Assembly (NCBI RefSeq): GCF_000807675.2
Contig: NZ_CP019962.1
Coordinates: forward strand, 1,860,001 to 1,924,000
DNA from: Eubacterium limosum
GTDB lineage: Bacteria > Bacillota > Clostridia > Eubacteriales > Eubacteriaceae
Reading direction: 5' to 3'
Length of the DNA: 64,000 bases
Shown: positions 1 to 64,000 of the stretch, piece after piece
Layout: each line of letters begins with the position of its first letter
How positions within the stretch are numbered: the first letter of the stretch is position 1
Translations under genes and position numbers: made by a program
Notes under the pieces: model-generated
Told to the model about the DNA's origin: nothing
Database searches by the model: none
Seen by the model: the letters and a program-made list of their open reading frames with translations, nothing else

Positions 1-2
1 TG

Positions 3-638
3 TTAACGATAGATCATTTTGTTTCATCGACCTTCAGGTTTTCAATGATTTTAGGCCCTGTACTTATCTGTGCAAATACGTTGTTATTTATTTGGGAAAA
101 AAAAGGTTACTTAGCTTTTAAGTTGCCAAGGAAAAATAATTATAAAGGGGTCATAATAAATACAATACTGATTCATGCATTTATCAATGGGACTACCTTT
201 TACTTTGTATATATTCTTTTTTTATCTTTAGGCATGTTGTTTAATGCCGCGCATATGGAAATTGCGAGGACTTCTTTTGATTTTTTATTTGGCAGAAATT
301 TTTCTATTGAATCTCCGTATTTCTACTATGTTTTAGATGGATTTATTAAATTTTTTGTATTTGGTTTTGTGTACAGTTTATTTTCTAATACGATTGCATT
401 AGTTAGTTCTAAAAGTTATGTGTCGGTTATAATTCCGATTATTTATTATTTTGGTTTTTCAGTTATATTTGCAACTGGATTACAGTATATGCCTTTGGCA
501 CCTGTCTATACCCAAGGTTTTACTTCATTTGTTGATATGCCTTTATGGATGGCCTTTACACCAATGATTATACCAGTAGTTACTTCTTTTTTTATCATAA
601 TTTGGTTTTTAAAAAGAAAGGAAAAATATGTGGATTAA
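3..638 (+). CDS. ABC-2-type permease-like membrane protein, 5' end outside window
   Basis: The reading frame is open from base 3 to the stop at 638, so the gene very probably starts upstream of the window. The first internal ATG (45) has no convincing ribosome binding site. The protein has about six hydrophobic segments separated by short loops and ends in a lysine-rich tail, as expected for an integral membrane permease subunit. The stop overlaps the next membrane gene by 11 bases, and an ABC ATPase lies three genes downstream, so it is probably the membrane part of an exporter or immunity-type ABC system. No specific family motif was recognised and the substrate is unknown. The DNA is strikingly AT-rich compared with the region after base 2750, which suggests acquisition by transfer. 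Confidence 0.6.
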   Translation, partial: LTIDHFVSSTFRFSMILGPVLICANTLLFIWEKKGYLAFKLPRKNNYKGVIINTILIHAFINGTTFYFVYILFLSLGMLFNAAHMEIARTSFDFLFGRNFSIESPYFYYVLDGFIKFFVFGFVYSLFSNTIALVSSKSYVSVIIPIIYYFGFSVIFATGLQYMPLAPVYTQGFTSFVDMPLWMAFTPMIIPVVTSFFIIIWFLKRKEKYVD

Positions 639-1251
639 AATATTTGCTGTAATAATCCTTTGGATGTTTTATATTTACTACGATCCAATGGGACCTTTTG
701 GTGGACTGTTTGGTGACATGGGCTCAGGTATGTTAGTGACCTATTTATGCTATTTCTTTATAGCCATGCATTTATCATTTAATAGAATAAACTCCTTCAT
801 ATTAAGTCGTTTTGTGTTTAAAAAAGATTTCTACTTCTGGGCATTAAAAAAGATATTAAAAGTTAGCTCTCTGTATGTATTGATCTGTACATTTACATAT
901 GTGTTTATTAATTATATATTAAGGCACAATGATATGGTAACAATTTACATAATTGTAAAGTTTATGACTGGAAGTATTATTAATATATCTTTATTAAACT
1001 TTATTATATTGCTAATTAAACTTCAGTACAACACAATTTTTAGTATGATATTTGCAGGATGTATCATTACATTGGCTTATATTACTGGTGGGGTTCAATT
1101 GATAAGATATAATATCAGTTTTATAGCCTCGGCATATACGGATATTAACGGATATATGCGTCCTATGTTTACTATTATGGGATATCTTATAATCCTAAGT
1201 ATTATGTTGATATTATTGTCAAGAAATAAAAAGATGGATATAAGTATTTAA
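628..1251 (+). CDS. Membrane protein of AT-rich ABC cluster
   Basis: This 207-residue protein has roughly six hydrophobic segments and almost no soluble domain. The ATG at 628 follows a good AGAAAGG ribosome binding site and lies inside the end of the previous gene, so the two are translationally coupled. It sits second in a run of three membrane proteins ending with an ABC ATPase, and is inferred to be a permease subunit. I recognise no catalytic motif and cannot name the transported compound. Codon use is dominated by AT-rich codons, like its cluster neighbours and unlike the rest of the window. Confidence 0.6.
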   Translation: MWIKIFAVIILWMFYIYYDPMGPFGGLFGDMGSGMLVTYLCYFFIAMHLSFNRINSFILSRFVFKKDFYFWALKKILKVSSLYVLICTFTYVFINYILRHNDMVTIYIIVKFMTGSIINISLLNFIILLIKLQYNTIFSMIFAGCIITLAYITGGVQLIRYNISFIASAYTDINGYMRPMFTIMGYLIILSIMLILLSRNKKMDISI

Positions 1252-1253
1252 TT

Positions 1254-1934
1254 ATGAAAATAAAAAGTATTTCGTTTTTTTGTGCAACATTGCTGACACT
1301 AGAAATTAATATTTGGAGAAATGTACAAGATAATAAAAAAATAGAAGATATTATAAAAATTATTTTTTTATCGGACAATGATGAAACAGGAATAAGTATT
1401 ACATCGCTTATTACTTGTTTTGCTTTTGTTATATTTTCAGTACTATTTGTAATTAATATTAAAAATGATATCTCAAAAAATTATAGAAGTATGATACTCC
1501 AAAGATATAGAAGTCGGAGAAGCTTTTTGATGCAGCATCAAAAAAAGGGAATTCAAAACAGTTTAATTTTAACAATTTCTATTTTTGTATGTTTAGTTTT
1601 ATTTTATAGTATATTGGAATTCAAACTTATAAATTTAGAATCGCTACCGGGCGACCAATTAATGTCCTTATTTATTAATATTTTTTTGTTTTTAAATATT
1701 TCAATTACTTTTAATACAATTATTGTCTTAAAAAAGAGCAATATACAAGGAATAACTGCGAATATTCTTTTAATAGTTATTGTTATATTATTAGATATTT
1801 CAATTAAAGAGATTAGTATACTAACTTTTGGATCAATCATTCTATTGGTAAGAGGAACTGTTTTCTTATCAAACATAATTTTTGTTTTAATAATATATCT
1901 ATATTTTTTTATAAAAAATATAGATATCCTTTAA
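1254..1934 (+). CDS. Membrane protein of AT-rich ABC cluster
   Basis: This 226-residue protein has several long aliphatic segments, most clearly in its middle and at its C-terminus, and an intervening basic loop rich in Arg, Gln and Lys around residues 78-100. It starts only two bases after the previous stop and lacks a strong ribosome binding site of its own, which fits termination-reinitiation within one transcript. The ATPase gene follows 11 bases later. It is inferred to be a third membrane component of the same ABC system. No homologous family was recognised. The sequence is very AT-rich. Confidence 0.55.
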   Translation: MKIKSISFFCATLLTLEINIWRNVQDNKKIEDIIKIIFLSDNDETGISITSLITCFAFVIFSVLFVINIKNDISKNYRSMILQRYRSRRSFLMQHQKKGIQNSLILTISIFVCLVLFYSILEFKLINLESLPGDQLMSLFINIFLFLNISITFNTIIVLKKSNIQGITANILLIVIVILLDISIKEISILTFGSIILLVRGTVFLSNIIFVLIIYLYFFIKNIDIL

Positions 1935-1945
1935 AGGAGAAGACA

Positions 1946-2590
1946 ATGCAATCAATTATTCAAATAGAAAAAGCATCAAAGACTTTTAAAGATAAAAGCG
2001 TTTTTAAGGATGTTAATATTTCAATACAAAAAGGAAGTTGTATAGGTTTTTCTGGGTACAATGGATGCGGTAAAAGCGTTCTCTTGAAATGCATTTGTGG
2101 ATTTTCGTTACTAAACCAAGGAAGAATTATATGTAACAACAAGACAATTAATAAGGATATAGATTTTATTCAAGATACTGGGATAATTATCGAAACTCCA
2201 GAATTTATAAACGACCTGACAGGCTATAAAAATTTAAAAATTATAGCGGAAATTCGGAATGTAATAGACGATAAAGATATCCTGAAAACAATGGAAATTC
2301 TCGACTTAGAAAAAGATAAAGATAAGAAAGTTGGTAAGTATTCCCTTGGTATGAAGCAAAAGTTAAGAATTGCACAAGCAATTATGGAAAAACCTAAAAT
2401 TTTAATCCTTGATGAACCTACAAATGGATTAGACAAAAGAAGCGTTGTAATCGTTCGGGAAATTTTAAAAAAATTTATAAAAAAGGGGGGAACTCTAGTG
2501 ATGACAAGCCACAATAAAGAAGACATGGACATTCTATGTGATCAAGTCTATGAGTATGATAATTATAATTTTTATATGAAGAGTAAATGA
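1946..2590 (+). CDS. ABC transporter ATP-binding protein
   Basis: This 214-residue protein is a minimal ABC ATPase. The Walker A motif reads GYNGCGKS near residue 37, the signature region is YSLGMKQK near residue 131, Walker B is ILILDEPT near residue 152, and the H-loop histidine lies in TSHN near residue 190. The signature has SLGMK rather than LSGGQ, typical of exporters of the bacitracin/lantibiotic-immunity type (family knowledge). The ATG at 1946 follows an AAAGGAG site. It ends the AT-rich cluster of three membrane proteins and presumably energises them. The substrate is unknown; peptide export or self-protection would be an inference only. The protein is short and lacks the C-terminal extension seen in many drug-export ATPases. 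Confidence 0.85.
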   Translation: MQSIIQIEKASKTFKDKSVFKDVNISIQKGSCIGFSGYNGCGKSVLLKCICGFSLLNQGRIICNNKTINKDIDFIQDTGIIIETPEFINDLTGYKNLKIIAEIRNVIDDKDILKTMEILDLEKDKDKKVGKYSLGMKQKLRIAQAIMEKPKILILDEPTNGLDKRSVVIVREILKKFIKKGGTLVMTSHNKEDMDILCDQVYEYDNYNFYMKSK

Positions 2591-2756
2591 AGAGAAAGCC
2601 AACTAACAATGCTCCCTGGCAAAACACCGACTTCATCAAAAATTCAAAATTTAGCTCGAAGATTGAAGATCCTTGCCAGACTGCTTGACACTCCTTAGAA
2701 AAGCTAAAGCAGAATCTCTGGCACTAAATTACAGTAAAAAAGTAGGAGGCCCCCCC

Positions 2757-3341
2757 ATGATCCACAACCTATCCCAAAAACTAACGTCCACCTTCATCCA
2801 CCACCGCATCATTGACGCTGAGGACCGGGAGGTTTATATTTACAGCTTTGAGCTCCTGCTGTCCGCGGTCGTCAATCTGGCGGTGGTGGTGCTTTTAATA
2901 TGCCTCACCGGGCAGGTGTGGGGTGGCGTGGGTTTTGTTTTGGCCTTTCTGGTGCTCCGGCAGTCCGCGGGAGGGTATCACGCGTCCTCACATTTTTTCT
3001 GTATCCTGAGCTTTACGGTCATTTTTTTGGTGTTTCTGGCAGTGATCATTTTTCTGCCGCCGCTTTACTATCTGCCGGTTATTCTGGGGGCCTTAATCAT
3101 CGGTATACCCGTCATTGTGCTCACAGCGCCGGTGGCCCATGAGAACAAGCCGCTGACCGGGGCGGAGCGCGCGCGCCTGAGCCGTCTGGCAAAGCTGACC
3201 GTGGTTGTTTTAACAGCTCTGATCATGACGGGCTGGTACTTGGCGCCTTGGAACGCGGCGCCGGCTGGAGCGGCCCTGGGGCTTCTGACGGTTGCGCTGT
3301 CGTCCCTGGCGGCGCTGTATCAAAAGAGAAAGCGGGATTAA
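2757..3341 (+). CDS. agrB: AgrB-like accessory gene regulator protein (orphan)
   Basis: AgrB proteins are membrane cysteine endopeptidases that cut and cyclise the AgrD pro-peptide into a thiolactone autoinducer. This 194-residue protein carries the family core RQSAGGYHASSHFFC near residues 68-83, which contains the catalytic His and Cys. It also has the downstream APVAHENKPL motif and four or more membrane segments. The start at 2757 is set by an AGGAGG site at 2744-2749, seven bases upstream; an in-frame ATG at 2673 lacks one. A terminator follows at 3390. No AgrD peptide, AgrC kinase or AgrA regulator was found beside it, so its substrate is unknown. Base composition matches the host, not the AT-rich cluster upstream. 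Confidence 0.88.
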   Translation: MIHNLSQKLTSTFIHHRIIDAEDREVYIYSFELLLSAVVNLAVVVLLICLTGQVWGGVGFVLAFLVLRQSAGGYHASSHFFCILSFTVIFLVFLAVIIFLPPLYYLPVILGALIIGIPVIVLTAPVAHENKPLTGAERARLSRLAKLTVVVLTALIMTGWYLAPWNAAPAGAALGLLTVALSSLAALYQKRKRD

Positions 3342-3389
3342 GCCCGCCCTAACTAAATATTGAGACTGGGATAATGCTTGACACCCGCC

Positions 3390-3421
3390 AACAGAGAGCT
3401 TTTGCTTTCTGTTATTTTTTT
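3390..3421 (+). terminator. Rho-independent terminator after agrB
   Basis: A ten-base stem (3390-3399 with 3404-3413, one mismatch) closes a four-base loop and is followed by ATTTTTTT. It lies 48 bases after the agrB stop and ends that transcript, so the next gene needs its own promoter. Confidence 0.8.
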
Positions 3422-3449
3422 GCTCTAAATAAAGAGAGAAGGAGTTATT

Positions 3450-3794
3450 ATGAATAAAAAAGATTTGTATGCAGTGCTTAAAGATAAAACCCGTATAGCC
3501 TGGGTGGAGGTTTTTACCGACCCGGAAGCCGGGGATGGCCTTCGGGTCTGGTTTGAGGACTGGCGGGGGCTGGAGTTCTACCGGAGTAAGGCAACCTTTA
3601 TAAAATGGCTGGAGGAATGGGATATCGTGAGCACAGCGGCGGCAGAAAAGGCGGCGAGGGCGCTTCTGCCGGGCAGCCAGCTTCTGCCCATGTACCGCGG
3701 CCCAAAATGTACCTTTGTCCAGATTAAGACCAAATCGACCAAAGCCGGGGAGAAGTATGCCTATAGCTGGGTAAATTTGGATTTAATTAATTAA
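3450..3794 (+). CDS. Hypothetical protein, probably frameshifted at its C-terminus
   Basis: This 114-residue protein has no family I recognise. It is rich in Trp, Tyr and charged residues, has no membrane segment and looks like a small soluble accessory protein. The ATG at 3450 follows AGAAGGAG. Just before the stop the DNA reads ATTTAATTAATTAAC, and the +1 frame stays open after it until a TGA at 3931-3933, adding about 45 residues of ordinary-looking, charged sequence. Removing one TTAA unit would fuse the two parts into a protein of about 159 residues. It may belong to the phage-like module that follows, but a 325-base gap and a promoter at 4037 separate them. Confidence 0.55.
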   Translation: MNKKDLYAVLKDKTRIAWVEVFTDPEAGDGLRVWFEDWRGLEFYRSKATFIKWLEEWDIVSTAAAEKAARALLPGSQLLPMYRGPKCTFVQIKTKSTKAGEKYAYSWVNLDLIN

Positions 3795-3933
3795 CGGCCC
3801 CGGGCCTGTAAAGGAGGCGAAATGCCTGGAGCTTAAAAACGGCATGATCGTGCGCCATCTGCACCGGGATGCCACCATAAGGCGCAAGCTGGAGGAGGCG
3901 TGGCAGGTGGCGGCTGCGCTGGAAAAAAGATGA
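3787..3933 (+). pseudogene. Detached C-terminal reading frame of the 3450 gene
   Basis: This frame is open from 3787 to a TGA at 3931-3933 and reads as a plausible C-terminus rich in Arg, Glu, Leu and Ala that ends in LEKR. It has no good start codon of its own near its beginning; the first in-frame ATG (at 3844) would give only 29 residues. It begins exactly at a tandem TTAA repeat at which a four-base duplication would shift the frame of the preceding gene. The bases after 3933, up to 4037, contain nothing I can identify. Confidence 0.4.
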
Positions 3934-4036
3934 AAAAGGTGTGTGTTTGTCCCATAAGTGCAAAATAATATCCGATATACAGCCGAAAAAGCCATATTTT
4001 ACCCTTTTTTGCTGGTTTACGCGGCCAACCCGCGGT

Positions 4037-4065
4037 TTGCGGCATTGGCCAGCGCCCGGTATAAT
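4037..4065 (+). promoter_or_regulatory. SigA-type promoter of the phage-like module
   Basis: TTGCGG at 4037-4042 and a perfect TATAAT at 4060-4065 are separated by 17 bases. The site lies 55 bases upstream of the ATG at 4120 and probably drives the overlapping gene run to 6797. Confidence 0.65.
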
Positions 4066-4119
4066 ACACCTACAAGCTTGAAAAACAAAGGACACCGGTG
4101 TTCCGAAAGGAACGATTAA

Positions 4120-4608
4120 ATGAACAATAAAATAAACAGAATGGTAGTCACACCCGAGGAGCTGAAGGATCAGCCGGTTATATCTACACTGGACCAGCTG
4201 TTCTGCATGGAGCTCATGGATTTGCAGATGAACCGGGAGGAATTATTAAGGGCATATTATAACCGCACGCTGTTTCTGGGCAAGTCGCCGGAGCAGCCTG
4301 TGACGGTGGTGTATGGTACGGGCGCCACCCCCTACTACAATATCCGCGAGGCAGCGGCGCTTATGGGAAAGCGAGAAGGTATTGACGCTTTTATCGCAGA
4401 GCACGGCGATGCGCTGGGCGTGACCATGCGTATTGCGGCGGCGCCGGACAGGCTGGGGCTGCTCGAATTTCTGCCCACGGCGGACATCGAGGGGATTCAT
4501 CGCCTGGCAGCGCTGCTGGGAAAAGAAGCGGATTCGGAGGGCGTAGCCATCATGTTTGAGCTGTTAGAGGAAAAGGCTGTGGCCTGGGGGAGACAGTGCT
4601 ATGCATAA
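4120..4608 (+). CDS. Hypothetical protein of phage-like module
   Basis: This 162-residue soluble protein has no family I recognise. Residues around 70-90 (YYNIREAAALMGKREGIDAFI) resemble a small DNA-binding helix-turn-helix of the excisionase type, but this is only an impression. The start follows an AAAGGA site and lies downstream of a good promoter. Its stop overlaps the next ATG by eight bases, so it is the first gene of a translationally coupled run of five that ends with a sigma factor. The low complexity of alanine and leucine residues reflects the higher GC content here. Function unknown. Confidence 0.6.
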   Translation: MNNKINRMVVTPEELKDQPVISTLDQLFCMELMDLQMNREELLRAYYNRTLFLGKSPEQPVTVVYGTGATPYYNIREAAALMGKREGIDAFIAEHGDALGVTMRIAAAPDRLGLLEFLPTADIEGIHRLAALLGKEADSEGVAIMFELLEEKAVAWGRQCYA

Positions 4609-5131
4609 GTTTACCATTACAGACACAACCTGCTATGATGCGCTCTGGCTGCCGGGCCTTGAGACAATACCGGCGGTCATTGACCCGCCGATGTATTACG
4701 GCGGAGAGCCAGAGATATGGCTGGCGCTGAGCCCGATCCTGCCTCTGCTCGGCCAGACCTCAGCCAGCAAGCTGGCCGGGCTCATCGCTCCGGGGAGCAA
4801 GTGCAAGCGCCGGGTGTATTTTGGGGGAAGGCACCGCCACATGTGGATGGTGAACATGCAGGGGCTGCGCGGTCTGCTGCTGTTTATAAAGGACGATGTG
4901 AAAATGGAATGGGCGAAGGAGCAGTTTGAACGAAAGGTACACGCCCTGGAAATGCTGCATAAGGGGGACGCAAAGACCTCCATCCTTTACCACTATGAGG
5001 AGGGGAGTGAACCGGTTCCAGCCGAGGAATACGGCTGTGAGGCCGGGACACTGGCCCGCGTGCTGATCGATCAGCACCGCCGATGCCAAAAGCTGGAGGA
5101 GATGCTGGAGCAGGTGGAGAATGGGGCTTAA
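4601..5131 (+). CDS. Hypothetical protein of phage-like module, possibly BRO/antirepressor-like
   Basis: This 176-residue soluble protein is unassigned. Its middle part (about residues 40-105: a Ser-Ala-Ser-Lys-Leu stretch, then CKRRVYFGGRHRHMWMVN and LRGLLLF) has the feel of the DNA-binding BRO/antirepressor domains that phages carry, which is a weak inference. The C-terminus is a predicted helical, Glu/Gln/Leu-rich segment. Its ATG lies inside the end of the previous gene and its stop inside the start of the next, so expression is coupled along the module. Function unknown. Confidence 0.55.
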   Translation: MHKFTITDTTCYDALWLPGLETIPAVIDPPMYYGGEPEIWLALSPILPLLGQTSASKLAGLIAPGSKCKRRVYFGGRHRHMWMVNMQGLRGLLLFIKDDVKMEWAKEQFERKVHALEMLHKGDAKTSILYHYEEGSEPVPAEEYGCEAGTLARVLIDQHRRCQKLEEMLEQVENGA

Positions 5132-5603
5132 CTACCTGGCGGAGCTCAACGCCATGCGGGATTATCTGCTGCTGAGGCCTCTGGCCTCCGGGCAGATATC
5201 CCTGTGGCACGGGCTCATGATGATCAATAACCTCTGTGGCTGGAAGAGCTGGTTTACAGCGCCGAATATGACGCTGCAGGCTTTTTCGGGGCTTTCGGAC
5301 AGTGGAATCCATAAGGCGCGGAAGGTGCTTAAAGAGAGGGAGCTCATTGACTACCTGCCCGGCTCGTCTGGCGTGATACCGGCAAAATATCACATTTATC
5401 CGGTATCCCTGCGGGTCCGGGAGGCGCGCGGCAGTAAAGACAGCAGTACAGGCAGTAGTACAAGCAGGAGTACAGGCGGCGGTGCGGGCAGTGGGACAGG
5501 CGGCAGTACCGCATTCTATAAACAAAACAAACCAGACAAAAAGAGACAAAAGGAAACCACCAATCCTTTTTTAAAAATGTTAAGCGATGAGGAGGAAATG
5601 TGA
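5121..5603 (+). CDS. Phage-type replication initiator-like winged-helix protein
   Basis: The first 95 residues match the pattern of phage replisome-organiser or DnaD-like N-terminal winged-helix domains: an alternating helical start, then WHGLMMINNLCGW-KSWFTAPNMTL, then LSDSGIHKARKVLKERELIDY with a following beta wing. After about residue 100 comes a linker of degenerate Ser-Thr-Gly repeats (about 5443-5515 in DNA) and a basic tail ending in FLKMLSDEEEM. Such proteins bind the phage origin and recruit the helicase loader, here the next gene. The ATG overlaps the previous gene and the stop overlaps the next GTG. Assignment is by pattern memory, so the exact family is uncertain. Confidence 0.65.
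   Translation: MGLNYLAELNAMRDYLLLRPLASGQISLWHGLMMINNLCGWKSWFTAPNMTLQAFSGLSDSGIHKARKVLKERELIDYLPGSSGVIPAKYHIYPVSLRVREARGSKDSSTGSSTSRSTGGGAGSGTGGSTAFYKQNKPDKKRQKETTNPFLKMLSDEEEM
5443..5515 (+). repeat. Degenerate Ser/Thr/Gly codon repeat in initiator linker
   Basis: Short units resembling GGCAGTAGTACA recur across this stretch and encode alternating Ser, Thr and Gly between the DNA-binding domain and the tail of the replication-initiator-like protein. It is the only simple repeat in the module and could vary in length between strains. Confidence 0.6.
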
Positions 5604-6172
5604 ACCGAAACGAAACACTGAAAATTATGGCTGTCATCAAGGCAGCCTATCCCTATTATTACAATAACCAGTCGGAGGAGGACCTGAAAACTGTGGTCAA
5701 CCTCTGGCAGGGGATGTTTGAGGAGTATGAGTACAGACTGGTATCCGGTGCGGTACGGGCCTTTATCGCCAGTGACACTAAGGGTTTTCCGCCCTCTGTG
5801 GGCATGGTTCTGGACAAGCTGAGGCTGCTCACCGCGCCGCGTGAGCTCTCGGAAATGGAGGCCTGGAACCAGCTTTCCAGGGCGGTTAAAAATTCGGCCT
5901 GGTACGCCGAGGAGGAATTCGACAAGCTGCCGGAGGATATCCGCGGCATTGTGGGCTCTCCGGCCAGCCTCCGGGAGTGGGCATTGATGGAGGCGGGCAC
6001 CTTCCACTCGGTCATTCAGTCCAATTTCATGCGCAGCTACCGGGCCTGCCGGGGGCGTAAACGCGCCCTTGAGGAGCTTCCGGAAAGTGTGCGCGGCATG
6101 ATCGGGGAGCTGGCCGCTCAGAAAACCCTGCCGCCTGAGCAGAGGAGGGATGAAAATGCAAGTGGTGAATGA
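5600..6172 (+). CDS. Helicase loader-like protein (G39P type)
   Basis: This 190-residue protein begins with the arrangement typical of the 'loader and inhibitor of phage G40P' family: an N-terminal helix with IMAVIKAAYPYYY, then a segment ending in NLWQGMFEEYEY, then VRAFIASDTKGFPPSVGMVLDKL around residues 50-75. In phages such proteins load the replicative helicase onto the origin complex. The start is a GTG at 5600, overlapping the previous stop (ATGTGA) and preceded by GAGGAGG. It lies directly after the initiator-like gene, the usual phage order, but no helicase or primase gene follows. Confidence 0.7.
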   Translation: MNRNETLKIMAVIKAAYPYYYNNQSEEDLKTVVNLWQGMFEEYEYRLVSGAVRAFIASDTKGFPPSVGMVLDKLRLLTAPRELSEMEAWNQLSRAVKNSAWYAEEEFDKLPEDIRGIVGSPASLREWALMEAGTFHSVIQSNFMRSYRACRGRKRALEELPESVRGMIGELAAQKTLPPEQRRDENASGE

Positions 6173-6797
6173 GCAGGATAACCAGGCTGAGATCCTCCGC
6201 TTTATCGAGATGGCTAAGCGGGGCGACAAGGACATGAAGCTGGCAGTGGTCAATCTTTTCAAGCCCATGGCTTACAGCATGGTTTACCGGTCCTTTTATG
6301 ATAAAGAGGAGCGGGAGGAAATGTACCAGGAGGCCTGCTTGCAGATATTGGAGGCCATTGAGGATTTTGATACGGAAAAGTACCGGCATGTGTATTTCCG
6401 GTATTACCTTAAAAACCGTCTGCGGTTTATGATTTCAAACCGGATTTGGCGCATTGGACTTGAGAAAAGGCGGTTTGTCTATTCGATGGATGAAAAAACA
6501 TCCGGAGTCCAGAGAGGGGAGTGCGTGAAAAAGAACCAGCTTCCGTCTGAGGAGAATACGGAGGAGCTGGCCATCAGAGGCTGTATGACGCAGAAGGTGC
6601 TGGAGGTGATGCGAGAAAAGATGGAGCAGAAAACCTATGAGGCGGTCTGCCGGCATTTCATGGAAGGTATCACCTACGCCGAGATTGCCAGGGAAAGGGG
6701 GAAGAGCCGCTCCACTGTCCATAAACAGTGCAGCCGTGCGCTGGACAGGGTGAAGCGGGAACTGCTCGGGGAGGAGGATTATCTGAGACTGATATAA
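6156..6797 (+). CDS. Phage-like sigma-70 family RNA polymerase sigma factor
   Basis: This protein of 213 residues has the layout of a small sigma factor. Region 2 lies around residues 10-90 (a helix ending in MAYSMVYRSFYDKEEREEMYQEACLQILEAIEDFD-type sequence, then YFRYYLKNRLRFMI). Region 4 is at the C-terminus, with the helix-turn-helix ITYAEIARERGKSRSTVHKQ followed by CSRALDRVKREL. The ATG at 6156 is chosen because AGGAGG at 6143-6148 is seven bases away; an ATG at 6150 would be only one base away. It is the last gene of the coupled module and overlaps the convergent gene by 19 bases. Which promoters it serves is unknown. Confidence 0.8.
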   Translation: MQVVNEQDNQAEILRFIEMAKRGDKDMKLAVVNLFKPMAYSMVYRSFYDKEEREEMYQEACLQILEAIEDFDTEKYRHVYFRYYLKNRLRFMISNRIWRIGLEKRRFVYSMDEKTSGVQRGECVKKNQLPSEENTEELAIRGCMTQKVLEVMREKMEQKTYEAVCRHFMEGITYAEIARERGKSRSTVHKQCSRALDRVKRELLGEEDYLRLI

Positions 6798-7231
6798 ATA
6801 TCAATGGTCATGTTCTGCGGATCAGTGCCAGTGTACTCCTCGAAATCGGCCTCAAAGCGACGGTCAAGCGGAAGCTGCCACAAAGCCTGCCAGAAATCTG
6901 TGACGGCGGACTGTACGTCGCCCTGAACGCGGAAACGGGCGTATCTGCCACCGGGGATGGTCTGGACAGATAGTCCCTGGGGCAGAGGTGCGCTGGGGGC
7001 TGTTTCACAGCCGACGGTAATGTCATAATCGCCTTTTTCGTCACTTTCGTAGTGGTTGTAAAGGGCGATGGTCCGGCTGTTGACCTTGTCGGGTATGCCC
7101 AAATATACCCCGTTGTACAGCTGCTGCCAGAGGCCGCCGATGACTTCGGCGGAGCCTGGCGAGAAGTTATTATTGCGGGCGGTAATGCCGGTGATGGTTC
7201 TTGGGCTCAGTTCTGTTATTTCGTAATGCAT
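6779..7231 (-). CDS. GyrI-like / AraC effector-binding domain protein
   Basis: This 150-residue protein fits the stand-alone GyrI-like (SOUL/Rob C-terminal) effector-binding fold. It starts MHYEITELSPRTITGITARNNN, has a central GLWQQLYNGV segment, and later IPGGRYARFRVQG followed by a DFWQALWQLPLDRRFEADFEEY helix and a final beta strand. Such domains bind small amphipathic or drug-like molecules. The gene is preceded by an AGAGG site and by a promoter with an inverted repeat (7260-7292). The WYL-domain regulator directly upstream in the same orientation is a common partner and is probably its regulator. Its end overlaps the convergent sigma-factor gene. Confidence 0.75.
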   Translation of the reverse strand: MHYEITELSPRTITGITARNNNFSPGSAEVIGGLWQQLYNGVYLGIPDKVNSRTIALYNHYESDEKGDYDITVGCETAPSAPLPQGLSVQTIPGGRYARFRVQGDVQSAVTDFWQALWQLPLDRRFEADFEEYTGTDPQNMTIDIYISLR

Positions 7232-7259
7232 GTTATACCTCTTTTCTTATGATAGAACC

Positions 7260-7292
7260 AGTATAGCAGATGAAATATGACAGGGTGTGTCA
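7260..7292 (-). promoter_or_regulatory. Promoter with TGACA-N5-TGTCA operator before the GyrI-like gene
   Basis: On the minus strand an extended -10 (TGCTATACT, TATACT at 7265-7260) lies 29 bases upstream of the ATG. The perfect inverted repeat TGACA-N5-TGTCA at 7278-7292 covers the -35 position and overlaps the stop codon of the upstream regulator gene. The position suits binding by the neighbouring WYL regulator. Confidence 0.6.
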
Positions 7293-8189
7293 GAATTGGG
7301 CGTAATGGGCCAGAGCTTTTTCAAGCTCCTCTTTCAGGGTGGCGCAGAGGGGTTTGGGGGAATGGAGGATCAGGTCGCCGCCAAAGGAAAGAAGGTAGCC
7401 TATGAGCCAGTTGTCCACAGGCAGACAGGTGCGCACGTCAAAATCGCCCCCGGGCAGCGGGGTGACCTGGGCACCGGCGAACTCGTCGTAAACCCGGTAG
7501 GCCCGGTTTTTAAGGATGGTGAAGTGGAGCGGGGTCATGACGGTTTTAGCTGTTTCGGTAAAGGGGACGGCGGGATAGGGCTCAAAGGTGTCCCCCAGAA
7601 CCTGCAGATCCTGGATGCGGAACAGCTTGAACACGCGGTAGTCCTGTCTCGTATGGCAGTAGGCCTGAAGATACCAGTTGTGGCCTTTGAACAGCAGCTT
7701 GATGGGATCAGCGGTGCGCTGGCTTTTCTTCCCGTCGGCGCTCCAGTAGGAAAAGTGGATGGTGCGCCGGTTGAGAATGGCGTTTTTGAGCTCCTCTGAG
7801 CGCTCCCGGTCCTGTATGGAGCCGCCCCAGCCCGTAAAGTCCACCTCGATCCAGCTTTGCTGGTTCTTTTTAAAAAAAGTTCCCAGCTTGGTGAGCAGGC
7901 CGTCAGGGTCAGGGTACTCGACGGCTTTAAGGCTTTGAAGGGCCATGAGGATTTCATTCTGCTCAGCGTCGCTCAGAATGGACTTATCCAGGGTGTAGCC
8001 GTCCATGAGGGCGATACCGCCGTTTTTTCCCACGTTGGTGTAAATGGGGACGCCGCTAATGCTCAGGCGGTCAATGTCCCGGTAAATGGTGCGGACAGAG
8101 ACCTCAAAATGGCTTGCCAGCTCGCTGGCGGTCATCTGCCCCTTGTCCAGAAGCAGGTAGATAATTTCGAACAGGCGATGGGTCTGCAT
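7290..8189 (-). CDS. YafY-type transcriptional regulator with WYL domain
   Basis: This 299-residue protein has an N-terminal helix-turn-helix of the HTH_11/DeoR type (residues 1-60, including MTASELASHFEVSVRTIYRDIDRL). It is followed by the WYL effector domain, with RTIHFSYWSADG near residues 140-155 and FKGHNWYLQAYCHTRQDYRVFKLFRI near 168-193, and by the C-terminal extension usual in this family. These proteins are transcription factors that sense small ligands. The start follows GGAGA. A 20-bp palindrome (8210-8229) lies just upstream. The downstream GyrI-like gene is its likely target. Confidence 0.88.
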   Translation of the reverse strand: MQTHRLFEIIYLLLDKGQMTASELASHFEVSVRTIYRDIDRLSISGVPIYTNVGKNGGIALMDGYTLDKSILSDAEQNEILMALQSLKAVEYPDPDGLLTKLGTFFKKNQQSWIEVDFTGWGGSIQDRERSEELKNAILNRRTIHFSYWSADGKKSQRTADPIKLLFKGHNWYLQAYCHTRQDYRVFKLFRIQDLQVLGDTFEPYPAVPFTETAKTVMTPLHFTILKNRAYRVYDEFAGAQVTPLPGGDFDVRTCLPVDNWLIGYLLSFGGDLILHSPKPLCATLKEELEKALAHYAQF

Positions 8190-8209
8190 AATGTTTCTCC
8201 AATTAAAAT

Positions 8210-8229
8210 GGACGGCAGATCTGCCGTCC
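8210..8229. terminator. 20-bp perfect palindrome between phosphatase and WYL regulator genes
   Basis: GGACGGCAGATCTGCCGTCC is a perfect palindrome. On the minus strand it lies ten bases after the phosphatase stop and is followed by ATTTTAATT, so it could act as a terminator. It also sits about 20 bases before the regulator's start codon, so an operator or attenuator role is possible. Confidence 0.55.
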
Positions 8230-8239
8230 GTTTTGTTTT

Positions 8240-9208
8240 TTATACGCTTGGCGCTTCCAGCATGTTTTCGCGGATTTTATCCAGATCTTCTTTTGTCAGA
8301 TCGGTTTTATCAAGCAGGTAAGCGTCGACATTTTCGTAGTTTTCCTTGATGTAGTTCAGCTGAATCTTCAGCCATTCGGGCTTGACGCCAAAGAAATCTT
8401 TGAGCTGGTCTTTGGAAATACCCTTGGCCTCGTTCATTTCATCGGCCATGATGGTGCCGAGAATCTCGAAGGCTTCATCAAAGGTCAGGTTGGTCAGGGA
8501 GTAATCCGAGATAATGGTTTCCTCCGGCACACCGCAGATCAGCAGGATGAGGGCAGTCATGAAGCCGGTGCGGTCCTTTCCGTTGGTGCAGTGGTACAGG
8601 ATGGGGTATTGGTTGGGGTCGGTCATGACCTTGAGGATTTCTGCGTAGAGCGGCGCGGCGTTTTCGACCTGGTAGCCGTAGATCTTGCGCATGAACTGAT
8701 CGATGCCGTCAGGCGCTGTAAAGTTGATCTCGTTGTGGCTGAAGGGGATATTTTTGAGCACCGGAATGTTTTTGTAATCTGCGGTGGAGGGCAGCTTGTC
8801 TGGCAGGGCTTTGGCTTTGGGCGCGTCTCTGAAGTCAAAGACATGCTTGAGTCCAAGCTCCTCAAAGTATTCCACATCCTTATCGGAAAGGTGCGCCAGC
8901 TCTTCGCTGCGGATCACCTTGCGCCATTTTGTCTTGCGTCCGTCCAGGCCGGTATAGCCGCCGATATCGCGGATATTGATGGAATTTTCCAGCTGGATCA
9001 GCCGCTTGCCCAGGTTGGACTCGTCACAGAAGATCAGATGGTCTTCGTCCTTAAAATCGGTTTCCCAGGGATTTTTTTCCGGAAGCGGAAGGCTCTCGGT
9101 CTGGTTAAAATCTTCTGCCTGAAGCTTTTTCTGACGTTTTTTATGAATCAGATATGGGACTGCGGCAGCCGCGGCAATAAGCGCCCCAATGCCTACAAAT
9201 TTTTTCAT
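8240..9208 (-). CDS. Tyrosine-protein phosphatase, membrane-anchored
   Basis: This 322-residue protein begins with a hydrophobic segment (about residues 3-20) followed by a run of Lys and Arg, which suggests an N-terminal membrane anchor. The catalytic loop HCTNGKDRTGF lies near residue 205 and matches the HCxxGKDR(T/S) signature of the bacterial tyrosine/lipid phosphatases related to IphP and LipA-type enzymes. The N-terminal part has the family motif NIRDIGGY and RSEELAHLS. It should dephosphorylate phosphotyrosine proteins or phosphoinositide-like lipids; the substrate cannot be told. The start follows AAAGGAG. It is divergent from hemW. Confidence 0.88.
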   Translation of the reverse strand: MKKFVGIGALIAAAAAVPYLIHKKRQKKLQAEDFNQTESLPLPEKNPWETDFKDEDHLIFCDESNLGKRLIQLENSINIRDIGGYTGLDGRKTKWRKVIRSEELAHLSDKDVEYFEELGLKHVFDFRDAPKAKALPDKLPSTADYKNIPVLKNIPFSHNEINFTAPDGIDQFMRKIYGYQVENAAPLYAEILKVMTDPNQYPILYHCTNGKDRTGFMTALILLICGVPEETIISDYSLTNLTFDEAFEILGTIMADEMNEAKGISKDQLKDFFGVKPEWLKIQLNYIKENYENVDAYLLDKTDLTKEDLDKIRENMLEAPSV

Positions 9209-9327
9209 ATGTTCACTCCTTTGACTCTTTCTACTTTATTATATAGAATATATTGTAACATAAAGACTTAAATTTGTCCCGGTGACAATTTGTTTTTTCA
9301 GCATATTTTATAAAAAGGAGCGTTTTA

Positions 9328-10467
9328 ATGGAAAATGTCGGAATTTATGTGCATGTCCCCTTCTGCCGGCAGAAGTGCCGCTACTGTGATTTTCCCTCAT
9401 GGGCGGGTCTTGGTGAGGCGGAGACTGGGCGTTATTTTGAGGCGGTCTGCCTTGAGATAAAGGCCTTCGCGGCTGAGCAGGGAAGAGTGCCCGCGGGCAC
9501 GGTTTATTTTGGCGGGGGCACGCCCTCTTATGTGGCAGCCGATTATATCGGACGGGTCATGGACTGTATCCGGGAGTGCTTTGAGCTGCCTGAAGAGGCC
9601 ATTGAGGCGACCATTGAGGCGAACCCCGGAACCCTGACCGATGCGAAATGCCGGGCTTACCGAAACATGGGCCTTAACCGTGTGAGTATGGGCCTCCAGA
9701 CCACAAGCGACAGGGGGCTGAAGGCTCTGGGCCGTATCCACACCTACGCGGATTTTAAGACGTCTCTGGATCTGCTGGGAAGCGCGGGATTTGAGAATAT
9801 CTCAGCGGATTTGATGTTTGGCCTGCCGGGGCAGACCCTGGAGGATGTACGGCAGGATATTGACCGTCTCACTGCCCTTGCTTCCATTAAGCATATTTCC
9901 TGCTACAGTCTGAAAATCGAGGAGGGAACAGCCTTTGACACGCTGTACCGCCAGGGGAAACTGCTGCTGCCGGACGAGGCGCTGGAAAGGCAGATGCAGC
10001 ACACTATCATTGACGGTCTGGCTGAGAACGGCTTTGAGCAGTATGAGATATCGAACTTTGCGAGGAAAGGCTGGGAAAGCCGTCACAACAGCCTGTACTG
10101 GGTGATGAAGCCCTATGTGGGCTTTGGACTGGGGGCAGCCTCCTATTATAAGGAAGAGCGCCGAACCAATGTGATGGATATGGAAGACTACTGCGCTCTG
10201 GTCACGCAGGGAAAAGCCCCGGTGCTCGAGACGCACATTTTGGACGCCCAGGAGAAAAAGGGCGACTTTATGTTCCTGGGACTGCGGCGCATGTGCGGGG
10301 TGGATGATGCGGATTACCGGGAGCTGTTTGGCAGTAGTTTTTTTGAGGATTTTGAGGAAATCGAAAACCTTGTGAAGGCGGGACTTCTCACGCGTGAGGA
10401 TCAGGTTATCCGGCTTACCCCAAAGGGGCAGGACCTGGCGAATCAGGTGTTTGTAGCTTTTGTTTAG
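9328..10467 (+). CDS. hemW: Radical SAM heme chaperone HemW
   Basis: HemW is a HemN-like radical SAM protein that binds heme and delivers it to client proteins. This one has 379 residues, the usual length. The iron-sulfur motif is C13-x3-C17-x2-C20 within YVHVPFCRQKCRYCDF. Further family motifs are VYFGGGTPS near residue 65, EANPGTL near 98, and SMGLQ(T) near 118. The N-terminal cysteine arrangement CRYCDF, with Asp-Phe rather than the AC(Y)FC of true HemN oxidases, supports HemW. The ATG at 9328 follows AAAAGGAG. It lies directly before hrcA, a common order in Firmicutes; the strong hrcA promoter in the gap separates their control. Confidence 0.92.
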   Translation: MENVGIYVHVPFCRQKCRYCDFPSWAGLGEAETGRYFEAVCLEIKAFAAEQGRVPAGTVYFGGGTPSYVAADYIGRVMDCIRECFELPEEAIEATIEANPGTLTDAKCRAYRNMGLNRVSMGLQTTSDRGLKALGRIHTYADFKTSLDLLGSAGFENISADLMFGLPGQTLEDVRQDIDRLTALASIKHISCYSLKIEEGTAFDTLYRQGKLLLPDEALERQMQHTIIDGLAENGFEQYEISNFARKGWESRHNSLYWVMKPYVGFGLGAASYYKEERRTNVMDMEDYCALVTQGKAPVLETHILDAQEKKGDFMFLGLRRMCGVDDADYRELFGSSFFEDFEEIENLVKAGLLTREDQVIRLTPKGQDLANQVFVAFV

Positions 10468-10559
10468 GACGGGTCTGCTGCGGTGGAATACGCTGTGGAC
10501 GGTCTTGCTTAAATAATGTTTAAATCTTAAAAACTTGACATTTATCTTATAGAAATCTA

Positions 10560-10588
10560 TTGACAAAGTAAGACCCCGGTGGTATATT
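10560..10588 (+). promoter_or_regulatory. SigA promoter of the hrcA operon
   Basis: A perfect TTGACA at 10560-10565 is followed, after 17 bases, by TATATT at 10583-10588. CIRCE begins 13 bases after the -10 box, so HrcA bound there would block transcription initiation or escape. Confidence 0.85.
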
Positions 10589-10600
10589 ATAGTCAAGATA

Positions 10601-10627
10601 TTAGCACTCACATGTAACGAGTGCTAA
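10601..10627. promoter_or_regulatory. CIRCE operator
   Basis: TTAGCACTC, nine bases, then GAGTGCTAA: a perfect match to the CIRCE consensus bound by the HrcA repressor. It is the only copy seen in the window and sits in the leader of hrcA-grpE-dnaK-dnaJ. Confidence 0.97.
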
Positions 10628-10643
10628 TAAAGAGGTGAATAAA

Positions 10644-11678
10644 ATGGACTTGAAAGAGAGAAAGAAGAAGATATTGGAGGTAATCATTAAGGATTACATC
10701 AATACCGCCGAACCGGTAGGGTCCCGGACCTTGTCAAAGCGTTATAACCTTGGCATCAGCCCTGCGACCATCCGGAACGAAATGGCTGATCTCGAAGACC
10801 TGGGCTTTTTAATGCAGCCGCACACCTCATCTGGAAGAATTCCGACTCAGCTGGCATACCGCTATTATGTCGATGAGATCATGCAAATCCAAAAATTAGC
10901 TAAGGTTGTGAGAAATGACATCCATAATGGGTATCTAAAAATAACAAGGGAGCTGGATAACACCATGAACCACACGGCAAAGGTGCTGTCCCAGCTGACC
11001 AACTACACCTCTGTGGTGCTGTCGCCGCGGGTTTCCTGCTTTAACTGCAAGCACGTACAGATTGTTCCTTTAATAAAGGAACGTGTTTTACTCATTGTGG
11101 TCACCTATGAAGGGATGGCAAAGAACATTGAAATGACCCTTTCGCAGGAAATTGACACCACTTTGGCCCTGAAACTGAGTAATGTCTTAAACAGTTTCCT
11201 CAAAAATATTTCCTTCCAGGAAATTAACATGGAGCTAGTCGATCAGATTCAGGAATTGTCTCCGGATGAAAGCAATTTACTCCGGGAAATTCTTCCGGTA
11301 TTAAGGGATACTTTGATGGAAGAGGCTTCAGACATCCATTCCATGGGTCTGACGAATCTTTTCAATTATCCTGAATTCAGTGATGTGGAAAAAATCCGTC
11401 ACCTGGTCAATGTGATCGAGGAGAAACCGCTGCTGGCGGGTATTCTGTCAAGTGATGACACCAGTCAGGTGATTAACATCAGCATCGGGGATGAAAATGA
11501 TAATGAGAACCTGAAGGAATTCAGTATTATTACAACAACCTACGAGCTGGAAGGAAAGACCGTAGGCGCTTTTGGGGTCATAGGACCAACGAGGATGAAT
11601 TATGATAATGTTTCCTCGGTTCTTGATTATATAAGAAATGAACTGAACACAAACTTAACAAAATTATTAATGAAATAG
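10644..11678 (+). CDS. hrcA: Heat-inducible transcription repressor HrcA
   Basis: HrcA represses class I heat-shock genes by binding CIRCE and needs chaperonin help to fold. The 344-residue protein has the N-terminal winged helix with the diagnostic KRYNLGISPATIRNEMADLEDLGFL-type region and the PHTSSGRIPT motif near residues 59-68, then the GAF-like dimer domain. I place the start at the ATG 10644, about seven bases after AGAGGTG. A GTG at 10635 is part of that ribosome binding site. It is autoregulated through the CIRCE site at 10601-10627. grpE follows eight bases downstream. Confidence 0.95.
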   Translation: MDLKERKKKILEVIIKDYINTAEPVGSRTLSKRYNLGISPATIRNEMADLEDLGFLMQPHTSSGRIPTQLAYRYYVDEIMQIQKLAKVVRNDIHNGYLKITRELDNTMNHTAKVLSQLTNYTSVVLSPRVSCFNCKHVQIVPLIKERVLLIVVTYEGMAKNIEMTLSQEIDTTLALKLSNVLNSFLKNISFQEINMELVDQIQELSPDESNLLREILPVLRDTLMEEASDIHSMGLTNLFNYPEFSDVEKIRHLVNVIEEKPLLAGILSSDDTSQVINISIGDENDNENLKEFSIITTTYELEGKTVGAFGVIGPTRMNYDNVSSVLDYIRNELNTNLTKLLMK

Positions 11679-11686
11679 GTGGTTAA

Positions 11687-12247
11687 ATGGCTAAGGAAGA
11701 AAAGATGGAACAAAACGTAGACGAAACCGTTAAGGAAGAAGCTACAGAGGAACAGACAACAGAAGAACAGACAGCTGAGGAAGCTGTAGAGGATGTTGAA
11801 AAATCGGTAAATGAAGCGGCCAAGGCAGAGGAAGCAGCGATGGAGCGTCTTATGCGCCTTCAGGCGGATTTTGAAAACTATAAAAAAAGAACGCAGAAGG
11901 AAAAGACCGACATTTACCAGTTTGCTCTTGAAGGCTTTGTCACAAAGCTTTTACCAGTGCTTGACAACCTGGACCGCGCCGAAGCGGCAGCCGATGATGA
12001 CAATACGGACAAATACCGCGAGGGTGTTCAGATGGTTTTCAAGCAGTTAATTGGTGTTCTGAACGAGGAGGGTCTGCAGGAAATTGACTGTGTGGGCACC
12101 GCCTTTGATCCGAACTTCCACCACGGTGTTGCCGTTGGAGAAGATCCTGAAAAAGATGATCAGGTTGTTCTGGAGGTTTTCCAGAAGGGCTACACTTTTA
12201 AGGACAAGGTCATAAGACCCGCAATGGTTAAGGTTAATCAGAAGTAA
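11687..12247 (+). CDS. grpE: Nucleotide exchange factor GrpE
   Basis: GrpE releases ADP from DnaK. This 186-residue protein has a Glu/Thr-rich, disordered acidic N-terminus (residues 1-45), a long coiled-coil helix with the motif RLQADFENYKKRT near 60-73, and the C-terminal beta domain with GVQMVFKQL, FDPNFHHGVAV and the final KGYTFKDKVIRPAMVKV signature. It lies between hrcA and dnaK in the standard Firmicute order and belongs to the CIRCE-controlled transcript. Confidence 0.96.
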   Translation: MAKEEKMEQNVDETVKEEATEEQTTEEQTAEEAVEDVEKSVNEAAKAEEAAMERLMRLQADFENYKKRTQKEKTDIYQFALEGFVTKLLPVLDNLDRAEAAADDDNTDKYREGVQMVFKQLIGVLNEEGLQEIDCVGTAFDPNFHHGVAVGEDPEKDDQVVLEVFQKGYTFKDKVIRPAMVKVNQK

Positions 12248-12352
12248 AAAAACGCATGGCGTCGGCGTTTTGGAAACGACGCAAAGTCCGGCCATCCGGT
12301 CGGCAATTAAATCTGGAAAACAAACTTTCGAATCAATAGGAGGACATATATT

Positions 12353-14188
12353 ATGGGTAAAGAAAAAATTATTGGTATTGACTTAGGTACTACAAACTCT
12401 TGCGTAGCTGTTTTGGAAGGTGGCGAACCGGTTGTTATCCCAAATGCAGAAGGGAACCGTACAACGCCGTCCGTTGTCGCATTCACTAAAGACGGTGAAA
12501 GACTGGTCGGCCAGGTGGCTAAACGTCAGGCTGTCACCAATCCGGACCGTACAGTTGCTTCCATCAAGAGACACATGGGGACCGACTATAAGGTAACCAT
12601 CGACGATAAGAGCTATACACCGCAGGAAATCTCTGCAATGATCCTGCAGAAATTAAAATCAGACGCAGAAGCTTACCTTGGCGAAACAGTTACCAAAGCT
12701 GTTATCACTGTACCTGCATACTTCAGCGATGCTCAGAGACAGGCAACCAAGGACGCCGGTAAAATTGCCGGTTTAGATGTACTGCGTATCATCAACGAAC
12801 CAACCGCTGCTTCACTGGCTTATGGTCTTGACAAGGCAGACAATCAGAAAATTATGGTTTATGACCTTGGCGGCGGTACCTTCGACGTATCCATCCTGGA
12901 ATTAGGCGACGGCGTTTTTGAAGTTAAGGCGACCAACGGTAACAACAACCTGGGCGGCGACGACTTTGACAACAAGGTCATTGACTGGATGGCTGAAGAA
13001 TTCAAAAAATCCCACGGCATCGACCTGAAATCTGATAAAATGGCGTTACAGCGTTTGAAAGAAGCTGCTGAAAAAGCTAAAATTGAACTCTCCAGCGTTA
13101 TGAAATCGGACATTAACCTGCCATTTATCACTGCAACCGCAGAAGGACCGCAGCATCTGGAACTCTCCCTGACAAGAGCGAAATTCGACGAATTAACCTC
13201 TGGTCTTGTAAGAGAAACCGAAGGACCTGTCTCAAAAGCGATGAGCGACGCAGGCCTTGGCAAAAACGAACTGAACAAGGTGATCCTGGTTGGTGGTTCC
13301 ACAAGAATCCCAGCAGTACAGGATGCTGTTAAGAACTTAACCGGCGAAGATGCCTACAAAGGCATTAACCCTGACGAATGTGTTGCCATCGGCGCCGCTA
13401 TCCAGGGTGGTGTACTGGCCGGCGAAGTCAACGATGTACTGTTACTCGATGTTACCCCGCTTTCCTTAGGGATCGAAACCCTGGGCGGCGTATTCACAAA
13501 ACTGATCGAACGTAACACCACAATCCCGACCAAGAAGAGCCAGGTATTCTCTACCGCTGCTGACAACCAGACCGCTGTAGATATCCATGTATTACAGGGT
13601 GAACGTGAAATGGCTTCTGGCAACAAGACTCTGGGCCGTTTCCAGTTAACCGGTATCCCGGCTGCAAGACGTGGTATTCCACAGATCGAAGTTACCTTTG
13701 ATATTGACGCCAACGGTATTGTCAACGTATCTGCCAAGGACTTAGGCACCGGCAAATCTCAGAATGTTGTGATCAAATCGACCACCAACATGAGTGAAGA
13801 TGATATCGACAAGGCTGTAAAAGAAGCTGAACAGCACGCAGCTGAAGATAAAAAAGCAAAAGACCTGATCGAAGCCAAGAACAACGCAGACTCCACTGCT
13901 TACCAGGCAGAACAGTCTCTGAAGGACATGGAAGGCAAGATTACCGACGATGAAAAGAGCAAGGTAACCGCCGCCATTGATAAGGTTAAGACCGCAGGTG
14001 AAGGCGAAGACGTTGAGGCAATCAATAAAGCCATCGAAGAATTAAACGAAGCTTTATATCCGATCGCTCAGAAAATGTACGAACAGACCGCTCAGGAACA
14101 GACCGCAGAACAGCAGTCTGCTGACCAGAAGGGCGACGATGACGTCGTAGAAGCTGAATACGAAGAAGTCAGCGACGACGACAAGTAA
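12353..14188 (+). CDS. dnaK: Molecular chaperone DnaK (Hsp70)
   Basis: The 611-residue protein has the complete Hsp70 layout. The ATPase domain starts with [14 protein letters not shown], contains the phosphate-2 motif [12 protein letters not shown] near residue 170 and the adenosine motif [13 protein letters not shown] near 310. The linker [15 protein letters not shown] lies near 360, followed by the substrate-binding beta domain and an acidic, Gln-rich C-terminal lid. It has the short lid region typical of Gram-positive DnaK. The start follows a good AGGAGG site. Codon use is strongly biased towards preferred codons, as expected for an abundant protein. A hairpin (14229-14253) separates it from dnaJ. 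Confidence 0.98.
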
Positions 14189-14228
14189 GACGTCCGCTGT
14201 GAGCCCGACAATAAGATAGACTTTAGGA

Positions 14229-14256
14229 GATGGCAGCTGTAATGGCTGCCATCTTT
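14229..14256 (+). terminator. Hairpin between dnaK and dnaJ
   Basis: GATGGCAGC (14229-14237) and GCTGCCATC (14245-14253) form a perfect nine-pair stem with a seven-base loop, followed by only TTT. It is probably a partial terminator or mRNA-stabilising hairpin that lowers dnaJ output relative to dnaK. Confidence 0.6.
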
Positions 14257-14318
14257 AATAATGATTCTTTACAGGCTGGGCCTTTTAGGTTACAATATGA
14301 GGCGAGGTGAATAGAAGC

Positions 14319-15488
14319 ATGAGTGAAAAAAGAGATTACTATGAGGTGCTGGGCGTTGAAAAAAGCGCCAGCGCAGATGAAATAAAAAAGGCCTATCGTA
14401 AGATGGCCATGAAGTATCACCCGGATAAGAACCCGGGCGATAAAGAGGCTGAAGAAAAATTCAAGGAAGCCAACGAAGCCTACGAGGTCTTAAGTGACGA
14501 AACCAAGCGTGCGACCTATGACCAATACGGTCACGCGGGCATGGAAGGCGGCTTTGGCGGCGGAGGCGGCGCTTCCTACGGCGGTTTCGGCGGAGGCGGC
14601 TTTGAAGATATTTTCAGCGATATTTTCAGCTCCTTCGGCGGAGGCGGCGGTTTTGGCGGCTTTGGCGGTTTTGGAGGAGGCGGCGGCGGACGCCGTGGTC
14701 CAAGCCGCGGCTCAGATATGAAAATTAACATTAATCTTTCATTTAAAGAAGCCGTTTTTGGAACCGAAAAGAAGATTAAAATCAAGCGTCAGGAAGAATG
14801 TCCGACCTGTCATGGCTCCGGCGCTGAACCGGGCAGTGAAGCCCATACCTGTGACAAGTGCGGTGGCTCCGGGCAGATCTATATCCGTCAGCAGACCCCC
14901 TTTGGCACCATCCAGCAGACCACGGTCTGTGACAAGTGCCACGGCGAGGGCGAAATCATCGACGACCCATGTCATACCTGCCACGGTTCCGGCATCCAGG
15001 AAAAGGAACGGACCATCAACATCAAGATTCCTGCAGGCGTGGACAACGGCTCCATCCTTCCGCTTCGCGGCGAGGGCAACACCGGCGCGCGCGGCGGCGG
15101 AAAGGGCGACCTTTTTGTTTATATCAGCGTGAAGGAAGACCCGATCTTCAAGCGTGAGGAGGACGATGTATACCTGGAAATCCCTGTGACCTTTGCGCAG
15201 GCAGCCCTGGGCGCTGAGCTGGTCGTACCGACTGTGGACGGCAAGGTCAAGCTGAAAGTTCCAGAAGGCACCCAGACCGGCAAGGTCTTCAGACTCAAGG
15301 GCAAAGGTGTGCCGAACGTCAACGGACGCGGACGCGGCGACCAGTACATTACTGTCAGGGTTGAGGTACCGCGCAAACTGAATAAGAAACAAAAAGAATT
15401 ATTGAGAGCTTTTGACAAAGAAACAGGCAATGACAATCACCAGGAAGGTAAAAAATTCTGGTCCAAGGTAAAGAATGCCTTTCAATAG
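14319..15488 (+). CDS. dnaJ: Co-chaperone DnaJ (Hsp40)
   Basis: DnaJ delivers clients to DnaK and stimulates its ATPase. The 389-residue protein has the J domain with YHPDKNPG near residue 33, a long Gly/Phe-rich stretch of FGG repeats (about 70-130), four CxxCxGxG zinc repeats ([32 protein letters not shown]), and the C-terminal beta sandwich with the RLKGKGVPN signature. The start is the ATG 14319, spaced correctly from GAGGTG at 14304-14309; a GTG at 14307 lies within that site. It ends the heat-shock operon. Confidence 0.97.
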
Positions 15489-15500
15489 AATTTTTAAATG

Positions 15501-15533
15501 ACCGGTGTATGCTTTTGCAGCACCGGTTTTTTC
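15501..15533 (+). terminator. Terminator after dnaJ
   Basis: ACCGGTG (15501-15507) pairs with CACCGGT (15521-15527) and is followed by a run of six T. It ends the hrcA-grpE-dnaK-dnaJ transcript. Confidence 0.88.
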
Positions 15534-15553
15534 AGCATAACGGAGGAGAAACC

Positions 15554-16120
15554 ATGTCGGAATCATTGATAACAAAACAGGCCATTGCGGACGGTTTTAA
15601 GGGATTAATGCGCATTAAAAGCTTTGATAAGATCACCATTTCAGATATCGCCAAAAGCTGCGGGCTGAACAGGCAGACCTTCTACTACCATTTCCAGGAC
15701 AAATACGAGCTGCTGGACTGGATTTATTATAATGAGGCCATTTCTGTCATGACGGAGGGGCTGACCTTTGAGAACTGGAGCTCCCGTATCTACAGGATGC
15801 TGACGCAGATGAAGAAAGAGGATTATTTTTACATCAACGCCTTTAAAGCCTCGGGGCAGAAGGAGTTTGAGGCCTACCTCTTTTCGGTGGCAAAGGAGCT
15901 GTTTAAGGAGATTATCACAAATCTCAGTGGCGAAAAGGAAATCAAACTTGAGGACATGGACTTTATTGCTTCTTTTTTTTCCTACGGAACAGTGGGGATC
16001 ATTGTCGCCTGGGCGCAGGAGGGAATGCGTGAAAGCCCGGAATTTTTAAAGGAGCGTTTTGAAAATCTGGTGTTGGACAGTAAAAATCTGGCGGTAAAGC
16101 GGTTTTTAAGCGCGCTTTAG
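15554..16120 (+). CDS. TetR/AcrR family regulator (DhaS-like)
   Basis: This 188-residue protein has an N-terminal TetR helix-turn-helix (residues 6-50: ITKQAIADGFKGLMRIKSF, then ITISDIAKSCGLNRQTFYYHF-type recognition helices) and a C-terminal domain of the TetR_C_8 type, as found in DhaS and in regulators next to YhgE/Pip genes. The ATG 15554 follows ACGGAGGAG; an upstream ATG lies inside the dnaJ terminator and is rejected. The large YhgE/Pip-type membrane gene at 16623 is its likely target. Its last four bases overlap the convergent small gene. Confidence 0.85.
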   Translation: MSESLITKQAIADGFKGLMRIKSFDKITISDIAKSCGLNRQTFYYHFQDKYELLDWIYYNEAISVMTEGLTFENWSSRIYRMLTQMKKEDYFYINAFKASGQKEFEAYLFSVAKELFKEIITNLSGEKEIKLEDMDFIASFFSYGTVGIIVAWAQEGMRESPEFLKERFENLVLDSKNLAVKRFLSAL

Positions 16121-16365
16121 TCTGGGGTGAAATGCCTGAAAAAATTCTTTTTGGTCCCCTCGATATCCGAGGAGGTGCACAGCCTTAAAAACTCGTTGTA
16201 GAGCAGCCTGTATTCGATACGGGTCAGTTCTTTTGAAGAGACGCTCTTACCGAGGTCGACCAGATTGCGGGCGCAGCGCTCCGGCGATCTGGTAATGCCT
16301 CTCAGGATATTGTCAAGCTTTACATCCAGCACAGCGTTTTTTAATCGGATCTCTAGGGATTTCAT
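16117..16365 (-). CDS. Small hypothetical protein
   Basis: This 82-residue basic protein is preceded by a good AAAGGA site eight bases before its ATG, which argues that it is translated. It is predicted to be helical, with many Arg, Lys and Leu residues and no membrane segment or recognisable domain. It lies tail to tail with the TetR gene, overlapping it by four bases, and divergently from the YhgE-like gene. I recognise no family. Confidence 0.5.
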   Translation of the reverse strand: MKSLEIRLKNAVLDVKLDNILRGITRSPERCARNLVDLGKSVSSKELTRIEYRLLYNEFLRLCTSSDIEGTKKNFFRHFTPD

Positions 16366-16453
16366 GGCCTGTTCCTTTCGTTTTTTCTACTGATTTTATA
16401 TTTAATTAAAGCATATCAGCCATGGGGCTGGTTGAATATAGACAAAAGACCGT

Positions 16454-16481
16454 ATCTGTCAGACTACCTGACAGATTTTTT
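16454..16481 (+). terminator. Inverted repeat with T-run upstream of the YhgE-like gene
   Basis: ATCTGTCAG (16454-16462) and CTGACAGAT (16468-16476) form a perfect nine-pair stem around a five-base loop, followed by TTTTTT. It has the form of a plus-strand terminator, yet the only plus-strand gene upstream is the TetR gene about 330 bases away. An operator role for that TetR protein is an alternative. Confidence 0.6.
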
Positions 16482-16540
16482 GTTTTGTATGAAAACAGGA
16501 CAATGGCTGGGGTTTGTCGGGTTACAGGGAGGATATCTTT

Positions 16541-16549
16541 TGCTATACT
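16541..16549 (+). promoter_or_regulatory. Extended -10 element of the YhgE-like gene
   Basis: TGCTATACT has the TGnTATACT form of an extended -10 promoter. No good -35 box lies 16-18 bases upstream (TTACAG is the nearest). It lies 74 bases before the ATG at 16623. Confidence 0.5.
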
Positions 16550-16622
16550 TTCACATTATGTCAATAACATCCTCCATTAACTTATAATCGCAGTAAAGCA
16601 GTAGAAAGGAAGCAATCAAAAA

Positions 16623-19133
16623 ATGGAAAAACAAAGGTCAGAAAAATCGTTTTTTAAAAAATGGCTGCCCTGGATCGTGATCCTCGGCGTGATCATTATT
16701 CCCCTTATGTACAGTTTCTTCTATCTGGATGCCTTCTGGGACCCGTACTCAAGGCTGGATACCCTGCCGGTGGCAGTGGTCAATCAGGACAAAGGTGCGG
16801 CCATTGACGGTAAATCGCGCAATCTCGGAAAGGAAATGTGGGATGAGCTGGAAAAGGACGGCACCCTGAAATTCGTGTTAACCGATGAGGAAGACGCTGT
16901 TAAGGGAACAGAGGGCAGCCAGTATTACGCCCTGATTCGTATACCCGAGAACTTCTCCTCCGCTATTGCCTCTGCCGGCACCCAGAACAAACGTGAGGCA
17001 GAAATTTATTACTCACCCAATGAAAAAAGGAATTATCTGGCCAGCCAGATTCTCAGCAAGGCAGTGCTGGAGGTTGAAAAATCAACACGGGCCAATGTGG
17101 ACAAGGAGCTGGTGGCCCAGCTCAGCGGGAAGCTTTACGAGGTGCCCGGACAGCTGGAAACTTTACAGGATGGTCTTGGACAGCTGGGAGATGGCGCGAA
17201 AGCGCTGAGTGACGGCACCGGCACCCTGGCCAATGGCACTGGTACCCTTTTAGGCGGTGCGTCAGCCCTGAACGACGGCGCGGGCGCCCTGGCGAACGGT
17301 GCCTCTGCCCTGGCCGATGGTACCCGCAGTCTGGCTCAGGGCGCCCAGAGCCTGCAGGACGGTGCCAATACCCTGGCCGATGGCACAGCAGCGCTGAAAA
17401 ACGGTACCTCTGACCTGGCAGACGGCGCGTCAGCACTGGCGGGCGGTACAGGTACCCTGAACCAGGGGGCAGGAGACCTGGCTGCCGGAACCGGCGAATT
17501 CAGTACAAAGGTCAGGGAGTATCAGCAGGGTGAGCAGAAAGCTAAATCCGGCGCAGATCAGGTTGCAGCGGGCGCTGCTTCACTGAGCGACGGGATTGTC
17601 CAGCTTTCAGACGGACTGAATTTGCTGAGCCAGAAGGTCAATGCCAGCATGACAGGTCTGGACAGCGGTGTGGGGCAGCTTCAGACCGGATTCGGGGGGT
17701 ATCAGGACGGCGTGGATCAGCTGATATCAAACTCCAGTCAGATGGTGGATGGCATTGTGGCGGCAGCTCAAAATGATCCAGACCTGCTAAACAATCCATA
17801 TTTTAAAGCGCTTTACGATCAGGCAGCGGCAACAGATCCAAGCCAGATCGCTGCCTTACAGGCGGGCGGTAAGGCGGTGGGCGACGGTCTCGATACCCTC
17901 TCTGCCGGGATCAAAGAAGGGCAGGCAGCCCTTAACGACCCACAGCAGGGGATTCCAGCCCTCATTGCCGGAGCCCAGAAAGCCCAGACGGGCTCACAGG
18001 ATCTGGCGGCGGGCAGCAGCAGCCTGAAGCAGGGGATGGATGGCCTTGACGCCGCGACTGGCCAACTGGTTGGCGGTGCAGACACGCTGAACAGCGGGGC
18101 GAATAGGGTAGCCGCCGGGGCCAGCCAGGCCGACAGTGGCGCCAAAAGCGTTGACGCCGGCGCAGGAAAAATTAACGCGGCAGCCGGACAGGTCAGTGAC
18201 GGCGCCGGAGCCCTGGCAGACGGCACAGCCCAGGCCAGCGATGGCGTCAATCAGGTAAATGCAGGCGCCCAGGCTTTGGATTCGGGCGCGTCTGCACTGA
18301 GTGACGGCACCACCACCCTCGTGGGCGGCGCTCAGGAATTTGGGACTGGTGTTGTCAAGCTGCGGGATGGCTCTCTTCAGCTCAGGGACGGCCTGCAAAC
18401 CGCTAAGACAGGCGTGGATGACAACCTGACCGACGTCCGGGATCAGCTGGCGCCCCTGAGCGGCCTGGACAGCTACGCAGCAGACCCAGTCAATGTCAAT
18501 ACAGACGCCATTGACCCGGTACCGAATTATGGAACGGCCTTTGCGCCTTACTTCCTCTCCCTATCCTTATGGGTCGGCGCGCTGATTATTTTCTTTGGCA
18601 TTTATCTGGACGCGGACGAGAAATTCCAGCTCCTGTCCAGACGCTCAGACAAACGCATTATCCGGAGCTTTTCCTATCTTGTGATCGGGCTCATGCAGGC
18701 AGTGCTTCTGGCCCTTGTGCTTCAGTTCGGGCTGGGGCTTCAGATTAACCATCCGCTGGCCTTCTATCTGGCCTGTTGTCTGGTATCCATGGTCTTTATC
18801 GCCATTGTCCAGTTCCTGATCGTCTTTTTAAAGGACGTAGGAAAATTTCTGGCCATTGCGCTGCTGATTCTTCAGCTGACCTCCTGCGGCGGGACCTTCC
18901 CAATGGAGACGGTACCGAAGTTTTTTAACATTCTGTACCCATTTATGCCCATGACCTATTCTGTCGGGTTGTTTAAGGACACCATCAGCGGAACCGGCGC
19001 TATGGGGATTGATAAGAACAGTCTGGTGCTTATGGGCATTCTGATTGTGATTATGCTGCTTACCGTTTTATTCACTTATTTTCAGAACAGGGGACGGGCA
19101 CGCAGCGCCGCGGAGATAACGGATCAACCATAA
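16623..19133 (+). CDS. YhgE/Pip-type ABC-2-like membrane protein with heptad repeats
   Basis: This 836-residue protein has the YhgE/Pip layout. One N-terminal membrane helix (about residues 15-35) is followed by a conserved outside domain with LPVAVVNQDKGA near 55 and a long, Ala/Gly-rich extracellular stalk. At the C-terminus are about five membrane helices of the ABC-2 type, with LTSCGGTFPMETVP near 755. The stalk contains 15 unbroken L-x-x-G-[AT]-x-x heptads (17184-17498) and about 20 more (18003-18422). Relatives include phage-infection proteins and ESX/type VII-linked or export factors, so it may be a phage receptor or an envelope export component. The upstream TetR gene is a typical partner. 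A strong terminator follows. Confidence 0.88.
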   Translation: MEKQRSEKSFFKKWLPWIVILGVIIIPLMYSFFYLDAFWDPYSRLDTLPVAVVNQDKGAAIDGKSRNLGKEMWDELEKDGTLKFVLTDEEDAVKGTEGSQYYALIRIPENFSSAIASAGTQNKREAEIYYSPNEKRNYLASQILSKAVLEVEKSTRANVDKELVAQLSGKLYEVPGQLETLQDGLGQLGDGAKALSDGTGTLANGTGTLLGGASALNDGAGALANGASALADGTRSLAQGAQSLQDGANTLADGTAALKNGTSDLADGASALAGGTGTLNQGAGDLAAGTGEFSTKVREYQQGEQKAKSGADQVAAGAASLSDGIVQLSDGLNLLSQKVNASMTGLDSGVGQLQTGFGGYQDGVDQLISNSSQMVDGIVAAAQNDPDLLNNPYFKALYDQAAATDPSQIAALQAGGKAVGDGLDTLSAGIKEGQAALNDPQQGIPALIAGAQKAQTGSQDLAAGSSSLKQGMDGLDAATGQLVGGADTLNSGANRVAAGASQADSGAKSVDAGAGKINAAAGQVSDGAGALADGTAQASDGVNQVNAGAQALDSGASALSDGTTTLVGGAQEFGTGVVKLRDGSLQLRDGLQTAKTGVDDNLTDVRDQLAPLSGLDSYAADPVNVNTDAIDPVPNYGTAFAPYFLSLSLWVGALIIFFGIYLDADEKFQLLSRRSDKRIIRSFSYLVIGLMQAVLLALVLQFGLGLQINHPLAFYLACCLVSMVFIAIVQFLIVFLKDVGKFLAIALLILQLTSCGGTFPMETVPKFFNILYPFMPMTYSVGLFKDTISGTGAMGIDKNSLVLMGILIVIMLLTVLFTYFQNRGRARSAAEITDQP
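17184..17498 (+). repeat. Fifteen tandem 21-bp (heptad) coding repeats
   Basis: Exactly 15 in-frame 21-base units encode heptads of the form L-x-x-G-[A/T]-x-x without interruption, beginning at residue 188 of the YhgE-like protein. The DNA units are degenerate but share a CTGgccgaTGGtacc-like core, so slippage between units could change stalk length. Confidence 0.85.
18003..18422 (+). repeat. Second block of about 20 heptad coding repeats
   Basis: Twenty consecutive 21-base units keep the same heptad register (Leu/Val/Ile/Ala-x-x-Gly-x-x-x), with more variation at the first position than in the first block. The block ends just before the membrane-proximal region. Confidence 0.75.
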
Positions 19134-19139
19134 AATTAA

Positions 19140-19175
19140 GGCCACAGCTGAAATTTGCTGTGGCCTTTGTATTTT
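19140..19175 (+). terminator. Terminator after YhgE-like gene
   Basis: GGCCACAGC (19140-19148) pairs perfectly with GCTGTGGCC (19157-19165) and is followed by TTTGTATTTT. Confidence 0.88.
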
Positions 19176-19177
19176 CA

Positions 19178-19206
19178 TTGACATTTGGATACTTTTAACA
19201 TAAAAT
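19178..19206 (+). promoter_or_regulatory. Promoter of the MarR gene
   Basis: TTGACA at 19178-19183 and TAAAAT at 19201-19206 are separated by 17 bases. Two GATAC motifs (about 19188 and 19217) flank the -10 region and may be part of an autoregulatory site. Confidence 0.75.
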
Positions 19207-19241
19207 GAATTTAAAAAGATACAATATTTAAGAGGTAAATC

Positions 19242-19712
19242 ATGAATGATGAACAAAGAGATACTTTGAACACCTTTTTTGTCGATACCTTCAATAAGAT
19301 CCTATCGTTGGAAGAACAGACCCTTTTAAAAAGCAGCATTGAAAATCTTTCTGTCAAGGAATTACATATTATAGAAGCAGTCAGTATTTTACAGAGAGAC
19401 AAGAAAAACACGATGACGGAAATAGCCGCGCAGGTCGGGATTACAGTCGGCGCCCTGACCACAGCGGTGAATGTGTTGGTCAAAAAAGAGTATCTGTCCC
19501 GCAGGCGTTCCGAAAAAGACCGCAGGGTGGTACGGATTTATTTAACCGAAAAAGGCATGCGCGCCGAGATGCATCACCGGATATTCCATGAGAATATGGT
19601 CTCAAATGTCGGCGAGGTCCTGACAGAGGAGGGGCTGGAAAACTTAATAATTGCTTTAAAACAGCTCACTTCCTTTTTTAACGGACAGCTGGAGGATTTG
19701 AAAGAAAAATAA
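19242..19712 (+). CDS. MarR family transcriptional regulator
   Basis: This 156-residue protein has the MarR winged helix in its centre: LSVKELHIIEAVSIL, then MTEIAAQVGITVGALTTAVNVLVKKEYL, then the wing with RRSEKDRRVVRIYLTEKG (about residues 75-110). The sequence is reminiscent of FabT, the fatty-acid synthesis repressor of Firmicutes, but no fab genes are nearby, so the target is open. It is a single-gene unit with its own promoter (19178) and terminator (19716). Confidence 0.9.
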   Translation: MNDEQRDTLNTFFVDTFNKILSLEEQTLLKSSIENLSVKELHIIEAVSILQRDKKNTMTEIAAQVGITVGALTTAVNVLVKKEYLSRRRSEKDRRVVRIYLTEKGMRAEMHHRIFHENMVSNVGEVLTEEGLENLIIALKQLTSFFNGQLEDLKEK

Positions 19713-19715
19713 GCG

Positions 19716-19742
19716 GAAAAGCCCCTTTTGGGGCTTTTCTTA
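19716..19742 (+). terminator. Terminator after the MarR gene
   Basis: GAAAAGCCCC and GGGGCTTTTC form a perfect ten-pair stem around TTTT, followed by TT. The stem-internal A/U bases make it usable on both strands. Confidence 0.85.
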
Positions 19743-19852
19743 ATGTTTTGTTCATTATTCAGTTACAAAACATTACATAATGTTAGGAATTTATTTAGGA
19801 AAGGAAATTTGAAATCTGTTAGAATAAAGAGAACCGTGCGAGGAGGTGACCT

Positions 19853-20557
19853 ATGGCCGAAAATAGTGACCATATGGCAATTCGGGAGATGCCCAGAGAT
19901 GAGCGTCCCCGTGAAAAACTGATAAAACACGGTGTCCAAAGTCTCAGTAATGCAGAGCTGATCGGCATTATCATTCAGACAGGATGCCAGGACGCGACTG
20001 CGGTGGAGCTTGGCCAGCGAATTCTGAGGGCCTTTGACAATGATCTCTCAGCCTTTTTTGGCATGAGTATCGAGGAGCTTGACCGCAATGTGCTGCTAAA
20101 AGGTATTGGCCCTGCAAAGGCCTGCCAGATAAAGGCTGCCATAGAGCTTGGACGGCGTGTGAATACCCATCCGCCCGAACAGCCGAAAATCGGTTCGCCA
20201 AAGGATGTGGCCGCGCTGCTGACAGACGAGCTGCGTTACCTGAAGCAGGAGCACTTTATGGTTCTGCTGCTGGACAACAAGAATAAAGTCATTAAGACAG
20301 AAACTATTTCTATCGGGACCATCAACGCGTCCCTGGTGCATCCGAGAGAGGTGTTTGTAAAAGCCATCCGGCAGCACGCCGCTGCGGTCATTCTGGCCCA
20401 TAACCATCCATCAGGTGATCCGAAGCCAAGCGCGGAGGACAGGGCCATTACCAAACGCCTGCTGGAATCGGGCGATCTGCTCGGGATTCCTGTTCTCGAT
20501 CATGTGGTGATCGGCGGGGCAGACTATGTCAGTTTTAAAGAATCCGGCTATATCTAA
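19853..20557 (+). CDS. radC: RadC family JAB-domain protein
   Basis: This 234-residue protein has the N-terminal helix-hairpin-helix part (about residues 25-95, with LLKGIGPAKACQIKAAIELGRR) and the C-terminal MPN/JAMM metal site AHNHPSGDPKPSAED near residues 182-195. RadC proteins (UPF0758) have been linked to DNA repair or recombination, but their biochemical role is unsettled. The start at 19853 follows a near-perfect AGGAGGTGA. A longer upstream frame (19728) overlaps the MarR terminator and is rejected. Confidence 0.93.
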   Translation: MAENSDHMAIREMPRDERPREKLIKHGVQSLSNAELIGIIIQTGCQDATAVELGQRILRAFDNDLSAFFGMSIEELDRNVLLKGIGPAKACQIKAAIELGRRVNTHPPEQPKIGSPKDVAALLTDELRYLKQEHFMVLLLDNKNKVIKTETISIGTINASLVHPREVFVKAIRQHAAAVILAHNHPSGDPKPSAEDRAITKRLLESGDLLGIPVLDHVVIGGADYVSFKESGYI

Positions 20558-20607
20558 GGTTCTTTTATGTTTTTTGGCATTATTTATGAATTTGTGTTAA
20601 AATTAGA

Positions 20608-20636
20608 TTGATTATTTTCTTGTTTTACAATAAAAT
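20608..20636 (+). promoter_or_regulatory. Promoter before the pseudouridine synthase gene
   Basis: TTGATT (20608-20613) and TAAAAT (20631-20636) are 17 bases apart, 40 bases before the chosen ATG. Confidence 0.6.
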
Positions 20637-20675
20637 AAATAGTTGAGATTGTGAATGCTTGGAAGAGGTGATGTA

Positions 20676-21590
20676 ATGATTATGCCCGAAGAGGGACAGT
20701 TTGTATATCATTATATAGTAGGAGATGTAAAAAGTGCTTCTTTGAAGGACATGCTGACCAATCATTATGATTATTCCAGCCGGCTGCTCAGGCAGCTCAA
20801 GCGGGACGGCAGCATTACTTTAAACGGCAGGGACTGTTGGCTGACCGATCCGGTGCACAGAGGAGACCAGGTGGTCATTACCTTTCCGGAAGAGCGGTTC
20901 GACATTGAGGCCGTTGAGGGACCTTTAGATATCGTTTATGAGGACGACGAGGTGCTTGTGGTCAATAAGGATGCCAATTGTGTGACGCATCCAACCAAAA
21001 GCCACCAGCTGGATACTCTGGCCAACCATGTGGCCTGGTACTGGGAGGAGAGAGGTACTCCCGGAAAAATCCGTTTTGTCAATCGTCTGGACCGGGATAC
21101 TACCGGACTTGTCGTCATCGCGAAGAATAAATATGTGCATCATTATATCCAATCCAGAATGAAGACCGATGCGGTTAAAAAGACTTATATCGCCTTTGTG
21201 AACAATGTTCCGAGGGAGAAGGAAGGCTGCATCCGTGTGCCCATTGGCCGTCCGTCTGAGGACAGCCTGGAAAGAACGGTCATGGAAGATGGCAAGGAGT
21301 CTGTCACACACTTCAGAGTACTGGAAAGCTACAGGAATGCTGCGATGGTGGAGCTGGTACTGGAAACCGGACGCACCCACCAGATCAGAGTCCATTTAAA
21401 ATATATTGGCTGCCCCATCATTGGTGACAGCCTGTACAATCATGATGGGAATCCGAGCTACGGCATGGCCAGACAGGCCCTGCACGCTGCAAAGTTGAAC
21501 TTAACCTTACCCAAAAGCGGTGAGTTGGAACTTTCCGCAGGATTAACTGAAGATTTAGTAACACTTCGAGAAACATTGAGGAAAGAATAA
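20676..21590 (+). CDS. RluA-family RNA pseudouridine synthase
   Basis: The protein (304 residues from the chosen start) has an S4-like N-terminal part (SRLLRQLKRDGSITLNG, GDQVVITFPEE) followed by the RluA catalytic core. The catalytic aspartate lies in RLDRDTTGLVVIAKN near residue 140, and the family motifs ETGRTHQIRVHL and PIIGDSLY follow. It should convert specific uridines of 23S rRNA or tRNA to pseudouridine; which of RluD, RluC or RluA it matches cannot be decided here. The ATG 20676 is spaced six bases from GAGGTG, whereas the ATG at 20655 has no site. Confidence 0.9.
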   Translation: MIMPEEGQFVYHYIVGDVKSASLKDMLTNHYDYSSRLLRQLKRDGSITLNGRDCWLTDPVHRGDQVVITFPEERFDIEAVEGPLDIVYEDDEVLVVNKDANCVTHPTKSHQLDTLANHVAWYWEERGTPGKIRFVNRLDRDTTGLVVIAKNKYVHHYIQSRMKTDAVKKTYIAFVNNVPREKEGCIRVPIGRPSEDSLERTVMEDGKESVTHFRVLESYRNAAMVELVLETGRTHQIRVHLKYIGCPIIGDSLYNHDGNPSYGMARQALHAAKLNLTLPKSGELELSAGLTEDLVTLRETLRKE

Positions 21591-21605
21591 AAAGAAGGTG
21601 GAATT

Positions 21606-23768
21606 ATGAGTAAAGAAGAAGCAAAGAAAGTTGCTCCCAAGGCGCCCAGAAAAGGGCTGCCCAAGAAGAAAAAGAAAAGAATGGCAACCTGGAAAATCGT
21701 CCTGATTGTACTGGCGGTTTTGGTCGTTGCCGGTGTCGTGACAGGCTTTTCAGTCTACGCGGCCAATAGACAGGATATTTCAGATTTTACTTATCAGCAA
21801 AAGGAAAAAACACAGATTTTCTCCTCGGATAATCAGGTTATTGCCGAGATGGCCGCTGAGAACAGGACCTATGTCTCTCTGGACCAGATTCCAAAGGATC
21901 TGCAAAACGGCCTGATCGCAACAGAGGACTCCCGCTTCTATTCGCACCATGGTGTTGACTACTATGGGATTATGCGTTCACTGGTTTCGAATCTGTTCAG
22001 CGGCAACAGTACAGGCCAGGGGGCCAGTACCATTACCCAGCAGCTTGCCAGAGTGCTCTTTGACCTGGACGTTGCCGAACCCGGCTTTATGGATTCTGTC
22101 AACCGTAAGATGAAGGAAATCTCCATTTCAAGACAGCTGGAGGAAAAATATACCAAAGACCAGATTCTTGAAATGTACCTGAATGAATATTACTTTGGTT
22201 CCGCCTCCTATGGTGTGCAGGCAGCCGCTCAGACCTATTTTGGCAAAAATGTCTCTGACCTGAATCTGGCCGAGTCTGCCATGCTGGCAGGTCTGCCTCA
22301 GGCGCCGTCAGCCTATGCGCCCAACGCCAACTTTGAGGCGGCTAAAAACCGCCAGGCCCAGGTACTTGCCCGTATGGTAAAAGAGGGCTACATTACCCAG
22401 GAGCAGGCTGATCAGGCGTCAGCCACAGAAATTACCATTATGCCTTGGTCTGAGGAACAGACCAACGATGACATTAAAGAGGGCTATGGCTCCTTTGTCA
22501 GTGCGGCGCTCCAGGAATACGCCGAGGCTCTCGCGCCAAGCGTGATGAAGGAGAAAGGCGTGGACGAGGAGACTGCTATTAAGCAGATCCGGGAAAATAT
22601 CGCAAACGGCGGTTACCGTGTTTATACAACCATTAACACAGGTTATCAGGATGCGGCTATTTCCGCCATGGAAAACGGACTGGATAATGCCGGATTCAGC
22701 CAGGAAAATGGCGATACTGGCGCCATTGTTACTGTGGATAAGGATGGCGCAGTACTGGGATACTATGCAGGAAATACTGATATTGACATGGCGGACTCAC
22801 CGAGACAGCCTGGTTCTAACATCAAACCGCTCTACTACAGCGGCGCCATTGAAAAGGGTGTGTTCTCACCATCTTCAATTATCAAGGATGAGCCGATCAA
22901 TATTGGCGGCTACTCACCGAAGAATTATGGCGGCGGCTACAGCGGCAATGTCACCATTACCCAGGCCCTCGTCAATTCACTGAATATCCCGGCGGTTAAG
23001 GTCTTTAATACCTTTGGCATTGAAAATGCCATCGACTGGATGAAAACGCTGGGAATTACAACATTCGTTAACCCAGGAGATTTGGACACTGGCGCGGACG
23101 ACTATAATCTTGCCACAGCACTGGGTGGGATGACGAATGGGATTAAGCCTATCGAAATGGCCGCTGCTTTCAATTGCTTTAACGACGGCGGTGTTTATAA
23201 TGAGCCTTACAAGATTGTTAAGGTTGAGCAGACCAACGGCAAGCAGGTCTTTGATAAGAGCCAGCTTGGTTTGACTTCCAGAAAGGTTATGTCTGAGGAT
23301 ACGGCCAGCTCCATGTGGGGTATCCTGCAGCAGGTTGTCACCAGCGGTACCGGCGGACGTGCGGCCCAGGCTTATCCGACAGCGGGTAAGACAGGGACAA
23401 CGGACAACGAGGAAGATTTATGGTTCACCGGTATGACCGGGAACATTACGACCTCGGTGTGGGTCGGTAACCTTGAGCATGACCCGGTCGGCACAGGGAG
23501 TTATATCCCGGCAGGTATCTACGGCTCCTATGTCCGGTCACTGATCAACAATGACCTGGTCACTGAGTTTGCAGCGCCCTCTGAGTCTACACAGACAACG
23601 CCTATAACCACACCGACGCCGGCTGCGACACCGACGCCGACACCGGAAGCGACAGCAGCTCCAACGCCAGAACCAACAGTAGAGGCAGAACCGACACCGC
23701 AACCAACGTCTACACCGACACCGGTAACACCAGATGATGATGAGAAACCTTCCACTGAGGAAGAATAA
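21606..23768 (+). CDS. Class A penicillin-binding protein (PBP1A type)
   Basis: This 720-residue bifunctional peptidoglycan synthase has a Lys-rich cytoplasmic N-terminus and a single membrane helix (about residues 30-55). The glycosyltransferase 51 domain follows (ATEDSRFYSHHGVDYYGI near 98, then QGASTITQQLAR near 137). The transpeptidase domain has its serine in PGSNIKPLYY near 402 (S-x-x-K), NSLN near 457 and AGKTGTTDNEEDLW near 595. It ends in a low-complexity tail rich in Thr, Pro, Ala and Glu. It lies between the pseudouridine synthase and cupin genes in one direction and likely shares a transcript. Confidence 0.94.
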   Translation: MSKEEAKKVAPKAPRKGLPKKKKKRMATWKIVLIVLAVLVVAGVVTGFSVYAANRQDISDFTYQQKEKTQIFSSDNQVIAEMAAENRTYVSLDQIPKDLQNGLIATEDSRFYSHHGVDYYGIMRSLVSNLFSGNSTGQGASTITQQLARVLFDLDVAEPGFMDSVNRKMKEISISRQLEEKYTKDQILEMYLNEYYFGSASYGVQAAAQTYFGKNVSDLNLAESAMLAGLPQAPSAYAPNANFEAAKNRQAQVLARMVKEGYITQEQADQASATEITIMPWSEEQTNDDIKEGYGSFVSAALQEYAEALAPSVMKEKGVDEETAIKQIRENIANGGYRVYTTINTGYQDAAISAMENGLDNAGFSQENGDTGAIVTVDKDGAVLGYYAGNTDIDMADSPRQPGSNIKPLYYSGAIEKGVFSPSSIIKDEPINIGGYSPKNYGGGYSGNVTITQALVNSLNIPAVKVFNTFGIENAIDWMKTLGITTFVNPGDLDTGADDYNLATALGGMTNGIKPIEMAAAFNCFNDGGVYNEPYKIVKVEQTNGKQVFDKSQLGLTSRKVMSEDTASSMWGILQQVVTSGTGGRAAQAYPTAGKTGTTDNEEDLWFTGMTGNITTSVWVGNLEHDPVGTGSYIPAGIYGSYVRSLINNDLVTEFAAPSESTQTTPITTPTPAATPTPTPEATAAPTPEPTVEAEPTPQPTSTPTPVTPDDDEKPSTEEE

Positions 23769-23781
23769 TTGAGGTGTCAAA

Positions 23782-24144
23782 ATGCTGATCAAAAATAAAG
23801 AACATACCATTGATGATAAGTTTGAAATGCGCGGAGGAAATGGAACGATCCACATCAAGCATGTTGTGGATCAGGACATCCTCTGTGATAAGGGAAGATT
23901 ATATGCGCAGATTACCGTAGAGCCAGGTTGCTCCATCGGTAGTCACGAGCATGTGAACGAAAAAGAAATATTTTACATCCTGAGCGGTCAGGCCCAGGTA
24001 ACGGACAACGGCGTAAAGCGGACATTGAATCCCGGGGACGTTCTGGTAACAGGACACGAAAGCTCCCACGCGGTTGAAAACACCGGAGCCGTGAATCTTG
24101 AAATGATGGCGCTGATCCTTTACGGAGATGAGAAGCATGAATAA
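23782..24144 (+). CDS. Cupin-domain protein
   Basis: This 120-residue single-domain cupin has both conserved motifs: GSHEHVNEKEIFYILSG (about residues 54-70, with the two His and a Glu that bind metal) and NPGDVLVTGHESSHAVEN (about 84-100). It could be a sugar isomerase, a dioxygenase-like or a binding protein; the substrate cannot be told from the sequence. Its stop overlaps the nth start, so the two are coupled in expression. Confidence 0.82.
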   Translation: MLIKNKEHTIDDKFEMRGGNGTIHIKHVVDQDILCDKGRLYAQITVEPGCSIGSHEHVNEKEIFYILSGQAQVTDNGVKRTLNPGDVLVTGHESSHAVENTGAVNLEMMALILYGDEKHE

Positions 24145-24778
24145 AGAAAATCGAAAAAAAGTGTTGGAGGAGCTTGAAAAGCTCTACGGCGGAGAAAAAT
24201 GCGGGCTGGATTTTACCAGCCCTTTTGAATTGCTGATCGCAACCATGCTGTCTGCCCAGTGTACGGACGTGCGGGTAAATATTGTAACCGGCGAGCTGTT
24301 CAAAGAGTACAATACCCCGGAAAAGCTGCTGACCTTAAATGAGGGAGAGCTCAGGGAAAAAATCAAATCCTGCGGTCTTTCCAACACAAAGGCGAAGAAC
24401 ATCCTTCTGACCTGCCACATGCTGCTCTCAGAATACGACGGTGTTGTGCCCGAGACCATGGAGGAGCTTATAAAGCTTCCAGGTGTTGGACGGAAAACCG
24501 CCAATGTGGTTATGAGCAACGCTTTTGACGTACCAGCCATTGCGGTGGATACGCATGTGTTCCGGGTATCCCGGCGTATCGGGCTGGCAAAGGGAAACAA
24601 TGTTCTCCAGGTCGAGAAAGAGCTGATGAAAAATATTCCCAGAGACTACTGGTCCCGGGCGCACCACTGGCTGATCTGGCACGGAAGGCGGCTGTGTACG
24701 GCCAGAAACCCCAAGTGTGAGAGCTGCGCGATCAATCCTTACTGTGACGATTATAAAAAGCGAAACAAGAAAAAATAA
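24137..24778 (+). CDS. nth: Endonuclease III
   Basis: Nth is a base-excision-repair glycosylase/AP lyase for oxidised pyrimidines. The 213-residue protein has the helix-hairpin-helix LPGVGRKTANVV (about residues 113-124, containing the catalytic Lys), the catalytic Asp in VDTHVFRVSRRIG, and a C-terminal [4Fe-4S] loop with C-x6-C-x2-C-x5-C spacing. The ATG 24137 is nine bases from GGAG, while an ATG at 24128 directly abuts it. The start lies inside the end of the cupin gene. Confidence 0.95.
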   Translation: MNKENRKKVLEELEKLYGGEKCGLDFTSPFELLIATMLSAQCTDVRVNIVTGELFKEYNTPEKLLTLNEGELREKIKSCGLSNTKAKNILLTCHMLLSEYDGVVPETMEELIKLPGVGRKTANVVMSNAFDVPAIAVDTHVFRVSRRIGLAKGNNVLQVEKELMKNIPRDYWSRAHHWLIWHGRRLCTARNPKCESCAINPYCDDYKKRNKKK

Positions 24779-24806
24779 AAAATTGTATACAAAACCCAGA
24801 TATTCC

Positions 24807-24835
24807 TTGATATTTTCTCTGGGATATATTAAAAT
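24807..24835 (+). promoter_or_regulatory. Promoter of the liv operon
   Basis: TTGATA (24807-24812) and TAAAAT (24830-24835) are 17 bases apart, ending 41 bases before the livJ start. Confidence 0.7.
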
Positions 24836-24876
24836 GAGTAAAAGTTTAAAATTATTTTTCACAGGAGGAAGAGAAA

Positions 24877-26043
24877 ATGAAGAAAAAAATCATTAGTGCT
24901 CTAATGGTTGGTGTTATGTGTGTATCCGTTTTCGCCTTTGCTGGCTGCAGCTCATCCGGAAGCGGAAGCAGCGGAGATACCATTAAAATCGGTGCTTTAG
25001 GTCCTTATACTGGCGATACCGCAATGTACGGTGTAGCAGCTAAAAACGGGATCGAGCTGGCCGCAGAACAGATCAATGCAAACGGCGGCATCAACGGAAA
25101 GAATGTCGAAGTCGTTTCTTACGATACCAAAGGTGACTCAACCGAAGCAGTCAACGCGTACAATCGTCTGCGTGACCAGGACGGCGTCGTCGCAATTGTC
25201 GGCTCTGTACTGACAGGCGAAAGTATGGCTATTAAAGAAATGGCACATGATGATAATATGCCGATCTTAACTCCGACTTCCACCGCGGCGGACGTTACAG
25301 CGGGCGCTCCAAACAGCTTCCGTGTATGCTATCTGGATGAATACCAGGGCAACGCCGGTGCGAACTTTGCAGTGAGCACTGAAAACGGCGGGTTAGGCGC
25401 TAAAACAGCTGCAATGCTGGTGAATTCAGGCAGCGCTTACTCTCAAGGGCTGGCAGACGCTTTCAAAGCTACCTTTGAAGCTAAGGGCGGCAAGGTTGTC
25501 GGCAGTGAATCCTACGCAGATAAAGATAAAGACTTCAGCGCTCAGCTGACCAAAATCAAAGAGCTGAACCCAGAAGTTGTCTATATTCCAGATTACTACA
25601 ATGTAGCCGGTCCGATCATGCAGAAAGCTAAAGAAATGGGCATTACGTCCAAATTCATCGGCGGCGACGGATGGGACAGTGTTCAGGTAGACTACGCTGA
25701 CGCTGCACAGGGCCAGTATTTTGCAAACCACTATGCTGCAGATTCCCCGAAGGAAGCGGTACAGAACTTTATCAAATCCTACAAAGACAAATACAGTGAA
25801 GCAGCCAATTCTTTCGCAGCTTTAGGCTACGATGGCATGAACGTTATGGCTGAAGCAATCAAAAATGCAGGCAGCACAGACTCACAGGCAATTGTTGATG
25901 CACTGCAGAAGATTGATTTTGACGGTGTAACTGGTCATTTCACATTTGACGAAGAAGGTAATCCAAAGGGCAAAGACATTACAATCATTCAGGTTGATAA
26001 TGGCGAATTGAAATTTGTGACCACTGTACAGGGTGACAACTAA
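24877..26043 (+). CDS. livJ: Branched-chain amino acid ABC transporter substrate-binding lipoprotein
   Basis: This 388-residue periplasmic-binding-type protein has a lipoprotein signal: Lys-rich start, a hydrophobic core and the lipobox FAGC with the modified Cys near residue 24. A Ser/Gly linker follows, then the type I receptor fold with IKIGALGPYTGDTAMYG, GIELAAEQINANGGINGK and VAIVGSVLTGESMA. It should capture Leu, Ile or Val, or a related amino acid. Codon use suggests high expression. A strong 18-pair hairpin separates it from the permease genes, consistent with its being made in excess. Confidence 0.93.
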   Translation: MKKKIISALMVGVMCVSVFAFAGCSSSGSGSSGDTIKIGALGPYTGDTAMYGVAAKNGIELAAEQINANGGINGKNVEVVSYDTKGDSTEAVNAYNRLRDQDGVVAIVGSVLTGESMAIKEMAHDDNMPILTPTSTAADVTAGAPNSFRVCYLDEYQGNAGANFAVSTENGGLGAKTAAMLVNSGSAYSQGLADAFKATFEAKGGKVVGSESYADKDKDFSAQLTKIKELNPEVVYIPDYYNVAGPIMQKAKEMGITSKFIGGDGWDSVQVDYADAAQGQYFANHYAADSPKEAVQNFIKSYKDKYSEAANSFAALGYDGMNVMAEAIKNAGSTDSQAIVDALQKIDFDGVTGHFTFDEEGNPKGKDITIIQVDNGELKFVTTVQGDN

Positions 26044-26068
26044 ATCAAAATCACAAATGGATTAAAAT

Positions 26069-26106
26069 AACAGATATAGAAGAGCCTCGGCTCTTCTATA
26101 TCTGTT
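26069..26106 (+). promoter_or_regulatory. 18-pair perfect intercistronic hairpin between livJ and livH
   Basis: Arms 26069-26086 and 26089-26106 are perfectly complementary around a two-base centre. No T-run follows, so it is more likely an mRNA-stabilising or attenuating structure that raises livJ relative to livHMGF than a complete terminator. Confidence 0.85.
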
Positions 26107-26152
26107 TATACAATATGGTGAATTAAAATATTTGAAAGGGAGGTAACTGTTT

Positions 26153-27028
26153 GTGGTCTTTTTGCAGCAGTTCATTAACGGACTGAATTCAGGCAGCATT
26201 TATGCATTGATCGCCATCGGTTATACGTTGGTATACGGTATCCTCAAGCTCATCAACTTCGCCCACGGCGAGATCATGATGTTTGGAGCCTATTTTGCAT
26301 TTATTGCCGCAACGACATTGAACTGGCCCTTCTGGGCGGTTATTGCATTTTCAATGATTTTAACCGCAGTGATGGGTGTAGTCATCGAATTTATCGCCTA
26401 CCGGCCATTGAGAAACGCGCCGAGATTATCCGCGCTCATCACAGCCATAGGCGTGAGTATGTTTTTACAGAACCTGGCACTTATGATCTTTGGAGCTGAT
26501 CCAAAGGTTATGCCGAAGATTTTCCCTCAGGTAGTATTCCATGTGGGAGGTCTGGAAATTAATTCTATTACATTAATTACTATTGGTCTTTCTGTGCTTT
26601 TTATGATTTTATTGGAATTATTTATACAGAAGACGAAACAGGGCCGTGCCATGCGCGCCGTTTCAGAAAATCAGAATGCCGCTATTTTAATGGGAATTAA
26701 TGTGAATAGAACTATTTCACTGACATTTTTGATCGGCTCTGCCCTGGGCGCCTTAGGGGGGATTTTATACAGTACCGCCTATCTGAACATCGCGCCGACC
26801 ATGGGGACCATGCCGGGCCTTAAGGCTTTTGTTGCCGCTGTGCTTGGCGGTATCGGCAGTGTGCCGGGCGCTATGCTGGGCGGTTTTATCATCGGTATGA
26901 TTGAAACCATGACCAAGGCTTATATTTCCTCAACCTGGGCAGATGCCATTGTGTTTTTAGTGCTGATCGTTGTGCTTCTGTTTAAGCCGACAGGTATCCT
27001 CGGCAAGAATACGAGAGAGAAGGTGTAA
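26153..27028 (+). CDS. livH: Branched-chain amino acid ABC transporter permease LivH
   Basis: This 291-residue membrane protein matches LivH, with FINGLNSGSIYALIAIGYTLVYGILKLINFAHGEIMM at its N-terminus, the conserved loop with GRAMRAVSENQNAAILMGINVN and a C-terminal cytoplasmic tail. It has about eight membrane segments. The start is a GTG at 26153, nine bases after GGGAGG; no ATG is available nearby. livM follows after three bases. Confidence 0.93.
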   Translation: MVFLQQFINGLNSGSIYALIAIGYTLVYGILKLINFAHGEIMMFGAYFAFIAATTLNWPFWAVIAFSMILTAVMGVVIEFIAYRPLRNAPRLSALITAIGVSMFLQNLALMIFGADPKVMPKIFPQVVFHVGGLEINSITLITIGLSVLFMILLELFIQKTKQGRAMRAVSENQNAAILMGINVNRTISLTFLIGSALGALGGILYSTAYLNIAPTMGTMPGLKAFVAAVLGGIGSVPGAMLGGFIIGMIETMTKAYISSTWADAIVFLVLIVVLLFKPTGILGKNTREKV

Positions 27029-27031
27029 GAC

Positions 27032-28039
27032 ATGACAAAAGGACTCAAAAAATCATACATTGTCAACGCAATCTCAATGATCGTAATTTTTGCAGTGATT
27101 TACTCACTGGTGACCTTTAAGATTGTTACCAACTATTTTGGCGGTATTGTCATTCTGACCTGTATCATGATCATTATGGCGACAAGCTTAAATATTGTGG
27201 CGGGCTTTCTGGGTGAAATGGCGCTGGGCCACGCAGGCTTTATGGCCATCGGGGCTTATACAGCGGCCAGTGTATCCATCGCTATCACCAACGGAAATGA
27301 CTCGCTGCCTGCGCTTCTGGTCTTGATCATCGCGTCTCTGGCCGGCGGGGTTGCGGCGGGGATTGTCGGGATTGTGATCGGGACACCGAGCTTGCGTCTA
27401 CGCGGTGACTACCTTGGGATTGTTACCATCGGCTTTGCGGAAATCATTCGTATTTTCTTTGTAAACTTCCAGCCTACCGGCGGTGCGCAGGGTCTTAAGG
27501 GGATTCCGCGTATTGCGACCCTGGGCTATGTTTACTGGATTATGATCGTTGTTATTTTACTGATCTTTACGCTTGGGCGCTCCAAGTTCGGACGGGCCAT
27601 TATGTCTATCCGCGAGGATGAGATTGCCTCTGAAGCAGCCGGGATTCCGACCACCAAATACAAGGTTATGGCCTTTACCATCTCCTCGTTCTTTGCAGGA
27701 GTCGGCGGCTCCCTGTACGCGCACTATCAGGGCTATCTGGACCCGAATAAATTTCAGTTCATGTTTTCAATTGAAATATTTGTCATCGTCGTACTCGGCG
27801 GTCTGGGCAGCGTAACGGGCTCTATTCTTTCAGCTATTGTACTGACGGTTCTGCCGGAGCTTCTGCGGCAGTTCTCGGAATATCGTCTGCTGGTATATTC
27901 TCTGGCTCTGGTAATTATGATGATTTTCAGACCTCAGGGCATGCTGGGACGCTATGAGTTCTCACTCACGCGTTTCTTTGAAAATCTGAAAAACCGTAAG
28001 AATACAACAAAGAATTCAGTGGACGGAGGTGACGCATAA
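27032..28039 (+). CDS. livM: Branched-chain amino acid ABC transporter permease LivM
   Basis: This 335-residue protein is the second permease, with the LivM features LNIVAGFLGEMALGHAGFMAIGAYTAA near residues 50-76, TPSLRLRGDYLGIVTIGFAEIIRI near 115-138 and GRAIMSIREDEIASEAAGI near 188-206. It forms the membrane channel with LivH. Its stop overlaps the livG start (TAATG), so translation is coupled. Confidence 0.93.
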   Translation: MTKGLKKSYIVNAISMIVIFAVIYSLVTFKIVTNYFGGIVILTCIMIIMATSLNIVAGFLGEMALGHAGFMAIGAYTAASVSIAITNGNDSLPALLVLIIASLAGGVAAGIVGIVIGTPSLRLRGDYLGIVTIGFAEIIRIFFVNFQPTGGAQGLKGIPRIATLGYVYWIMIVVILLIFTLGRSKFGRAIMSIREDEIASEAAGIPTTKYKVMAFTISSFFAGVGGSLYAHYQGYLDPNKFQFMFSIEIFVIVVLGGLGSVTGSILSAIVLTVLPELLRQFSEYRLLVYSLALVIMMIFRPQGMLGRYEFSLTRFFENLKNRKNTTKNSVDGGDA

Positions 28040-28797
28040 TGCCAATTCTTGAAGCAAAGGATGTAACCATGCGTTTTGGCGGTCTGACTGCTGTCGATAA
28101 ATTCAATCTCACCTTGGGTTCCAACGAACTGGTAGGGCTGATCGGCCCCAACGGCGCTGGTAAAACGACGATTTTTAATACTCTGACCGGTGTCTATGTC
28201 CCAACCGAAGGGGATATAAAAATTGAAGGCAAAAGCATTGTGGGCAAATCTCCCCATGAGGTGGTTAAAATGGGTGCTGCCCGTACCTTCCAGAATATCC
28301 GTCTGTTTAAGGATTTAACCGCCATTGAAAATGTTGAAATCGCCTACCACAATTTTGTGAATTACAATCTGGCCCAGGGCCTCTTCCGCACCAGAAAGTT
28401 CTGGAAGGAAGAGCAGAAGGCCTATGAAGAATGTAAGAAGCTTCTTGAAATTTTTGATATGGGCGAATATGAACAGACCAAGGCAAAAAACCTGCCTTAC
28501 GGTCAGCAGCGTAAGCTTGAAATTGCAAGAGCTCTCGCATCAGACCCCAAGGTCCTGATGCTGGATGAACCAGCGGCAGGGATGAACCCCAACGAGACCG
28601 AAGAGCTGATGGAGACCATCCATTTTATCCGGAACAAGTTTAATATCACAGTTTTACTGATCGAGCATGACATGAAACTGGTTATGGGGATCTGCGAACG
28701 GATTGTGGTTGTCGACTACGGCCGTACCATTGCAGAGGGAACACCGGACGAGATTAAGAACAATCCTGATGTAATCCGGGCTTATCTCGGAGATTAG
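28039..28797 (+). CDS. livG: Branched-chain amino acid ABC transporter ATPase LivG
   Basis: This 252-residue ATPase has Walker A GPNGAGKTT near residue 36, a LivG-type signature region NLPYGQQRKLEIARAL near 154, Walker B VLMLDEPAAGMNPNE near 172 and the H-loop IEHDM near 205. The insertion between Walker A and signature (about 100 residues) and the C-terminal EGTPDEIKNNPDVIRAYLGD are LivG characteristics. It works as a dimer with LivF. Confidence 0.95.
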   Translation: MPILEAKDVTMRFGGLTAVDKFNLTLGSNELVGLIGPNGAGKTTIFNTLTGVYVPTEGDIKIEGKSIVGKSPHEVVKMGAARTFQNIRLFKDLTAIENVEIAYHNFVNYNLAQGLFRTRKFWKEEQKAYEECKKLLEIFDMGEYEQTKAKNLPYGQQRKLEIARALASDPKVLMLDEPAAGMNPNETEELMETIHFIRNKFNITVLLIEHDMKLVMGICERIVVVDYGRTIAEGTPDEIKNNPDVIRAYLGD

Positions 28798-28807
28798 GAG
28801 GGGTTTG

Positions 28808-29512
28808 ATGTTAAAAGTAAAAGATCTTAATGTATATTATGGAAAAATCCATGCCATCAAGGGTATTACCTTTGAGGTAAATGACGGTGAAATTGTTACC
28901 CTGATCGGCGCTAATGGCGCAGGTAAAACCACAACCCTCCAGACCGTTTCAGGATTGCTGAGGGCGGAAAAGGGCATCATTTCTTTTCAGGGAGAAGACA
29001 TCAGTAAGGTAAAACCGTACCAGATTCCGGATCTCGGCATTGCCCATGTACCGGAAGGCCGTCAGGTCTTTGCTGAAATGACCGTTTACGAGAATCTCGT
29101 GATGGGTGCTTTTATCAGAAAAGACAAGCGGGAGATCGCTCAGGATATGGAAATGGTCTTTAATTATTTTCCGCGCCTGAAGGAACGGTCCAAGCAGATT
29201 GCGGGTACCCTGAGCGGTGGCGAGCAGCAGATGCTGGCCATTGGCCGTGCGCTGATGACCAGACCGAAGCTTTTGCTACTGGATGAGCCATCCATGGGGC
29301 TCGCGCCGATTCTGGTTGATGAAATTTTCAGTATGATCCAGACCATCAACAGCGCCGGGACTACCATTCTGCTGGTCGAGCAGAATGCCAATAAAGCCCT
29401 GCGGATCGCGAATCGCGGCTATGTACTGGAAACCGGCAAGATCAAGCTGCACGGTACGTCAGAGGAACTGCTTACCAATGACGAGGTACGCACAGCTTAT
29501 CTGGGCGGCTGA
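28808..29512 (+). CDS. livF: Branched-chain amino acid ABC transporter ATPase LivF
   Basis: This 234-residue ATPase has Walker A GANGAGKTT near residue 36, the LivF motif HVPEGRQVFAEMTVYENL near 79-96, signature TLSGGEQQMLAIGRAL near 133-148 and Walker B LLLLDEPSMGLAP. The start is the ATG 28808, seven bases after AGGAGGGG; a TTG at 28805 precedes it in frame. It ends the operon and is followed by a terminator. Confidence 0.95.
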   Translation: MLKVKDLNVYYGKIHAIKGITFEVNDGEIVTLIGANGAGKTTTLQTVSGLLRAEKGIISFQGEDISKVKPYQIPDLGIAHVPEGRQVFAEMTVYENLVMGAFIRKDKREIAQDMEMVFNYFPRLKERSKQIAGTLSGGEQQMLAIGRALMTRPKLLLLDEPSMGLAPILVDEIFSMIQTINSAGTTILLVEQNANKALRIANRGYVLETGKIKLHGTSEELLTNDEVRTAYLGG

Positions 29513-29547
29513 TACAGCCTGAATAAAATAATAATTCACCATAGAAT

Positions 29548-29575
29548 CCCGGGATTTCGTGATCCCGGGTTTTTA
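29548..29575 (+). terminator. Terminator after livF
   Basis: CCCGGGAT (29548-29555) pairs with ATCCCGGG (29562-29569), followed by TTTTT. Confidence 0.9.
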
Positions 29576-29586
29576 TATGACAGGCA

Positions 29587-29613
29587 AAATCAGCAACTTG
29601 GACCTGATTTTTT
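29587..29613 (+). terminator. Second, weaker terminator-like hairpin
   Basis: AAATCAG and CTGATTT close a loop of about ten bases and run into TTTTTT, 12 bases after the first terminator. It may serve as a backup. Confidence 0.5.
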
Positions 29614-29696
29614 GCAATTCGGGCCAAAATTTTTGAAGTTTACCTTAAAAACGAGCTGTAAAAGCCGAAAATTTTTAAAACAAAGCGTTTCTACGC

Positions 29697-29725
29697 TTGA
29701 TATGGCATAATTCCTATGTTATACT
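29697..29725 (+). promoter_or_regulatory. Promoter of the tig-clpP-clpX unit
   Basis: TTGATA (29697-29702) and TATACT (29720-29725) are 17 bases apart, 45 bases before the tig start. No CIRCE or CtsR-like site was seen around it. Confidence 0.75.
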
Positions 29726-29770
29726 TAGGAAATTGAGAATGTTTATAATTAGAGCTATGTGGAGGATAAT

Positions 29771-31057
29771 ATGAGCGCAAAAGAATTAAGTAATGAAAAA
29801 AATATAGTATCAGTTGAGATTACAGTATCAGCTGAAGACTTTCAAAAAGCAATTAAACAGTCTTACAACAAAAATAAAAAACATTTCACGATTCAGGGCT
29901 TCAGAAAGGGCAAAGCGCCCAGAAAGCTGATCGAAGCTCACTACGGTAAAGGCGTATTCTATGAAGACGCCATTGATTTCGCGTTTCCAGGTGCTTACAA
30001 AGACGCACTGGAAGAACTGAAAATTGAACCTGTAACCCGTCCAGAATTACAGGAAGTAAAAGAAGCCAGCGAAGATGGCGCAGTATTTATTGTAAATATT
30101 GGCTTAAAACCAGCTGCAACACTTGGCGAATACAAGGGCGCAGAGATTGAATCCCTTGAAGCGGTCATTTCCGATGAAGATATCGATGAAGAAATCACAC
30201 GTATGGCTGGCATGAACGCACGCATGATCACAGACGAAAACGCTGAAGCTAAAAAGGGCGACACCGTTATCCTTGATTTTGTAGGTTACATTGACGATGT
30301 ACCGTTCGAAGGCGGAGCAGGCCATGACTATCCTCTGGAACTGGGCAGCAATACCTTTATCCCTGGCTATGAAGAACAGCTTATCGGTGCAAAGACTGGC
30401 GAAGAAGTTGAAGTAAAGGTTGCTTTCCCAGAAGATTATCAGCAGGAAGATGTTGCCGGTAAAGATGCGGTCTTCAAGACAATGGTTAAGGAAGTACAGG
30501 TTAAGGAACTGCCGGAAATCGACGACGAATTTGCAAAAGACGTCAGTGAATTTGATACCTTAGACGAACTGAAAGCCAGCGTCGCTGAAAAATTAAAAGA
30601 AAAGAAAACAACTGAACTGCGCAGAAATGCTGAAAATAAAGTCATCGACTTTGCTGTTCAGAATGCAGAAATTGAAATTCCTTATCTGATGGTGGAAGAA
30701 GAGCTGGATCGCACCTTAGATACCTATGACCGTCAGCTAAAGGGCCAGGGTTTAGGCCTGAACGATTATCTGGGTTACATGGGTTCAACCGTTGAACAGT
30801 TCAGAGAAGGTATGAAAGAAGATGTTGCACGCAATCTTAAGGCAGATTTTGTTTTAACTGAGATTGCAGAGGCTGAAAAGCTGGAACCAACAGAAGAAGA
30901 ACTGGAAGAAGAAATCAAAAGATATGCCGCTTCCATGCAGCAGGATTTTGAAGAATTTAAAAAGACAGTGAACGAAACGATGGAAGGTTATATGAAGACC
31001 GATATCAAACGCAGAAAAGCCATCGATTTCTTAGTCGACGCCGCTCAGGTTAAATAA
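29771..31057 (+). CDS. tig: Trigger factor
   Basis: Trigger factor is the ribosome-bound folding chaperone. The 428-residue protein has the ribosome-binding motif FRKGKAPR near residue 44, the FKBP-type prolyl isomerase domain (about 150-245, with [20 protein letters not shown] and [11 protein letters not shown]), and a long helical C-terminal domain. The start is the ATG 29771, five bases after TGGAGGA; the in-frame GTG at 29759 lies upstream of that site. It heads the conserved tig-clpP-clpX order. Confidence 0.95.
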
Positions 31058-31070
31058 TAGGGGTATAACA

Positions 31071-31658
31071 ATGAATATGAATCTTGTCCCTATGGTTATT
31101 GAACAGACGGGACGGGGGGAACGTTCTTTTGACATTTATTCACGTTTGCTGAAAGAGCGGATTATTTTCCTTGACGGGGAAATAAATGATACAACATCCA
31201 GTCTGATCGTAGCACAGTTAATCTTTTTAGAAGCGGATAATCCAGACAAAGATATTGAGATGTATATTAACAGCCCCGGTGGCTCAATTACCTCCGGGTT
31301 TGCCATTTATGATACCATGAACTTTATCAAATGCGATGTCTCCACCATGTGTGTAGGCATGGCGGCATCCATGGGCGCCTTTTTGCTGGCGGCCGGTGCC
31401 AAGGGCAAGCGCAAGGCGCTTCCGAACAGCGAGATCATGATTCACCAGCCTCTGGGCGGCGCCCAGGGTCAGAGTGTCGATGTGGAAATATATGCCAAAC
31501 GTTTGATTAAAACGCGTGAAAAGCTCAATGAAATCCTCAGTGAAAAAACGGGTCAGCCCATTGACGTTATCGCAAGGGATACGGACCGGGACAATTTTAT
31601 GTCTGCTGAGGAAGCGTTAGAATATGGTCTGATTGATCAAATCGTCAGTTCCAGATAA
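31071..31658 (+). CDS. clpP: ATP-dependent Clp protease proteolytic subunit ClpP
   Basis: This 195-residue serine protease has the catalytic Ser in GMAASMGAF near residue 99, His in [15 protein letters not shown] near 124 and Asp in [12 protein letters not shown] near 173. It forms the tetradecameric barrel fed by ClpX, encoded 12 bases downstream. The N-terminus ([23 protein letters not shown]) is typical of main ClpP. Confidence 0.97.
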
Positions 31659-31669
31659 GAGGAATTAAT

Positions 31670-32935
31670 ATGTCAAACGAAAAAGATGGAATCAAACAGG
31701 TTTGCTGTTCTTTCTGCGGAAAGAGCCAGTCTCAGGTAAAGCGGATGGTTGCGGGACCAGGCGTCTACATTTGTGATGAATGTGTGGCCCTGTGTGAAGA
31801 AATCATTGCCAACGACTTTGTGCCAAAGGAAATTGATTTTGAAAATGTGCCGACGCCTCGTGAGATTAAAGCAAAACTTGACGAATATGTTATCTCCCAG
31901 CACCGCGCAAAACGTGCGCTGGCAGTAGCGGTATACAATCACTATAAGCGTATCAACGCAATGCTGGATACTGATGATGACGTTGAATTACAGAAAAGTA
32001 ATATTATTTTAATCGGACCTACAGGCTCTGGTAAGACCCTTTTAGCTCAGACGCTGGCTCGGGTACTGGATGTACCCTTTGCCATTGCAGACGCTACCTC
32101 TCTGACAGAAGCCGGCTATGTAGGCGAAGATGTTGAAAATATTCTACTGAAGCTGCTGCAGGCAGCAGATATGGACGTTGAGCGCGCCCAGAAGGGGATT
32201 ATCTATATTGATGAAATTGATAAAATCTCCCGAAAGAGTGATAATCCGTCCATTACCCGTGATGTCAGCGGTGAAGGTGTACAGCAGGCTCTGCTGAAAA
32301 TTCTCGAAGGAACCGTTGCTAATGTTCCGCCGCAGGGCGGCAGAAAGCATCCGCACCAGGAGTTTATTCAGCTGGATACCTCCAATATCCTCTTTATCTG
32401 CGGCGGTGCCTTTGACGGTATGGACGGCGTGATTGAGCGGAGAATGGAAAAGGGCTCCATGGGCTTCAGTGCGACTATTAAAACCTCTGATGAAAAAGCC
32501 AAGGAAGAGCTTCTCGATAATATTGAGCCTCAGGATCTGCTGAAATATGGCCTTATTCCTGAATTTATAGGCCGTATTCCGGTCATTGCGACCCTTCAGA
32601 ATTTAGATGAAGAGGCATTGATCAATATTCTTACCGAGCCTAAAAACGCCCTGGTTAAGCAGTATAAAAAAATGTTTGAAATTGAGGGTGTAGCGCTGGA
32701 GTTTGAAAAGGACGCTTTGAAGGCCATTGCCGAGAAGGCGTTGCAGAATGGCACTGGCGCCAGAGGTCTTCGCGGTATTATTGAAAATATCATGACAGAC
32801 ATTATGTTTGATATTCCTTCAGAAGAAGGCGTATCAAAGGTTATTATCACTAAGGATGTGGTCGAACAGCTGGAAGCGCCCGTAGTGGAATCACAGCCGA
32901 AAGCCAGTGAAGAAAAGACGACCAGTGTATCTTAG
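31670..32935 (+). CDS. clpX: ATP-dependent Clp protease ATPase subunit ClpX
   Basis: This 421-residue unfoldase has the N-terminal zinc-binding domain ([11 protein letters not shown] ... [10 protein letters not shown], residues 12-42), Walker A GPTGSGKT near 119, Walker [11 protein letters not shown] near 180, and the pore loop GYVGEDV. The ClpP-binding loop region with IGF-like sequence is not clearly spelled out, but the IGRIPV sensor region ([12 protein letters not shown]) is present. It delivers substrates to ClpP. A terminator follows. Confidence 0.97.
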
Positions 32936-32944
32936 AATACCTGT

Positions 32945-32975
32945 AAAAAAGCAATCTTATGGGATTGCTTTTTTT
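32945..32975 (+). terminator. Terminator between clpX and lon
   Basis: GCAATC (32951-32956) pairs with GATTGC (32963-32968), extended by A/T pairs, and runs into seven T. Confidence 0.85.
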
Positions 32976-33025
32976 ATAACTAACTGAAAGACATCCCCTT
33001 TTATCTCTTAGAAAGGAGCAATAAA

Positions 33026-35410
33026 ATGAATATTGAGAATGATGAAATGACTTTAAATAATCATATCCAGAATCCTGCGGGTCTTTCCGAAGATATCAAG
33101 GATGAACAGAAAGGCCTGCCCATGATTCCCATGCGCGGTATGAGCGTGTTTCCGGGAATGGTAGTTCATTTCGACATTGGACGGGATAAATCCATTCAGG
33201 CTCTTGAAACAGCTATGACAAGGGATCAGATTGTGTTTTTGACCGAACAGAAGGATATAAAAATAGAAGATCCGGAACCGGAAGACATCTACAGTGTGGG
33301 TTGTGTGGCCAAGGTTAAGCAGATGCTTAAAATGCCAGACAACCTGACCAGAATTCTTGTAGAGGTTCAGGAGAGAGCGAAAATTACCGAGTACATTCAG
33401 TATGAGCCCTTTTTTGAAGTGCTTTATGAGCCGGTTCAGAGTATTTATTACGATACTAAGGAAAATCAGGCGCTGATCCGTATGATCCGCTCAGCCTTTG
33501 CGACCTATATGACCATGACCCGGAAAATGGCGACAGACCTGCTGGCCTCGCTGGACCTTGTGGACAATCCGGACAATCTCATTGACCTGATCTGCGCCAA
33601 CCTGGTGCTGGAGAGCAAGGATGCCCAGCGTATTCTTCAGGAAACCGATGTGGAAAAACGCCTGATGATCACCTATGAGGTGCTGGTCAGCGAGCTGGAG
33701 ATGCTCCGCATTGAGCAGAACATTGACGCCAAGGTGAAATCGGAACTGGATAAAAATCAGCGCGAGTATGTTCTCAGAGAACAGATTAAGGTTATCCAGG
33801 AAGAGCTTGGCGAAGGTGACGTTATTGACGAGATTGAAGATTACCGTGAGCGCCTAGATGCGCTTGACGTCAGCGATGAGGTTCGGGAGAAGGTTACCAA
33901 TGAGATTAACCGTCTGAACAAAATCCCGGCAGGGTCCTCGGAGGCTGGCGTAATCGAAAGCTATATTGAGTGGGTTCTCGACCTGCCATGGAATATTATG
34001 ACAGAGGAGACTCTCAACGTAGTGGAGGCGAGAAAGATCCTTGATCACGATCATTACGCATTGGAGAAGGTCAAGGAACGTATCCTGGAATATATTTCTG
34101 TCCTTCAGCTGTCTAAATCGCTGAAATCACCGATTTTATGCCTGGTGGGGCCGCCGGGGGTTGGTAAAACCTCCATTGCCAAGTCCATTGCCCGGGCATT
34201 GAACCGCCCTTACGTGCGCATGTCTTTAGGCGGAATGCGGGACGAGGCAGAGATTCGTGGACACCGCAGAACCTATGTGGGTGCGATTCCGGGACGGATT
34301 ATCTACCACTTGAAGCAGGCGGAAGCCATGAACCCATTGTTCCTGCTGGACGAAATTGACAAGCTCAGCCAGGATTTCCGGGGGGACCCGGCCTCCGCAC
34401 TTCTGGAGGTTTTAGACCCGGAACAGAACAGTACCTTTACAGACAATTATCTGGAGCTTCCTTTTGACCTGTCCCATGTCATGTTCCTGACAACAGCGAA
34501 CTCCCTTTCAACCATTCCGAGACCGCTGCTCGACCGCATGGAGATCATTGAGGTCAATGGTTATGTGGAAACAGAAAAATTGGAAATTGCCAAACGCTAC
34601 CTGATTCCAAAGCAGCTGGAAATCCACGGATTAAAAGCCAGCAGCTGTAAGATCAGTCAGAAGGCGCTGCAAAACATTATAAGCTACTATACCCGCGAAT
34701 CCGGAGTGCGTGAGCTGGAGCGCCAGATTGCCCGCGTGTGCCGTGTGGCAGCCAAGGAAATTGTGGAAAACGGCAAGCAGAGTGTTTCTGTTACCCAGAA
34801 GAATCTTGACAAATTCCTGGGTATGGAACGCTATTCCTTTGACACCATGAACAATGTCAAGGAGGTGGGCCTGGTCAACGGGCTTGCCTGGACCTCGGTC
34901 GGTGGCGAGACGCTTCAGATTGAAGTGGTTGTTGTCAAGGGAACCGGCAAGATCGTAATTACCGGTCAGCTTGGAGACGTCATGCAGGAATCTGCCAAGG
35001 CAGCCATCAGCTATATCCGTTCCAAGATATCGGAGTTGGGTATTGCCGAGGATTTCTATGAAAAGAACGATATCCATCTGCATGTACCCGAGGGCGCAGT
35101 GCCAAAGGACGGCCCCTCAGCAGGTATTACCATGACTACCGCGCTGATTTCGGCTCTTACAGGTAAGCCAGTGCCTCAGAATCTCGCCATGACTGGTGAA
35201 ATCACCCTGAGAGGCCGCGTACTGCCGATCGGAGGACTGCGTGAAAAGCTGACAGCTGCGCACCGTGCAGGCATCAAGGAAATTATCCTGCCAAAGGAAA
35301 ACCAGAAGGATCTTGAGGAAGTGCCGGATATGGTGCTGGATGCCCTCAATATTCACCCGGTCAGCAAAATGGAAGAAGTTACAAAAATTGTATTTGAGGA
35401 GCTCAAATGA
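33026..35410 (+). CDS. lon: ATP-dependent protease Lon
   Basis: This 794-residue protease has the N-terminal substrate domain ([14 protein letters not shown] near residue 31), a central helical part, the AAA+ ATPase with Walker [11 protein letters not shown] near 373 and Walker [11 protein letters not shown] near 435, and the C-terminal protease domain. The catalytic Ser-Lys dyad lies in [11 protein letters not shown] near 692 and [13 protein letters not shown] near 740. The start follows AAAGGAG. ysxC overlaps its end by four bases. Confidence 0.97.
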
Positions 35411-35988
35411 AAGTAACCCAAGCAGAGATCGTCATCAGCGCGGTCCAGCAATCTCAATATCCTGAGGATAATCTGCCGGAGATCGTCCTGCTGGGGCGCT
35501 CAAATGTCGGTAAATCCTCCTTTATCAACACACTGATCCAGAGAAAGGGGCTGGCCCGCACCAGCTCCCAGCCTGGAAAAACACAGACCATGAACTTTTA
35601 CAAGATCAATGACGCTTTCTATTTTGTGGATATGCCAGGCTATGGCTATGCCAAGGTTTCTAAAAAGGAACGTGAAAAATGGGGCGTGATGATCGAGGAG
35701 TACCTCCAGAAGCGTGAGAACATGGTGCTGGTACTGCTGCTGGTAGACAGCCGCCACGAGCCCACCGAGGACGACCGGCTCATGTACGACTGGCTGACTT
35801 ATTACGGCCTTGATCCAGTTATCATTGCGACAAAGGCCGATAAAATTTCAAAGGTACGGCAGAAAAAGGCAGTCGACAACATTTTCAATACATTGCGGCC
35901 AAGAAAGCGGAGTGATGTTATTCTGTTTTCAGCAGCCACTAAGATGGGAAAAGACGAAGCCTGGGAAGTAATTGAAGGACGGCTGTAA
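35407..35988 (+). CDS. ysxC: Ribosome biogenesis GTPase YsxC/EngB
   Basis: This 193-residue GTPase has the G1 motif GRSNVGKSS near residue 30, G2/switch I with [10 protein letters not shown] near 55, G3 DMPGYG near 75 and G4 TKADK near 143. YsxC is needed for assembly of the 50S subunit. It overlaps lon by ATGA, a conserved lon-ysxC arrangement, and is followed by a terminator. Confidence 0.96.
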
Positions 35989-35997
35989 ATTTTCAAA

Positions 35998-36035
35998 TAA
36001 AGCAGGCTTGCAAATGATAAGCCTGCTTTTTATTT
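35998..36035 (+). terminator. Terminator after ysxC
   Basis: AGCAGGCTT (36001-36009) pairs with AAGCCTGCT (36019-36027), extended by flanking A/T pairs and followed by TTTTATTTT. Confidence 0.88.
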
Positions 36036-36054
36036 TAACAGCCAGAGGAAGAAT

Positions 36055-37002
36055 ATGTTGAAGGAAGAAAAAATCAGAGAGGCCGCCAGGGCGGCCGGAA
36101 TAAAGATGATCGGCTTCGGAGAGCCGCACCCTCTGACAGAGTGGCTGGAGCCGTTGGAAAAACGCCGGGAGCAGGGAAGGGTCACAAGTTTTGAGCGCAC
36201 ACCGCCTGCCAGACGTGTTGACTACAGCCAGGCCTTTCCAGAGGTAAAGGGGATCATCGTTATCGGTGTGCCTTACTGCTCTGAGCTGCCAAAGCCGGAA
36301 GATAACACTCCCCGCGGAAAGATTGCTTCGGTGGCCTGGGGCCAGGACTATCATGAGGTGGTTACAGGAAAAATGGATGCTCTTATGGCGCTGCTGAAAG
36401 AAACAGATCCGTCCCTTGACTACAGAGGATATGTGGACAACAGCCGCCTTTTGGACCGGGCCACAGCATGGCGGGCTGGTCTGGGCTTTTTTGGTAAAAA
36501 CAACACCCTCATCAATCCAGAATACGGCAGTTTCTTTTTTATTGGGCAAATATTGGTAAATAGCTCCATCGACTTCGAGCCTGCCGAGACGCTTAAAAGC
36601 CGCTGCGGCACCTGCCGACGCTGTCTCGTGGCCTGTCCGAACCATGCCCTGGGAGAGGGATATACGCTGGAGCCAGAGCGATGTATTTCTTATCTGACCC
36701 AGAAGAAAAAGCTGACTGCAGAGGAAGAGCGACTATTGGGGATCACTTACCTGTACGGCTGTGACGACTGTCAGCGGGTTTGTCCCTGGAATATAAGACG
36801 ATCAGACAGCAGGCCGGACTGGCCAGGCATAGGGCCAGAAAGCGTTTATCCGGGACTGGATGAAACCGAAGCGATCAGCGGACTGGATTTTGAAGAAAAG
36901 TTTGGAAAGACAGCCGCCGCCTGGCGCGGGAGAGATGTCATTGCCCGAAATGCAAGAATTATTAAAAATAACCTAAAAAATCATGCTAAAGACAAGAATT
37001 AA
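36055..37002 (+). CDS. queG: Epoxyqueuosine reductase QueG
   Basis: QueG catalyses the last step of queuosine tRNA modification with cobalamin and two [4Fe-4S] clusters. The 315-residue protein has the family motif RAGLGFFGKNNTLINPEYGSFFFIG near residues 139-163, and ferredoxin-type cysteines CGTCRRCLVACP near 184-195 and YGCDDCQRVCPWN near 233-245. It lacks the extended C-terminal HEAT-repeat part of the E. coli enzyme, as in several Firmicutes. A good ribosome binding site precedes the ATG at 36055. Confidence 0.9.
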   Translation: MLKEEKIREAARAAGIKMIGFGEPHPLTEWLEPLEKRREQGRVTSFERTPPARRVDYSQAFPEVKGIIVIGVPYCSELPKPEDNTPRGKIASVAWGQDYHEVVTGKMDALMALLKETDPSLDYRGYVDNSRLLDRATAWRAGLGFFGKNNTLINPEYGSFFFIGQILVNSSIDFEPAETLKSRCGTCRRCLVACPNHALGEGYTLEPERCISYLTQKKKLTAEEERLLGITYLYGCDDCQRVCPWNIRRSDSRPDWPGIGPESVYPGLDETEAISGLDFEEKFGKTAAAWRGRDVIARNARIIKNNLKNHAKDKN

Positions 37003-37003
37003 T

Positions 37004-37011
37004 GCTATAAT
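37004..37011 (+). promoter_or_regulatory. -10 element of gltX
   Basis: GCTATAAT (with T just upstream, giving TGCTATAAT) is an extended -10 box 59 bases before the gltX start. No good -35 box was found. It overlaps the region just after the queG stop. Confidence 0.5.
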
Positions 37012-37070
37012 AGTTAGCGTGTAATAATTATAGAACCATGATTATCGATATCAGTTAGAAGGAGAATTGA

Positions 37071-38555
37071 ATGATTAGAGATCGTTTTGCTCCAAGCCCC
37101 ACTGGCAACGTGCATGTGGGCAGCTTGCGAACCGCCTTATACAATTATTTATTTGCCCAAAAGAATAATGGACAGTTTTTGCTGCGCCTTGAAGATACGG
37201 ACCGCACCCGTTATGAAGAAGGTGCGGTTGAGAATCTGCTGGATGCCTTGATGGTAACCGGCGTGGTGCCGGACGAAGGCCTTTTTGAGGAGGACGGCAA
37301 AATTATCCAAAAGGGAGACTGTGGTCCTTATATCCAGTCAGAACGTCTGGATATTTATAAAAAGTACATTGACCAGCTGCTGGAAGACGGGCAGGCTTAC
37401 TACTGCTTTTGTACGAAGGAGCGTCTGGACGAGGTGCGTGAAAAGCAGAAAGCAGCCGGTGAGACACCGCGCTATGACGGGCATTGCCGTAATCTGCCCA
37501 GGGAAGAAGTGGAAGCGCGTGTCGCAGCGGGAGAACCCTGCGTCATCCGTCTGAAGCTGCCGGAAGACCACGTTGTCGCCTTTGACGATGCAGTCCGCGG
37601 CAGGATAGAGATCAACACCAACGATCTGGATGATCAGGTGTTAATTAAAACCGACGGCTTTCCAACCTACCATTTTGCCGTTGTTGTTGACGACCATCTC
37701 ATGGGCATTACCCATGTTATACGGGGCGAGGAATGGCTGCCTTCTACACCTAAGCATGTATATTTATATGAATGCTTTGGCTGGGAACAGCCTCAGTACG
37801 TTCATTTATCCAATATCCTGAATGACGACCACAAAAAGCTCAGCAAACGCCAGGGCGATGTGTCTGTCGGTGATTTCCTGAAAAAAGGCTATCTGCCGGA
37901 AGCGCTCATTAATTTCCTTGCGCTTTTAGGCTGGAGTCCTGAGAATGAGCAGGAAATCTTTTCAATGGACGAGTTGATCGAGGCCTTTGATCTGTCCAGA
38001 ATCAATAAATCTGGAGCAGTGTTTGACCGGGCAAAGCTGGATTGGATGAATGCCCACTATATCAAGGAGCTTCCCATCGAGGAACTGACAGGGCGGATGA
38101 TTCCATATCTTCTGGACGCTGGCTATATCACGGAAGTGGATGTTCAAAACCGTATGCCATGGCTTGAAAAGGTTGGTGAGCTTATGCGTGAGCGTCTCAA
38201 TTACTTTGCACAGGTTCCAGAAGAAACAAAAATGCTCTTTGATCGCAATTTTGAGATTACAGATCCGGAAAGCCTTGATATTCTGAAAGAAGAAACCGTT
38301 CCAGTGCTTTTTAATGCTTTGGTTGAAAAGATCACAGAGAGTGACGTGGTGGATACTGAACGTGCCAAAGCGATTCTGAAGGAAATACAGAAGGAATACA
38401 AGGCAGAAAAAATAAAAGGAAAAATGCTTTACATGCCTACCCGTATCATGTTGACCGGCGAAATGCACGGACCAGATTTAACACTGATTATGGATGTACT
38501 CGGCAAGGAAGAGCTGTTACTGCGTCTTGAAAGAATGCGCAGCATGATTCATTAG
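37071..38555 (+). CDS. gltX: Glutamyl-tRNA synthetase
   Basis: This 494-residue class I synthetase begins [25 protein letters not shown], which contains the HIGH-like HVGS. The KMSKS-like motif is [14 protein letters not shown] near residue 257. The remaining length is the alpha-helical anticodon-binding domain. In bacteria without GlnRS, this enzyme also charges tRNA-Gln for later amidation; whether that holds here cannot be seen. No T-box leader was seen in the short upstream gap. Confidence 0.96.
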
Positions 38556-38589
38556 AAATCTCTAATGGTTAAGTAGAGGAGGAAAGTGT

Positions 38590-39849
38590 GTGAAAGAAAA
38601 GGTTAATACCAAAAAGACCATCACACTGGTTATTTTTATTGCGATTCTTGCGTTTTGCGGCTACACCCTGTTTCATGGCCTCAGTGTGGGAATTTATGAT
38701 ATTGGAAAAATCGGAGATCATGTGCACTATGGTCTGGACCTGACCGGTGGGGTAAATGTGGTGCTTCAGGCTGAAGCGACAGACGACAGCGGTATTACGT
38801 CTGAAAAAATGGACAGTACCGTCGCCGCCATAAAAAAACGTGTGGACTCCATGGGCGTCAGTGAAGCCCAGGTTTCGAAACAGGGTGAAGACCGTATCCG
38901 TGTGTCTATTCCGTCGGTACAGGATCAGCAGCAGGCTCTGGATATGATCGGCAAAACCGCTCAGCTGGAATTTGTGGGCCCGGACGGCGAGGTTATTCTG
39001 ACCGGTAAAGACGTTGTGGACTCCAAAGCAGTCCAGCAGAAATCGAGCAGCGGATTGGAAGAAGCTGTTGTTACCCTGAAATTCAACGAAGAAGGCACTC
39101 AGCTTTTTGCCGACGCGACGCAAAAATATCTAAACCAGCAGATATCCATCAAGCTGGATGAGGAGGTTATCAGCAGCCCAAAGGTTAACGTGGCAATCAC
39201 CAATGGTGAGGCCGTTATCGAGGGGATGGCAGATATGGAAGAGGCAGGAAATCTGGCTGAGCTTATCCGCGGCGGCGCGCTGCCAGTCAAGCTGAGCCCA
39301 ATCGAAGTAACAACCATCGGGCCGACACTAGGCCAGGATTCCCTGAACCAGAGTCTGATCGCCGGTGCCATCGGTATCGCGGCTGTACTGCTGTTTATGC
39401 TTGTTATGTACAGAGGCCTTGGTTTTATTGCCGATCTGGCTCTGATCATCTATATTATGCTCGATTTAATTCTGATGGTTTTTGCCAATGTTACACTTAC
39501 CCTGCCAGGGATTGCCGGGATTATTCTTTCTGTGGGGATGGCTGTCGATGCCAATGTTATCATTTTTGAACGTATTAAAGACGAGTCACGCTCCGGAAAA
39601 TCCATCAATGCCGCCATTGACGCGGGCTTTAAACGTGCTATGGGTACTATTATCGACTCCAATGTTACGACACTGATTGCAGGCTTTGTGCTGTTCTTCA
39701 TGGGCAGCGGCAGTGTTCAGGGCTTTGCTGTAACATTGATTCTCGGTATTATTGTGAGCTTGCTGACAGCCGTTATTATTACAAAACATCTGACCAAGCT
39801 GGTCATCGGTACGCATCTGTTTGGCAGCGGCAAGTTCTATGGGATCTAA
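38590..39849 (+). CDS. secD: Protein translocase subunit SecD
   Basis: SecD, with SecF, uses the proton gradient to assist Sec-dependent export. This 419-residue protein has the first membrane helix (about residues 10-28), the motif YGLDLTGGVNVVLQAE near 48-63, an extracellular P1 domain, and five C-terminal helices with GPTLGQDSLNQSL near 245 and DANVIIFERIKDE near 320. It is shorter than the E. coli protein, as usual in Firmicutes. The start is a GTG at 38590 after GAGGAGGA. Confidence 0.96.
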   Translation: MKEKVNTKKTITLVIFIAILAFCGYTLFHGLSVGIYDIGKIGDHVHYGLDLTGGVNVVLQAEATDDSGITSEKMDSTVAAIKKRVDSMGVSEAQVSKQGEDRIRVSIPSVQDQQQALDMIGKTAQLEFVGPDGEVILTGKDVVDSKAVQQKSSSGLEEAVVTLKFNEEGTQLFADATQKYLNQQISIKLDEEVISSPKVNVAITNGEAVIEGMADMEEAGNLAELIRGGALPVKLSPIEVTTIGPTLGQDSLNQSLIAGAIGIAAVLLFMLVMYRGLGFIADLALIIYIMLDLILMVFANVTLTLPGIAGIILSVGMAVDANVIIFERIKDESRSGKSINAAIDAGFKRAMGTIIDSNVTTLIAGFVLFFMGSGSVQGFAVTLILGIIVSLLTAVIITKHLTKLVIGTHLFGSGKFYGI

Positions 39850-39864
39850 GGAAGGAGCAGAAGG

Positions 39865-40809
39865 ATGAAGACATTAAAACTAGTTGAAAAAAGTAAAATC
39901 TGGTTCAGCATCGCAATCGTTCTGGTTCTTATCAGCGTAGGTTCCCTGCTTATAAGAGGCTTGAATTTTGGGATCGACTTTGTAGGCGGTACCATTGTCA
40001 CTATTGATCTGCATACGCAGTTTAATACCGACGACGCACGTCAGATTACAGATCAATACGACAAAAGTGCGGAGATAACATACGCCGGTGACGGACAGGA
40101 CCGCATTGTGATCAGTACCAAGGAAAGCCTTGACACTGACCAGCGCAAGGAGCTGTTTAATCAGTTCAGGGATAAATACAGCCTCCAGGACAGCGATCTG
40201 GTATCAGTCGATACTGTTACAGCTACAGTCGGCTCTGAAACAGCGCGCAACGCGGTGATCGCATCAGCTGTAGCGGTTCTGCTCATGCTGATCTACATCA
40301 CCTTCCGGTTTGAGTTCTATTTTGGGCTCTCAGCGATCATTGCGCTGCTCTATGATATTACCATTGTCATCGGAGTTTACGCTCTGTTCCAGATCCAGGT
40401 CAACGCGCCCTTTATTGCGGCTATTCTGACTATTTTGGGGTATTCTATCAATGATACCATCGTTGTGTTTGACCGTATCCGCGAAAATGAAACCCGGATC
40501 GGCATGCGCGACATTAACGAGCTGGTCAATGTGAGTGTCTCACAGACCCTGAAGCGAAGCATTAACACGGTTGTGACAACACTTCTGGCCATTTTGGCTC
40601 TGTATATCTTTGGCGTTGAGGCTATCAGAAGCTTTGCCCTGCCGTTGATCGTCGGGATTGTCAGTGGCTGCTACTCATCAATATTTGTAGCCAGCCCGCT
40701 GTGGGTACAGTTTCAGAAGCGGTTCCCTAATTCCAAGAGCAATAAAAAGAATAAGAAAAAAGCGGTTTCAAATACCAATAAGGGTAGAAATAAACAACCG
40801 CAGGTATAA
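39865..40809 (+). CDS. secF: Protein translocase subunit SecF
   Basis: This 314-residue partner of SecD has the motif LNFGIDFVGGT near residues 32-42, six membrane helices, and SINDTIVVFDRIRENE near residues 193-208 followed by SINTVVTTLLA. The C-terminus is a Lys/Asn-rich basic tail. It starts 16 bases after secD and is followed by a hairpin that may end the transcript. Confidence 0.96.
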   Translation: MKTLKLVEKSKIWFSIAIVLVLISVGSLLIRGLNFGIDFVGGTIVTIDLHTQFNTDDARQITDQYDKSAEITYAGDGQDRIVISTKESLDTDQRKELFNQFRDKYSLQDSDLVSVDTVTATVGSETARNAVIASAVAVLLMLIYITFRFEFYFGLSAIIALLYDITIVIGVYALFQIQVNAPFIAAILTILGYSINDTIVVFDRIRENETRIGMRDINELVNVSVSQTLKRSINTVVTTLLAILALYIFGVEAIRSFALPLIVGIVSGCYSSIFVASPLWVQFQKRFPNSKSNKKNKKKAVSNTNKGRNKQPQV

Positions 40810-40825
40810 AAGTAAAAACCAGGAG

Positions 40826-40857
40826 CCGGCTGCACGGTTGAGCAGCCGGTTTCTTTG
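40826..40857 (+). terminator. Terminator between secF and recJ
   Basis: CCGGCTGC (40826-40833) pairs with GCAGCCGG (40842-40849), followed by TTTCTTTG. The interrupted U-tract suggests partial read-through into recJ. Confidence 0.7.
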
Positions 40858-40871
40858 TATAGAGGAAGCAT

Positions 40872-42944
40872 ATGGTAAACACAATTTGGAAAGAACGAAA
40901 AAGCAAAACAGAAGCCAACATTGAGGCGGTTGAGGAACTGATAGAGGAATGCGGTCTGACGCCTTTGTCGGCCAGATTGCTGGTTAAGCGAGGATATGAC
41001 ACTGCTGATAAGGCCATGGCCTACATGGACCCGGACTTCTCGGATTTTTATGATCCCTTTGGATTGCCGGACATGCAGAAAGCTGTCGACAGATTGCTAA
41101 AGGCCAGGGAACAGGGAGAAAAGGTCTGTATCTACGGCGATTATGACGCTGACGGTACCACTGCTGTATCCATCCTGATGCGCTATTTTAAAGCCATTGG
41201 AATCGAAGCCTTTTACCAGATCCCTAACCGCTTGGAGGAGGGCTATGGTATGAATATTCCAGCCCTTGAGGCAGTCATTAAGGCAGGGGCCAGTCTGATC
41301 GTAAGTGTGGACAACGGCATTGCGGCGCACGAACAGGTGGACTACTGTAATGAACAGGATGTTGATGTAATTGTGACAGACCACCATGAGTGCCAGGGAG
41401 AAGTCCCCCGGGCACTGGCAGTTGTAGACGCAAAGCGGGAGGATTCGTCCTACCCCTTTTCAGAGCTCTGCGGCGCAGGAATTGCGCTGAAGATGGTGAT
41501 GGCTCTGGACAGTGTTCTGGAACTGGATTCAGATTTGCAGGAGTATATTGAATGCGCGGCCATCGCTACTGTAGCCGATATTGTGCCGTTGAAGAGCGAG
41601 AACCGTATCATTGCCTCTCTGGGAATCGATTATCTGAATACCAGCCCAGTCAATCTTGGAATTCGAGCGTTGATTGAGGTCAGTGAGCTTAAGCGGGTAA
41701 ATGCTGGAAACATCGGCTTTGTCATAGCGCCGAAGATCAATGCGGCAGGCCGTTTAGGTGAGGCCGGTAAGGTAGTTGAGCTTTACCTGACACAGGATGA
41801 AGCACAGGCGGCAGAAATCGCGGCATATCTGAGCATGGAAAACCGAAAACGACAGGATATTGAGCAGGAGATTTTAGAGCTGGCTAAGGCGCAGGTAGAG
41901 CAGCAGCATCTTGACGAACAGGGTGTTATGGTAGTGGCCGGGGACGGCTGGCACCCCGGTGTCATTGGTATTGTAGCCAGTAAGCTTCAGGAAACCTGGT
42001 ATCACCCTGTCGTTGTCATCGGCATTGATGAAAAGGGAATGGGCAAAGGCTCCTGTCGGAGTGTGGAGGGCTTTAATATTTTCGAGGCACTCCAGAGTTG
42101 CTCAGAGCTTTTTACAACTTTCGGAGGGCATGAGCAGGCGGCTGGTCTGAGCATTCCTGCGGAAGATATTCCCAGATTTGCCGAAAAGGTCAATACCTAT
42201 GCGTCAGAAAAGGGGATTAACCGTCTTTTGACCAAGACAATGTACTATGACAGTGTTATGGGAATAGGCGATGTGAGTGAAGCTCTGGTCGAGGAGCTGG
42301 ATCAGTTTGAGCCCTATGGTGTGGGAAATCCCGGGCCGGTATTTTTAATGGAGGGGCTGAAGCCACAGGACGCCCGGAAAATGGGGAGTGATAAAACACA
42401 TCTCATGTTTTTGGTACCGCCCTACCGCTGTGTGGGCTTTGGAATGGGGGCCGCTCTGGACGATGGAACCGATGGTCAATTTTCTATCCTATGTAAACCA
42501 GAAATTAATTGCTTTCGAGACAAAAAAAGCGTACAATTATTATTAAAAGATATTAAACGGTCGCCTTTTTACCACAACCAGTCCGCCTACAACCTGGTTG
42601 AGCGGATCAAAAACGCACCGGTGGCAGAACTGCCGGAGCTTGGATTGACAGCCCTTGACCGTGAAGCCATGAACCTTACGCGGGAGGATCTGAAGCTGAT
42701 CTATACCTTGATGCGCCAAGTGCAATTAAAGGGAGCGGCAGTCGATCGGATTGTTCGGAAATTTGAGACGCTCAATGTCTTTAAGCTGCTGGCAGGTCTG
42801 AATATTCTTCAGGAGTCTGAGCTCATTCGGTTTCGCCTTAAAAAGGGCATGGTTTTTTGTGAAATTCTTGCGTCAAATGGAAAAAAAGATATTCAAAAGG
42901 CACCGTTAATGGTAAAATTAAGAACATATCTTGATTATGAATGA
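40872..42944 (+). CDS. recJ: Single-stranded-DNA exonuclease RecJ
   Basis: This 690-residue DHH-family nuclease has the manganese-binding motifs CIYGDYDADGTTAVSIL near residue 83, VDNGIAA near 147 and the namesake VTDHHECQG near 167. The DHHA1 RNA/DNA-binding part follows, with GKGSCRSVEGFNIFEAL near 390 and TTFGGHEQAAG near 415. About 130 extra C-terminal residues lie beyond the E. coli-like core, as in B. subtilis-type RecJ. It takes part in recombination and repair. Confidence 0.95.
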   Translation: MVNTIWKERKSKTEANIEAVEELIEECGLTPLSARLLVKRGYDTADKAMAYMDPDFSDFYDPFGLPDMQKAVDRLLKAREQGEKVCIYGDYDADGTTAVSILMRYFKAIGIEAFYQIPNRLEEGYGMNIPALEAVIKAGASLIVSVDNGIAAHEQVDYCNEQDVDVIVTDHHECQGEVPRALAVVDAKREDSSYPFSELCGAGIALKMVMALDSVLELDSDLQEYIECAAIATVADIVPLKSENRIIASLGIDYLNTSPVNLGIRALIEVSELKRVNAGNIGFVIAPKINAAGRLGEAGKVVELYLTQDEAQAAEIAAYLSMENRKRQDIEQEILELAKAQVEQQHLDEQGVMVVAGDGWHPGVIGIVASKLQETWYHPVVVIGIDEKGMGKGSCRSVEGFNIFEALQSCSELFTTFGGHEQAAGLSIPAEDIPRFAEKVNTYASEKGINRLLTKTMYYDSVMGIGDVSEALVEELDQFEPYGVGNPGPVFLMEGLKPQDARKMGSDKTHLMFLVPPYRCVGFGMGAALDDGTDGQFSILCKPEINCFRDKKSVQLLLKDIKRSPFYHNQSAYNLVERIKNAPVAELPELGLTALDREAMNLTREDLKLIYTLMRQVQLKGAAVDRIVRKFETLNVFKLLAGLNILQESELIRFRLKKGMVFCEILASNGKKDIQKAPLMVKLRTYLDYE

Positions 42945-42970
42945 TTAATAAGAAAAGAGAAGGATACGAA

Positions 42971-43489
42971 ATGGATATTAAGAGCAAAATCGATATTTTT
43001 GAAGGTTTTCCAAAGGAAGGAATCAGTTTTAAAGATATTAACAGTCTGATCCGCGATCCGGAGGCATTTAAGTTTGTCATTGACGAATTTCATAAAATTG
43101 CCAAGGCGCTTGACGTTAATCTGGTTTGTATTCCAGAGGCGAGAGGCTATATTTTTGGTACGCCGCTGGCCTATCTCCTGAATGTGGGACTGGTTCCGGT
43201 GCGTAAGCCTGGCAAGCTTCCTGGCGAGGTTGTGGCAGAGGAATACGACCTTGAATACGGCACCAACACAGTCGAAATTCAGAAAAGTGCCATTAAGCCC
43301 GGGGATCGTGTGGTTATCATTGACGACCTGTTGGCAACCGGCGGAACCATGAAGGCGGCGATCGACCTGGTAGAAAAGCTCGGCGGCGAAGTCTGCGGTG
43401 CATTGTTTTTAATAGAACTGACTGAGCTGAAGGGTCGGGAAAATCTCAAGGATTATTTTGTATCCAGCTTAGTACAGTATCCGGTATAA
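42971..43489 (+). CDS. apt: Adenine phosphoribosyltransferase
   Basis: This 172-residue enzyme salvages adenine to AMP. It has the characteristic N-terminal FEGFPKEGISFKDI, PEARGYIFGTPLAY, the flexible loop VRKPGKLPGEVVAEEYDLEYG and the PRPP-binding site VVIIDDLLATGGTMKAA. I chose the ATG 42971 because GAGAAGGA lies at the right distance, whereas the upstream ATG 42941 overlaps recJ with no site. The gene order recJ-apt-relA is conserved in Firmicutes. Confidence 0.95.
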   Translation: MDIKSKIDIFEGFPKEGISFKDINSLIRDPEAFKFVIDEFHKIAKALDVNLVCIPEARGYIFGTPLAYLLNVGLVPVRKPGKLPGEVVAEEYDLEYGTNTVEIQKSAIKPGDRVVIIDDLLATGGTMKAAIDLVEKLGGEVCGALFLIELTELKGRENLKDYFVSSLVQYPV

Positions 43490-43498
43490 AACACTGAA

Positions 43499-43533
43499 AA
43501 TGACCGGGGCTTTTTAGCTTCGGTCATTCTTTA
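43499..43533 (+). terminator. Terminator between apt and relA
   Basis: AATGACCG (43499-43506) pairs with CGGTCATT (43521-43528), followed by CTTTAT. The weak U-tract suggests partial termination. Confidence 0.65.
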
Positions 43534-43573
43534 TCCAGTGTAGGCACTCATAGAAATAAAGGTGGGCAGAACC

Positions 43574-45751
43574 ATGGCGAACGAAGCAATAGAACATAAA
43601 ATTGATAGTTTAATCGAACTTGTGAAAAAGAACAATCCGAACGCAGATACTGAGATGATTCTAAAGGCGTACCACCTGGCAGACGGGGCCCATAAGGACC
43701 AGAAGCGCTTGTCAGGAGAGGCCTATATCATCCATCCTGTTTCGGTTGCGTATATTTTAGCAGAGTATAAGATGGATACGGAAACCATAGTTGCTGCCAT
43801 TCTGCATGATGTGATCGAGGACACCTCGTATACTTACGATGATATTAAGGAAATGTTTAACGAACAGGTAGCCGACCTGGTCGAGGGCGTTACCAAAATT
43901 GGCAAGATTGAGTATCAGTCAAAGGAAGAAAGCCAGGCTGAGAACCTCCGAAAAATGGTTCTTGCAATGTCCAAGGACATCCGTGTTATCCTGATCAAGC
44001 TAGTGGACCGTCTGCACAATATGCGGACTCTGGAGTATATGAAGGAGTCCAAGCAGATTGAAAAATCCAGAGAAACGCTGGATATATACGCGCCCATAGC
44101 GAACCGTCTGGGGATACAGACCATCAAGGCAGAGCTTGAAGACCTTGCGTTAAAATATCTGGACCCTGACGGCTATTACGACCTTGTAAAAAAGGTCAAA
44201 ATGAAAAAGCAGTCCCGAGAGGAATACATCAATAAGGTTATTAAGATTTTAGAGAAAAAGATTGATGAAGTTGGGATTGAAGCTAAAATTTATGGCCGTT
44301 CTAAGCATTTTTATTCCATTTACAGAAAAATGAAGGCTCAGAACCGCAACTTTGACGAAATCTATGACCTCATCGCGGTGCGTGTGATTGTGGATAGTGT
44401 AAAGGACTGTTACGGCGTTTTGGGTATTGTTCATACACAGTGGAAACCTATTCCCGGACGCTTCAAGGATTATATCGCAATGCCGAAGCCCAATATGTAC
44501 CAGTCCATTCACACCACGGTCATCGGGCCAAACGGCGATCCTTTTGAGATCCAGATCCGGACAAAAGAAATGCATGAGACAGCAGAGTACGGGATTGCAG
44601 CACACTGGAAATACAAAGAAGGCATTACCGACAGCAACAACAAGGAGCTTCGGTATGAAAACAAAATGTCCTGGCTCCGCCAGATTCTCGAGTGGCAGAA
44701 GGAGCTGGATAACGCCAACGATCTGGTGGAGACCATCAAGGTTGATCTGCTCAATGAGGAGGTTTATGTATTTACCCCACAGGGCAAGGTAGTTGAGCTG
44801 CCAATGGGCTCCTGTCCGCTGGATTTTGCCTACCGCATCCACAGCGATGTGGGAAACTCCTGTGTGGGCGCTAAAGTCAATGGTAAAATCGTACCTCTCA
44901 ACTATACACTGAATAACGGGGACATTGTGGAGATTATGACTTCCAAAAACTCCAACGGTCCAAGCCGTGACTGGCTCAACTTTACCAAGAGTGCTCATGC
45001 CCGCAACAAAATACGGCAGTATTTCAAAAAAGAAGAAAAAGAAGAAAATATTGCCAAAGGCAAGACCATGCTGGAGCGTGAGATCAAGCGCGAAGGCCTT
45101 CAGGATACCAAGCTCCTGAGTACAAGTGAACTGGAAGTAGTCAGTGACAAAATGGGTTACAAGACCCTCAGTGATTTTTATGCCGCCATTGGCTACAGCG
45201 GTGTGAAAATCGGTACAGTCCTGCAGAAAATGCGGCTGCTTTTCCCCAAGGAGTTCCCAGAACCCGAAGAGGAAGTAGTTATTAAAAAAACCGCAAAACT
45301 CAAGAAATCCAACAGCAGTGTTATCGTGGCAGGACACAACGAAATTGACGTGCGTTTTTCCAAGTGCTGTAACCCTGTACCAGGAGACAAAATTGTGGGT
45401 TATATCACGGTTGGCAGAGGAATCTCTGTTCACCGGACCGACTGCCCCAACGTGCTGGGAATGACAGACCCCAGTCGTATTGTCGATGTCGAATGGAACA
45501 AGTTTGGTATAGGCGGCAGTTTTACGGCTGAAATTCAGATTAAGGCCCGTGAAAAACAGGGACTGCTCATTGAAATCTCTAAGATTTTCCTTGAGATGAA
45601 TATCCCGCTTACAGCCTTAACGGCCAGAAATGAAAAGGGAGAGTTTGATTATTTCTCCGCGACCTTTGAGGTCAAGACCAGGAGAGAACTCAATCTCCTT
45701 ATAAAAAATTTAAATAAAATACCGGAAATCATCAGTATTCACCGTGTATAG
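43574..45751 (+). CDS. relA: Bifunctional (p)ppGpp synthetase/hydrolase
   Basis: This protein of 725 residues has all Rel domains. The HD hydrolase comes first, with [15 protein letters not shown] near residue 75. The synthetase has [15 protein letters not shown] and [20 protein letters not shown] near 300-320. The TGS domain has [14 protein letters not shown] near 395, and a zinc-finger/helical part and the ACT domain end the protein. The HDxxED site indicates a bifunctional Rel. The start is the ATG 43574, with AAAGGTGG nine bases upstream; the GTG 43562 is rejected. Confidence 0.95.
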
Positions 45752-45759
45752 GAGCGAAC

Positions 45760-46212
45760 ATGAGAGCAGTTATTCAGCGTGTAAAAGCATCAGAAGTCAA
45801 AGTGGGAGACCGGGTAATCGGCTCCATTGGCCGTGGCTTTAACCTCTTGTTGGGTATAAAGGAAGACGATACAGAAAAGGATATGGACTATATTATCCAG
45901 AAGACCGTAAACCTGCGTGTATTTGAGGATGAGGAGGGAAAAATGAACCTCTCTCTTATGGATGTGGGGGGAGAACTGTTGGTCGTCTCACAGTTTACTC
46001 TTTACGGCGACTGCCGAAAAGGGCGCAGACCGAGCTTTTCGAAAAGCGGCCCTGTGGACACGGCAAAGGCCAAGTACGAGCTCTTTCTGGAAAAACTGAA
46101 GAAGGAACCCGTTGCCAAAATAGAGACTGGAGAGTTTCAGGCAGAAATGGAAGTATCCATCGTCAACGACGGTCCGGTAACCCTTCTGTTAGACAGTGAA
46201 AAACAGTTTTAG
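45760..46212 (+). CDS. dtd: D-aminoacyl-tRNA deacylase
   Basis: This 150-residue enzyme removes D-amino acids from mischarged tRNA. It has the catalytic [17 protein letters not shown] near residues 78-94 and the [12 protein letters not shown] motif near 136-147. It starts nine bases after relA, the usual order, and is followed within 12 bases by an MBL-fold gene. Confidence 0.96.
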
Positions 46213-46223
46213 GAGAAATAATA

Positions 46224-46853
46224 ATGATGAAAATAGTAAAATTAATGGTGGGTCCAATGGCCTCCAACTGCTATATCGCCTGGGATGAGGACACAAAAGA
46301 CGCAGTTATTATCGACCCGGGCTTCGAGGATGACCGTATTATGGAAACCGTGGAAAAACATGGTTTAAAGGTTGATAAAATTCTGCTGACTCACGGCCAT
46401 TTTGACCACATAGGCGGTCTGGAAAAAACAAAGGCTCAGACTGGATCAAAGGTCTATATTTACGCCGATGATGCGGATACCCTGACTTCGGCCGGTAAGA
46501 ATCTGTCTACCATGGTGGGGCAGCCTATGAATCCTGGGCCGGCGGATGTACTGCTTCACGACGGGGACGAAGTGGAAATCAGCCCGAATATTAAGCTGAC
46601 CACCATCCATACACCAGGACATACGGTAGGAAGCTGTTGCTTTGTGGGCGAGGATGTGATTTTTTCAGGAGATACTCTGTTTGAGGGCTCCATCGGACGA
46701 ACCGATTTTCCTGGCGGAAGCTATGAGGATATGATGAAGTCTCTGAGCCGCCTCATGACCTATGATGACGATATGACCGTATTGCCAGGCCATGGCGAAA
46801 ATACAGATATTGCCTACGAAAGAGCGCGGAATCCTTTTATTGCCAGAGGTTAA
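46224..46853 (+). CDS. MBL-fold hydrolase (YcbL/glyoxalase II-like)
   Basis: This 209-residue metallo-beta-lactamase-fold protein has THGHFDHIGGLE near residues 55-66, HTPGHTVGSCCF near 130, FSGDTLFEGSIGRTDFPGG near 148-166 and a final PGHGENTDI. This set of metal ligands is that of the compact YcbL/GloB2-like family. The substrate is unknown; hydroxyacylglutathione-like thioesters are possible. The conserved position between dtd and hemZ marks it as a housekeeping gene. Confidence 0.9.
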   Translation: MMKIVKLMVGPMASNCYIAWDEDTKDAVIIDPGFEDDRIMETVEKHGLKVDKILLTHGHFDHIGGLEKTKAQTGSKVYIYADDADTLTSAGKNLSTMVGQPMNPGPADVLLHDGDEVEISPNIKLTTIHTPGHTVGSCCFVGEDVIFSGDTLFEGSIGRTDFPGGSYEDMMKSLSRLMTYDDDMTVLPGHGENTDIAYERARNPFIARG

Positions 46854-46856
46854 CCC

Positions 46857-48302
46857 TTGGAAAAACTAAGTTTTACGTTGGCAGACCGACTTTATGAATA
46901 TCCCTGCTTTGAGCTTTACCAGCAATTCAGGCCTGAGATTCCCGTTGTTTTTAACGAGGCGCTCGAGGACCGTATCGACGTCGATTTAAGCGGCGAGATA
47001 CTGGTGCTTACGGCGGTGGAGAAGGGCGAAGTGGTTCTGCAAAAAGAATATGACTATGAAAAGAAACCCATGGATAAACAATCCTTCAAAGGGTTTCTTT
47101 ATCTATTTTTGTGTGAATTATTTGGATATACTCTGGATTGGGGAACAATGACTGGTATTAAGCCAGTCAAAATGGCCCATAACCTGCTAAAAGAAGGGCA
47201 GACGCCTTTACAGGTAAAACAGAGCCTAATGGAAAAATACCAGGCTTCAGAAGGCAAAATTGAGTTGATAACCGGTATTGCGCAGAGAGAGATGGGGATT
47301 ATTTATCCCCTGAGCCAAAAGAAAGTGAGCGTATATGTGGGAATTCCCCTGTGTATTGCCAAATGCTCTTACTGCTCCTTTATCTCAACCGTAGCGGATA
47401 AAAAACGAACCATTGTAGAAGAGTATCTGAAAAACCTGTTGTACGAGGTGCGTCTGACTGGGCGTTACCTCAAAGAAAGGGGAATTGCGACGGATACCCT
47501 GTATATTGGCGGCGGCACCCCTTCAATTTTGGATGAGAGGCAGCTCGAAGCACTGCTGACAGCCCTTGATGAGGAACTGGAGCTGGGCAATCTCAGAGAG
47601 TACACCTTCGAAGCCGGCCGGCCCGAGACCACAAATCTCCGAAAGCTGGAAATACTCAGGGCACATGGAGTAAACCGTATCTGTCTCAACCCCCAGACCA
47701 TGAACGCAGACACACTGGCGGCTGTAAACCGGAATTATCCGCCGCAGGCTATTTTAGATACTTATGAAGCTATCCGTGATGTGGGCTTTGAGAGTGTGAA
47801 CATGGATTTGATTTTAGGCCTGAACCGCGAAAGCGAGGAGGCTTTTATGCGCTCATTAGATCAGGTTATCGTTTTGAGACCTGAAAATATTACCGTACAC
47901 TGCCTGGCTGTTAAAAAAGGATCTGCCATTAAAACAGCCACTGGACGGCAGGTAGAAAATCCTTATTCAAAGGCTTTCTGTGCCAGTGTTCAAGAGGAAC
48001 TGGGACGCAGGGGGTATCAGCCCTACTACCTGTACCGTCAAAAATACACGCAGGGAAACGGCGAAAATATCGGTTACTGTCTGGAGGGCAGGGAAGGCAT
48101 TTACAATATTCTCATGATGGCCGAGAAGCAGTCCATTATCGGTATCGGGGCGGGTTCCTCCGGTAAGCTTTATGTACCGGACATTGATCGTTTTGATCGA
48201 ATATTTACTGTGAAAGACGTTAAGACTTACAATGACCGAACCAAAGAGATCGTGGGAAAAAAGATGGCCCAGTATGAAGCTTTTTTTGATGAGAGGGTAT
48301 AA
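46857..48302 (+). CDS. hemZ: Coproporphyrinogen dehydrogenase-like radical SAM protein HemZ
   Basis: This 481-residue protein has a non-catalytic N-terminal domain of about 155 residues and then the radical SAM core with YVGIPLCIAKCSYCSFIS (CxxxCxYC) near residue 160, TLYIGGGTPSIL near 218, and FEAGRPETT near 253. It matches HemZ, whose physiological role in Firmicutes is not fully settled. The start is TTG at 46857, six bases after AGAGGTT; no ATG or GTG is available before the core. It lies four bases after the MBL gene. Confidence 0.9.
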   Translation: MEKLSFTLADRLYEYPCFELYQQFRPEIPVVFNEALEDRIDVDLSGEILVLTAVEKGEVVLQKEYDYEKKPMDKQSFKGFLYLFLCELFGYTLDWGTMTGIKPVKMAHNLLKEGQTPLQVKQSLMEKYQASEGKIELITGIAQREMGIIYPLSQKKVSVYVGIPLCIAKCSYCSFISTVADKKRTIVEEYLKNLLYEVRLTGRYLKERGIATDTLYIGGGTPSILDERQLEALLTALDEELELGNLREYTFEAGRPETTNLRKLEILRAHGVNRICLNPQTMNADTLAAVNRNYPPQAILDTYEAIRDVGFESVNMDLILGLNRESEEAFMRSLDQVIVLRPENITVHCLAVKKGSAIKTATGRQVENPYSKAFCASVQEELGRRGYQPYYLYRQKYTQGNGENIGYCLEGREGIYNILMMAEKQSIIGIGAGSSGKLYVPDIDRFDRIFTVKDVKTYNDRTKEIVGKKMAQYEAFFDERV

Positions 48303-48328
48303 AACAAATAAAAATGGAAGTGATAGAT

Positions 48329-48769
48329 ATGATTTTTATTGAAATGACGGAAAAACACTTAAAGGAAGCCTCAAAGCTTTTTGCCAAGGCTTTTAATACA
48401 TTACCCTGGAAGGACAGCTGGACACCTGAACGTGCGGAAAAGCGTCTGGAGCTTATGCTTTCCAATAACAGTGCCAGTGCCATGGTAGCTCTCGATGACC
48501 ATGAGTATATAGTCGGAATGATTCTGGGGGATTACGAGTATGAAGATACTAAGATGGCCTTCCAGGTCAAGGAATTCTGCGTAGATGTCGATCATAAGGG
48601 CGAGGGCATAGGCACCCGGCTCTTAGATGAAATGACCGAGCATGTAAAAAAGAACGGTGTGGAGGAAATTATTTTAATGACCCTGAGAGCGCCGGAAACA
48701 CATGAGTTTTATAAAAGTCTCGGCTATTCTGATGTAGACGAATGGCTGATGATGCATAAAGAGCTGTAA
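48329..48769 (+). CDS. GNAT family N-acetyltransferase
   Basis: This protein of 146 residues has the GNAT fold: an N-terminal helix-strand with MTEKHLKEASKLFAKAF, the central beta strands, and the acetyl-CoA loop VDVDHKGEGIGTRLLDEMTEHV near residues 82-103. The C-terminal MTLRAPETHEFYKSLGYSD is the usual substrate-binding end. The substrate is unknown. The ATG 48329 lies after GGAAGTG; an ATG at 48314 has no site. It is the first gene of the cassette between hemZ and aspS and is followed by a terminator. Confidence 0.85.
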   Translation: MIFIEMTEKHLKEASKLFAKAFNTLPWKDSWTPERAEKRLELMLSNNSASAMVALDDHEYIVGMILGDYEYEDTKMAFQVKEFCVDVDHKGEGIGTRLLDEMTEHVKKNGVEEIILMTLRAPETHEFYKSLGYSDVDEWLMMHKEL

Positions 48770-48778
48770 TTATTATAC

Positions 48779-48816
48779 GGCCTGTCTCTGGTAAAGCGGC
48801 AGGTCTTTTTTTATTC
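48779..48816 (+). terminator. Terminator after the GNAT gene
   Basis: GGCCTG and CAGGTC pair (one G-U) around a loop of about 16 bases and run into seven T. The TetR promoter begins immediately after it. Confidence 0.7.
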
Positions 48817-48818
48817 GC

Positions 48819-48847
48819 TTGACTCAATCCATAATGAATGATATTAT
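48819..48847 (+). promoter_or_regulatory. Promoter of the TetR-ABC operon
   Basis: TTGACT (48819-48824) and TATTAT (48842-48847) are separated by 17 bases. Confidence 0.75.
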
Positions 48848-48877
48848 TTGACTAATAAAACGAAAATGGTCAAATAA
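48844..48877. promoter_or_regulatory. Inverted repeat operator TTATTTGAC-N16-GTCAAATAA
   Basis: Perfect nine-base arms at 48844-48852 and 48869-48877 overlap the -10 box and the likely transcription start and end 18 bases before the TetR start codon. The position is typical of an autorepressed TetR operator. Confidence 0.75.
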
Positions 48878-48895
48878 AAGAAAAGAGGATTGAAA

Positions 48896-49498
48896 ATGCC
48901 AAGGGCTTATTCGGATCAGGAGCGGGCTTATATTCGCCAGAGGCTCCATGAGGAGGCAATTTTATGTATTAAACAGTATGGAATGCGCAAGACATCGGTC
49001 GATGAGCTGGTGCGCCGGGTCAATATTCCCAAGGGGACCTTTTATCTGTTTTATCCCTCCAAGGAAATGCTCTTTTTTGAGGTGATGATGGACTTTCATG
49101 ATACTGTACAGAAAGAGGTTTTGAAAGCCGTTGGAGCATTAAAAGGCAATATGACCCCGGATACATTGACGGGTCTGCTTTTCAGTTTTTGTAAAATGGC
49201 GGACGACAGTATTCTTATGCCAATGATTGTGAGCGGTGACCTGGAGCTGCTCATGCGCAGACTACCCGACGAAGTGGTAGCAGCACATCAGGCTCAGGAT
49301 GATTTCAGTGTCGAACAGCTGGCAGCTATGCTGCCGGGAGTAGAGGGAAAAAAGCTCGAGTTGTTCAGCGCTGCACTAAGAGCAGTTTTTTTACTGCTCC
49401 TTCATAAAAGAGAGATTGGCGCCCCGATATTTGACGATGTGCTGAAAATGCTGCTGCACGGTGTGGCCATTCAGCTTTTTGAGGTGAAAAATGATTAA
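48896..49498 (+). CDS. TetR family repressor of the adjacent ABC exporter
   Basis: This protein (200 residues from the chosen ATG) has the TetR helix-turn-helix in residues 10-55 (IKQYGMRKTSVDELVRRVNIPKGTFYLFYPSKEML) and a helical ligand domain with no recognised type. The ATG 48896 follows AGAGGA by six bases; a TTG at 48890 is rejected. Its stop lies within the start of the ABC ATPase gene (eight-base overlap), so it shares the transcript it most likely represses, through the operator at 48844. Confidence 0.87.
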   Translation: MPRAYSDQERAYIRQRLHEEAILCIKQYGMRKTSVDELVRRVNIPKGTFYLFYPSKEMLFFEVMMDFHDTVQKEVLKAVGALKGNMTPDTLTGLLFSFCKMADDSILMPMIVSGDLELLMRRLPDEVVAAHQAQDDFSVEQLAAMLPGVEGKKLELFSAALRAVFLLLLHKREIGAPIFDDVLKMLLHGVAIQLFEVKND

Positions 49499-50336
49499 AG
49501 CAGAAAATTTGAGTTTCAGCTATACCCATAAGCCCTTTATCAAGTCGATTAGTTTTGAAGTGGAGCGAGGTGAGATTTTTGGTTTTTTAGGGCCTTCTGG
49601 GGCAGGAAAAAGCACCCTGCAGAAAATTCTGACAGGTATACTGCCCGGCTATGGCGGCAGCGCTGTGGTCAACGGGAAAGAAGTCCGGGATCACAGCAAC
49701 AGCTTTTATGAGCAGATTGGTGTAGATTTTGAGTTTCCAAGCTTTTATGAAAAAATGACTGCACATGAGAACCTTGACTTTTTTGGTTCGCTTTATAAAG
49801 GTCCCCTCCTGCCAATTGGGGAGCTTTTAGAAAGTGTTGGTCTGGAGAACGATGGAAATAAAAAGGTGGCAGCTTATTCAAAGGGGATGAAGTCCCGCCT
49901 CAATTTCGTCAAAGCCATTCGCCACAATCCCGATATTCTGTTTTTGGACGAGCCCACAAGCGGCCTTGACCCTGTGAGCAGCAGTCATATGAAGACCCTG
50001 ATCAAAGAACAGCGCAGTCAGGGAAAGGCAATTATTCTGACTACCCACAATATGCAGGATGCCACAGAGCTCTGTGATCGTGTTGCCTTTATTGTCGATG
50101 GCGAGATGAAAGCAGTGGATACACCGCACCACCTGATAATGTCAAAGGGAGCCGCCAGGGTTACATATTCCTATATGGATGACGTTGAGAAAAGTGCATC
50201 CTGCCCTCTCGGTTCCCTGTCCGATGATTCTTTGCTTGCCGGGCTGATCAGGAGCAACCGACTGTTATCCATACACAGCAGCGAACCAACTCTTAACGAT
50301 ATTTTTATCGAAGTGACTGGGAGGGCGCTGCAATGA
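49491..50336 (+). CDS. ABC transporter ATP-binding protein (exporter)
   Basis: This 281-residue ATPase has Walker A GPSGAGKST near residue 34, the signature YSKGMKSRLN near 128, Walker B ILFLDEPTSGLDP near 147 and the H-loop TTHNM near 183. The SKGM signature and the C-terminal extension ending in TLNDIFIEVTGRAL are characteristic of multidrug/bacteriocin-type export ATPases. The gene overlaps the TetR gene in front and the frameshifted permease behind (ATGA). Confidence 0.92.
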   Translation: MIKAENLSFSYTHKPFIKSISFEVERGEIFGFLGPSGAGKSTLQKILTGILPGYGGSAVVNGKEVRDHSNSFYEQIGVDFEFPSFYEKMTAHENLDFFGSLYKGPLLPIGELLESVGLENDGNKKVAAYSKGMKSRLNFVKAIRHNPDILFLDEPTSGLDPVSSSHMKTLIKEQRSQGKAIILTTHNMQDATELCDRVAFIVDGEMKAVDTPHHLIMSKGAARVTYSYMDDVEKSASCPLGSLSDDSLLAGLIRSNRLLSIHSSEPTLNDIFIEVTGRALQ

Positions 50337-51009
50337 GAATCGCTGGTCTGTTAAAAGGCGATATCCGTCAGCAGTGGAAATACGGTTTTTATGGGCTATA
50401 CCTGATTCTGACCGTGATTTATGCGGGCGTACTGTCTCCATAATGCCGCCGGACTGGAAGGCACCCGGCACTGCATTAATTATCTTCTCCGATCCGGCAG
50501 CCCTGGGGCTGTTCTTCATGGGAGCTGTTCTTCTCCTGGAGCGGAGCCAGCGTGTACTGGAATCCCTTGCCGTTTCACCGGTGCGTCCGGAGGAGTATAT
50601 CGTTTCAAAAGCCTTGTCTCTGTCCTTGATCAGCACTCTGGCCGCAGCGGTGCTGGGTGTGGTAGGCGGCAGCCCAAGCCTGCCCCTCTTATGTGCCGGC
50701 ACATTTACTGGCGCGATGCTTTTCAGCATGGTAGGCTTGGCAGCAGGTACCGGAATTTCTACGCTTAACCAGTTTATACTGGTAACTGTGCCCATTGAAC
50801 TGCTGATCTTTGGCCCCGCGATTTTGTGGGTAGCCGGTTACCGGCCTTGGATACTCGCTCTGCATCCCGGTGTGGCGGTTTATCAGCTCATAAGCGGAAG
50901 TATTAACTGGACGGCTCTCAGCCTGATTCTGTGGCTGGCAGCAGCATTCTTTACAGCGCGGGCTGCTTATATAAAAATGACCAGTCATCTTGGAGGTGTG
51001 ACGTTATGA
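50333..51009 (+). pseudogene. ABC transporter permease, frameshifted after about 35 codons
   Basis: The ATG at 50333 overlaps the ATPase stop. It opens with MRIAGLLKGDIRQQWKYGFY, the recognisable start of drug-export permeases, and runs to VLS before a stop at 50441-50443. The rest of the permease continues in the -1 frame from about 50440 (IMPPDWKAPGTALIIFSDPAALG and five more membrane segments) to 51009. A one-base deletion, or a sequencing error, near CTGTCTCCATAATG explains this. I saw no classic slippery heptamer. If real, the exporter lacks one full-length subunit. A shorter product from the 50374 ATG would lack the normal N-terminus. Confidence 0.75.
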
Positions 51010-51713
51010 GAGCACTGAATCGTTCGTTTTGTTATTTTATTCGTCAGATTGCGGCAGATAGGATGCTGGTTATGGTATGTGCAGCCCCGCTGCTTTGCGG
51101 TATGTTTTTTCGATTCGGTATTCCGGCACTGGAGCCGTTGTTCGTTAAATGGTTTGGCTTTGGACTTAGGTCCTACTATTTATTGCTGGACCTGTTCCTT
51201 TCCGGTATCACTCCTTACATGCTGTGCTTTGTCTCGGCCATGGTTATTTTGGCCGAGGCTGACAGTCATATGAGCGCTTACCTCTGTGTTACACCAATTG
51301 GTAAAAAGGGATATCTGGTGTCTCGGCTGGTTTTCCCCGCCGCACTTTCAGGACTGATGTCCTTTTGTGTTCTGGCAGTTTTCAGGCTATCAGTTAATTC
51401 GGTCTTTATCATGGTCAGTCTGTCCCTGCAGTCTGCGGTTCTGGGGATGCTAGCAGCCATGCTTATTGTCAGCCTGTCCTCCAACAAAGTGGAGGGGATG
51501 GCAATCAGCAAGCTTTCTGGTCTTATTTTGTTTGGAATGGTGATCCCTTTTGTGCTCAGAGGGGGTGAGAAGTATGTGTTCGGCTTATTGCCATCTTTCT
51601 GGATTGCTCAGTGGGCCATAACGCCGGGCATTTGTGCCATCCTCTTATTTACAGCGACATCGGTCCTCTGGTTTTTTGTGTTGTGGCGCCGTTTTTCGTT
51701 AAAGCTGACCTAG
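51006..51713 (+). CDS. ABC transporter permease (second subunit)
   Basis: This 235-residue membrane protein has about six hydrophobic segments, a Trp/Phe-rich end and charged short loops (HMSAYLCVTPIGKKGYLVSRLVFPA near residues 85-105, a pattern common in drug-export permeases). The start at 51006 overlaps the stop of the frameshifted gene (ATGA). It is presumably the partner permease of the ABC exporter controlled by the TetR protein; the exported compound is unknown. Confidence 0.75.
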   Translation: MRALNRSFCYFIRQIAADRMLVMVCAAPLLCGMFFRFGIPALEPLFVKWFGFGLRSYYLLLDLFLSGITPYMLCFVSAMVILAEADSHMSAYLCVTPIGKKGYLVSRLVFPAALSGLMSFCVLAVFRLSVNSVFIMVSLSLQSAVLGMLAAMLIVSLSSNKVEGMAISKLSGLILFGMVIPFVLRGGEKYVFGLLPSFWIAQWAITPGICAILLFTATSVLWFFVLWRRFSLKLT

Positions 51714-51729
51714 TTCAGAAGGTTAAAAC

Positions 51730-51758
51730 TTGAAATTTTTGCTGGTTGGTGGTATCCT
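51730..51758 (+). promoter_or_regulatory. Promoter of the nitroreductase gene
   Basis: TTGAAA (51730-51735) and TATCCT (51753-51758) are 17 bases apart. A TGGTATC direct repeat spans the -10 box and lies again about 20 bases downstream. Confidence 0.55.
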
Positions 51759-51812
51759 AAGAGCAACACTTGGTATCACATAAAAAACGGATGCCAAGGA
51801 GAGGTGGTAAGG

Positions 51813-52631
51813 ATGAAAAAATCGGTAATCGAGGCAATGAAAGCCCGCCGTTCGATACGCAGCTATAGCAAGCGTCCCATGCACCACGCAGCAGAAGGGC
51901 AGCTTCAGGACTATCTGCGGCATATAGAGCATCCCTTTGATGCACGAATAAGAGTAGAGTTAATTAAAACCGGTGAATACCCTGGGAAACACCGACTGGG
52001 CACCTATGGAGTCATTAAAAATGCGCAGGCATTTTTTGCTGTTTGCTGCGACCGGAGCAATTTTGCGGAGGAAGCCTTGGGATATGCCTTTGAGAAGGTC
52101 GTGCTTAAAAGCACACAGCTGGGACTGGGTACTTGCTGGATTGGTGGAACTTTTAACAAGGGGGCCTTTGCCGACGCAGTTCAGCTGAAGGCAGACGAAA
52201 TGCTGCCCATTGTATCGCCGGTCGGTCAGGCGTCTGCCAAACCGTCCATGGTGTCTAAAACCATGAGCAGGGTAACCAAACAGCGCTCCAGGAAGTCTTT
52301 TGAGACCATCTTTTTTACAGATAACTGGAATATCCCGCTCACCCAAAAAAGCGCGGGGGATTTTGGCCTTCCTCTTGAGATGGTGCGTCTGGCCCCATCC
52401 TCAAGAAACTGTCAGCCGTGGCAGGTGCTCATTGGGCCTGAGGGCGCGCACTTTTACCGTATGGCACCGCGCAGCATGAACCGTATTGATCTGGGCATTG
52501 CCCTGTGCCATTTTGATCTGGCCTGTCAGGAGCTTGGTATTGATGGTGGGCTGGAAGTAATGCCGGAGGCCGTTGCGCATACCCCGGAAAATGGGTTCTA
52601 TACTATGTCCTGGATAAGAAAGGAAGTGTAG
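51813..52631 (+). CDS. Nitroreductase-family flavoprotein
   Basis: This protein (272 residues from the ATG 51813) belongs to the duplicated type of nitroreductase (PF14512-like). It has an N-terminal KARRSIRSYSKRPM motif for FMN phosphate binding, LGTYGVIKNAQAFFAV near residue 65, a central QLGLGTCWIGGTFNKG near 102, and a second LAPSSRNCQPW near 195. It is expected to reduce nitro, quinone or related compounds with NAD(P)H; the physiological substrate is unknown. A GTG at 51804 is rejected because the RBS AGAGG lies there. Confidence 0.85.
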   Translation: MKKSVIEAMKARRSIRSYSKRPMHHAAEGQLQDYLRHIEHPFDARIRVELIKTGEYPGKHRLGTYGVIKNAQAFFAVCCDRSNFAEEALGYAFEKVVLKSTQLGLGTCWIGGTFNKGAFADAVQLKADEMLPIVSPVGQASAKPSMVSKTMSRVTKQRSRKSFETIFFTDNWNIPLTQKSAGDFGLPLEMVRLAPSSRNCQPWQVLIGPEGAHFYRMAPRSMNRIDLGIALCHFDLACQELGIDGGLEVMPEAVAHTPENGFYTMSWIRKEV

Positions 52632-52633
52632 AT

Positions 52634-52885
52634 ATGTCACAATTGGAAAAACTGCCAAATATTGGAAAGGTGGTTGCCAGAGAGCTGGAGGCAGTCGGAA
52701 TTGACACTCCGGAAAAGTTACGTGCAGCTGGAACAAAGGAGGCTTTTTTAAGATTAAAGCAGAATGATCCCGGCTCCTGTCTCCATAAGCTTATGGGTTT
52801 GGAAGGCGCGATTCAGGGCGTTCGAAAATACGATTTGCCTAATGAGGTAAAGCAAGAGCTTAAGGATTGGTTTAACAGCCTTTAG
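52634..52885 (+). CDS. TfoX C-terminal domain protein
   Basis: This 83-residue protein consists only of the helix-hairpin-helix-like TfoX_C domain: LEKLPNIGKVVARELEAVGIDTPEKLRAAGTKEAF at the start, then SCLHKLMGLEGAIQGVRKYDLP. The larger Haemophilus TfoX activates competence genes, but stand-alone TfoX_C proteins have no proven role. It starts three bases after the nitroreductase stop and is probably cotranscribed with it. A ComEC gene lies 9 kb away with no apparent link. Confidence 0.85.
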   Translation: MSQLEKLPNIGKVVARELEAVGIDTPEKLRAAGTKEAFLRLKQNDPGSCLHKLMGLEGAIQGVRKYDLPNEVKQELKDWFNSL

Positions 52886-52907
52886 GGTATCTGTTTAAAA
52901 CATAAAA

Positions 52908-52944
52908 ATAAGAGCCGCGGGATTTCGTTCCGCGGCTCTTTTCC
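52908..52944. terminator. Bidirectional terminator between the TfoX_C and URO-D genes
   Basis: AAGAGCCGCGG (52910-52920) and CCGCGGCTCTT (52930-52940) form an 11-pair stem followed by T on both strands, matching the convergent genes it separates. Confidence 0.9.
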
Positions 52945-52947
52945 GTC

Positions 52948-54327
52948 TTAGACAAGAAGGTACATGAAGAAATTGATGAGCTCGTTATTGAGCTGTGCCA
53001 GGTTCCCTTTAGCAATTTCAGGAACCAGTGGGTTTTCAGTTTTAAAAGCTTCCCAGGTGGTCAGATATTTAGATTCGATGGGTCTGAATTTGGCTGGGTC
53101 AAAGGTAAATCCTTCTGCATTCAGCGGCGTGCCGCAGGCTTCTCCTGCGTTTTTATAGACACCGTATTTTGCAACGGTTTCGGATAAGGCAGCCCAGTTA
53201 TCAATGTTAACTTCATTCAGAAGGAATGGATTTTTGTCAAAGTGAAAATAGTATCCGCCGCCGGGCATCATAATGTCGAGCAGCTCTCTGGCTTTGCTCA
53301 TGACCGCTTCTTTGGTACCGCGAAGGGCGGAAACAGGGAAAAGTCCCTGGATAATCATCTTGTCGCCCAGCTTATCCTTAATCAGCTGAGGATCGCCGAA
53401 TTCAAACCACATCTGTGTTCCGGCAGGGAAGTCCTGCAAAACGTCCAGGTAGCGTGTCCAGTCATCCTCACAGAAGATATTGCAGCGTATGCCAAGCGCT
53501 GCGTACTGCTCAATCATGGTTTTAAAAGTTGGCAGCCACAGGTCAAGAAAATCCTTTTCGCGCATAAAGGTTGGCATGTGCAGCGGAATAAAGACAGAGC
53601 CTTCTGCGTTTGGAACCGGTGGGCGTCCCCATTCAAACAGTACAGGCAGCAGCGCTTCACAGGCTTCCTTAAGCTCACTGCGGTGGCGGCGTATGTCTAT
53701 ACTCACCCCGCTGAAGCTTCTGAGCTGGTCGGCGATAAAATCAAAGGGGGCTTCTGTCATGCCGGAAGAGCCGGCCGGAGCGCCGGGATAGTGTCCGCTT
53801 TGTTCTGTGATTTCCATGAACCAGGGCAAGGAAGCGTTGATTGATTTATCCAGACTGGACCGGGCCTTCATAATCGTTGCAGCGGTTTTAAGCCCGTCGG
53901 CGGGATCAAGATTTTTGTACTGGCGTGGAATAACAGTCTCCATTAAAAAGGTAAAAGGATCGTCAATCAGGGCACGGTACTCGTCAGACTGCATACCAAC
54001 GACCTCAGGGTGCTGGACGACTCCGTTCTTTCCCATCACAAAAGACTGAGAGCCCAGGATCTGGTAGAATTCTGCCGGACGGTTAAGTACCTGGCTGCAC
54101 GGAAGAATAGGAGTCACATCTGAGATAATCCGTTTATCCAGTGCCAGCGCAGGCTCACGCAGACGTCCGTAATCATACTGGTAGTCAAAAAGATTCTGTC
54201 CGCCGTATTCTGCTACCAGATAGTGAGAAATCATATAGCCGGTAGGCACATGATCTGGAATCCGGTTGTTGTAAAAATCATGGAAATTTTTGATCCGATT
54301 TTCCTGTAGTTTCTTGTTATCACTCAT
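52948..54327 (-). CDS. URO-D-like (MtaA/methyltransferase-type) protein
   Basis: This 459-residue protein belongs to the uroporphyrinogen decarboxylase superfamily by its overall pattern: an N-terminal VPTGYMISHYLVAEYGGQ-type strand-helix, central ELKEACEALLPVLFEWGRPPVPN, VFIPLHMPTFM near residue 245 and IFCEDDWTRYLDVLQDFP near 289. Members of this type act as corrinoid- or cobalamin-dependent methyltransferases in acetogens and methanogens, whereas true HemE is shorter. The canonical His-x-Cys...Cys zinc motif of MtaA is not evident; the position usually holding Cys is HFDKNPF. No corrinoid protein lies nearby. The Crp/Fnr gene upstream is its likely regulator. Confidence 0.7.
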   Translation of the reverse strand: MSDNKKLQENRIKNFHDFYNNRIPDHVPTGYMISHYLVAEYGGQNLFDYQYDYGRLREPALALDKRIISDVTPILPCSQVLNRPAEFYQILGSQSFVMGKNGVVQHPEVVGMQSDEYRALIDDPFTFLMETVIPRQYKNLDPADGLKTAATIMKARSSLDKSINASLPWFMEITEQSGHYPGAPAGSSGMTEAPFDFIADQLRSFSGVSIDIRRHRSELKEACEALLPVLFEWGRPPVPNAEGSVFIPLHMPTFMREKDFLDLWLPTFKTMIEQYAALGIRCNIFCEDDWTRYLDVLQDFPAGTQMWFEFGDPQLIKDKLGDKMIIQGLFPVSALRGTKEAVMSKARELLDIMMPGGGYYFHFDKNPFLLNEVNIDNWAALSETVAKYGVYKNAGEACGTPLNAEGFTFDPAKFRPIESKYLTTWEAFKTENPLVPEIAKGNLAQLNNELINFFMYLLV

Positions 54328-54351
54328 TGAAAAACACCTCTCTTATATTCG

Positions 54352-54399
54352 TTTGAAAAACAGGCCTGTAACGTTTTCAAATATGTATCAATTATAGCA
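54352..54399 (-). promoter_or_regulatory. Promoter and nested inverted repeats before the URO-D gene
   Basis: On the minus strand TGCTATAAT (54399-54391) is an extended -10 box. Downstream of it lie TTTGAAAA (54352-54359) and TTTTCAAA (54374-54381) as an inverted repeat, with the palindrome ACAGGCCTGT (54360-54369) inside. The half-sites resemble Fnr/Crp-type TTGA...TCAA sequences. Confidence 0.6.
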
Positions 54400-54402
54400 C
54401 AA

Positions 54403-54440
54403 TAAAAAAGGCTGTATATCTTTTAAAAGACATAACAGCC
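54403..54440 (-). terminator. Terminator of the Crp/Fnr gene
   Basis: Read on the minus strand, GGCTGT...ACAGCC with an imperfect inner stem around TTTTAAAA is followed by six T (54409-54404), 46 bases after the regulator stop. Confidence 0.75.
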
Positions 54441-54485
54441 ATGAAAAACATTAAAATAATAAGTTTTTAAGGAAAAATAAAAGAA

Positions 54486-55142
54486 TCAGCCAGTGTATTG
54501 GCTGTATTCCTGTAGCTTTTTAATGTTTTTTACGATGATCCGGTTTCTGGCCGTTTCGATAATTTTCTCCTCACGCAGCTGTTTCAGATATTTAGCCACA
54601 TTGGCCCGGTTCATGCCTACAAAGTTGGCAAGATCGTCCTGTGATATCAGAACCACCGGGTTGTTACTGTTAGTGACAGCGCTGTAGAGGAAATGCGAAA
54701 TTTTTTCAAGCCCTGTTGAAAAAAGCTGGTTGATGTTATCCTCGATAAGCAGCACCACCAGCCGCATATAGGCGTCATACATGGCCTGATTAAGCTCTGG
54801 ATTTTTATTGAGATAGCGCCCCAGAAGTTTTCGGTCAAAGGCCAGAGCCTTGAGATCTGTGTCAGCTGTAAAGATAAGAGAGCTTTCGATTTTATAGTCG
54901 CCGGGATAGTAAAGCGGCGCGAAGGTATAGGGACCGTAAAAAGCAAAAGCCTTGATATGCCCGCTTTCATGTATAAAGGAGGTGCGGATCATACCCTCCA
55001 GCACATAATACTCTTTATCCAGCGGCGCGCCCACACCGCTGAGCGGCGTATCCTTTTTACATTCAAAAACCGTGTGCTCTATGGACGAAAGATATTCTTC
55101 AAATTGTTTGAAGTCATCGCCAAAATAATATTGCAGATGCAT
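54486..55142 (-). CDS. Crp/Fnr family transcriptional regulator
   Basis: This 218-residue protein has an N-terminal cyclic-nucleotide-binding-type beta barrel (about residues 20-115, with YYVLEGMIRTSFIHESGHIKAFAFYGP) and a C-terminal winged helix with SQDDLANFVGMNRANVAKYLKQLREEKII near residues 165-190. No cysteine cluster for an Fnr-type iron-sulfur centre is seen, so the signal is unknown. It precedes the URO-D gene in the same direction. The start follows GAGAGGA. Confidence 0.88.
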   Translation of the reverse strand: MHLQYYFGDDFKQFEEYLSSIEHTVFECKKDTPLSGVGAPLDKEYYVLEGMIRTSFIHESGHIKAFAFYGPYTFAPLYYPGDYKIESSLIFTADTDLKALAFDRKLLGRYLNKNPELNQAMYDAYMRLVVLLIEDNINQLFSTGLEKISHFLYSAVTNSNNPVVLISQDDLANFVGMNRANVAKYLKQLREEKIIETARNRIIVKNIKKLQEYSQYTG

Positions 55143-55267
55143 TGAAAGTTCCTCTCAATCCTGATTTAAATTAGTATAGCATAACTTTATTCATAATTGC
55201 TTAATATTGCTGTTTAATGCTGCTGTGTAAAGTTGTTGGATAAAGCCCAGAAAAACAGCCCAGACAC

Positions 55268-55297
55268 TTGACATAAAGGGGATGCCTTTTATATAAT
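55268..55297 (+). promoter_or_regulatory. Promoter of aspS
   Basis: TTGACA (55268-55273) and TATAAT (55292-55297) are both perfect and lie 18 bases apart, 53 bases before the aspS start. No T-box leader is visible. Confidence 0.8.
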
Positions 55298-55349
55298 AAT
55301 AAGATATGAAAAAGTTAAAATACGCATAGATAACATAACAGGAGGAAAG

Positions 55350-57125
55350 ATGAAAACCACCTATAGAAACGCCCTCTGCGGCGAACTGAATACGGAATTT
55401 GTAGGACAGACCGTCAAATTGTGCGGCTGGACAGACACCAGAAGAAATCTTGGAGGGGTTCTCTTTATTGATTTAAGAGACCGCAGCGGCAAGGTACAGC
55501 TGGTCGTCAATGAAGAAGTCAGCGCAGAAGCCTTTGCAGAAGCCGAAAAGGTACGTAATGAATATGTGCTTTGTATTGAAGGGGAAGTTGTTAACCGCGA
55601 TGCGGAAAACGTCAACCCTAAAATGGCAACCGGTGAAATTGAGGTTATGGTTAAAAGCCTGACCATTCTCGATACTGCCGATACTCCGCCAATTTATGTG
55701 GAAGACGACGACAAGAGCAACGAGGCTGTCCGGCTGAAATACCGATATTTAGACCTTCGCAAGCCTAAGAATCAGAAAATGTTAAAAACCAGAGCCCAGG
55801 TTGCAAGTATTGCCCGCAACTTCTTAAACGATGAAGGCTTTCTGGAAATTGAAACACCGATTTTAGGTAAGCCGACTCCGGAAGGCGCCCGTGACTTTCT
55901 GGTACCCTCCCGCGTTCAGAAGGGGAAATTTTTCGGACTGCCCCAGAGTCCGCAGCTCTTTAAGCAGATACTGATGATCTCCGGCGTAGACCGTTACTAT
56001 CAGGTTGCAAAATGCTTCCGTGACGAGGACCTTCGTCAGGATCGTCAGCCAGAGTTCACCCAGATCGATATGGAAATGTCCTTTATCACAAAAGACGATA
56101 TTCTGCCCATCATGGAAAACATGATCGCTAAAATTTTCAAAGAAGTCCGCGGTATTGAACTGGAAACCCCGTTTATCCGAATGACCTATCAGGAAGCAAT
56201 GGACCGTTTCGGTTCAGACAAGCCGGATACGCGTTTTGGCATGGAACTCACAAATATTTCCGATATTGTTGAAAACAGCGAATTCAAAGTATTCTCGGGT
56301 GCAGTTAAAAAGGGCGGCTCTGTCCGTGCCATTAACGCTAAGGACGCCCAGGGAAAACTCAGCAAAAAGACCATTAAAAACCTTGAGAAATTTGCGGCTA
56401 TCTATAAAGCAAAGGGGCTGGCCTGGATCGACGTATCTGACGGAGAAATGAAATCGCCGATTCTCAAGTTTATTTCTGAAGAAGAAAAGAATGCTATCTT
56501 TGAACGTATGGGCGCAGAATCTGGGGATATGATCTTCATTGTTGCTGATACGGATGAGATTGTCTGTACTGCCCTTGGCCAGCTTCGTTTGGAACTGGCT
56601 AAGAAGCTTGAATTTGATCTGAGCGGCAAGTTTAATTTCCTCTGGGTGATTGATTTCCCACTGCTCGAGTACGACACGGAGGCAGGGCGCTATGTAGCCA
56701 AGCACCACCCGTTTACTGCGCCGCTGGATAAGGATTTGCCGCTTCTGGAAACCGACCCGTCGCAGGTACACGCCGACGCATACGATATGGTTGTAAACGG
56801 CGTTGAGCTGGGGGGCGGTTCTATCCGTATCCATAATCAGGATGTACAGGAAAAAATGTTTAAGGCCCTTGGGTTTACCATGGAGGATGCATGGAAACAG
56901 TTTGGGTTCCTGCTGGAAGCACTGAAGTATGGAACACCACCGCACGGAGGTTTGGCGTTTGGCCTTGACCGTCTCATCATGATGCTCATGGATATCGATA
57001 ATATCCGCGATGTTATTGCGTTCCCGAAAACACAAAACCACAGTTGCCTGATGACCGATGCGCCGGCCGAAGCGCAGCTTGACCAGCTCATTGATCTGGG
57101 CATCAGCATCGATGAAATACTGTAG
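55350..57125 (+). CDS. aspS: Aspartyl-tRNA synthetase
   Basis: This 591-residue class IIb synthetase has the N-terminal OB-fold (VKLCGWTDTRRNLGGVLFIDLRDRSG), motif 2 with FRDEDLRQDRQPEFTQIDMEMSF near residue 220, the bacterial insertion domain, and motif 3 with GLAFGLDRLIMML near 535. The start follows AGGAGG. In many Clostridia aspS follows hisS directly after the relA/hemZ region; here no hisS is present and the accessory cassette stands in its place. Confidence 0.96.
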   Translation: MKTTYRNALCGELNTEFVGQTVKLCGWTDTRRNLGGVLFIDLRDRSGKVQLVVNEEVSAEAFAEAEKVRNEYVLCIEGEVVNRDAENVNPKMATGEIEVMVKSLTILDTADTPPIYVEDDDKSNEAVRLKYRYLDLRKPKNQKMLKTRAQVASIARNFLNDEGFLEIETPILGKPTPEGARDFLVPSRVQKGKFFGLPQSPQLFKQILMISGVDRYYQVAKCFRDEDLRQDRQPEFTQIDMEMSFITKDDILPIMENMIAKIFKEVRGIELETPFIRMTYQEAMDRFGSDKPDTRFGMELTNISDIVENSEFKVFSGAVKKGGSVRAINAKDAQGKLSKKTIKNLEKFAAIYKAKGLAWIDVSDGEMKSPILKFISEEEKNAIFERMGAESGDMIFIVADTDEIVCTALGQLRLELAKKLEFDLSGKFNFLWVIDFPLLEYDTEAGRYVAKHHPFTAPLDKDLPLLETDPSQVHADAYDMVVNGVELGGGSIRIHNQDVQEKMFKALGFTMEDAWKQFGFLLEALKYGTPPHGGLAFGLDRLIMMLMDIDNIRDVIAFPKTQNHSCLMTDAPAEAQLDQLIDLGISIDEIL

Positions 57126-57187
57126 GTTTTAAGAGTGCCGGACAGGGTATAAAAGGGAAAAGCAACCATATAAGGAAGTGATATACG

Positions 57188-57637
57188 ATGAAAGAAATTG
57201 GAATCGTCGAAGAACTAAAGGGAAAGAACGCAAAGGTGCTGATTAAGCGCCATGCCGCCTGCGGCGATTGCGGAGCCTGCCAGGTCGGTAAGGAAAAAAT
57301 GACTATGGAAGCTACTGCCAGAAATGCGGCTGGCGCTCAGGTAGGCGACACCGTATCTGTGGAAATGGAGTTTGCCAATGTTATCAAGGCGACCTCGATT
57401 ATGTACGGTATCCCTCTTATCGCCTTTGTTGTGGGTTGCGCGGCTGGCTATTTTGCCGCTGTTGCCCTGACTCTGGATTTAGTACTTGTTCCCTTTTTTA
57501 CCGGGATACTGCTGACGGTCATCTCTTATCTGGTCATCCGGGTTTTCGATAAAAAAGGAAAATTCAACTCAAAATATGAGCCGGTGATTACAGAGATCGA
57601 AGCTGAAGCACAGGAATTGCCGCCAGCCGGCGAATAA
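57188..57637 (+). CDS. RseC/MucC-like SoxR-reducing system protein
   Basis: This 149-residue membrane protein has a cytoplasmic N-terminal domain with the Cys cluster ACGDCGACQVG near residues 24-34, two adjacent membrane helices (about 72-92 and 98-118), and an acidic C-terminal tail. This is the RseC/MucC layout, linked elsewhere to reduction of SoxR or to Rnf-type electron transfer. The electron donor here is unknown; a link to redox metabolism is only an inference. It follows aspS by 62 bases. Confidence 0.88.
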   Translation: MKEIGIVEELKGKNAKVLIKRHAACGDCGACQVGKEKMTMEATARNAAGAQVGDTVSVEMEFANVIKATSIMYGIPLIAFVVGCAAGYFAAVALTLDLVLVPFFTGILLTVISYLVIRVFDKKGKFNSKYEPVITEIEAEAQELPPAGE

Positions 57638-57649
57638 AAGATAAAAATA

Positions 57650-57686
57650 CAAAAGCCTGCCGAATTTAAGTTTGGCAGGCTTTTTA
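57650..57686. terminator. Bidirectional terminator between the RseC-like and amidotransferase genes
   Basis: AAAAGCCTGCC (57651-57661) and GGCAGGCTTTT (57674-57684) form an 11-pair stem with T-runs on both strands, matching convergent genes. Confidence 0.9.
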
Positions 57687-58460
57687 AATTACAAAGTTTC
57701 CCCGATCATGTTCTGGAAGCTTTGCGGGTTCAAACACGTGTCCATGGCTTTGTCCGGAATAGATTAGCTGGCTTCCCTTATAGGCAAAGAGGCGGGCCAT
57801 GGGCACCTTTTTCCAGAGATAACCATCTTGAGAAAGAGGATGGGTGGAAAAGCAGACATGACTGGATTTTTTAGAGGAGTACAGAGTGTCAATAATGTTT
57901 GTATGTATGTAATAAACCTCACCGTCATAGATGAGCAGGTTAAGCTTGTTGCGTTTGGCGATAGCGGCAATTTTCTCATCAAGCAAAGCTGCCCGATGTA
58001 CCGCATCCAGTGAACGGCCGGTATCGCTGATGGCTTTGCTCATGGCATCGGTCAGATAGAGAAGCACGCGCTCGCTGTCGGTTTCACCGGCCTGGGTATC
58101 CAGATAAGGAAGCAACTCCATACCGGAGTAGATATTACCATTGTGAGCCATCGTCCACTCCCGTCCACTGCTATCCCGGGTAGTAAAAGGATGGCTGTTG
58201 CTTTTGGCAATGGAACCGATGGTGGCAAAGCGAATGTGGGCAATGAGCACAGAGGTTTTGATGTCATGATTCAGCAGTTCTGGAAGCACCAGGCTGTCGT
58301 GCGCGCTGACAGCTTCTTTACACATGGAGTCTGTGCCGTCCTTGTTAAAATAGCGCATGCCCCATCCGTGAGGGTGCCTATGGCTGTGGGTGTAAAATTC
58401 TTTAAGCATGTCATTAGCACGTACGGGGCTGTCTCCGGTAATTCCATAGAGTTCACACAT
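57684..58460 (-). CDS. Class II glutamine amidotransferase (YafJ-like)
   Basis: This 258-residue protein starts MCELYGITGD, so Cys2 would be the N-terminal nucleophile after Met removal. It carries the class II motifs HRHPHGWGMRYF, IAHIRFATIGSIAKSNSHPFT and WTMAHNGNIYSG near residues 75-110, and later ETDSERVLLYL. It matches the YafJ/EgtC-like stand-alone family, so it hydrolyses glutamine or a gamma-glutamyl compound; the acceptor is unknown. The start is preceded by AAAGGA, a consensus promoter and an 18-bp perfect inverted repeat. Confidence 0.88.
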   Translation of the reverse strand: MCELYGITGDSPVRANDMLKEFYTHSHRHPHGWGMRYFNKDGTDSMCKEAVSAHDSLVLPELLNHDIKTSVLIAHIRFATIGSIAKSNSHPFTTRDSSGREWTMAHNGNIYSGMELLPYLDTQAGETDSERVLLYLTDAMSKAISDTGRSLDAVHRAALLDEKIAAIAKRNKLNLLIYDGEVYYIHTNIIDTLYSSKKSSHVCFSTHPLSQDGYLWKKVPMARLFAYKGSQLIYSGQSHGHVFEPAKLPEHDRGNFVI

Positions 58461-58476
58461 GGTATTGTCCTTTCTG

Positions 58477-58519
58477 AATACATATTAATCATATAAAATA
58501 AATATGATTAATATGTATT
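58477..58519. repeat. 18-bp perfect inverted repeat (operator candidate)
   Basis: Arms AATACATATTAATCATAT (58477-58494) and its exact complement (58502-58519) surround a seven-base centre. The repeat starts at the -10 box of the minus-strand promoter and spans the transcription start. Part of the right arm therefore lies upstream of the start, which favours a DNA-bound regulator over an RNA hairpin. Confidence 0.9.
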
Positions 58520-58545
58520 ATAGTATGAATGAATGGAAATGTCAA
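58517..58545 (-). promoter_or_regulatory. Consensus SigA promoter of the amidotransferase gene
   Basis: On the minus strand TTGACA (58545-58540) and TATAAT (58522-58517) are both perfect and lie exactly 17 bases apart. The start codon is about 50 bases after the expected +1. Confidence 0.88.
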
Positions 58546-58562
58546 GCTGGTTTAGCTGAAGA

Positions 58563-58591
58563 GTAATAAAAAAGAGGCCGGAGCCTCTTAA
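58563..58591 (-). terminator. Terminator of the lipase-patatin operon
   Basis: Read on the minus strand, AAGAGGCT and GCCTCTT pair around CCG and run into TTTTTTATT. The lipase stop codon lies in the upstream edge of the stem. Confidence 0.8.
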
Positions 58592-59517
58592 AAATGTTTT
58601 TGTATAAAGTTCAGGATATCCTGGTAAACCTCGTGCCGATTAGTTTCGTTCAGGATTTCGTGCCGTTTGCCAGGATAAAGCGTTATGGAAACATCTTTCA
58701 TATCCGCTTTTTTAAAACGCTGGTATAGTGTACGGACCTCCTTACCCATATTGCTGACAGGGTCGCTGTCGCCGGAAATCATATAGATGGGAAGATCGGC
58801 AGGCATTCTGAAAATATTGCGGGGATCATTGGCGTAATCCAGACCAGTAAAAAGGTCATAGAAAAAAGCCGAAGTGCAGGTAAAGCCACATAGCGGATCT
58901 TTTAAGTAAGCATCCACATTCAGCGCATTGACGGAGAGCCAGTCATACTCGGTACGGTTGGGGGCAAATTTTTTATTATAGCCACCAAAGGATATTCTTG
59001 TCAGCAGCTCAGAAGGGTGGGTAGGTCCGTATTTGGCGATTTCTGCCTTGGCAATGGTCTTGCCAAATGACCGAACAGCCTTGCTTACTCCCATGGTGGT
59101 TCCGACAATAATACCGCCCTTAAACAGGCCGCCAAAATCAATGAGACAGGTGCGTGTTACGACGGAGCCCATGCTGTGTCCGAGAATGAACAGGGGCAAA
59201 TCCGGGTTTTCCTCACGGACATGGTCGGTAAGCTCGTGAATATCTTCGACAATGCGCTGCCAGCCGTCCACATCGTCAAAATAACCCAGGGTGCCGTCGA
59301 AGGTTCCAGTCATACCGTGACCACGTTGGTCGATGGCGTAGACAATAACGCCGCGCCGGTAAAGAAAATCAGCGAATTCGGTATAGCGGATGGCATGCTC
59401 AGCCATTCCGTGCACAATTAAAAGGACGGCTTTGGTATCCAAATTGCGTGGAGTGCTGTAATAGTATATCCGTGCGCCGTCAGAGGCTTCAAAATTTTTG
59501 GGGTCGAGTCTTATCAT
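58588..59517 (-). CDS. Alpha/beta hydrolase, lysophospholipase/monoacylglycerol lipase type
   Basis: This 309-residue protein has the oxyanion segment VLLIVHGMAEHAIRY near residue 32, QRGHGMT near 64, the nucleophile elbow LFILGHSMGSVVTR near 108, and the late Asp/His pair (SGDSDPVSNMG near 247 and PGKRHEILNE near 280). It is expected to cleave monoacyl lipids in or near the membrane. Its start overlaps the patatin gene stop (ATGA), so two lipid-acting enzymes are coupled in expression. Confidence 0.9.
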   Translation of the reverse strand: MIRLDPKNFEASDGARIYYYSTPRNLDTKAVLLIVHGMAEHAIRYTEFADFLYRRGVIVYAIDQRGHGMTGTFDGTLGYFDDVDGWQRIVEDIHELTDHVREENPDLPLFILGHSMGSVVTRTCLIDFGGLFKGGIIVGTTMGVSKAVRSFGKTIAKAEIAKYGPTHPSELLTRISFGGYNKKFAPNRTEYDWLSVNALNVDAYLKDPLCGFTCTSAFFYDLFTGLDYANDPRNIFRMPADLPIYMISGDSDPVSNMGKEVRTLYQRFKKADMKDVSITLYPGKRHEILNETNRHEVYQDILNFIQKHF

Positions 59518-60749
59518 TGGGTTCTCCTTCTGTTTTTAATGACTTTTAGGAATAGAGCTGCAATGACCACGTCGGGTACTGCCAGAATAAGCGCTGGCAG
59601 CAGCGCCGTAATCGCCGGAAGATTTTCGGCCAGAGCCACTGCTGCGTATTCCTTGCGGATGAAGTCTGCCTGGCCTGTGAGAATGAGCTCACCCAGGGAT
59701 GCATGATCATGCTTCTGAAAGCTGTCAGAGGCTTCTATAAAATCCGTACTGTCGAGTATTTGTTTGATGAGCTCGTATAGTGTAAGGGCATTATACCTTG
59801 GAATGGATAAAAGCTCGCCTGTAAGCTCGGCGCAGGCTGTAAAAAGCTCATTCCAGGTCATTGTGTAATTAGATTTCCAATATCGGGTTAGAGTAAGATG
59901 GATAAGAAGCCGCCTTAGGGTCATATTGCCATTTAAAATGGAACGGGCTGTTCTGTCCTGTACCAGCGGACGGATATCCTTTTTATTAAAAGCCCGGGCC
60001 AGAGGGACCGATCGGTAGTTTTTAGGAATAAGGTAATAATAACCTCCCTCATACTGGCTCAGGGCCCGCAGAGCATCATAGTAGCCCATGTCGTAGTTTT
60101 GCCTGATGACAACCGGGTCCACGCTCAAAAAATGGCCGAGGTCGGCAGAGTGTGTAATACGGAGCTCCTCGAGATTTTCGTATTTTATACGGTCCGATGC
60201 ACTTATGGGATTGATATCAATCATGATTGTGATCATGTCATGGCAGCCTGCGTCGTAAAGCATTTTGCGCGGCAGCGGGTCGTAGACACCGCCGTCGAGG
60301 TAACGCTTATTGTCAATAACCACTCTCTTAAAAATGGGTACATTGGAGCTGGCCATAATAAAGTCAACCAGCTTGCCCTGTGGAATATCCTCGATAAAAA
60401 GGTATTCCATTTTCATATCACTTAAATTGTAGGTGGTGAGCCCATAACGGATGGGGGAGTGTCTTACGGCGTCTTCGTCGATGGTTTCATTTAGAAGTGT
60501 GCGCAGGGGCTCTACATCCATCAGCAAACCTCTGGTTTCGGCAAAAACGGTGTGGTAGTCAATATGCTCCCAGACATCGCAGGCGAGATTAAGATCGCCC
60601 TGAGCAATATAGGCCCCGTTTATAGCTCCGATGGAGGTACCCACAACGGCGCAGATTTCGATATCGTTATCTCTCAATGCCCGATAAGCTCCGATCTGAT
60701 AGGAGCCGCGGCTTCCGCCGCCGGACAAAACCAAACCTGGTTTATTCAT
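59514..60749 (-). CDS. Patatin-like phospholipase
   Basis: This 411-residue protein has the patatin domain: GLVLSGGGSRGSYQIGAYRAL (oxyanion loop) at residues 5-25, the nucleophile GTSIGAING near 37-45 and the catalytic Asp in LDGGVYDPLP near 150-160. The second half is not of known type and ends with a hydrophobic segment (about residues 375-400) followed by a basic end, which suggests attachment to the membrane. It should release fatty acids from lipids. The start follows AAGGAGG. Confidence 0.9.
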   Translation of the reverse strand: MNKPGLVLSGGGSRGSYQIGAYRALRDNDIEICAVVGTSIGAINGAYIAQGDLNLACDVWEHIDYHTVFAETRGLLMDVEPLRTLLNETIDEDAVRHSPIRYGLTTYNLSDMKMEYLFIEDIPQGKLVDFIMASSNVPIFKRVVIDNKRYLDGGVYDPLPRKMLYDAGCHDMITIMIDINPISASDRIKYENLEELRITHSADLGHFLSVDPVVIRQNYDMGYYDALRALSQYEGGYYYLIPKNYRSVPLARAFNKKDIRPLVQDRTARSILNGNMTLRRLLIHLTLTRYWKSNYTMTWNELFTACAELTGELLSIPRYNALTLYELIKQILDSTDFIEASDSFQKHDHASLGELILTGQADFIRKEYAAVALAENLPAITALLPALILAVPDVVIAALFLKVIKNRRRTQ

Positions 60750-60895
60750 GACGAACCTCCTTTTGATGTCAATGTATTTAAAAAGATTGGATTATCGTGG
60801 GATAATCTGTAAATATGGTGTATAATAACTATATTACTATATCATTTAACCATTAAAATGAACTTTAATCAACGAAAAAATGGAGGTTTTTTGAA

Positions 60896-61606
60896 ATGAA
60901 ATTAACCGTATTAGGCAATACCGGACCCTACCCAAAAGCAGGAGGTGCCTGCTCAGGCTACTTACTTGAAAACGGTGATGCCAAGGTAGTGCTTGACATG
61001 GGCAATGGTACACTGGCCAACCTTCGGACAATCTGTGACATTGAGGATATTACCGCGGTAATCTGTTCACATCTTCACCCCGATCACATTTCGGATTTGT
61101 TTGTGCTGCGCTATGCCCTTGAGATGCGGGGAATGACAATTCCGCTTTATGCCCCCGACAGCCCCGATAAGGAATTTGACCGGCTGCTCTATAAAAATGT
61201 ATTTGATCTTACGCCGATCACTGAAGATCTGAAACTCGAAATTGGAGGTATGGCCTTCAGCTTTATGGAAATGCGCCATCCGCTTAAGGATTTTGCGATC
61301 AAGGCCTATGACGGAAAGTCTACTTTTATGTATACTGGCGATACGGCGATGTGCCAGGCGCTGGAAGAATTTACAAAGGGTGTGGATGTTTTGCTGTGCG
61401 ATTCCGCTTTTCTGGATGATGTGGATTCCGCGATTCACCTGTCTATGGAGAAAGCGATTCAAAACGCGAACAGTGCTGGAGTCCGCCGGCTTATCCTCAC
61501 GCATTTCAGCCCAGAGATTTCACCGCAGCGTTATTATGAGATTGGAAACGGACGCTTTAACGGACGTTTATCCAAAGCTGAAATCATGGCGAATTTTACA
61601 ATTTGA
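60896..61606 (+). CDS. MBL-fold hydrolase (RNase Z-like family)
   Basis: This 236-residue protein has the N-terminal MKLTVLGNTGPYPKAGGACSGYLLE, typical of RNase Z/phosphodiesterase-like MBL proteins, and the metal motif CSHLHPDHISDLF near residues 58-70. Further ligands lie in MRHPLKDFAIK, YTGDTAMC near 151 and LTHFSPEI near 202. It is shorter than tRNase Z and lacks an exosite arm, so a role as a cyclic-nucleotide or other phosphodiesterase is possible. It lies 47 bases before comEC and may be cotranscribed with it. Confidence 0.85.
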   Translation: MKLTVLGNTGPYPKAGGACSGYLLENGDAKVVLDMGNGTLANLRTICDIEDITAVICSHLHPDHISDLFVLRYALEMRGMTIPLYAPDSPDKEFDRLLYKNVFDLTPITEDLKLEIGGMAFSFMEMRHPLKDFAIKAYDGKSTFMYTGDTAMCQALEEFTKGVDVLLCDSAFLDDVDSAIHLSMEKAIQNANSAGVRRLILTHFSPEISPQRYYEIGNGRFNGRLSKAEIMANFTI

Positions 61607-61609
61607 TCG

Positions 61610-61627
61610 TTTGCTGCGAGCAGCAAA
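61610..61627 (+). other. Small hairpin before comEC
   Basis: TTTGCTGC (61610-61617) and GCAGCAAA (61620-61627) are perfectly complementary around GA. No T-run follows, so it is unlikely to be a full terminator. Confidence 0.45.
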
Positions 61628-61652
61628 ATAAATAAACCGACAAGGGGGCCCA

Positions 61653-63968
61653 ATGAAACGACCGCTGATCTATGCATTCGCAGTACTGTGCTGCGCAATC
61701 CTGCTGGCCGCTTTTGGGGCGCCCTTTTTTCTTTACGTCCTTTTGCCTGTAGGATTGATGCCTATACCGTTGATATTCAAAAAAGTAAGGCCTGTAAGCG
61801 CAGTACTGATACTGGCTGTTTATATGCTGGGATGTGCCGTCGCCATTCCGGTATTCGGAAATGAAAATCCATTTGAGGGTTTTTGGGAGCACCCGGCATC
61901 GCTTTCGGGTGTGGTGGACAGTGTCCCTTCACAGGAAGGGGAGAAAACCCGATTTGTGCTGAAGCTTCAGGAAATTAATCATATGTCTGTTTCAGGAAAG
62001 GTGATGGTTACAGTAGCGGAGAACAGTGTAAATTACACGCCAGGAGATGTTTTAAGCTTTGACGGTGAAATCAGTGAACCGGCTGGAAGGCGAAATCCGG
62101 GTGGTTTTGATTATGCACTTTATTTAAAGGCAAAGGGGATTGACGGACAGGTTTATCTGAAAAACGGAGAGGCCGTTACAGCGAAACCGGGTTCATTCAG
62201 CCCAATATATGCTGTTTATGGGATGAGACAGCGTTTGTCAGAAATTTGTGATCAGTTTTTCACACCGTCCCAGAGCGGCTTAATCAAGGGAATCCTGCTG
62301 GGCGACAGCACCATGGATGGCGAGGTAAAGGCATCCTTTCGGGAGGCGGGAGTTTCCCATGTGCTGGCCATATCCGGCCTGCATGTAGGCTATGTGTACG
62401 CTCTGGTGCTTTGGCTGCTGGCTCGGCTCGGTGTACGGCGCCGTTACCACTTACCGGTTTTGGCGGCCTGCCTGCTGTTTTATATTACACTGACGGGCTT
62501 CAGCCCGTCGGTCATCCGGGCTGCGCTGATGTGCCTGGCGCTGGTTGGCGGCAGAGGAATAACTGAAACCTATGATGCGTTAAACGGACTGTGTCTGGCC
62601 GGTGTCGTTATATTATTATTTCAGCCAGCCCAGCTCTTTATGGCGGGCTTTCAGCTTTCCTTTTCCGCGGTGCTGGCGATTGTTTTATTTTATAAACCAT
62701 TGCTGTACGAATATGAACGGCATATTAAAACACCGGGAGCGGTGGCGTCCAGTTTGCTTTTGACTTTTTGTGCTACCCTGGGTACTATGCCGGCCAGCCT
62801 TTACCATTTTCATACCTTGAATCTGGTAGCACTGATTTCTAATTTGCTGGTCGTCCCTCTGGTGGGTGTTTTGTTGGTTTTTGCCCTGATTACAGTGCCT
62901 CTTACGGCTTTTATTCCGGCAGCAGGCGGGCTTCTTTGTCTGCCGGCAGCCTTTTTAGCGGACGGCATTTTGTTTTTAACTAATCTTTTTTCAAAATTCA
63001 GCTGGCTGGTTCTGCATCGAGGAGCCATGACGCTGGCAGAACTTCTGATAATGGTGCTTGTTGCCTTTCTGATCTCCGGGTATTTTAATTTAAACAAAAA
63101 ATCTGCCCGGTATTTTGCTGGGGTATCTTTACCGTTGCTGCTTCTGGTCATTTTTGGCACATCGCTGGTCCGGCAGCCTTTGAGGATAACATTTTTAGAT
63201 GTGGGGCAGGGGGACAGTGCGCTCGTTGAGACACCATCTGGAGGTGCGTACCTTATTGACGGAGGGGGATACGAAACCTATGGCAATGCACTCCGGAAGG
63301 AACGGACACCTATCTCTGAAAGTGTTCTGCTGCCTGTGTTGTACGCCAAAAGCATCCGGCGGATTGATGGGGTTTTTATCTCACATAACCATGCTGACCA
63401 TGCACAGGGTATTGAGGAGCTTCTCGCCGAAATTCCTGTGGGGCGGATTTATGTTTCCAGTAAATACAATAACGAAACCCTGTTGAGCCAGAATAAAATA
63501 CCCGTAGAGGTTCTCGCAAAGGGCAGTGCGCTGGAAAGCGGCGATGGCTTATCCTTTGAGGTACTCTGGCCGGAGAGTAAAAGAGAGATGATGGCAGACG
63601 AGGAGCAAAATGACGCGTCCATGCTGCTGCGATTATGCTATGGAAGCCGATCCTTCCTCTTTACAGGTGACGCCGGTTTTCCGGTTGAGGAGGCCATTGT
63701 TCGCAGTCTGCCTGAAGCGGATGTCTTGAAGGTCGGCCATCACGGCAGCCGGTTCTCCACATCGCCGGAGTTTTTAAAAAAGCTTAATCCATCTCTTGCT
63801 GTAATCTCGGTTGGCCGTTATAATAGTTTTGGACATCCGACCTACGAGGTGCTTGAAAATATTGAGGCCTCCGGCGCAGTCTGTAAAAGAACTGATAAAA
63901 ACGGCGCAGTTGAAGTATGGACAAATGGAAAAGATTTAAGCGTACGAAGCTATATCGATAAAGATTAA
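61653..63968 (+). CDS. comEC: DNA internalization competence protein ComEC/Rec2
   Basis: This 771-residue protein has two N-terminal membrane helices and an OB-fold-like DUF4131 region (about residues 85-165, with SGVVDSVPSQEG). The competence membrane domain comes next, with GILLGDSTMDGEVKASFREAGVSHVLAISGLHVGYV near residue 220. The C-terminal MBL domain has FLDVGQGDSALVETPSGGAYLIDGGG near 515 and SHNHADHAQGIEEL near 575. It forms the channel for single-stranded DNA uptake during transformation. It is full length with no frameshift, so a DNA-uptake function is plausible, but no other com genes are in the window. Confidence 0.93.
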   Translation: MKRPLIYAFAVLCCAILLAAFGAPFFLYVLLPVGLMPIPLIFKKVRPVSAVLILAVYMLGCAVAIPVFGNENPFEGFWEHPASLSGVVDSVPSQEGEKTRFVLKLQEINHMSVSGKVMVTVAENSVNYTPGDVLSFDGEISEPAGRRNPGGFDYALYLKAKGIDGQVYLKNGEAVTAKPGSFSPIYAVYGMRQRLSEICDQFFTPSQSGLIKGILLGDSTMDGEVKASFREAGVSHVLAISGLHVGYVYALVLWLLARLGVRRRYHLPVLAACLLFYITLTGFSPSVIRAALMCLALVGGRGITETYDALNGLCLAGVVILLFQPAQLFMAGFQLSFSAVLAIVLFYKPLLYEYERHIKTPGAVASSLLLTFCATLGTMPASLYHFHTLNLVALISNLLVVPLVGVLLVFALITVPLTAFIPAAGGLLCLPAAFLADGILFLTNLFSKFSWLVLHRGAMTLAELLIMVLVAFLISGYFNLNKKSARYFAGVSLPLLLLVIFGTSLVRQPLRITFLDVGQGDSALVETPSGGAYLIDGGGYETYGNALRKERTPISESVLLPVLYAKSIRRIDGVFISHNHADHAQGIEELLAEIPVGRIYVSSKYNNETLLSQNKIPVEVLAKGSALESGDGLSFEVLWPESKREMMADEEQNDASMLLRLCYGSRSFLFTGDAGFPVEEAIVRSLPEADVLKVGHHGSRFSTSPEFLKKLNPSLAVISVGRYNSFGHPTYEVLENIEASGAVCKRTDKNGAVEVWTNGKDLSVRSYIDKD

Positions 63969-63989
63969 AATAATGGATAAGAGGTTATC

Positions 63990-64000
63990 ATGAAATATCA
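63990..64000 (+). CDS. Start of a gene cut by the window end
   Basis: An ATG at 63990 follows AGAGG at the correct distance after the comEC stop. Only three codons (Met-Lys-Tyr) are visible. In many Firmicutes holA, encoding the DNA polymerase III delta subunit, follows comEC, but three codons cannot confirm this. Confidence 0.4.

Follow-up and report, generated by a model that had tools for sequence, protein, structure and literature searches.

A sulfur regulator of the Rrf2 family has been described in Bacillus subtilis, where, according to PMC3828012, CymR acts together with CysK and responds to O-acetylserine. On the side of the enzymes, yeast Dug3 acts on gamma-glutamyl sulfur compounds. 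EgtC also acts on gamma-glutamyl sulfur compounds.

The locus considered here lies in a window of 64,000 nucleotides (the whole stretch of DNA that was analysed) of the Eubacterium limosum genome (4,422,837 bp, one contig). In it, the gene for a class II glutamine amidotransferase follows a consensus promoter that is overlapped by a perfect inverted repeat (Table 1). We consider it probable that this repeat is a compound operator of a sulfur (cysteine/methionine) regulon, that its likeliest binder is a CymR-like Rrf2 protein, and that it represses the amidotransferase gene by occlusion. The site was not found described in the titles and opening lines of abstracts on E. limosum or on clostridial CymR or Rrf2 operators, a literature in which our coverage of subscription journals is thin, and an earlier description is possible.

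Table 1. Features of the amidotransferase locus, in window coordinates.
Feature	Position	Strand	Remarks
-35 box TTGACA	58540..58545	-	sequence
-10 box TATAAT	58517..58522	-	17-nt spacer to the -35 box; 12/12 consensus
Likely transcription start, A	58509	-	8 nt past the -10 box; inferred from promoter rules in PMC5651825 (section 8)
Whole perfect inverted repeat	58477..58519	.	18-nt arms and 7-nt loop, 43 bp
Promoter-side operator register CATATTAATCATATTTA	58499..58515	-	25-bp matrix score 20.6
Central operator register CATAT-TTATTTT-ATATG	58490..58506	-	matrix score 28.6, first in 1.26 Mb
Distal operator register	58481..58497	-	score 16.9; decayed in G001 and G003
Shine-Dalgarno AAAGGA	58468..58473	-	7 nt ahead of ATG
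Stand-alone class II glutamine amidotransferase, 258 aa, Cys2	57684..58460	-	GATase_4 profile match, sequence
Terminator-like hairpin closing the upstream hydrolase gene	58572..58589	-	sequence

An ordinary promoter with an exceptional repeat

The exact TTGACA-17-TATAAT promoter that a sequence-only reading had placed on the minus strand was confirmed in all 12 bases. The same holds for the inverted repeat that it saw starting at the -10 box with two mismatch-free 18-base arms: the arms (58477-58494 and 58502-58519) are 18 nt each, 100% complementary and 7 nt apart, and on the minus strand the repeat takes in the final three bases of the -10 box and runs to 58477. Since the upstream same-strand hydrolase gene ends in a terminator-like hairpin, the repeat promoter is probably the amidotransferase's own.

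The two boxes represent the main promoter motif in a start-site study of E. limosum (PMC5651825), and the view that so strong a promoter is unusual did not survive a count. A 464-kb sample of the same genome, made up of the window and 20 spread 20-kb stretches, contains nine promoters that match consensus at 12/12 positions and 47 that match at 11-12/12. When these 47 were scored for a repeat after the -10 box, the amidotransferase promoter gave the highest value, 18, followed by 15, 11 and 10, and none of the other 46 has a comparable repeat. Folded as DNA, the repeat has a z of -6.8, and 0 of 200 shuffles were equally stable. Perfect inverted repeats with arms of at least 13 number 35 in the sample, many of them terminator-like by eye. 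In its own genome, the amidotransferase-promoter repeat is exceptional and the perfect promoter is ordinary. A further perfect 18-bp inverted repeat occurs in the window at 26069-26106, between genes that appear by eye to encode a binding protein of the branched-chain amino acid type and a permease.

Overlapping registers and their conservation

Four genomes of the genus were compared: E. limosum itself (G000) and three relatives, G001, G002 and G003, the last being E. callanderi. These are the four of the five genus genomes searched in which amidotransferase orthologues were found; none was found in the fifth, which is 80% complete. Between G000 and G002, at 80% protein identity, 1 of the 43 bases of the repeat is changed, against 6 of the 17 in the promoter spacer and 41.5% of third codon positions. 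G001 and G003 (90% identity) have TAAAAT as their -10 box, and beyond it arm 1 is changed at 1 of 15 positions, whereas arm 2 is changed at 6 and 7 of 18, respectively.

The decay of arm 2 in these two genomes, where arm 1 has been kept, indicates that the repeat itself is not the unit. Its bases can be read as three overlapping registers of CATAT-N7-ATATG set at 9-bp steps, with a predicted functional unit of 17-25 bp. The distance between the starts of the outer CATAT and ATATG is 12 bp in a single site, 21 bp at metY and 30 bp at the amidotransferase, that is, 12 + 9n. With the 25-bp matrix described below, the promoter-side register scores 20.6 in G000 and G002 and 20.7 in G001 and G003, while the central register drops to 12.7 in G001 and G003. 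Even with arm 2 decayed, both genomes thus retain a site that lies across the -10 box and the start. Conservation at orthologous promoters, which the sequence-only reading had made a touchstone of an operator role, is therefore of two kinds: an operator register is kept in 3/3 relatives, but the repeat survives as a palindrome in only 1/3. A striking perfect repeat can be several short operators that overlap, and this explains how an arm decays with the operator retained.

The start of transcription had been expected inside one arm, so that the full hairpin would not be transcribed. From the start given in Table 1, or from A58512 on the minus strand, which we would place second, the outer pairs do lie outside the transcript, but 8 or 13 of the 18 pairs would be in RNA. 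One might suppose, then, that the repeat acts in RNA, with the start inside arm 1 and a 5′-terminal mRNA hairpin slowing decay. In G000 and G002 such a transcript would carry a stem of 8 or 13 pairs at its 5′ end (-5.6 to -11.6 kcal/mol), and the change at the innermost pair in G002 keeps a G-U pair in RNA. However, the outer 5-10 pairs are matched in both of these genomes although they are untranscribed, G001 and G003 form a weak stem or none, the sequence is found again at other promoters, and folding the leader from 58510 into the gene gives a stability no greater than that of shuffled sequences (z -0.35). We find an RNA role very improbable on these grounds, and the fact that the symmetry extends into bases that the amidotransferase promoter cannot transcribe supports a DNA operator well; the 5′ stem could nevertheless add to mRNA stability. 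As for a riboswitch or T-box, the amidotransferase, cysK, metY, metN and Rrf2 loci of G000 gave 0 Rfam matches at the gathering threshold. Two sub-threshold Rfam matches were taken as chance.

A site common to sulfur-gene promoters

The proposal to look for the 43-bp element in related genomes and list the genes behind it brought no sibling promoters to light. With at most 2 mismatches and half-sites N11 apart, the full repeat has no second copy in its own genome, and no sibling was found in 40 relatives other than that genome; with 2-3 mismatches, scattered matches occur in 14 of 390 other genomes of the class. Two viral contigs with a similar repeat showed by eye no adjoining TTGACA/TATAAT pair and were judged chance. 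This scarcity of good copies would suit a private operator of an unknown regulator acting at the amidotransferase promoter alone, its likeness to sulfur promoters being accidental. Such a reading seems to us improbable, since it runs against a common site at the cysK, cystathionine lyase, metY, metN and Rrf2 promoters in 4/4 genomes and against the matrix ranks given below.

The shorter elements led to that common site. A 17-base arm, with at most 3 mismatches, matches 36 places in the E. limosum genome (two of them the arms themselves) against 21 for the reversed control, and one of these matches lies directly past the TTGACA-17-TATAAT of cysK. Arm matches at 321998, 1405055 and 4132686 were inspected and not used. 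Allowing one mismatch, CATATTAATCATAT matches the amidotransferase and cysK promoters in 4/4 genomes; its 19 places comprise 6 amidotransferase arms, 4 cysK sites and 9 others, and the other loci that were scored (9 loci) give 3.7-12.8 with the matrix. Among them is an arm-like sequence just before the start of a glutamate-dehydrogenase gene in three genomes (L129 at about 1500-1520, genome position 968345; L114; L120), with matrix scores of 9.9-10.6.

Comparison of these regions yields CATAT-N7-ATATG. Exact copies number 8, 6, 4 and 4 in G000 to G003, against 3, 4, 4 and 2 for the reversed pattern. Half of the eight in G000 are promoter sites: one upstream of cysK, at about -64, one past the -10 box of cysK, one past the -10 box of metNIQ and one at the amidotransferase. 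The remaining four are a terminator-like site, two sites inside long coding frames and one elsewhere; the exact copies at 716235, 2064579, 2098862 and 4219013 score 3.4-12.1 and were not counted as operators. At 716235 (L142 1501-1517; also L155 and L156), the palindrome ending in CATAT and ATATG is part of a terminator-like hairpin. By eye, the gene behind this hairpin is TusA-like and a LysR-type gene lies close by; the GC pairs that flank the palindrome vary between genomes.

Two more promoters, those of the divergent cystathionine lyase-patB unit and an Rrf2-family gene (genome position 293,718), have sites with 1-2 mismatches past their -10 boxes; the search of the E. limosum genome for one-mismatch sites covered positions up to 2.83 Mb. 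Directly past the -10 box of metY, the gene for O-acetylhomoserine sulfhydrylase, which is followed by a second cysK and the homoserine O-succinyltransferase gene (metA), there are two overlapping registers. The sites at cysK (two), cystathionine lyase-patB, metNIQ and the Rrf2 gene, exact or with 1-2 mismatches, are present in 4/4 genomes, and so is the metY site. For the Rrf2 gene and metY this conservation says little, because both promoter regions are nearly identical throughout the four genomes; the flanks of the cysK and metN sites vary among them. The metNIQ promoter region (L157 3929-4107) has a second TTGACA/TATAAT-like pair, placed after the operator and ahead of the metN start, and the operon may therefore have two promoters.

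A promoter-coupled pattern, TATANT followed within 14 nt by CATA-N9-TATG, occurs in G002 four times and no more, at the Rrf2 gene, metN, cysK and the amidotransferase. It picks out the same four in G000 together with two others; its matches in G001 and G003 are the Rrf2 gene, metN and cysK and two more per genome, one being the cysK site read in reverse. The matches at 4054264 and 4247230 (G000), 1157519 (G001) and C21:69721 (G003), scoring 9.5-11.3, were set aside. The pattern occurs 6, 5, 4 and 5 times in G000 to G003, against 2, 7, 2 and 1 for controls. As the bare and promoter-coupled counts are near those of the controls, it is the set of genes, with their functions, and the placement of the sites that carry the case.

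A symmetric 25-bp matrix was built from the cysK upstream, cysK -10, cystathionine lyase, metN and Rrf2 groups, with four genomes each, leaving out the amidotransferase site and metY. The centre of the amidotransferase repeat scores 28.6 in G000 and 25.4 in G002. When one group at a time was omitted, its G000 site beat all 399,520 background positions in every case; the weakest member of the matrix, the cystathionine lyase site of G002, scores 16.6, equal to the best background. Over 1,262,536 positions (61 pieces, of which the window, L211 and L214 were included for holding a known site), the amidotransferase is first at 28.6, followed by the Rrf2 gene (26.3), metY (25.4) and the promoter-side register of the amidotransferase (20.6). 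The best unrelated position scores 19.0; 14 positions reach 16, a score attained in this genome by about one position per 90,000. A piece picked for a third cysK-like gene (L229) holds nothing above 15.5. Since the site groups were selected by the pattern itself, these ranks are evidence of consistency more than of a discovery by an independent route. At genome positions 2831204-2831228 (L242 11204-11228), CATATTTATTTTATGTG shares 16 of 17 bases with the amidotransferase core and scores 16.1.

Beyond the genus, the 200 nt upstream of seven distant amidotransferases (36-45% identity) were scored with the same matrix. The highest value, 16.0, belongs to a 40%-identical protein from another genus (L029 in G023), where CATAT-CAGAAAA-CTATG lies 8 nt past the -10 box of TTGACA-17-TAAAAT. 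The second (L026 in G008), at 15.3, is a degenerate site, also past a TATAAT, and the other five of the seven showed no good site upstream (2.4-8.3). The L029 site appears notable, in a small test that uses the background rate of the E. limosum genome for genomes of different composition.

That the amidotransferase site is a DNA operator, as the sequence-only reading had it, is well supported by its recurrence at sulfur promoters, where its position with respect to the -10 box is mostly the same. What has to be revised is the unit, which would be the 17-25-bp site and not the 43-bp repeat.

Candidate regulator, enzyme and described systems

No regulator gene had been seen beside the promoter, and this holds for the adjoining genes; a candidate that shares the site is nevertheless encoded 1.6 Mb away. 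It is the Rrf2-family gene already mentioned, whose product has 148 aa and whose own promoter bears the site in 4/4 genomes. The protein matches PF02082 with 97.8 bits (cut-off 30), which places it in the Rrf2 family. CymR is its best NCBIfam family, but its 102.4 bits fall below the equivalog cut-off of 195, so we call it CymR-like and not CymR. Among solved structures its best match is 4cic, a BadM/Rrf2 regulator, and it also matches CymR (3t8r, E 5.5e-18; 2y75, 5.2e-17) and IscR. IscR has three Fe-S ligand cysteines; the four orthologues have 1, 1, 1 and 0 cysteines, and the protein therefore lacks the Fe-S triad. A paralogue beside iscS scores above the candidate for both CymR and IscR.

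The operator and the sulfur regulon could be just as described and yet be served by a different binder, for instance a sulfur regulator of the LysR type, with whose T-N11-A form the site agrees. The cysK upstream site occupies a frequent activator position. In other Firmicutes, sulfur genes are among the targets of LysR-type regulators (PMC2940859). On the other hand, the position of most sites is over the -10 box or the start, the promoter of the Rrf2 gene itself carries the site in 4/4 genomes, and none was found in the 200 nt before the paralogue beside iscS, where the best score is 8.4. We regard a different binder as unlikely.

Returning to the CymR-like Rrf2 protein as the likeliest regulator, one that apparently controls its own gene, we infer that it would bind CATAT-N7-ATATG as a dimer, with three overlapping registers available at 9-bp steps at the amidotransferase. 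Once bound, the protein would mask the start site together with the last part of the -10 box and so keep RNA polymerase off, and a sulfur signal would release it, so that the amidotransferase is made. At the amidotransferase, cysK, cystathionine lyase, metNIQ, metY and the Rrf2 gene alike, a site stands over the -10 box or just past it. This points to repression by occlusion, and a site in this place, common to related genes and a regulator gene, is the arrangement of a repressor operator. Against repression, the cysK upstream site would suit an activator.

The amidotransferase may serve sulfur salvage, for example by splitting gamma-glutamyl thiols as EgtC does. Its GATase_4 score (111.2 bits, cut-off 23) and its start, MC, with Cys2, identify it as a class II glutamine amidotransferase. 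On this reading the enzyme, of YafJ/EgtC type, is likely to act in sulfur salvage, and since EgtC and Dug3 both act on gamma-glutamyl sulfur compounds, such a role, inferred as it is, would be coherent under a sulfur regulator. This would give a YafJ-type amidotransferase without a known acceptor a testable role among cysteine and methionine genes, and the genus, a group of gut acetogens, gains a candidate for the master regulator of its sulfur metabolism. It is tempting to go further, although here we lean slightly towards doubt. In Eubacterium, the master regulator of sulfur metabolism might be an undescribed Rrf2 paralogue whose operators are extended in overlapping 9-bp registers, from a single one at metN and the Rrf2 gene to two at metY and three at the amidotransferase. 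Controlled by this paralogue, the amidotransferase might be the bacterial equivalent of Dug3/EgtC and release cysteine from gamma-glutamyl thiols, in a system reaching at least one neighbouring genus.

Three described systems can be set beside this locus. Within the same window, on the plus strand at 10560-10630, a CIRCE-like TTAGCACTC-N9-GAGTGCTAA, which we take to be the CIRCE site, lies past TTGACA-17-TATATT before hrcA, with a repeat score of 11, and serves as an example of where an established type of repressor site is placed. Like the amidotransferase operator, it is an inverted repeat just past the -10 box of a strong promoter. It differs in having 9-bp arms, a single register and another protein, and the amidotransferase repeat is unlike TTAGCACTC-N9-GAGTGCTAA in sequence. 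EgtC and Dug3 share with the amidotransferase the stand-alone class II glutaminase domain; the protein here scores 55.6 bits, below the EgtC equivalog cut-off of 218.65 (TIGR03442), and its best solved-structure match is the uncharacterised 1te5, followed by EgtC.

The CymR regulon of Bacillales is likened to the present system through the protein and its target genes, not through the operator sequence. In both, the regulator is an Rrf2-family protein that lacks the Fe-S triad, and the targets include cysK and genes of cystathionine/methionine conversion (for CymR, PMC3828012). The difference is that metNIQ, metY-metA and the amidotransferase would be targets here and that the protein falls below the CymR cut-off.
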